From: a virus
Strand: one strand, 5' to 3'
Length of the DNA: 20,625 bases
Virus record (IMG/VR): IMGVR_UViG_3300042298_002849
Span: 1 to 20,625 of that record
Position numbers and translations under genes: made by a program. Each line of letters begins with the position of its first letter. The first letter of the stretch is position 1. Below are positions 1 to 20,625 of this stretch, in pieces. The notes beneath the pieces are model-generated. The model was not told the origin of the DNA. It saw only the letters and a program-made list of their open reading frames with translations, and ran no database searches.

Positions 1-8
1 GGGAACAT
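1..8 (-). CDS. Start of a gene cut by the window edge, probably major capsid protein
   Basis: An ATG on the minus strand (bases 8-6) opens a frame that leaves the window after eight bases. It lies 50 bases downstream of the scaffold-like gene and has the same 11-base palindromic element just upstream (11-21) as the scaffold gene. In many phages the major capsid gene follows the scaffold gene directly, so that is the likeliest identity. This is inference from gene order only; the protein itself cannot be seen. Confidence 0.35.
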
Positions 9-10
9 GC

Positions 11-41
11 GGCCGCAGGCCAAGATGGGCAGCCGCAGGCT
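11..41 (-). repeat. Palindromic elements ahead of the probable capsid gene
   Basis: Two short palindromes of the form RGCC-GCA-GGCY lie at 11-21 and 31-41, two bases and 22 bases upstream of the ATG at 8. The same form occurs at 746-756 (six bases upstream of the scaffold start) and at 704-714 (inside the scaffold N-terminus). Each could fold into a small hairpin next to the start codon. A role in tuning or coupling translation of the two head genes is a guess. Confidence 0.4.
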
Positions 42-58
42 CACCCTTTAGCGATAGG

Positions 59-739
59 TTACCGCTTCGCTGCAGATTTCAACTGATCGTAGAGCGCCCG
101 ATTGGTGCGGAACAGTCGGCCTTGCTCAGTGAGGCTGAATGTTTCCTTGTCGAATGGGTTCACGGTGCCGGCCGGGATTCCAGAGGGAGCGCTGCCGCCA
201 CCACCGACCGGGGCACCACTACCGCGAGGGGCTGGAGCCTTGAGCATCCATGCCGGGAGGTTCGACTGTGCCCAGTCCTTCACTGGGGTCCGCTGGAGGC
301 CATCAACGACGACGACGGACCCATCGGGGTCGCGCTCGATTCGATCCGCCGGCAGCTTGAGCTTTAGGACGGCATCAGGGTCGTGGACCAGCTCGGAGAG
401 TGCCGACACCGCAGGCGAGACAAGCTCCAGTTCTCGGACGCGGGCCTGTAGGCGCTCAGCCTCAGCTTTCAGGGCTGCCGTGTCGCGGTCGTACTGCTCC
501 TGGAGCTGCCGCTTGGCCTCCTCATACTGGCCGGCACTCTCCAGCTTCTGCTGCTCGTGTTCCTGCCGGAACCGGATCAGTTCTTGCACATCGACACCAT
601 CCGGGACGGCATCGGCTTTGCGCTTGGCTTGCCGTAGCTCACCAATCAGCTCTCGGTTTTTCTCGGTCAGCTTGGCGATGGAGTCTTGCAGGTTCGCATC
701 ATCAGCCGCAGGCTGCTGATCGTTGGGTTGGTCAGACAT
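59..739 (-). CDS. Phage capsid scaffolding-like protein
   Basis: A 226-residue protein with the build of a phage head scaffold. It has an acidic, Gln/Asp-rich N-terminus, then a long charged helical region (roughly residues 18-110) rich in Glu, Gln, Lys and Arg that should form a coiled coil, then a Gly/Ser/Pro-rich linker (about 170-195). It closes with a conserved-looking C-terminal block beginning NPFDKETFSLTEQGR and ending in basic residues. Scaffolds of this class direct capsid protein assembly inside the procapsid and leave before or during packaging. The start at 739 (MSDQPND) is preferred over an in-frame upstream start at 781, because the extra 14 residues are Gly/Pro/Trp-rich and unlike the rest. 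The gene sits downstream of portal and terminase genes and just before the probable capsid gene. No Shine-Dalgarno is visible. Its identity as a scaffold is likely but rests on architecture and context. Confidence 0.75.
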   Translation of the reverse strand: MSDQPNDQQPAADDANLQDSIAKLTEKNRELIGELRQAKRKADAVPDGVDVQELIRFRQEHEQQKLESAGQYEEAKRQLQEQYDRDTAALKAEAERLQARVRELELVSPAVSALSELVHDPDAVLKLKLPADRIERDPDGSVVVVDGLQRTPVKDWAQSNLPAWMLKAPAPRGSGAPVGGGGSAPSGIPAGTVNPFDKETFSLTEQGRLFRTNRALYDQLKSAAKR

Positions 740-745
740 GGATGA

Positions 746-756
746 GGCCGCAGGCC
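746..756 (-). repeat. Palindromic element ahead of scaffold gene
   Basis: GGCCGCAGGCC, identical to bases 11-21, sits six bases upstream of the scaffold start codon at 739. It could form a four-base-pair stem close to the ribosome entry site. The scaffold gene also carries a relative (AGCCGCAGGCT) at 704-714, just inside the coding region. The function is unknown. Confidence 0.4.
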
Positions 757-788
757 AGGGACGGCCTAGCTTGCCGCACAAAGCGAAA

Positions 789-816
789 GACCCCCCGGAT
801 TGCCGTCCGGAGGGTC
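789..816 (-). terminator. Hairpin 3 upstream of scaffold gene
   Basis: An 11-bp stem with one mismatch (789-799 pairing with 806-816) and a 6-base loop. On the minus strand it is followed by only a short broken T-stretch (788-786), so it may be a weak attenuator or an RNA-processing or stability hairpin rather than a full terminator. Confidence 0.45.
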
Positions 817-835
817 TGAGGTGCGAAAAAGTAAC

Positions 836-856
836 GACAGGGTGGAAGACCCTGTC
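836..856 (-). terminator. Hairpin 2 upstream of scaffold gene
   Basis: A perfect 8-bp stem (GACAGGGT at 836-843 pairing with 849-856) with a 5-base loop. On the minus strand it is followed after five bases by a run of five T (complement of 826-830). It could be an attenuator or processing site. It is the middle of three consecutive hairpins within 113 bases. Confidence 0.5.
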
Positions 857-867
857 CCACTATAGCC

Positions 868-901
868 ATAAAAAACCCCCAGAGTTACCAGCTCCGGGGG
901 T
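868..901 (-). terminator. Rho-independent terminator after the portal-side genes
   Basis: On the minus strand, a 10-bp GC-rich stem with one mismatch (875-884 pairing with 892-901) and a 7-base loop runs straight into six T (complement of 870-875). This is a textbook intrinsic terminator. It lies just beyond the stop codon of the small basic gene ending at 937, so it should end or reduce transcription coming from the terminase-portal operon before the scaffold and capsid genes. Confidence 0.8.
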
Positions 902-936
902 CGGTTCACCAATGAATCCACCACGGGCAGTCTAGG

Positions 937-1215
937 TCAGCTCCATTTTCGCTGATCGGCCCACCACGCGGCGCTGAGCTTGCCCTTCGCGATGTTCTTA
1001 GCGTGCCGGGCCTTGAACGCTGCCCGTCGGGCCTTGGCCGCCTTGCTCTCCCCTTCCCGTGGTGGGCTGCCGCTGACACCCTGCTGCCCGAACCGGATCA
1101 GCTTGATGGTGCTGCCCTCCTTGGCCAACACCACATGGCTCTTGGTCGGGTGGTTCGGCGTCCGCTTGGGCTTGTTGTAGCCCTCAAACGTCTCGCCGCG
1201 GTACTCAATGCTCAT
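937..1215 (-). CDS. Small basic conserved phage protein
   Basis: A 92-residue, strongly basic protein. The N-terminal half has the string NKPKRTPNHPTKSH followed by a predicted beta-rich patch (HVVLAKEGSTIKLIRFGQQG). The C-terminal half is a Lys/Arg/Ala helix with KARHAKNIAKGKLSAAWWA, ending in Trp residues. I recall this arrangement from a widespread uncharacterised phage family found near portal and capsid genes, but I cannot attach a function. The basic character suggests nucleic-acid binding or a minor virion component (inference). Its start overlaps the stop of the preceding 1212-1394 gene by four bases, so the two are translationally coupled. The terminator at 868-901 follows it. Confidence 0.7.
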   Translation of the reverse strand: MSIEYRGETFEGYNKPKRTPNHPTKSHVVLAKEGSTIKLIRFGQQGVSGSPPREGESKAAKARRAAFKARHAKNIAKGKLSAAWWADQRKWS

Positions 1216-1394
1216 TTGCGACCCCTTGGCTTCCGGGTCTTGCCGGCTTCCGACAGGGCAATGGCGATGGCCTGTTTACGGCTTTTCACCTTCGGGTTAG
1301 CCTTGCCCGTGCCGCCAGACCGGAGCGTGCCAGCCTTGTACTCGCGCATGACCTTCGTGACCTTCTGCTGGGCCTTGCTCGGCTTCTTGGCCAT
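1212..1394 (-). CDS. Small basic DUF6496-like protein
   Basis: A 60-residue, very Lys/Arg-rich protein. The core (KVTKVMREYKAGTLRSG, then SRKQAIAIALSEAG) matches my memory of the DUF6496 family, which are small basic proteins common in phages and bacteria and of unknown function. The start at 1394 (MAKKPSK) fits the family better than an upstream in-frame start at 1409, which would add the hydrophobic leader MVVCV. The stop overlaps the start of the downstream gene (ATGA). Placed between portal and scaffold genes, it is likely made with the head proteins. The family assignment is from memory. Confidence 0.7.
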   Translation of the reverse strand: MAKKPSKAQQKVTKVMREYKAGTLRSGGTGKANPKVKSRKQAIAIALSEAGKTRKPRGRK

Positions 1395-1506
1395 CACGCA
1401 CACCACCAACAGGCTAGTTTTCCAGCCTCAGCACGGATTGGCCGATCGCTTCGATGACTTGCCGGCAATCGTTGAGGTGGGGAAGTAAGGCACCTTCTTC
1501 GGCTTC

Positions 1507-3024
1507 TTAGGTGTCATCTTCTTCGCCGGGGCCTTCGGTTTCTTCGCTGCCATTCTCATCCACTACAGGCCCTCTGAGGTTACCTGCTATCCGATCCAAC
1601 GCCTGTCCCTGCAGCTGCCTCGTGGCTTCGATCTCGGCATCAACGTCGAAATCATCGACGAACACATTCCCGGCCGCCAGCTGGATCAGCAGCGTCTCCT
1701 GGGTGATCTTGCCGGCCTGTTCCAGCTTGAACAGGGCCTCGATCTCGCCCGGTTGCAGCCGTGCCGACACAAAATCCCGGTCGACCATAGAACTCCCACC
1801 GTCCTGGCCCAGGTAGAGGCCATGGAGGCGTAGGCAGTTGTCGATCAGGTCCTGCAGCGACTGCGCCACCCTCATCAATGGCGCATCCCCTTGGCTCCGG
1901 TCGATCGCCTTGGCCACGCCTGATTCCTGGAAGCCCTGCTGACCCAGGATCGCGGCGACACCTAGCTGGTTGATCTGCCGTTCGATCTCCTCTAGGTGCT
2001 TGAACTGGTACTGGTAGCTGTTGCCTGCGGGTTCGACGTACTCCAGCCGTGCATCAACAGGCAGCACCGTGGCCGATTCCGGGCCGCCTTCGATCTCCTC
2101 CACTGATGCCGGCACGCCATAACCCACGAGGCGCGGCACCGCGGCTAGGTGGAGCTGGTTCGATAGGTCGCTGCTGCGCTGGTATGCCTGCAGGTTGAGC
2201 CATGCGATCTCCTCTAGTGCCGGCTGGGACTGGTAGAGGCCAGTGCGGCGGGCATAACCGACCGCGAATGGGATCTCATCCAGTGTTGTGGTGCCGTCGG
2301 CCACAAGATCGAACGAGGTGCCCTTGCTCGATTGCTTCCGGTACACCCGCCACCGTCCGGGCTCGAGGACGCGGACCTGATCGACGATCTCCTCGCCGAA
2401 CTCGCCATAGGGCACCGTCAGGCGCTCGAATAGCCGGAGCTGCGTGAGCCGTTGCGTGCCGCCGATGGTCTCATGGCGCCATCCAATGATGTCGCGAGGG
2501 CTGTAGGCGACCCAGTAGGGCCGACGATCACCTGCCGGTCGAGGCTGGCCGCCAGCAGTTGCCAGGTCAGCCTCATCGGTCGGGAAGTCGACCAGTACCC
2601 CGACGTGGCCATAACGCAGCATCGTGACCGCGAGCTGACCGGCGAAGACCTGCAGGTCATTGCCTTGCGAGTCAACGTCGTAGAGGTGTCGAAGCATGAC
2701 ATCCGGCGTACCGTCGAGCCTGATCTCCTTCCGCACCAGCATCCCTGATAGGCGCTGCTCCATCCCGTCGTAATAGGGCGGCAGGACGGAGAGCGATAGG
2801 CGCCGCTGGTAGGCCTCGGCTGATTCCTTCTCCTCTGCGGGCAGGTACTCGATGCCAGTGGCGCGAATGGCGAGGGTGCCACCGACGAGGGTTTCAGGCA
2901 ACCGCCAGCGTGGCTCCATCTGTTGCCATGCGATGCAGGGCTGCTCAACGTTGAGCTGGTTGGTCCCCTGCGTCTGCAGCAGGGGACCGGAGATGGTGCC
3001 GCGAGGCGGAAGGTACTGGGCCAT
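1507..3024 (-). CDS. Phage portal protein, DUF4055-like
   Basis: A 505-residue protein resembling the DUF4055 family of phage portal proteins, the dodecameric ring at the head vertex through which DNA is packaged and ejected. The N-terminal region has the family-like pattern around residues 38-100: MEPRWRLPETLVGGT, YLPAEEKESAEAYQRRL, then PPYYDGMEQRLSGMLVRKEI. The middle holds beta-rich segments (YWVAYSPRDIIGWRHE), and the helical stem and crown end in an acidic, disordered tail (EETEGPGEEDDT). The length is normal for a portal. It lies 16 bases downstream of the methyltransferase stop on the same transcript as terminase, which supports the assignment. No Shine-Dalgarno is visible before the ATG at 3024. 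Confidence 0.85.
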   Translation of the reverse strand: MAQYLPPRGTISGPLLQTQGTNQLNVEQPCIAWQQMEPRWRLPETLVGGTLAIRATGIEYLPAEEKESAEAYQRRLSLSVLPPYYDGMEQRLSGMLVRKEIRLDGTPDVMLRHLYDVDSQGNDLQVFAGQLAVTMLRYGHVGVLVDFPTDEADLATAGGQPRPAGDRRPYWVAYSPRDIIGWRHETIGGTQRLTQLRLFERLTVPYGEFGEEIVDQVRVLEPGRWRVYRKQSSKGTSFDLVADGTTTLDEIPFAVGYARRTGLYQSQPALEEIAWLNLQAYQRSSDLSNQLHLAAVPRLVGYGVPASVEEIEGGPESATVLPVDARLEYVEPAGNSYQYQFKHLEEIERQINQLGVAAILGQQGFQESGVAKAIDRSQGDAPLMRVAQSLQDLIDNCLRLHGLYLGQDGGSSMVDRDFVSARLQPGEIEALFKLEQAGKITQETLLIQLAAGNVFVDDFDVDAEIEATRQLQGQALDRIAGNLRGPVVDENGSEETEGPGEEDDT

Positions 3025-3040
3025 GGCCTAGGTTGCCGGG

Positions 3041-3928
3041 CTACGCCGTCTCAACACCCTCGATGACCGGCTGGCCAGCCGCCGACTCCAGGAAACGGGC
3101 CGCCTGCCTGGCATATTCCGGTTTCAGCTCGACACCGATGTACCGACGGCCCATTTTCACCGCCTGATAGCCGGTGCTGCCGATGCCGTTGAACGGATCA
3201 AGCACCAGATCGCCGGGGTTGCTGTAGAGGGTCAGGCATCGCTCAATCAGGTCCAGCGGCATAGGGCAGATGTGCTTTTCATCTTTGTCGGCCTTGAATC
3301 TTGAGTTGAGCACCTTGGTTTGCATGGTGTCCATCCAAACGGGCGACGCCCATTGCTGCCACTGATCAAGACTGAACTCTTCACGTGTGTGCGTGACAGG
3401 CTCCCCGACATTCTTGCCCTTGCTCTCCTTGCGCATCACGAGAATGTACTCCGGCATCCCCATGGCACTGACTCGACTGTTTTCTCTGATGTTTTTGTAG
3501 AGCAATCGTTCGTGCTTGGTTTTCTGCATCTCGCGGACAGGGTCGCGCCAGATCGTGACCCTTGCTCTAAGGCAGAAACCTGCCTGCCGATAGTTAGCGC
3601 TTGCGGCATCACTGAACGGGAATAGACCGCCTTCGCCGGTCTCGCTACTGTTCTGATAAAAGACAGTGTCTTTGACGTGATCGCAGATCACAGTACCCGG
3701 CTTCATGACCCGGAACAGCTCCCGCGCCATGTAGGCATGATGCTGCAGGAACTCGTCATGCGATGCGCTATTGCCCATGTCGCGCTCGGAGTCGGAGTAG
3801 ATGTAGAGCGACGAAAACGGCGAGCTAAACACTGAGCAGTCAACACTATCATCAGGCAGCCCCATAAGCAGCTCAACACAGTCAGCGTTGTAGACGGCCC
3901 AGTTATGGCCTTGATAGTCTGGTTTCAT
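3041..3928 (-). CDS. Site-specific DNA methyltransferase (N4/N6 amino type)
   Basis: A 295-residue DNA methyltransferase that would use S-adenosylmethionine to methylate adenine-N6 or cytosine-N4. The catalytic motif IV region is at residues 35-38, where the usual (D/N/S)PP(Y/F) appears as SSPF. The AdoMet-binding motif I is near the C-terminus (DPFNGIGSTG, residues 244-253), followed by GRRYIGVELKPEYA. Motif IV before motif I is the beta-type order. There is no restriction endonuclease next to it, so it probably protects phage DNA or modifies host sites. It overlaps the upstream SNF2-like helicase by four bases (ATGA), which implies coupled translation and perhaps joint action. Insertion of this pair between terminase and portal is unusual for a packaging cluster. 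Confidence 0.88.
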   Translation of the reverse strand: MKPDYQGHNWAVYNADCVELLMGLPDDSVDCSVFSSPFSSLYIYSDSERDMGNSASHDEFLQHHAYMARELFRVMKPGTVICDHVKDTVFYQNSSETGEGGLFPFSDAASANYRQAGFCLRARVTIWRDPVREMQKTKHERLLYKNIRENSRVSAMGMPEYILVMRKESKGKNVGEPVTHTREEFSLDQWQQWASPVWMDTMQTKVLNSRFKADKDEKHICPMPLDLIERCLTLYSNPGDLVLDPFNGIGSTGYQAVKMGRRYIGVELKPEYARQAARFLESAAGQPVIEGVETA

Positions 3929-5313
3929 TGGTGAAAGAAATCGGGAAGGGTAACTGTGGGCGCCTTTTCATAGGCACGACGCAAGATCGCGCTTTGCTGC
4001 ATGGACAGCATCGAGCGCGTCATCGCCTGTTTCATCCTCGCATGGTCAGCGGCCTTGCGCTGGACGTTGTTCCAGATCGTTGATTCAGTGTCACTGATCA
4101 CAACATGGCAGGTGACGGGATTTGTCTGCCCGAACCGCCACGCCCGGCGCACGGCCTGGTAGTGCTGCTCATAGCTGTGGCTGATACTGGCGAACACGAC
4201 GGTATTGGCGTGCTGCCAGTTGAGGCCAAGGCCTGCGAGCTTCGGTTTCGATACGATCACCCGCCGTTGGCCAAAAGTGAAGCTATCCAAGGCGGCGACC
4301 TTCTCCTCAATGCTCATTGAGCCGTAGACTTCAACGGCATCAGGAATTGAATCAGCCAGCGCCGAGGATTCATCGTTGGTCTCGCACCAGACGATCACCG
4401 GCCCATCTGCCGCGTTGGCGATATCGGCGGCCCTTGCCACACGATCGGCCATCGTCAGGCGTTTCTCTCGGTGAATGGTGGTGGCGCTGCCGTCCGGGAT
4501 CCTGAACAGCATCCCTTCTGGAACGTCCTGCGTGATGTCGGCAGAGATGGAATGGATCTCGTAAGACAGCGGCGGCAGGACGAATCCTTCGTCATCACCC
4601 CCAAGGTCTGACGGCAATGCCGCAGCCCTTGACCAGCTGGCTACCCATGCCCAGAAGGACTCCTGCGCATGACCCTTGAGCCTATATCCGCCCATGGTCG
4701 TTTGATCCGAGATAAACCATCGGGACAGCATTTCAGGGCCAGGCATGATGCCAAGGAACTCTGCATGCTGGCCGATCTCCATGTGATCATTCGGCGCCGG
4801 TGTGGCCGTTGCCGCGAGTCTGTATGGTGTCTGGCTGAATGCGTCGCATAGCATCCGTTTCGTCGGGCCAGTGAAGCTCTTTAGGATGCTGGATTCGTCA
4901 AGCACGACACCGCCAAAGGTTGACTGGTCAAGCTTTGGCAGCCGTTCGTAATTGGCAATGTTGACGCCAGGGCCGACGTCGGACTGCTCGCGCACGATAC
5001 GCGATTCGACGCCGGCCGATTCGCATTCGCGCATCATCTGACGCGCAACGGCAAGTGGAGTCAAGATTAATGACGGCTTGCCGCTGGCGATGCTGAACTC
5101 TGCAGCTGCAGCAGCCTCAACGCGAGACTTGCCAAGGCCAGTGTCCAGGAATGCGGCAGATCGACCCTTTTCGCACGCGAATTCAAGGGTTGCGCGTTGA
5201 TGCGGGAACAGATTGGACCAGTCCATAGATGGGCTGAATCCATGGGACGATGCTGCGGTGCCTTTGCTGGCGATGAATTGGCGGTAGGCGGTGATCTGGT
5301 CGGTGGTGGCCAT
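3925..5313 (-). CDS. SNF2-like DEAD/DEAH-family helicase
   Basis: A 462-residue superfamily 2 ATPase. Visible motifs are a Q/I region at DWSNLFPHQRATLEF (31-45), Walker A DTGLGKS (57-63), a Walker B variant LDESS (138-142) in place of DEAH, and motif III TATPAPND (169-176). The C-terminal motif VI, QAVRRAWRFGQTNPV, is typical of SNF2 translocases. It likely moves along double-stranded DNA. It is paired by a four-base overlap with the downstream methyltransferase, a partnership seen in other phages. The start at 5313 is preceded by a CCACCACCCACC leader rather than a Shine-Dalgarno, as at several other genes here. The role could be DNA remodelling in replication, modification or defence evasion. 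Confidence 0.87.
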   Translation of the reverse strand: MATTDQITAYRQFIASKGTAASSHGFSPSMDWSNLFPHQRATLEFACEKGRSAAFLDTGLGKSRVEAAAAAEFSIASGKPSLILTPLAVARQMMRECESAGVESRIVREQSDVGPGVNIANYERLPKLDQSTFGGVVLDESSILKSFTGPTKRMLCDAFSQTPYRLAATATPAPNDHMEIGQHAEFLGIMPGPEMLSRWFISDQTTMGGYRLKGHAQESFWAWVASWSRAAALPSDLGGDDEGFVLPPLSYEIHSISADITQDVPEGMLFRIPDGSATTIHREKRLTMADRVARAADIANAADGPVIVWCETNDESSALADSIPDAVEVYGSMSIEEKVAALDSFTFGQRRVIVSKPKLAGLGLNWQHANTVVFASISHSYEQHYQAVRRAWRFGQTNPVTCHVVISDTESTIWNNVQRKAADHARMKQAMTRSMLSMQQSAILRRAYEKAPTVTLPDFFHQ

Positions 5314-5351
5314 GGTGGGTGGTGGTACGTTGTCACTCTAAGGCATACGGT

Positions 5352-5495
5352 TCATTTGCGCCGCTGCTGGAGGGCGGCCAAGTCCAGCGCAGCACGCCAC
5401 GACTCATAGTCGCCGTAGCGGCTGCTCGGGCTCCACGGTTGCCGCCAACGCTTCAAGGCGCAGTCGGCGACGTTGTCCCAGTCGAGGGGGGTCAT
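5352..5495 (-). CDS. Small hypothetical protein
   Basis: A 47-residue protein (MTPLDWDNVADCAL to ALQQRRK) rich in Trp and Ala, with a basic end. The start at 5495 overlaps the stop of the upstream small membrane protein by four bases (ATGA), which supports translation; a longer in-frame version from 5603 would overlap that gene extensively and is less likely. No family recognised. It lies between the terminase-side small genes and the SNF2-like helicase, 38 bases before the latter. Confidence 0.55.
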   Translation of the reverse strand: MTPLDWDNVADCALKRWRQPWSPSSRYGDYESWRAALDLAALQQRRK

Positions 5496-5665
5496 GCTGC
5501 CCTCCGGCGACGGCGCACCCAGCGGGTCAGGCGCACGGCGACCACCAGCGGCCACAGGGCCCCAGCGATCAGTGCCGCGGTCCATTCGGCAGGCTCGCGG
5601 CATTCGTGAGGCCGCACAACGGCCATGGCGGTGAAGGCTGCCGCCCAGCAGTAGATCTCAATCAT
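5492..5665 (-). CDS. Small two-segment membrane protein
   Basis: A 57-residue protein with two hydrophobic stretches (about residues 3-17 and 29-44), a short loop with His/Cys/Glu between them, and an Arg-rich tail (about 45-55). The positive tail suggests it faces the cytoplasm. Size and topology would be compatible with a small holin-like or other phage membrane protein, but there is no lysin nearby and no specific family is recognised. The start at 5665 overlaps the stop of the upstream 117-residue gene by eight bases, and its stop overlaps the next start by four. Confidence 0.55.
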   Translation of the reverse strand: MIEIYCWAAAFTAMAVVRPHECREPAEWTAALIAGALWPLVVAVRLTRWVRRRRRAA

Positions 5666-6011
5666 TGGGGGCCTCAGGTTGGGGGATGGAATCGGCTTGC
5701 GTCCAGCCGTGCATCGGCGACCAAGCCCACACAGTGCCGTCGTTACAGGCGGCGCACATGGTGTCAAAGGCGGCGCACATCGCCGTCACCACGCGGGCCG
5801 GGGCCGGCGCAGGCGGCGGGGTGGGCTGGGCGGTTCGGGTGGCTCGGGCGGCAGCGGTGGGGCTCCACCACGGCTGGCCGGGAACGATCACGGTGTAATG
5901 CACATACGGGCCATCTTCGGGTCCGGTGCCTCCCCTGCAGCAGGCTTTCACGTCTCCATCCCCATCAGCATCCGCCGCCGTCGGCAGGCGGTCGGTGATC
6001 CATTCGGCCAT
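5658..6011 (-). CDS. Hypothetical protein with DUF551-like N-terminus
   Basis: A 117-residue protein. It opens with MAEWITDRLPTAADADGDGDV and continues with a beta-strand stretch, YVHYTVIVPGQPWW, then an Ala/Pro-rich linker, then a Cys/Trp-rich end (FDTMCAACNDGTVWAWSP). The WITDRLP opening resembles DUF551-type phage and bacterial proteins; this is a weak resemblance from memory. The start at 6011 was chosen because the longer frame (to 6155) overlaps the terminase end, although the 55-base gap upstream encodes an intriguing in-frame Cys-rich string. Function unknown. Confidence 0.6.
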   Translation of the reverse strand: MAEWITDRLPTAADADGDGDVKACCRGGTGPEDGPYVHYTVIVPGQPWWSPTAAARATRTAQPTPPPAPAPARVVTAMCAAFDTMCAACNDGTVWAWSPMHGWTQADSIPQPEAPND

Positions 6012-6066
6012 AGTGTCATTGGTGAACGCCTCAGCACCATAGCACCGCAGACCCACCCCAGCCCAC

Positions 6067-7422
6067 CTAGTACACCCTTCGCATTCCTCGCACCACACGC
6101 CCCGCACTGCCGCGCTCCACGGCATACCGGCGGTGCACCACATAGCCCAGCGCATCGGCCATATGGTCGTGGCCGGTCTCCTTGTCCGGCACCCCCTTGT
6201 CGTCGTATGCCTGCAGCTCCAGGCTCTCGATCGTCTTTCGGCACCTCGGATGAATCCAGAGGCGGGTCTGGCCGTGGCCGTTCTCTAGCAGTGCCTGCAC
6301 GGCCGCGACGCGGTCCCGGATCGGTGGGTTCGCCGCAGGTGACTGGTTGCTGATCCCGTAGCTCTGCAGGATCGCCACATCCGACCGGCTGGAATTGGTC
6401 GAACGGTTCGCACCCGAGGCGTCAGGATGGCCGAGGATTTGCGCCCGTGGGTAGCGGCTGCGGATCTCCTGCCCCATGGCATCGGTGTCGTGGGCACCGG
6501 CGATCTCATCCCAGACCCACAGCTGCCCCTTACGTTCGACTGCCAGCACGGCGTTGCAGTTGCCGACGTTGAAGTCACAACCCATCAGCAGGGCTTCATC
6601 GTCCAGGTCCGGCTCGTCGAATGCGACGACGTGCAGATCCCGCCGGAACCGGTCGTAGACCATCCCCGCTGTCAAATTTACAAACTCACCGTCGAGGTAG
6701 GCCCGCAGCAGGTTCGGATCGTAGTTGGCCTGGAGACGCTCGATGAAGTCCGGCGGCAGGTGTGGATTGTCGGTCGTGCGCATCCGCACCAGACGACGAT
6801 CCGCCCGGCCGTCTGCCTCATCTGAGGCAAACGTCTTCCACATCCACCGGAAGCCCTCCGGTGTCGAGGCTGCCGCGAACTGCCGGACGTTACCGGCCCT
6901 CAGGCGGCCGAGGATCTTGGGGAATGCCCGCGCTGCAATCGAGGGGGCGACGGTGTCGATCTCATCGGCCAGCACCCACGCGAGGTTTAGGCCAATGATC
7001 CGGGTCCAGTTCTCAAACGACCGGCACAGAATCTTCGTGGCCCCGCCCGGCAACATCAGGACGTATTCCGGCAGAGGTGACGACCGGAAGGTGTAGGGGA
7101 TGCCGTAGGACTCCAGGAAGCTGTCAAACTCCGGCAACCAGATGTCGCGGATCAGCGGCCCTGTGGGCTCCAGGACGGCGCCTTGAAAGCCAGGATTGAT
7201 CATCGCCATGGCAACCGCCTTGGCACATAGCGCATGGGTCTTGCCGGCGCCATAACCAGCGGAACACCCAAGGATCTCGACCTGCGAATCCTGAACGAAG
7301 TCCCGCTGTCGTGGGTGCAGATCGTCGATGATCGCCGCGAGGGTGGCATCAGCATCGAAAAAGGCAGCCTCCTCATCAAATGCGAGGAGACTGCCCGGAT
7401 CTTGACAGTCGAGCAGCCCCAT
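6067..7422 (-). CDS. Terminase large subunit
   Basis: A 451-residue phage packaging motor and nuclease. The ATPase half has Walker A AGYGAGKT (55-62) and Walker B VLADEID (150-156) followed by a coupling-type region around AAASTPEGF (183-191). The nuclease half has the RNase H-like first acidic strand MGCDFNVGN (280-288, Asp283), a second site in HPDASG, and a late Asp in GHDHMADALGYV. It pumps DNA into the procapsid through the portal and cuts the concatemer. The start is preceded by a one-base overlap with the upstream acidic gene (TGATG). A small terminase-like gene lies just upstream and the portal is downstream, the standard order apart from the inserted helicase-methyltransferase block. 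Confidence 0.93.
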   Translation of the reverse strand: MGLLDCQDPGSLLAFDEEAAFFDADATLAAIIDDLHPRQRDFVQDSQVEILGCSAGYGAGKTHALCAKAVAMAMINPGFQGAVLEPTGPLIRDIWLPEFDSFLESYGIPYTFRSSPLPEYVLMLPGGATKILCRSFENWTRIIGLNLAWVLADEIDTVAPSIAARAFPKILGRLRAGNVRQFAAASTPEGFRWMWKTFASDEADGRADRRLVRMRTTDNPHLPPDFIERLQANYDPNLLRAYLDGEFVNLTAGMVYDRFRRDLHVVAFDEPDLDDEALLMGCDFNVGNCNAVLAVERKGQLWVWDEIAGAHDTDAMGQEIRSRYPRAQILGHPDASGANRSTNSSRSDVAILQSYGISNQSPAANPPIRDRVAAVQALLENGHGQTRLWIHPRCRKTIESLELQAYDDKGVPDKETGHDHMADALGYVVHRRYAVERGSAGRVVRGMRRVY

Positions 7423-7631
7423 CAGGCAGCCGTGAGGCCACAGGCGGGTGATTCGTCCTCATCGTCGTCGTCGTCGTCGCAGACCTCGTCCTCGTCCTCA
7501 TCGTCGTCATCCTCGTAGGCGCCAACGATCAAGGCGTGCTGAGCGACCGCGAGGGCAGCGATCATCTCAGCAACGGTGGCCTCCTGCTCATCGACGATGA
7601 TGGTGTCGAGCAGCTCAACGAAAGTCGCCAC
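7422..7631 (-). CDS. Short protein with poly-acidic tail (GTG start)
   Basis: A 69-residue protein if it starts at the GTG at 7631. That start is favoured because it follows a CCACCACC leader like other genes here; an ATG at 7676 would overlap the preceding gene. The first 35 residues form a predicted amphipathic/hydrophobic helix (FVELLDTIIVDEQEATVAEM onward). The rest is almost entirely Asp/Glu in two blocks, encoded by a GAC/GAT/GAG trinucleotide-repeat stretch (about 7453-7515). Its stop overlaps the terminase start by one base. No family recognised. The acidic tail could mimic DNA or bind a basic partner such as a packaging factor, but that is speculation. Confidence 0.6.
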   Translation of the reverse strand: MATFVELLDTIIVDEQEATVAEMIAALAVAQHALIVGAYEDDDDEDEDEVCDDDDDDEDESPACGLTAA

Positions 7632-7656
7632 GGTGGTGGTTCGGTGCCCCACCAGT

Positions 7657-7977
7657 CTAGGCCTTCGTCCGTGCAATCCCGCTGGCCTTGTCGATGCAAC
7701 CCAGCGCCGCCATCAGGTTGCCATCCCGTCGCGCCTGCATCTGCAACGTCTCCAGCTGCGCGAGCTGAATCGCGGCATACGTCGGTCGTGGGATGTCCCA
7801 GTCGTTGCAGATCTGCAATCGTGCCGCCTGCAGCATCGACCCCGCCAGCGTCTGGCTGTAACCCCACTCCTGGCACGCATGCCTCACGCATGCTCGCCCG
7901 CTGAAGCCCTGGCAGATCATGTCTGCCATCTCGCTGATGTGATCATCACGCAGATCAGCAGGCACGATCTGTCCCAT
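7657..7977 (-). CDS. Terminase small subunit-like protein
   Basis: A 106-residue helical protein (MGQIVPADLRDDHISEM to GIARTKA). The first 60 residues hold a probable helix-turn-helix, with a segment around ACVRHACQEWGYSQTLAG that resembles the DNA-recognition fold of small terminases. The C-terminal half is a coiled helix (LAQLETLQMQARRDGNLMAALGCIDKASG), similar to the ends of many small terminase proteins. Position two genes upstream of the large terminase supports the call. The ATG at 7977 is preferred over a TTG at 7986. It would recognise the packaging site on phage DNA. Assigned from architecture and context. Confidence 0.7.
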   Translation of the reverse strand: MGQIVPADLRDDHISEMADMICQGFSGRACVRHACQEWGYSQTLAGSMLQAARLQICNDWDIPRPTYAAIQLAQLETLQMQARRDGNLMAALGCIDKASGIARTKA

Positions 7978-7989
7978 CGGCGGCAATCG

Positions 7990-8226
7990 TTAAGCGCAGC
8001 CTACAGCGGCCTGCAGGGAAGCCAGGACAAGGGGCGGCAGGTCAGCCTTCGCCGGATCCATCGCGCGTGGGTTCCAACGGCCCTTGGACGGCTCCCAGAC
8101 GGCAAGGGTCTCCAAGGTGCAGCGGCCACCATCGCGGCGGTGCTCGACCACGAAGGCCGGGACGGTCATCGGCAGCTGCGTGACGCGGTAGCCGGCGTGG
8201 TCACAAAGAAGGCGAAAGAGGGCCAT
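7990..8226 (-). CDS. Small hypothetical protein, first gene of the packaging operon
   Basis: A 78-residue protein (MALFRLLCDHAGYRV to AAVGCA) with beta-like strands (YRVTQLPMTVPAFVVEHR) and a C-terminal helix. No family recognised. The start at 8226 is preferred over 8301 because the extra N-terminus runs into the repeat-rich control region and because the leader CCAGACCACCCG matches the CCACC style of other starts. Being first on the leftward transcript, it is the gene most directly controlled by the 8227-8551 region. Confidence 0.6.
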   Translation of the reverse strand: MALFRLLCDHAGYRVTQLPMTVPAFVVEHRRDGGRCTLETLAVWEPSKGRWNPRAMDPAKADLPPLVLASLQAAVGCA

Positions 8227-8285
8227 CGGGTGGTCTGGTGAACCCACCCAGCGTAGCCAACTGTTATTGAGAAACACCCCCCGGT

Positions 8286-8315
8286 CTGCCATACCTGCCA
8301 CACCTAGCCATACCT
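8286..8315 (-). repeat. Three overlapping reverse iterons
   Basis: Three copies of the 11-bp element in reverse orientation at 8286-8296 (CTGCCATACCT), 8295-8305 (CTGCCACACCT) and 8305-8315 (TAGCCATACCT), sharing end bases so that they repeat every 9-10 bases. Confidence 0.8.
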
Positions 8316-8316
8316 C

Positions 8317-8346
8317 CCCCTATATTCCCCTACACGCCCCTATATG
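8317..8346 (+). repeat. Three tandem 10-bp CCCCTAYAY repeats
   Basis: CCCCTATATT, CCCCTACACG and CCCCTATATG follow each other without gaps. With their TATA cores they are the most AT-rich part of the region and could be a melting site or part of a promoter. Confidence 0.75.
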
Positions 8347-8373
8347 CGTGTCCTGACACCCTTACCCCCCCCC

Positions 8374-8401
8374 TTAACACCGATTAGGAAATAGGTATGG
8401 T
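8374..8401 (+). promoter_or_regulatory. Possible promoter embedded in forward iterons
   Basis: TTAACA (8374-8379) and TATGGT (8396-8401) are separated by 16 bases. The -10 candidate lies inside the iteron at 8393-8403, so a protein binding the iterons would block it. The boxes are only moderately good. Confidence 0.3.
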
Positions 8402-8531
8402 AGGTATGGCAGGTCTGACGCCGCTAGTCGCTGACTGGCTTTTCAGCGATGGGGTAGGTATGACAGAGGTATGCCAGGCATGGCAGCGCTGCCATACCTC
8501 AGGTTCATTCTCAATAAGGCAGGTGTGGCAG
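8393..8531 (+). repeat. Forward iteron cluster with 24-bp dyad
   Basis: Forward copies of AGGTATGGCAG-type elements start at 8393, 8402, 8456, 8467, 8476 and 8521, with a decayed copy at 8411. The copy at 8476-8486 and a reverse copy at 8489-8499 make a 24-bp dyad (8476-8499) with one mismatch, centred on GCGC. Confidence 0.8.
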
Positions 8532-8543
8532 GCCTCCTGGCCG

Positions 8544-8583
8544 TTGCGGCAATGATCCGGAGTGCTACGGTGGGACCCCACCG
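8544..8583 (+). promoter_or_regulatory. Possible RHH-primase promoter and operator palindrome
   Basis: TTGCGG (8544-8549), a 16-base spacer and TACGGT (8566-8571) form a possible sigma-70 promoter. Its -10 context AGTGCTACGGT resembles AGTGTTACGAT of the clear promoter at 18512-18540. It merges into the palindrome CGGTGGGACCCCACCG (8568-8583). If this is the real promoter, the RHH protein must start at a downstream GTG (8594 or 8606) rather than the ATG at 8552. Confidence 0.35.
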
Positions 8584-8743
8584 ACGACCGCCTGTGTACC
8601 AGCACGTGAGCATCAAGCTGCCCTTAGATTTCCTGGAATGGGCGGAAGTCAAGGCGCGGCAGAAGCGCCAGACGCGAAGTGCGATCATTCGCGACGCGAT
8701 CCTTGAGGCGATGAACAGGGACCAAGCGACCGCACAGGTCTGA
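8552..8743 (+). CDS. Ribbon-helix-helix DNA-binding protein
   Basis: A 63-residue protein if read from the ATG at 8552. The C-terminal part is a compact CopG/Arc-type ribbon-helix-helix: strand HVSIKLPLDF, helix LEWAEVKARQKRQ, turn, helix SAIIRDAILEAMNRD. Such proteins bind DNA as dimers through the beta ribbon and often repress their own promoter or control copy number. The repeat-rich region just upstream, with palindromes and direct repeats about one helical turn apart, is a natural target. A longer frame from 8471 would read through iterons and is unlikely; a GTG start at 8594 or 8606 is possible. One base separates its stop from the primase ATG, so the two genes are one unit. Confidence 0.72.
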   Translation: MIRSATVGPHRRPPVYQHVSIKLPLDFLEWAEVKARQKRQTRSAIIRDAILEAMNRDQATAQV

Positions 8744-8744
8744 G

Positions 8745-10877
8745 ATGGGGGCGATCATTGATGCCGCCCGAGGCCGCTGGCCTCAGGTGCTGGCGGATCT
8801 TGGCGGCCTGACGGAGAAGCACCTGAGCGGTCGGCATGGACCGTGCCCGCTGTGTGAGGGAACGGACCGGTTCCGGTTTGATGACCAGGGAGGGACCGGG
8901 AGCTGGTTCTGCAACCAATGCGGGGGGAAGGACCAACGCGGCGGCGGCGGGTCAGGGCTTGAGCTGCTGGCCCGGAAGCGCGGCTGGACGCCCCGGGAAG
9001 CGCTCCGGCACGTCGGCCGGTACCTTGACACTCCCGACACCCCGGACGCCCCCCGCAAGGCCCCAGAGACGCCATGGCGGCAACCGGAGCGCCCACCAGC
9101 CGATGCAGCACCCCCGCCCTTGGATCGTGGCGCGACGGCCCGCTGGTGCTACCGGGACGCCAACGGTGAGCAGCTGTTCTGGGTTCTGCGGCTCGAGCTG
9201 AGCAACGGCGCCAGGGCATACCCGCATGTGGTGTGGCTTGATGGCGGCTGGCACCGTCCGAACAAGCGCCGTGATGGGTTCAGCTGCGATTGGCCCACCC
9301 CACGGCCGCTGTACGGGCTCCCAGACCTCGCGGAACGGCCCGAGGCGCCGGTGCTGGTAGTCGAGGGCGAGAAGACCGCGGACGCTGCCCGTGAGCTGCT
9401 GCCGGACTGGGTGGTGGTGACGTGGTCGAACGGTGCCAAGAGCCACGGCAAGGCGGACTGGGGGCCGCTGCGGAATCGTGACTGCTGGTTGGCACCAGAC
9501 AACGACTTGGACGGCCGGAATGCCATGGCCGCGGTGGGTGATGTGCTGCGTGGGCAGGGGTGCCGGGTGCAGGTGGTCGGGCCACCACCGGAGGCGACTG
9601 AGGGATGGGATCTGGCTGATGTGCGGGACTGGAGCACGGCGCAGGCGGAGGAATGGCTGAGGGGTGCGCAAGCGGTCGAGGGCAAACAGTTCGACGGGCT
9701 GATCCGGCGGCGCACCAGTGATGAACCCAAGGCGCTGGATGCAGGGCTGCTGCTGGCGATGCTGCGGGTGAAGGCATCGGACGGGCAGACGTTGCGGTAC
9801 AACACGTTCAACCAGACCATTGAGCTGAACGGCGAGGCGATCGAAGGGATCGAGCGGTTCTACCTGAAGTTGGCAGATATGGGCTACACGATCAAAAAGC
9901 AGATGGCGCAGGATTGCCTGGTTGAGATCGCGAAGGAATACAAATACGACCCGGTGAGAATGTACCTGGAGCATGTTGAAGCCACGGCAGAACCGGCCTA
10001 TATCGACCAGCTGGCGACGACCTACCTACGGCCTGAGGATGCGGCCCTGAATGAACCGACCTTATATGACGCGATGATCAAGGCCACCTTGATCGGTGCG
10101 GTGCGACGGGCGTTGGAGCCAGGCTGCAAGCACGACACCTGCTGCGTCCTCGCTGGCGTCCAGGGGGCACGTAAGTCAGCCTTCTGGCAAGTGCTGGGTG
10201 GGCCATTCTTCAGTGATCAGTTGAGCACGCTGCAGAAGTTGACTGATGAACAGCTGAAGTTGCATCGGAGCTGGATCATGGAGTGGCCGGAGCTGGACCA
10301 CATCATGAGTCGCGGCCATTCGGGACAGATTAAAGCGTTTATCACCACCCAACGGGACTTGTTCCGTGCACCCTATGGGGCAGCAGTGGAGGAACACCCG
10401 CGGCGTGGGATCATCGTGGCAACGGTCAACAAGACCGATGGGCTGCTGGTTGATGACACAGGCAACCGTAGGTTCTGGATCATTCCGACGACCTTGAGCG
10501 AGGATAACCAGATCAATACGGCAGGATTACAGCGTGAGCGTGATGCGATCTGGTGCGCAGCGGTGAAGGCATACCGGAGGGGCGAGAGCAGTTTCCTGCC
10601 GGTCCATCTGCTGCGGCAGGTCAGAGAGGAAAATGAGAACTACGTGACGGAGTCGCCATGGATGGCGGCAGTACAGGAATGGATCAAAGCGCCAGTGAAT
10701 GCCGGGCGGCCATTGACGACGGAAGTGCTACTGAAAGAGGCGATCCAGAAGCCAGTGGGGCAGCAGAACCGGGCGGATCAGATGATGGTGGGTGACATTC
10801 TGAGGCGGCTGGGATATTCCAAGACACGAAAGCTGGTCAACGGTCGTCGTGAGTGCCATTACACGCTTGATCCTTGA
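8745..10877 (+). CDS. Primase-helicase (zinc ribbon, TOPRIM-like, VapE-type ATPase)
   Basis: A 710-residue replication protein with three parts. The N-terminus is a phage P4-type primase zinc ribbon: Cys34, Cys37, Cys56 and Cys59, with the typical GTDRFRFDD string between the pairs. A TOPRIM-like domain follows, with VVEGEKTADAA (Glu207) and APDNDLDG (Asp252, Asp254). The C-terminal half is a virulence-associated-E type ATPase, with Walker A GVQGARKS (471-478), a Walker B-like region at WIMEWPELD, and the conserved GNRRFWIIP. It should prime and unwind DNA at the phage origin. It follows the RHH gene directly and lies next to the iteron region. The last 41 bases overlap the convergent VRR-NUC gene on the other strand. 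Confidence 0.9.
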   Translation: MGAIIDAARGRWPQVLADLGGLTEKHLSGRHGPCPLCEGTDRFRFDDQGGTGSWFCNQCGGKDQRGGGGSGLELLARKRGWTPREALRHVGRYLDTPDTPDAPRKAPETPWRQPERPPADAAPPPLDRGATARWCYRDANGEQLFWVLRLELSNGARAYPHVVWLDGGWHRPNKRRDGFSCDWPTPRPLYGLPDLAERPEAPVLVVEGEKTADAARELLPDWVVVTWSNGAKSHGKADWGPLRNRDCWLAPDNDLDGRNAMAAVGDVLRGQGCRVQVVGPPPEATEGWDLADVRDWSTAQAEEWLRGAQAVEGKQFDGLIRRRTSDEPKALDAGLLLAMLRVKASDGQTLRYNTFNQTIELNGEAIEGIERFYLKLADMGYTIKKQMAQDCLVEIAKEYKYDPVRMYLEHVEATAEPAYIDQLATTYLRPEDAALNEPTLYDAMIKATLIGAVRRALEPGCKHDTCCVLAGVQGARKSAFWQVLGGPFFSDQLSTLQKLTDEQLKLHRSWIMEWPELDHIMSRGHSGQIKAFITTQRDLFRAPYGAAVEEHPRRGIIVATVNKTDGLLVDDTGNRRFWIIPTTLSEDNQINTAGLQRERDAIWCAAVKAYRRGESSFLPVHLLRQVREENENYVTESPWMAAVQEWIKAPVNAGRPLTTEVLLKEAIQKPVGQQNRADQMMVGDILRRLGYSKTRKLVNGRRECHYTLDP

Positions 10878-11154
10878 CGACCTCGACGCTGAAGCCCAAA
10901 TCCTTCAGCTCCTGGATTCGGTGCTCCTGAATGGGTGACAGGCGCCCGCGGGAGGCCTTGACTTCGACGAACAGGATCCCACGGTCGGGATGGCATAGGA
11001 GAAGATCCGGCAGGCCTGCGACAGAGGTGCGCAGTAGCCGGATCACATACCAGCCGGCCGCTTTGTATTGCTTAACCAACCTTGCCTGAAAGGCTGCCTC
11101 GGTCCGCTCTGAAGTGGGCTGCGGTATAGGACTCCTTCGCCCGGACTTTGTCAT
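10837..11154 (-). CDS. VRR-NUC domain nuclease
   Basis: A 105-residue nuclease. The VRR-NUC fold, a PD-(D/E)XK variant, is visible as Glu19 in the first helix, GLPDLLL with Asp50, then FVEVKASRGRLSPIQ with Glu64, Lys66 and Gln76. Stand-alone VRR-NUC proteins in phages are thought to cut branched or structured DNA intermediates. The start at 11154 lies inside the 3' end of the upstream helicase gene (83-base overlap), and the stop lies inside the 3' end of the primase on the opposite strand. Its partnership with the SF2 helicase next door is a common phage arrangement. Confidence 0.87.
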   Translation of the reverse strand: MTKSGRRSPIPQPTSERTEAAFQARLVKQYKAAGWYVIRLLRTSVAGLPDLLLCHPDRGILFVEVKASRGRLSPIQEHRIQELKDLGFSVEVVKDQACNGTHDDR

Positions 11155-12343
11155 AGACCTTCAGCTCAAGGGAGTTAGCTGCAAGGATCCAGTGTACCCG
11201 CGGCGGGACGGTACGACCGAGGGCCGAGGCACGGTCGCGGCCTTGCAGGTAGGACAGGGCGGAGTAGTCGATGCCGAGGAAGACGAGATCATCGGCAGGC
11301 GAGAGGTTGACCCCTTCGCGTGAGGCCTGGACCTGCCCGATGAAGACGGAGTGAGGCCGTGCGGCGAACACCTCGGGTGAGTCGGTGGCCAGCAGCCCAT
11401 ACGCCTGCCGCAACATGACCCCTTCAGCCTGGAAGCAATAGAGGACCGCAAGACGCCCCCTAAAGGTCTTGCGGATGTAGTCGACCTTGCTGGTGTCGAA
11501 AATGATTCCAGTCCCAAAGGTATTCTCTGGAATGACGGTGCCGGAATACATCTGCCTGAGCTTCTGCATCTGCTTGGCTGCGGTGTCAGCGACGACGGGC
11601 CAGCCCGTGCCAACGGTGACCACGTCATCCCGCATGAGCTTCCCGGCGTCGGCATAGGTCTGTGGTGCCATCCGCACCTGATGGACCTGCTCGATGATCT
11701 GGGTCTGAAAGCCGGCCTGCTGCTGGGTGATCCTGACCATGTGCGGTGCCAGGTCAGCCATGATGACTTCCGGGTTGGCGTAGGAGTAATCATTGACCTC
11801 CTGACCGGTCCCGACGCGCTTGGTGCGGACGTTGACGTAGCCCGCGGCGGCCCACTTGTAGAAGGATGGCTGCTGCCACGGGACCGCGGTGGAGAGGCCA
11901 GCGGCGGAGGCAATGCGGATCTGGTGATAGAGCTGCGAGAGGGATTCGGGTGAGGGTGTACCGGAGAGCAGGATGCAGCGGTCGTAGCCGAGCTCACCGG
12001 CAACCTGCCTGGCCCGAAGGGAGGCCTTCGGGTAGGCCCCGAGGCAATGGGCCTCATCAAGGATCAGCAGGTCGTAATGACCCACGAGCTTGTGGACCTG
12101 CTCGTAGTTGGTGACGTGCACCCGGTCGGTGAGGCCGAGGGCGTCCCGGTCCGCCTCGATCGATGCGATGGCCTTTTTCTTGGTGAGGAACAGGCACCGC
12201 GTGACCCCCAGGCGCCGGGCGACTTCAAGGACGGTCAAGGTCTTGCCGACGCGCACCTCCCCGGCGAGGTAGGCCCAGCCGTCACGGGAGACGCGGGTGA
12301 GCAGGTCGTCTGCGGCAGCGAGCTGGTGTGGTCTTAGATCCAT
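11072..12343 (-). CDS. DEAD/DEAH-box helicase (SF2)
   Basis: A 423-residue superfamily 2 helicase distinct from the SNF2-like one at 3925-5313. It begins with RPHQLAAADDLL (a RecQ/UvsW-style entry motif), then Walker A GEVRVGKT (28-35), a true DEAH box (96-99, LILDEAHC), motif III LSGTPSPES, and a C-terminal motif VI region, YLQGRDRASALGR. The start at 12343 (MDLRPHQ) is preferred over 12448: the extra 35 residues would fill the divergent promoter region and are not helicase-like. A probable role is branch migration or fork remodelling with the overlapping nuclease gene. Confidence 0.87.
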   Translation of the reverse strand: MDLRPHQLAAADDLLTRVSRDGWAYLAGEVRVGKTLTVLEVARRLGVTRCLFLTKKKAIASIEADRDALGLTDRVHVTNYEQVHKLVGHYDLLILDEAHCLGAYPKASLRARQVAGELGYDRCILLSGTPSPESLSQLYHQIRIASAAGLSTAVPWQQPSFYKWAAAGYVNVRTKRVGTGQEVNDYSYANPEVIMADLAPHMVRITQQQAGFQTQIIEQVHQVRMAPQTYADAGKLMRDDVVTVGTGWPVVADTAAKQMQKLRQMYSGTVIPENTFGTGIIFDTSKVDYIRKTFRGRLAVLYCFQAEGVMLRQAYGLLATDSPEVFAARPHSVFIGQVQASREGVNLSPADDLVFLGIDYSALSYLQGRDRASALGRTVPPRVHWILAANSLELKVYDKVRAKESYTAAHFRADRGSLSGKVG

Positions 12344-12446
12344 TGTGAAGATTTTCGGTGGTGAGCGGTGGCGATCCCCGCTGAGCCATGGTAGTCTGTG
12401 AACACAGGCGAGGGAACCCCGCCCCACCACCCACCACCGATCAGCC
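12344..12446. promoter_or_regulatory. Divergent intergenic region with small dyad
   Basis: These 103 bases separate the leftward helicase from the rightward small-gene operon, so each must start here or read from elsewhere. A perfect-arm dyad CTGTGAACACAG lies at 12396-12407, and GGTAGTCTGTG overlapping it is a weak extended -10 candidate for the rightward side. A CCACCACC leader lies just before the ATG at 12447, and a CACCACC about 15 bases before the helicase ATG. Confidence 0.35.
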
Positions 12447-12674
12447 ATGACCTACACCCTCACCCGCCCTGAAACCAAGCACACTCCTGCCGCTCGTTGC
12501 ATCTTCAAGCCATACACCAACGATTCGGGCAAAAGGTGGATCGAGGTGAGCATGCTTCATCTCACTAACGAGGGATGGGGCAGCACCATGGGTCGCGGTG
12601 AAGGTGTCTATAGCGTCAAACATGCCCGAGAGTTCTATGCATCGCTGATTCAGCGTGGATTTGTTGCCGCCTGA
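12447..12674 (+). CDS. Small hypothetical protein
   Basis: A 75-residue protein (MTYTLTRPETKHTP to LIQRGFVAA) with a mixed strand/helix pattern: a strand around RWIEVSMLHL, a Gly-rich turn (GWGSTMGRGEG), and a helix HAREFYASLIQRGF. No family recognised. It is the first gene of the rightward block and is preceded by a CCACCACC leader. The stop is followed at once by the first copy of the intercistronic hairpin element. Lying in a run of small accessory genes with an AcrIII-1-like protein, it is a candidate host-takeover or anti-defence gene, by context only. Confidence 0.62.
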   Translation: MTYTLTRPETKHTPAARCIFKPYTNDSGKRWIEVSMLHLTNEGWGSTMGRGEGVYSVKHAREFYASLIQRGFVAA

Positions 12675-12706
12675 CCCCCACGGCCTGCCGGGAGCCTATC
12701 CCGGCA
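12675..12706 (+). repeat. Intercistronic hairpin element, copy 1
   Basis: Directly after a TGA stop come CCCCC, ACGGCCT and a hairpin with stem GCCGGGA (12687-12693), loop GCCTA and stem TCCCGGC (12699-12705). Bases 12679-12706 match 13423-13450 at 26 of 28 positions. There is no T-run, so this is not a classical terminator. Confidence 0.8.
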
Positions 12707-12732
12707 ACATTCTCTACCACTGCCCACCACCC

Positions 12733-12930
12733 ATGACCAAAGCCGAAACTGCCTACGCCGAGCAGCACGCTGCAGCCGCCGCGCTCCTCCATCAGCTCAG
12801 CAGCGCCCTGTTCGACATGCCGGCCCCCGACGGTGACACCCGCATCAACTGGGCCCACGTCGGCAGCGTGACCGAGATCCGCAGCCAGCTGGAGCAAACA
12901 CTGGCGTTCATGACCAACACCCAGGCCTGA
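12733..12930 (+). CDS. Small helical hypothetical protein
   Basis: A 65-residue protein (MTKAETAYAEQHAAAA to FMTNTQA), mostly helical, with an Ala-rich N-terminal helix and a second helix SVTEIRSQLEQTLAFM. No family recognised. It starts at an ATG preceded by CCCACCACCC. The hairpin element lies between it and the previous gene, and it is followed by a long C/A-rich leader before the AcrIII-1-like gene. Together with that gene it is enclosed by two near-identical copies of the hairpin element, which could make the pair an exchangeable cassette. Confidence 0.6.
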   Translation: MTKAETAYAEQHAAAAALLHQLSSALFDMPAPDGDTRINWAHVGSVTEIRSQLEQTLAFMTNTQA

Positions 12931-12970
12931 CCGGCGCCACCACCCACCCACCCACCACCACCACGTCACC

Positions 12971-13414
12971 ATGACCAGATACCTCCTCAACACCACCGTT
13001 GTTCCCTGTGAGGGAGTGTGGGAAGTTTCCCGTCTTTACACGCCCCAGGACGCGCGTATGTACCTTGACCTTGGCTTTACTTCGGCCGTTGGGCACCAGT
13101 CCACGGCTGAAGTCATCTCGACTCTACTGGGGATTGATGTTTCGGTGAACAGAATCACCGTTGAACCTCAGGTTGGCGACATTCTTGTCTGCTTCAAGCT
13201 GAAGCAGAGGGCCCCAGAAGGGGTAATCCTCTCAAAAGAGCAGCTTGAGAGCCTTGGCTATGAATGGTTCTCAATGAAGCTTCGAGCTTCATCAATGCAC
13301 ACCCTTAATGGGCAGTTGGCCCATGAGGCCCATGAGGCCGAGAATCGTCGCAAGGAGGCGGCGATCAATGCCCGGATGGAGCGTCGAAATTGCATTGGCG
13401 GGCATCGAGACTGA
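12971..13414 (+). CDS. DUF1874 / AcrIII-1-like viral ring nuclease (type III anti-CRISPR candidate)
   Basis: A 147-residue protein whose first 105 residues match the STIV B116 / DUF1874 family. The members characterised as AcrIII-1 degrade cyclic tetra-adenylate (cA4), the second messenger of type III CRISPR systems. Seen here: an MTRYLLNT opening strand, the signature AVGHQST (His42), VNRI (59-62), the strand GDILVCFKL, and QRAPEG with Arg80 and Glu83. As I recall, SIRV1 AcrIII-1 uses His47, Arg85 and Glu88, and the spacing here (38 and 3) is identical. The C-terminal 40 residues (about 107-147) are a charged helical extension not in the short archaeal forms. By eye its base composition is a little less GC-rich than its neighbours. 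It likely blocks type III immunity in the host; family proteins also exist as host ring nucleases, but the phage context favours anti-CRISPR. Confidence 0.85.
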   Translation: MTRYLLNTTVVPCEGVWEVSRLYTPQDARMYLDLGFTSAVGHQSTAEVISTLLGIDVSVNRITVEPQVGDILVCFKLKQRAPEGVILSKEQLESLGYEWFSMKLRASSMHTLNGQLAHEAHEAENRRKEAAINARMERRNCIGGHRD

Positions 13415-13450
13415 CCCCCCCCCACGGCCCGCCGGGAGCCCATCCCGGCA
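13415..13450 (+). repeat. Intercistronic hairpin element, copy 2
   Basis: Follows the TGA stop of the AcrIII-1-like gene. A C9 run (13415-13423), ACGGCCC, then stem GCCGGGA (13431-13437), loop GCCCA, stem TCCCGGC (13443-13449). It differs from copy 1 at two pyrimidine positions, one just 5' of the stem and one in the loop, plus the longer C-run. Confidence 0.8.
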
Positions 13451-13472
13451 TCACCCACCACCATCACCACCC

Positions 13473-13658
13473 ATGACCAAATACCAAGCGACCTACGCGA
13501 TGGTCCTGCAGATCGTCGTCGAGCTCGAGGAAGACGACATCGAGCGTGCACAAGAGGAGGCCCGGCTGATCGTGCCATCGCTCGAGCTGGCCAACCTGCG
13601 CGGCCGCGCCTGCATTGACGACACCGCCACCCTTGCGCCGATGGTGTCTGCACGATGA
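13473..13658 (+). CDS. Small acidic hypothetical protein
   Basis: A 61-residue protein (MTKYQATYAMVLQIVVEL to LAPMVSAR). It has a beta strand (YAMVLQIVVELEEDD), then a charged helix DIERAQEEARLIVPSLEL, then a short tail with RACIDDTATLAPM. No family recognised. The start is preceded by CACCATCACCACCC and by copy 2 of the hairpin element. Its N-terminus (ATGACCAAA) and leader are nearly the same as those of the gene at 12733, although the proteins are unrelated. Part of the small-gene block that also carries the AcrIII-1-like protein. Confidence 0.6.
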   Translation: MTKYQATYAMVLQIVVELEEDDIERAQEEARLIVPSLELANLRGRACIDDTATLAPMVSAR

Positions 13659-13693
13659 GCCATCACAACACTGACCCTCACGCCACTTCTCCC

Positions 13694-14026
13694 ATGACAC
13701 GCACTTTTGACGCTCAACGGCTCAGGAATCTCACCACTGGGCGGCTGCATACCGAGATGGACCACGTCTACAAGGACCTGGAATGGGTTACTGGTCAGCC
13801 TGGGTTGATGACTCACATGCTGCCTCGTGCTCTTCGCGCCGTTGAGCCTTGGCTGCGTGAACATGTGACCGATTCGCGATTTTGGGACGGCAAGCATGAT
13901 GCCAGCCACGTTGGGAACGTTGAGCTGCCATGCCCAACACAACAGGACCTTGCCGCGATTACAGATCGATTTTTAGCCCAGCCAAACCCCTTGGATGGGA
14001 AGGACGTTGTTGTCGTCTCAATCTGA
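13694..14026 (+). CDS. Hypothetical phage protein
   Basis: A 110-residue protein starting MTRTFDAQRLRNLTTGRL, with a helical core (HTEMDHVYKDLEWVTGQPG, then THMLPRALRAVEPWLREHV) and a C-terminal part with FWDGKHDASHVGN and a final strand KDVVVVSI. It resembles uncharacterised phage proteins I have seen but has no known function. An alternative start at 13655 overlaps the previous stop (ATGA) and would add 13 His/Thr/Pro-rich residues; the inner start is preferred because its CCC-ATG-ACA context matches neighbouring genes. By eye it is somewhat less GC-rich than the recombination genes that follow. Confidence 0.6.
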   Translation: MTRTFDAQRLRNLTTGRLHTEMDHVYKDLEWVTGQPGLMTHMLPRALRAVEPWLREHVTDSRFWDGKHDASHVGNVELPCPTQQDLAAITDRFLAQPNPLDGKDVVVVSI

Positions 14027-14033
14027 CCGCACG

Positions 14034-14822
14034 ATGAACCCCGCTGCATACCACGCACACCCGGCCCTGTCGGCCACGCGCCTCAAGCGTGCCCTCAGCG
14101 GCACTGCCCGCCGGTTCCACGTCCCGGTCGAGCGCACCGACGCCATGCGGCAAGGGTCGCTGGTCGACTGCCTGGCCCTGACGCCTGACCTGTTCGAGCA
14201 CCGCTACGTCGTGGCACCCGAGGGCCTCGACCGCCGCACCAAGGACGGGAGGGCATGGTGGGCCAAGGCCAGTCAGAGCGATCGGGAGATCATCAGCCAT
14301 GACTGGCGCGACACGGCCGCCAGCATCGTGGTCCATCTGCTCAGCGATCCAGCGATCCGGCCGCTGATCGATCACGCATCACAGCAGGCCCACTTCTGGT
14401 TTGATGCTGATGGTGTTGAGTGCCGGTATCAGCCCGACATCGAGGCGCCGGGGCTGCTGGTTGACATGAAGAAAGCCGCCCGCACTGACCCCCGTGGATT
14501 CGCGGCTGACGCCTATGCCCGCGGCTATGACGTGCAGATGGCCCACTACCTGTTGGGCCACCTCGACAAGCACCAGACCGCCGACCTGCCGCGCCTTGGC
14601 TTCATCGCCTACGAATGGCACCCGCGGCCTGATGTGGGGCTGTACTGGCTGCCGGGCGAATGGATCGAAGAGGGCCTGCGCCGTCGCGAGATTGCCAAGG
14701 CCCGGGTGTTGGAATGGGAGGCCAACCTGACCAACACCAGCCATCCGGAGCAGACGCTGCCTCTGCCGCGCTGGGCGGGCTTCGACGGCCCAGCCCCTGA
14801 GCTTGCCCCTGAACACTTCTGA
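14034..14822 (+). CDS. RecE-like PD-(D/E)XK exonuclease (DUF3799 type)
   Basis: A 262-residue nuclease that would resect 5' ends to expose single strands for annealing. The N-terminus YHAHPALSATRLKRAL is the usual opening of RecE-like and DUF3799 phage nucleases, followed by QGSLVDCLALTP (40-51). The catalytic core is RYQPDIEAPGLLVDMKKA, giving Asp135, Asp144 and Lys146, and YDVQMAHY has the conserved Gln168. It lies directly upstream of the Rad52-like annealing protein, the expected partner in a two-component phage recombination system. The start at 14034 is preferred over 13995, which would overlap the preceding gene. Confidence 0.86.
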   Translation: MNPAAYHAHPALSATRLKRALSGTARRFHVPVERTDAMRQGSLVDCLALTPDLFEHRYVVAPEGLDRRTKDGRAWWAKASQSDREIISHDWRDTAASIVVHLLSDPAIRPLIDHASQQAHFWFDADGVECRYQPDIEAPGLLVDMKKAARTDPRGFAADAYARGYDVQMAHYLLGHLDKHQTADLPRLGFIAYEWHPRPDVGLYWLPGEWIEEGLRRREIAKARVLEWEANLTNTSHPEQTLPLPRWAGFDGPAPELAPEHF

Positions 14823-14828
14823 TCACCA

Positions 14829-15458
14829 ATGACCTTCACCAAACAACAAGTCGAACAGCTGCAGGCTCCGCTCAACCGTGGAGCGGTGCGGCAGCGGACC
14901 CAGTCGGGACACAAGCTGAGCTACTTGGAGGGATGGCACGTCATCGCGGAAGCCAACCGGATCTTTGGCTTTGATGCCTGGACCCGGGAGACGACCGAGA
15001 TCCGCTGCGTCAGTGAACGTGAGCGCGGGATTGGCCGAGACCAAAAGCCAGGGTGGGGCGTAACCTACATCGCCCGGGTGCGGGTCATGGTTGACGGCTT
15101 GGCCCGTGAGGGCTGCGGTGCCGGCCATGGCATCGACACGGATTTGGGTCTGGCGCATGAATCGGCGATCAAGGAAGCCGAGACCGATGCGATGAAACGT
15201 GCCCTGATGACGTTTGGGAACCCCTTCGGCCTCGCCCTCTACGACAAGCAACAACGGCAGGTGCAGGATGAGCCACAGCAGTCGGCGGCATACCTGGCGG
15301 GTGAAAAGGCGATCCAAGGTGCCAAGAGTGCCGCGGAACTGGCGACGATCCGTGATCGGATTGATCTGCGGCTGACGAATGGCGACCTGTCTGTCGAGGA
15401 TGCCACTGCCCTCAGAGAGCAGCTGGCATCTGCTGCCGAGAGGTTGACTGCTGCATGA
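14829..15458 (+). CDS. Rad52/Rad22-type single-strand annealing protein
   Basis: A 209-residue annealing protein. The Rad52-like core is clear: LNRGAVRQRTQSGHKLSYLEGWHVIAEANRIFGFDAW (15-51), then TTEIRCVSE, then WGVTYIARVRVMVDG, and the hallmark IKEAETDAMKRALMTFGNPFGLALY (about 114-138). The remaining C-terminal helix region is variable. It would pair complementary single strands made by the nuclease upstream. It starts six bases after that gene's stop, and its own stop overlaps the next start by four bases. The length is typical for phage Rad52-like proteins. Confidence 0.9.
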   Translation: MTFTKQQVEQLQAPLNRGAVRQRTQSGHKLSYLEGWHVIAEANRIFGFDAWTRETTEIRCVSERERGIGRDQKPGWGVTYIARVRVMVDGLAREGCGAGHGIDTDLGLAHESAIKEAETDAMKRALMTFGNPFGLALYDKQQRQVQDEPQQSAAYLAGEKAIQGAKSAAELATIRDRIDLRLTNGDLSVEDATALREQLASAAERLTAA

Positions 15459-15667
15459 CCGAGACCGGACTAACACCACCCCAGCTGGCTGACCGCTGGG
15501 GATTGAGCCAGCACACGTTGAGAGGCTGGCGACTGCGCGGGATTGGCCCTCCATGGGTCACCCGCCCGCGGCTTGGCACCCCATACGGCCAGAGCCGCGT
15601 CCTGTACCCCCTGCCTGGCGTCCTGGCCTTCGAGGAAGCGCAAGGCATCACCCCTATCAACCCCTGA
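15455..15667 (+). CDS. Small AlpA/MerR-type HTH protein
   Basis: A 70-residue protein with a winged-helix fold like AlpA-family activators and phage excisionases. The opening LTPPQLADRWGLSQHTLRGWRLRGIGPPW is a helix-turn-helix of the HTH_17 type, and YPLPGVLAFEEAQGI supplies the final wing and helix. It could be an excisionase or a small transcription regulator. No integrase is visible in the window, so excisionase is not specially favoured. The four-base overlap with the annealing protein ties it to the recombination operon. Confidence 0.72.
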   Translation: MTETGLTPPQLADRWGLSQHTLRGWRLRGIGPPWVTRPRLGTPYGQSRVLYPLPGVLAFEEAQGITPINP

Positions 15668-15671
15668 GCAA

Positions 15672-16019
15672 ATGAACAGCATCACGATCGTTGGCCGCGC
15701 TGGCCGTGACCCTGAGGTGAAGTTCCTGGACGGCGGTAAGGTCGTCGCGAAACTGAGCCTGGCCTCGAATGGCTGGAGCAAGCAAGCCGAGACGAACTGG
15801 TTTGATCTGGAGATCTGGGGCAAGCAAGCCCAGGTGGCGGCTGACTCTGTGAAAAAAGGAAGCCAGATCGGTGTCGTCGGCACGATCAAGACGGAGGGAT
15901 GGACCGACAAGACGACGGGCCAAAAGCGAACGAAGCAGGTCGTGAACGTGAGCACGCTGCAGCTGCTGGGCTCCAAGCCTGCCGGCACCGGCTCTGCCCC
16001 TGCCGATGAGGAGTTCTGA
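15672..16019 (+). CDS. ssb: Single-stranded DNA-binding protein
   Basis: A 115-residue SSB with one OB fold: MNSITIVGRAGRDPEVKFLDGG at the start, then VVAKLSLASN, WFDLEIWGKQAQ, KKGSQIGVVGTIKTEGW, and a final strand VVNVSTLQLLG. The tail is short and acidic (PADEEF), a reduced form of the usual C-terminal tip with a terminal Phe retained, so it may still bind partner proteins. The start at 15672 gives the standard SSB N-terminus; the frame is open further upstream but not SSB-like. It completes the nuclease, annealing and SSB set. Confidence 0.92.
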   Translation: MNSITIVGRAGRDPEVKFLDGGKVVAKLSLASNGWSKQAETNWFDLEIWGKQAQVAADSVKKGSQIGVVGTIKTEGWTDKTTGQKRTKQVVNVSTLQLLGSKPAGTGSAPADEEF

Positions 16020-16276
16020 TGAGCCTGAGAAACCGAGTGCTCAACTTCATCCAGAATGCACAGCCGGGCGACAGCCTGGCCCTGTCAACTGATGCCTGCT
16101 GCGAACTGCGACAAGGCATCTGGCTACAGGCCGAACGGGCGACCGACCAACGGCGGGACCTGTTCATCTACTGCGAGAACGAAACCCCGTTCCCTGTCCG
16201 CATTGGCGGCGCCGCATGGATCATGCACACCGCCCAGCTCATTGCCGACCGAACCCACCGCACATTGGAGGACTAA
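16019..16276 (+). CDS. Small hypothetical protein
   Basis: An 85-residue protein (MSLRNRVLNFIQNAQPGDSL to THRTLED). It has an N-terminal helix, two strands (RRDLFIYCENE, PFPVRIGGAAWIM) and a C-terminal helix. No family recognised. It overlaps the SSB stop by one base, and GAGGAG six bases before the ATG is one of the few plausible Shine-Dalgarno sequences in the window. Its own stop overlaps the next start (TAATG). Confidence 0.65.
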   Translation: MSLRNRVLNFIQNAQPGDSLALSTDACCELRQGIWLQAERATDQRRDLFIYCENETPFPVRIGGAAWIMHTAQLIADRTHRTLED

Positions 16277-16644
16277 TGGACCCGAACTACCGCGCCAGTG
16301 AAGATCACTGGAGATTGATTGAAAACTGGCCTGGCCTTGGTGAATACCCAAGCTTTTGCTGCATCCTTGAACTTCGCGCCCGCATCGAGGCTCTGGAGGC
16401 CGCGCAACAGCCGGCCGACCATATTCCTGACGCCAGGAAAATGGTTGCCCCGCCCGCGCCTGCCGGTGGGCTGGTGAAGCGGCTGTCTCATCTACTGGCC
16501 AAGCGGTTCAGCGAGTCACAAGCCGGCACCGACTGCACGCCGTTCGCCTGCGACGTTCTCCGCGAGGTGGCGGCATGGCTGCGGTCGGACGGCCCAGACT
16601 GGCCATCCGTTGCATCCCTACTGGAGCAGGAGGCCAGCCAATGA
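16276..16644 (+). CDS. Hypothetical protein of a cyanobacterial phage type
   Basis: A 122-residue protein. The first 45 residues (HWRLIENWPGLGEYPS, then CCILELRARIEALEAAQQ) resemble a recurring module in small Synechococcus and Cyanobium mobile-region proteins, as far as I remember, and end in a short coiled coil. After a Pro/Ala linker, the second half has a helical part (GLVKRLSHLLAKRF, then FACDVLREVAAWLRSDGP). Function unknown. The start at 16276 overlaps the previous stop; a start at 16216 would run through the preceding gene. Confidence 0.65.
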   Translation: MDPNYRASEDHWRLIENWPGLGEYPSFCCILELRARIEALEAAQQPADHIPDARKMVAPPAPAGGLVKRLSHLLAKRFSESQAGTDCTPFACDVLREVAAWLRSDGPDWPSVASLLEQEASQ

Positions 16645-16835
16645 TCCACATCACAAGCAACGGCGGCTGGATCGGCCCGCTGTGCTGGTCGAACACCCTG
16701 CCTGCCTTCGTGGTCCCTGATTATCGATTCGCTGGCATCAGCAGCCGCCTGCAGCCCTGGGGCCGCACCTACTGGCACATGCCGGGCGAGACCTGTCGGC
16801 CGCTGCAGTACACCGTCACCGAGAGCTTCCAATGA
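16641..16835 (+). CDS. Small aromatic-rich hypothetical protein
   Basis: A 64-residue protein rich in Trp, Tyr and Pro (MIHITSNGGWIGPLCWSN to LQYTVTESFQ). It is likely a small beta structure. No family recognised. It overlaps both neighbours by four bases (ATGA at each end), which is good evidence that it is translated as part of the chain of coupled genes. Confidence 0.62.
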   Translation: MIHITSNGGWIGPLCWSNTLPAFVVPDYRFAGISSRLQPWGRTYWHMPGETCRPLQYTVTESFQ

Positions 16836-17311
16836 CCACCGACTTCCGCGCTGAACTGGAACGCCTCGTGAAGGCTTACGACGATCACGGCGGCAGGTGG
16901 CCCGACGACGACGTGCGGGCCCTGTATCAGGCTGTCAAGAAAGCCCGCGCCGCGCTGTCCGCCCCGGAGCAGGGGCCGACGGAGGCGGAGGTTGCAGACC
17001 TTGCAGAGGATCTGGAGTACCGGCGGCTGCCTCAAGACACATCCACCTGCCCTTCGTTTCTGATGGAGTTCGCCCGCGCCGTGCTCGCCCGCTGGGGCCG
17101 CCCTGCCGTCGAGCTGGTGCCGGTGAGCGAGCGGTTGCCGGGGCCGGAGGATTGCGACGACCAGGGGCGGTGCTGGTGGCTGGACCGACCGCTCAAGAAC
17201 GGCCCGGCCGCCTGGATGCTGAGGCGTCCGGATGACGGGATGCTGCTCCCGTTCATCGCCTGGGCTCCGCACTGGGCGATCCCCGTGCCGCAGGAGGGGG
17301 CCGATGGCTGA
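16832..17311 (+). CDS. Hypothetical protein with DUF551-like C-terminus
   Basis: A 159-residue protein in at least three modules. The first is an N-terminal helix (MTTDFRAELERLVKAYDDHGG). The second is a middle helical part with PTEAEVADLAEDLEYR and FLMEFARAVLARWGRP. The third is a C-terminal part with VPVSERLPGPEDCDDQGRCW and ending in IAWAPHWAIPVP. The SERLP to PHW pattern is DUF551-like. Similar mosaics occur, to my memory, in Synechococcus phages and mobile regions; the function is unknown. Four-base overlap with the previous gene and eight-base overlap with the next. Confidence 0.68.
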   Translation: MTTDFRAELERLVKAYDDHGGRWPDDDVRALYQAVKKARAALSAPEQGPTEAEVADLAEDLEYRRLPQDTSTCPSFLMEFARAVLARWGRPAVELVPVSERLPGPEDCDDQGRCWWLDRPLKNGPAAWMLRRPDDGMLLPFIAWAPHWAIPVPQEGADG

Positions 17312-17534
17312 CCTCTCCCCCGCCACCGCTGCCGCCTGGGAAGCGTTCAATGAAGTGGCTGAACGTGTCGGCGTGTTCGAGGATTACGGCGATGCGCTGG
17401 CCGCTGCCCTCCGTGCTCTGGCGGATCAGGTGGTGCCCGCCGAGGACGTTGCGCACACCATCGAGGACATGATCGAGCAGCGCATCCGCGCCGAACTGCT
17501 CGCCATCGCCGCCGAGCTGGAGGGCCAGCAATGA
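17304..17534 (+). CDS. Small helical hypothetical protein
   Basis: A 76-residue, mostly helical, acidic protein: MADLSPATAAAWEAFNEVAE, then DALAAALRALADQVVP, then IRAELLAIAAELEGQQ. I recall closely similar short proteins in cyanobacterial genomes and phages, often next to the type encoded at 16832-17311, with no known function. The start at 17304 overlaps the previous gene by eight bases, and the stop overlaps the zinc-ribbon gene by four. Confidence 0.66.
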   Translation: MADLSPATAAAWEAFNEVAERVGVFEDYGDALAAALRALADQVVPAEDVAHTIEDMIEQRIRAELLAIAAELEGQQ

Positions 17535-17812
17535 GCATTGAGCCCACCACCCAACGCGGCATCGCCTGCCCCGTGTGCGGATCGGATCAGAGCAAAGTCA
17601 ACGAGACTCGGCATCTTGCAAGCCACAACTGCATCCGCCGCCGCAAAATCTGCCGTAACTGCCGTGCTAGGTACACCACCTACGAAACACTGACGCCCCC
17701 GTCCGTCATCAATCAGATGGCCGACCATGCGGCCTCTCATCTGGCTGGTCGTGCTGAACTCGATCCGTTCCTGCAGGATCTGCAGGATCTGATTGACAAG
17801 CATAGGGCATGA
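17531..17812 (+). CDS. NrdR-type zinc-ribbon protein without ATP-cone
   Basis: A 93-residue protein. Residues 13-53 copy the zinc ribbon of the NrdR repressor: CPVC (13-16), an intervening RRRKI stretch, CRNC (41-44), then RARYTTYET. In NrdR this domain binds promoters of ribonucleotide reductase genes and an ATP-cone follows. Here the remaining 40 residues are a short helical tail with no ATP-cone. It may be a small DNA-binding regulator; direct nucleotide sensing is unlikely. It closes the chain of overlapping small genes and is followed by the third copy of the hairpin element. Confidence 0.78.
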   Translation: MSIEPTTQRGIACPVCGSDQSKVNETRHLASHNCIRRRKICRNCRARYTTYETLTPPSVINQMADHAASHLAGRAELDPFLQDLQDLIDKHRA

Positions 17813-17849
17813 CCCCGCGGCCCGCCGGAGCCGCACCCAATCCGGCGAC
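17813..17849 (+). repeat. Intercistronic hairpin element, copy 3 (diverged)
   Basis: After the TGA stop: CCCCGCGGCC, stem CGCCGGA (17823-17829), an 11-base loop beginning GCC, stem TCCGGCG (17841-17847). It keeps the layout and several bases of copies 1 and 2 but has a longer loop. Confidence 0.65.
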
Positions 17850-17870
17850 CATCCACACGCATTCTCATCA

Positions 17871-18470
17871 ATGGCCATCATCAAAGGCACCGCCCGCGCC
17901 GACGTGCTCACCGGCACCGCGCAGGCGGATCAGTTCTACGTCAACCACACAGGGGACATCATCGTCGGCGGCAACAGTCAGGACCAGGTGCTCTCCACCC
18001 TGGCGTCGTACCAGCTGCAGGACGGAATCGGCAGCCTCGTGCTGGGCTCCGGCGCTGATGTGGGCATCGGCAACGCTGGGGCCAACAGGATCGGCGGCAA
18101 CCAGCGCAACAACCTCCTCGACGGTGGCGCCGGCATGGACGAGCTGACCGGCGGCGGCGGTGCGGACGTGTTCCGCTTCAGCCATGCCGGTCAGGCCCAC
18201 GCTGACTTCGTCACCGACTTCCGGGCCGGGATCGATCGGATCGCCATCAACGGCGCAGCCTTCGGCCTGGCGGCTGGGACTGCCGTGGGTTACGAGCTGA
18301 ACCGGCAGGCGACTGGCGCCGGGCCGACGTTCCTGCGCTACGGCAGCCAGGGGACGGCCCAGGCGATCTACTTCGACCGGGACGGTATCGGGGCTGAGAA
18401 GGCGCAGCTGATCTGCACTCTGCAGGGCTTCGCTGGTGCCACCTCGGCGGCTGATTTCGTCATCATCTGA
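17871..18470 (+). CDS. RTX-like calcium-binding repeat protein
   Basis: A 199-residue protein. It starts with IKGTARADVLTGTAQADQFY (4-23), the unit that opens many cyanobacterial RTX domains. It goes on to a beta-helix-like middle with LASYQLQDGIGSLVLGSGA, a glycine-rich nonapeptide stretch (NLLDGGAGMDELTGGGGADVF, about 81-101) and a C-terminal part like the type I secretion end of RTX proteins (DFRAGIDRIAING). Calcium would fold the repeats. It has no signal peptide. In a phage it could be a virion surface or adhesion component or captured host cargo; neither can be told from sequence. The start at 17871 gives the canonical opening. Confidence 0.78.
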   Translation: MAIIKGTARADVLTGTAQADQFYVNHTGDIIVGGNSQDQVLSTLASYQLQDGIGSLVLGSGADVGIGNAGANRIGGNQRNNLLDGGAGMDELTGGGGADVFRFSHAGQAHADFVTDFRAGIDRIAINGAAFGLAAGTAVGYELNRQATGAGPTFLRYGSQGTAQAIYFDRDGIGAEKAQLICTLQGFAGATSAADFVII

Positions 18471-18476
18471 GGCCAG

Positions 18477-18512
18477 CGGGGGGGGGCGTGACGGACTGTT
18501 GCGCCCTCCCCT
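18477..18512 (+). other. G9 run and possible hairpin after RTX gene
   Basis: A run of nine G (18478-18486) follows the RTX stop by seven bases and can pair, with one G-T pair, to CGCCCTCCCC at about 18502-18511. There is no T-run. It may be a weak terminator or stability hairpin separating the RTX gene from the sigma operon. Confidence 0.3.
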
Positions 18513-18540
18513 TGGCAACGGTGGGACCCAGTGTTACGAT
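18512..18540 (+). promoter_or_regulatory. Sigma-70 type promoter for the sigma-factor operon
   Basis: TTGGCA (18512-18517), a 17-base spacer and TACGAT (18535-18540) form the best vegetative promoter in the window. Transcription should begin near 18547, giving a leader of about 34 bases that contains CCACCACC before the ATG at 18581. It looks readable by the host's principal sigma factor. Confidence 0.7.
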
Positions 18541-18580
18541 CAAGTCATGGGGCACGACGCCCCGCCACCACCATTCACCA

Positions 18581-18769
18581 ATGACCGCCACCCTTTGCCT
18601 TGCAGCGACGCTGCTGGCCATCCTCACCATCCCTGTGCTGATCCTGCTGTGGGCGACGGAGTCCAGGGAGCAGCGGATTCGCCGCTGGCGTGCTAATGGC
18701 ATGAGCCAGCAGGCGATTGCTGACCGCCTCGGCATCACCCGCTACGCCGTCCGCCGCGCCCTTGCCTGA
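18581..18769 (+). CDS. Membrane-anchored helix-turn-helix mini-protein
   Basis: A 62-residue protein made of only two parts. Residues 2-25 are a strongly hydrophobic membrane segment (CLAATLLAILTIPVLILLW). Residues 26-62 are a resolvase-type helix-turn-helix: REQRIRRWRANGMSQQAIADRLGITRYAVRRALA written in pieces as REQRIRRWRANG, MSQQAIADRLG, ITRYAVRRALA. It would hold a DNA-binding head at the inner membrane face. It is the first gene after a strong promoter and lies three bases before the first sigma factor, so it probably regulates or accompanies them. The start at 18581 follows a CCACCACC leader. I know no characterised family of this exact form. Confidence 0.72.
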   Translation: MTATLCLAATLLAILTIPVLILLWATESREQRIRRWRANGMSQQAIADRLGITRYAVRRALA

Positions 18770-18772
18770 GCC

Positions 18773-19624
18773 ATGGCCAACCTCATCACCGCGGCGCTGC
18801 GGGTGCCGCTGCTGCATCGAGATCAGGAGATCGCCCTAGGCCGGCAGGTGCAGGCCTGGATGGCCATCCGCGACACAGAACCCACCACCGCCGCCGATCG
18901 CCGCACCTGGCGTCGTGGCATCCGCGCTAGGGATCAACTGGTCGTTCATAACCTGCGCTTTGCCTATCGGTTCATCAGCCGCCATCTGCGGTGCTGCAAG
19001 ACCCTCGACCGTGAGGACCTGCTGCAGGCTGCCACGATTGGACTGACACGTGCCGCGGAACTGTTCAAGCCGGAGCACGGCTGTCGGTTCGTGACCTACG
19101 CGACCCTGTGGATCCGGCAGTCTGTGGATCGTGAGATCTGGATGGCAGATGATCCGATCCGGATCCCGGCCAACCTGCACACCATGAAGGCCAAGATCGG
19201 CAGCCTGACCAGTGCTGGCATGAGTCCAGAGGATGCGATGGCGGCAGCATTGCAGGGCCGCACGACACCGCCGGAACTGATCGAGGCAGCACTATCCGTC
19301 ACCCGCCCCCTGGCATCACTCGACGGCCCGGTGCGCGACTGCCCGGACCTCAACCTGCATGAGACGATCGCTGATGGTGGCCCGTTGCCGCTGGATCTGG
19401 TCGCTGATGAGATCGGCACCGAACTGGTACAGGTGCATGTCCTGCGGCTCAGGGACCTACAGCGCGACATCATCGAGCGGGTCTATGGGTTCAACACAGA
19501 ACCGCAACCGATGACCGCCATCGCCCGCGAAACCAACCGGAGCCGACAGGCAGTGAAACAGATCCACGACCGCGCTATATCTCAACTGGAGCGAATGATC
19601 AACGTTGACCCTGCCATCCAATGA
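18773..19624 (+). CDS. RpoD-family sigma-70 factor (first of pair)
   Basis: A 283-residue sigma factor. Region 1.2 is seen as VPLLHRDQEIALGRQVQAW (11-29), as in cyanobacterial group 2 sigmas. Region 2 covers about 54-137: VVHNLRFAYRFISRHL, DLLQAATIGLTRA, FVTYATLWIRQSVDREIW, then IRIPANLHT. Region 3 follows, and region 4 is at about 222-275, with a helix-turn-helix in MTAIARETNRSRQAVKQIHD. It should bind host core RNA polymerase and direct it to a chosen promoter set. The large region 1.1 of the principal sigma is absent. The next gene, a second sigma, overlaps its stop by four bases. Confidence 0.92.
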   Translation: MANLITAALRVPLLHRDQEIALGRQVQAWMAIRDTEPTTAADRRTWRRGIRARDQLVVHNLRFAYRFISRHLRCCKTLDREDLLQAATIGLTRAAELFKPEHGCRFVTYATLWIRQSVDREIWMADDPIRIPANLHTMKAKIGSLTSAGMSPEDAMAAALQGRTTPPELIEAALSVTRPLASLDGPVRDCPDLNLHETIADGGPLPLDLVADEIGTELVQVHVLRLRDLQRDIIERVYGFNTEPQPMTAIARETNRSRQAVKQIHDRAISQLERMINVDPAIQ

Positions 19625-20463
19625 CCACCACCGTCCACATTTCCCACGGCTATCAGACCTTCATGGATGCCGTGAAGCGCTATAAGCTGCTGACGGCAGA
19701 GGAGGAGATCCTACTGGCCCGCAAGATTGCCAAGGGGTCGAAGCGTGCGCACGAGCGGATGATGCTGTGCAATTTGCGACTGGTTGCCAAGATTGCAAGC
19801 ACCATCTTTCATCGTCGCCGGCCGCAGATGCTGACGATTGAGGATCTGTTCCAGGCTGGTGTCTTCGGCCTGAGTCGTGCCGTCAGCGGTTGGGATCCTG
19901 AGCGCGGCTATAAGTTCTCGACGTATGCCTACTGGTGGATTCAGCAGGCGATCAATCGAGAGCTGATGTATCAGGACGGTGCGATCAGGCTGAAGACCAG
20001 ACCTCAGCGGTTGCTGTCGCAGGTGTCGACATGGATGGCCCGCAATAGCCAGCAGCAGCCGACGCTACGGGATGCTGTCGATGCGTTGGGACTGGACTAC
20101 GACGAGGTGCTGGGATACATCAGCGCCAGCATCGGGCCGGTGAGCCTCGACAAGGTGATCGGCGACAGCGACGACCTGGACCTAGGGAGCGTGCTGCAGG
20201 GCGACGCTGACCCGTCGGACTATGCCGAGGCCATGGAGCTATGCGGGAGGGTGCATGATGCGTTGGATGCGTTGGAGCCAGAAGAGGCTCATGCGATACG
20301 GGCAACCTATGGAATCTGCACTGATCACGATGCGATGTCGATCCGAGAGTATGTCAGGGAGCATGACGTGACGCAATTCAAGGCCGAAAGGCGAATCAGG
20401 GGTGGGATTGTAAAGCTCAAAAGACTTCTTGCATCAACCACGCAATCTTTGAGCGCGACGTAG
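19621..20463 (+). CDS. Sigma-70 family factor with atypical region 4 (second of pair)
   Basis: A 280-residue sigma factor. Region 2 is well kept at about 45-127: MMLCNLRLVAKIAS, IEDLFQAGVFGLSRAV, YKFSTYAYWWIQQAINREL, then IRLKTRPQR. The C-terminal third (about 208-271, LDALEPEEAHAIRATYGI, then MSIREYVREHDVTQFK and RRIRGGIVKLKRLL) has region 4 layout, but the helix-turn-helix is far from consensus, so its -35 recognition should differ or be weak. It is only distantly similar to the sigma encoded just upstream, so the pair is not a recent duplication. The ATG overlaps the first sigma's stop, giving coupled and perhaps equal synthesis. A late-gene role is plausible. Confidence 0.88.
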   Translation: MTTTVHISHGYQTFMDAVKRYKLLTAEEEILLARKIAKGSKRAHERMMLCNLRLVAKIASTIFHRRRPQMLTIEDLFQAGVFGLSRAVSGWDPERGYKFSTYAYWWIQQAINRELMYQDGAIRLKTRPQRLLSQVSTWMARNSQQQPTLRDAVDALGLDYDEVLGYISASIGPVSLDKVIGDSDDLDLGSVLQGDADPSDYAEAMELCGRVHDALDALEPEEAHAIRATYGICTDHDAMSIREYVREHDVTQFKAERRIRGGIVKLKRLLASTTQSLSAT

Positions 20464-20596
20464 CGTCCTGATCAGCCAGCAGGACGGCATATTCTAAGAC
20501 GCCGTTGAAGTCGCCGCGGTCGTGCATTTCTCGGAGGCAACGCTTATGACCTTCGGCGATGAACTGATCTTCCACACGATACACAAGGGGTTTCAT
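20417..20596 (-). CDS. Small hypothetical protein, convergent with sigma gene
   Basis: A 59-residue protein (MKPLVYRVEDQFIAEGHK to IAWLMQEVF), predicted largely helical, with charged first half and an Ala/Leu segment VLEYAVLLADQ. No family recognised. Its last 47 bases overlap the end of the second sigma gene on the other strand. ATG at 20596 is preferred over a GTG two codons upstream. It is the only gene seen at the right edge and may be the last of another leftward operon entering from outside the window. Confidence 0.5.
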   Translation of the reverse strand: MKPLVYRVEDQFIAEGHKRCLREMHDRGDFNGVLEYAVLLADQDATSRSKIAWLMQEVF

Positions 20597-20625
20597 GTGC
20601 ACGCCTGAAGGATGCCCTAGGTTGC

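Follow-up and report, generated by a model that had tools for sequence, protein, structure and literature searches.

A probable AcrIII-1 ring nuclease of a likely freshwater cyanophage and its relatives beside type III CRISPR loci

Ring nucleases of the DUF1874 family are encoded both by viruses and by cells. Characterised members act as dimers, cutting cyclic tetra-adenylate (cA4) by means of an active-site histidine, and the variants SIRV1 H47A and Csx1-Crn2 H495A are inactive (PMC7213978, PMC7293037). The viral form, AcrIII-1, is exemplified by SIRV1 gp29 (6scf) and AFV3-109 (2j6b), and the cellular form, Crn2, which belongs to the same family and includes Csx1-Crn2 of Marinitoga (8y7f), is linked to type III CRISPR systems. 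In a 2025 survey, for which 38,742 complete genomes were downloaded, 36 of 28,114 phage genomes had AcrIII-1 and just 7 genomes of prokaryotes had Crn2 (PMC12409355). No paper naming AcrIII-1 together with cyanophages was found in the literature searched.

The DNA analysed here, referred to as the window, is a linear fragment of 20,625 bases that makes up an entire IMG/VR record. One of its ORFs (start ATG, stop TGA; Table 1) encodes a protein of 147 aa, residues 4-98 of which match PF08960 (STIV_B116-like, formerly DUF1874) at E=1.5e-23 and 83.3 bits, the curated cut-off being 26 bits. PHROG 5063 was matched at E=1.2e-19, and a sequence search of the PDB retrieved 2j6b at E=3.9e-19 as well as the solved structures of STIV B116, SIRV1 ORF114/AcrIII-1 (6scf) and Csx1-Crn2. 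These PF08960, PHROG and 2j6b scores put the match to DUF1874 beyond chance. No NCBIfam family was obtained for the protein, and a scan of viral contigs with its sequence alone yielded no close relatives. The signature claimed in the earlier note is present in full, with GHQST at residues 41-45, VNR at 59-61 and QRAPEG at 79-84. In an alignment with nine viral homologues, which took in proteins of Synechococcus, Microcystis, Vibrio, Hydrogenobaculum, Fusobacterium and archaeal viruses, the columns of His42, Arg80 and Glu83 were invariant. The His-Arg distance is 38 residues in every member matching the pattern, apart from three with insertions. The distances in the window protein (38 residues from His42 to Arg80 and 3 from Arg80 to Glu83) are the same as those of His47, Arg85 and Glu88 in SIRV1 gp29, as had been claimed; Arg85 and Glu88 are presumably its remaining catalytic positions, in agreement with the sequence alignment to the PDB proteins. 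Its active-site residue H47 has been confirmed (PMC7213978).

An AlphaFold2 (AF2) model of the single chain was confident (mean pLDDT 88), and all 16 PDB matches found with Foldseek at E<=0.001 were DUF1874 structures, among them AFV3-109, the cA4-bound AcrIII-1 6scf, STIV B116, Csx1-Crn2 and ORF114a. Profile and fold thus both bear out the assignment that had been proposed from the letters of the DNA. The protein is a clear DUF1874/AcrIII-1 member, and its gene is a further member of the known AcrIII-1 family. A different role, in DNA binding or transcription, is implied by the database names of some relatives ("putative DNA binding protein" for gp35 of S-CBWM1, "DNA binding protein" for AFV homologues), but these names predate or ignore the work on AcrIII-1, and both the fold and the residues fit the cA4-bound enzyme 6scf, so that such a role is hardly credible. 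The window protein shares with the archaeal AcrIII-1 proteins the DUF1874 fold, the His/Arg/Glu spacing and a viral origin, at 37-42% identity to the AFV proteins and about 20% to 6scf in structural alignment; it differs from them in coming from a cyanobacterial tailed phage and in its additional helix, about 34 residues long, at the C-terminus.

Table 1. Positions of the features of the window discussed in the text
Feature	Position	Strand	Remarks
Terminase large subunit	6067..7422	-	PHROG terminase; places the contig among cyano-siphoviruses
Intergenic hairpin GCCGGGAGCCTATCCCGGC, left cassette edge	12687..12705	+	Folds at -16.8 kcal/mol, z -2.3
Small ORF of 66 aa with ATGACC start, leading gene of the variable cassette	12730..12930	+	Absent from the siblings
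Predicted AcrIII-1/DUF1874 ring nuclease gene	12971..13414	+	PF08960; PDB matches by sequence and fold; invariant catalytic columns
C-terminal extension, single long predicted helix at residues 109-142	13292..13411	+	AF2 model
Intergenic hairpin GCCGGGAGCCCATCCCGGC, right cassette edge	13431..13449	+	Sibling alignment resumes at 13449
Small phage gene, 5' end in siblings matched by G212 spacer, window version diverged	16832..17311	+	Spacer match

The protein extends about 44 residues past the DUF1874 core, and the AF2 pLDDT is approximately 87-96 over residues 111-140, falling to 60 at the end. The extension that the earlier note had singled out is therefore real in the sequence, but it is not the only one of its kind: tails of at least 27 residues beyond the core occur in several phage DUF1874 proteins (27-32 residues in other phage proteins, about 100 in one). 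The three DUF1874 copies of the likely host family, described below, have only 4-8 residues at this position. Among the homologous loci compared, no relatives of the residues after approximately 103 were detected. Homology of the tail to those of the viral proteins L197, L199, L223 and L224 was considered and rejected, as 194 of 376 scored shuffles equalled the tail-profile score. The long helix is atypical and, judging from the model, could change the function. It might cover the active site or link dimers into larger assemblies, in which case the protein would be a cA4 sponge with weak turnover; cyclic-nucleotide sponges of phages have been described (PMC12409355), and the characterised small proteins are missing this confidently predicted helix. 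All three catalytic residues are kept, however, and retention of His42 would be needless for a sponge, which renders this alternative to an active ring nuclease very unlikely.

That the gene lies in a phage gene block, and that the phage infects cyanobacteria, had been proposed before and was supported by its surroundings. The terminase is 64-69% identical to those of the siphoviruses S-H1 and KBS-S-2A of Synechococcus and MED4-184, P-HS2 and MED4-117 of Prochlorococcus, and 68% identical to a copy in a cyanobacterial MAG. The AcrIII-1 gene is located upstream of a block of recombination genes (DUF7736, exonuclease VIII-like, Rad52 and SSB), and the viral nature of the window is supported by the genes of the terminase, a Rad52-type recombinase and a VapE-like primase. 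The terminase relatives and the phage recombination block make the cyanophage label sound, and a freshwater picocyanobacterium is the likely host. The gene lies in a fragment of a phage genome, and no cas genes were present among the scanned window proteins, in contrast to Crn2, which is encoded within a chromosomal type III locus.

Three sibling phages (IMG/VR 3300042560_001019, 3300044733_002667 and 3300049595_002668) are about 91-92% identical in DNA to the window across many kilobases. Their alignment to the window stops at 12739 and starts again at 13449 in two of them; in the third, the corresponding points are 12418 and 13442. No DUF1874 match was found anywhere in the three records, the longest of which is 42.6 kb. 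The cassette that is variable between these phages consists of the 66-aa ORF, for which Pfam and PHROG searches gave no family, and the AcrIII-1 gene, and is flanked by two copies of GCCGGGAGCC(T/C)ATCCCGGC, at 12687 and 13431; the chance expectation of this hairpin motif in the window is 0.02. Two siblings have one hairpin copy and one different small ORF at the site of the cassette. A search of Rfam gave no match for the hairpins. The simplest reading of these sequences is that the cassette is exchanged by recombination between repeated hairpins, and in this hairpin-bounded form the AcrIII-1 gene seems to have arrived by a recent gain or exchange. Low G+C by itself was set aside as proof of transfer, since two neighbouring genes are also at about 55%.

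The hairpin gGCCCGCCGGGAGCCYATCCCGGCa has exact copies in 103 stretches of viral contigs (L224:5856 and L306:4652-5129 are among the sites), typically in the gap that separates a stop codon from the following ATG and at times repeated two or three times along a row of small genes. Its carriers include G+C-rich, cyanophage-like contigs as well as A+T-rich ones. The nearest match among cultured cyanophages lies between genes of Synechococcus phage S-H1 and covers 82% of the query at 87% identity. Elsewhere in the window, positions 17816-20625 are 99.5% identical to the sibling L072 and the remainder about 92%, a pattern that points to a mosaic genome whose right end was recently exchanged. This part contains two tandem, overlapping genes for sigma-70-type factors (18773-19624 and 19621-20463), unusual for a phage of such size, and immediately ahead of the pair an RTX calcium-binding-repeat protein is encoded at 17793-18470.

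The likely host family was sampled through 300 genomes of the family to which the terminase-matched MAG belongs. DUF1874 was detected above the cut-off in three of these (G209, G212 and G239), and in all three a Cas10 gene is located on the same contig, at a distance of 9-25 kb, with the GGDD cyclase motif kept. Strong Cas10 matches (E<1e-10) were obtained in nine of the 300 genomes, and the chance that all three DUF1874 genomes would have Cas10 is about 2e-5 (hypergeometric sum). RAMP genes are present in these DUF1874/type III loci, and CARF-HEPN ribonucleases (TIGR02710) in those of G209 and G212. One of 386 genomes of the phylum (G350) also has DUF1874 above the cut-off; it was not used as a host copy, since its neighbourhood looks prophage-type from a reading of its ORFs. 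Two weak matches, G287 in the family (below the cut-off) and G381 in the phylum, were left out of the counts. The earlier note had described cyanobacteria as rich in type III systems, which does not hold for the likely host family, with strong Cas10 matches in about 3% of the genomes. The check that it had proposed, for type III CRISPR in the predicted host, gave a type III link in the host family, with Cas10 near all three of its DUF1874 copies.

In a maximum-likelihood tree, the window protein was grouped with the three host copies (support 92/95), and this group was nested in a clade (99/97) with the viral proteins L197, L199, L223, L224 and that of S-CBWM1. In this tree, the sister group of the window gene is formed by the type III-linked DUF1874 genes of the likely host family. 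Its nearest neighbours are accordingly three chromosomal copies beside Cas10, as in Crn2, from which the window gene differs in being phage-borne and part of a phage cassette; the host copies are also without the C-terminal helix. Two of them (L153 and L154, of G212 and G239) have a His-Arg distance of 47 residues instead of the 38 of the window protein, with an insert ahead of the His, and possibly form a distinct subgroup of Crn2. In two of the type III loci, proteins of 605 aa (L171:13032-14846) and 586 aa (L172:8313-10070) adjoin the CARF-HEPN genes; neither had a Pfam or NCBIfam match, and they are possible new accessory genes.

From the stretches of G209, G212 and G239, 84 spacers were extracted. 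One of them, in G212, lies a few kilobases upstream of a type III-B operon with Cmr1, Cas10/Cmr2, Cmr4, Cmr5 and Cmr6. It agrees with phages L078/L079 in 30 of 30 bases and with the sibling L073 in 30 of 31, and it runs antisense to the coding strand of the phage gene, the orientation that RNA targeting by type III systems requires. The idea that this spacer also matches the window was rejected, since its best ungapped alignment there agrees at 23 of 40 positions, as many as the mean of shuffled spacers. Comparison of the window DNA with the 300 host-family genomes gave mainly matches to common Rad52, primase and SSB genes and no spacer evidence. The sequences therefore point to type III immunity in the host family that is directed at this phage group, though not at the exact phage of the window.

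The scarcity of strong Cas10 in the sampled host family might suggest that the protein acts on another cyclic-oligonucleotide signal, for instance, that of a CBASS-like or minimal-CRISPR-polymerase pathway, and not on type III CRISPR. Such a target is highly improbable, given that a type III Cas10 is near DUF1874 in all three carriers of the family and that a sibling phage is targeted by a spacer linked to a type III-B operon; in addition, characterised members prefer cA4 (PMC7293037).

Taken together, the window gene very probably encodes an AcrIII-1 ring nuclease by which a siphovirus of freshwater cyanobacteria would remove the cA4 of type III CRISPR. This role is favoured by the PF08960 and PDB matches, the invariant catalytic columns, the fold, the cyanophage terminase, the type III linkage in the host, the tree grouping and the sibling-directed spacer; it is weakened by the rarity of type III in the sampled family, by the spacer having no match above chance in the window and by the atypical C-terminal helix. 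In the proposed course of events, a type III-B complex of the host would detect phage RNA, upon which Cas10 would make cA4. By analogy with the characterised family, the predicted homodimer would bind cA4 in a pocket between the subunits, where His42, with Arg80 and Glu83, would help to cut it into linear di-adenylates. The messenger would thus be removed before the CARF ribonucleases are activated, with a presumed effect on infection.

Related proteins are encoded by larger cyanobacterial phages. Gp35 of S-CBWM1 and the DUF1874 proteins of the MaMV phages belong to the same family and have the catalytic residues kept, but they are about 30% identical to the window protein, come from genomes of 139-182 kb and have no long tail. 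The annotated start of gp35 (L002:2501-2851) looks too late, an ATG at 2501 restoring the N-terminus of DUF1874; from its sequence it is a candidate for a second cyanophage AcrIII-1, in a cultured phage. A DUF1874 protein is encoded by MaMV phages CH01 (protein 80L, L006:2384-2707), CH02, DL01, DL02 and DH01. Type III-B spacers directed at MaMV phages have been described in Microcystis aeruginosa FACHB-524, in a paper from which the name DUF1874 is absent (PMC11855584). These phages and FACHB-524 form a ready cultured pair for testing.

In conclusion, the new details are a cyanobacterial setting with corresponding copies in host and phage, presence and absence of the gene within one phage group, and spacer evidence. 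A bolder and at present unlikely idea is that the C-terminal helix gives the protein a new working mode, through higher-order assembly on cA4 or docking on a host or CRISPR partner, and that this AcrIII-1 variant, with a function of its own, is carried on hairpin-bounded cassettes between cyanophages and the type III loci of hosts. Because of the sister copies in phage and host, the presence or absence of the cassette in siblings and the type III-B-linked spacer, cA4-based immunity of cyanobacteria and its erasure by viruses are now directly testable, in a host setting in which this arms race had previously only been guessed at.
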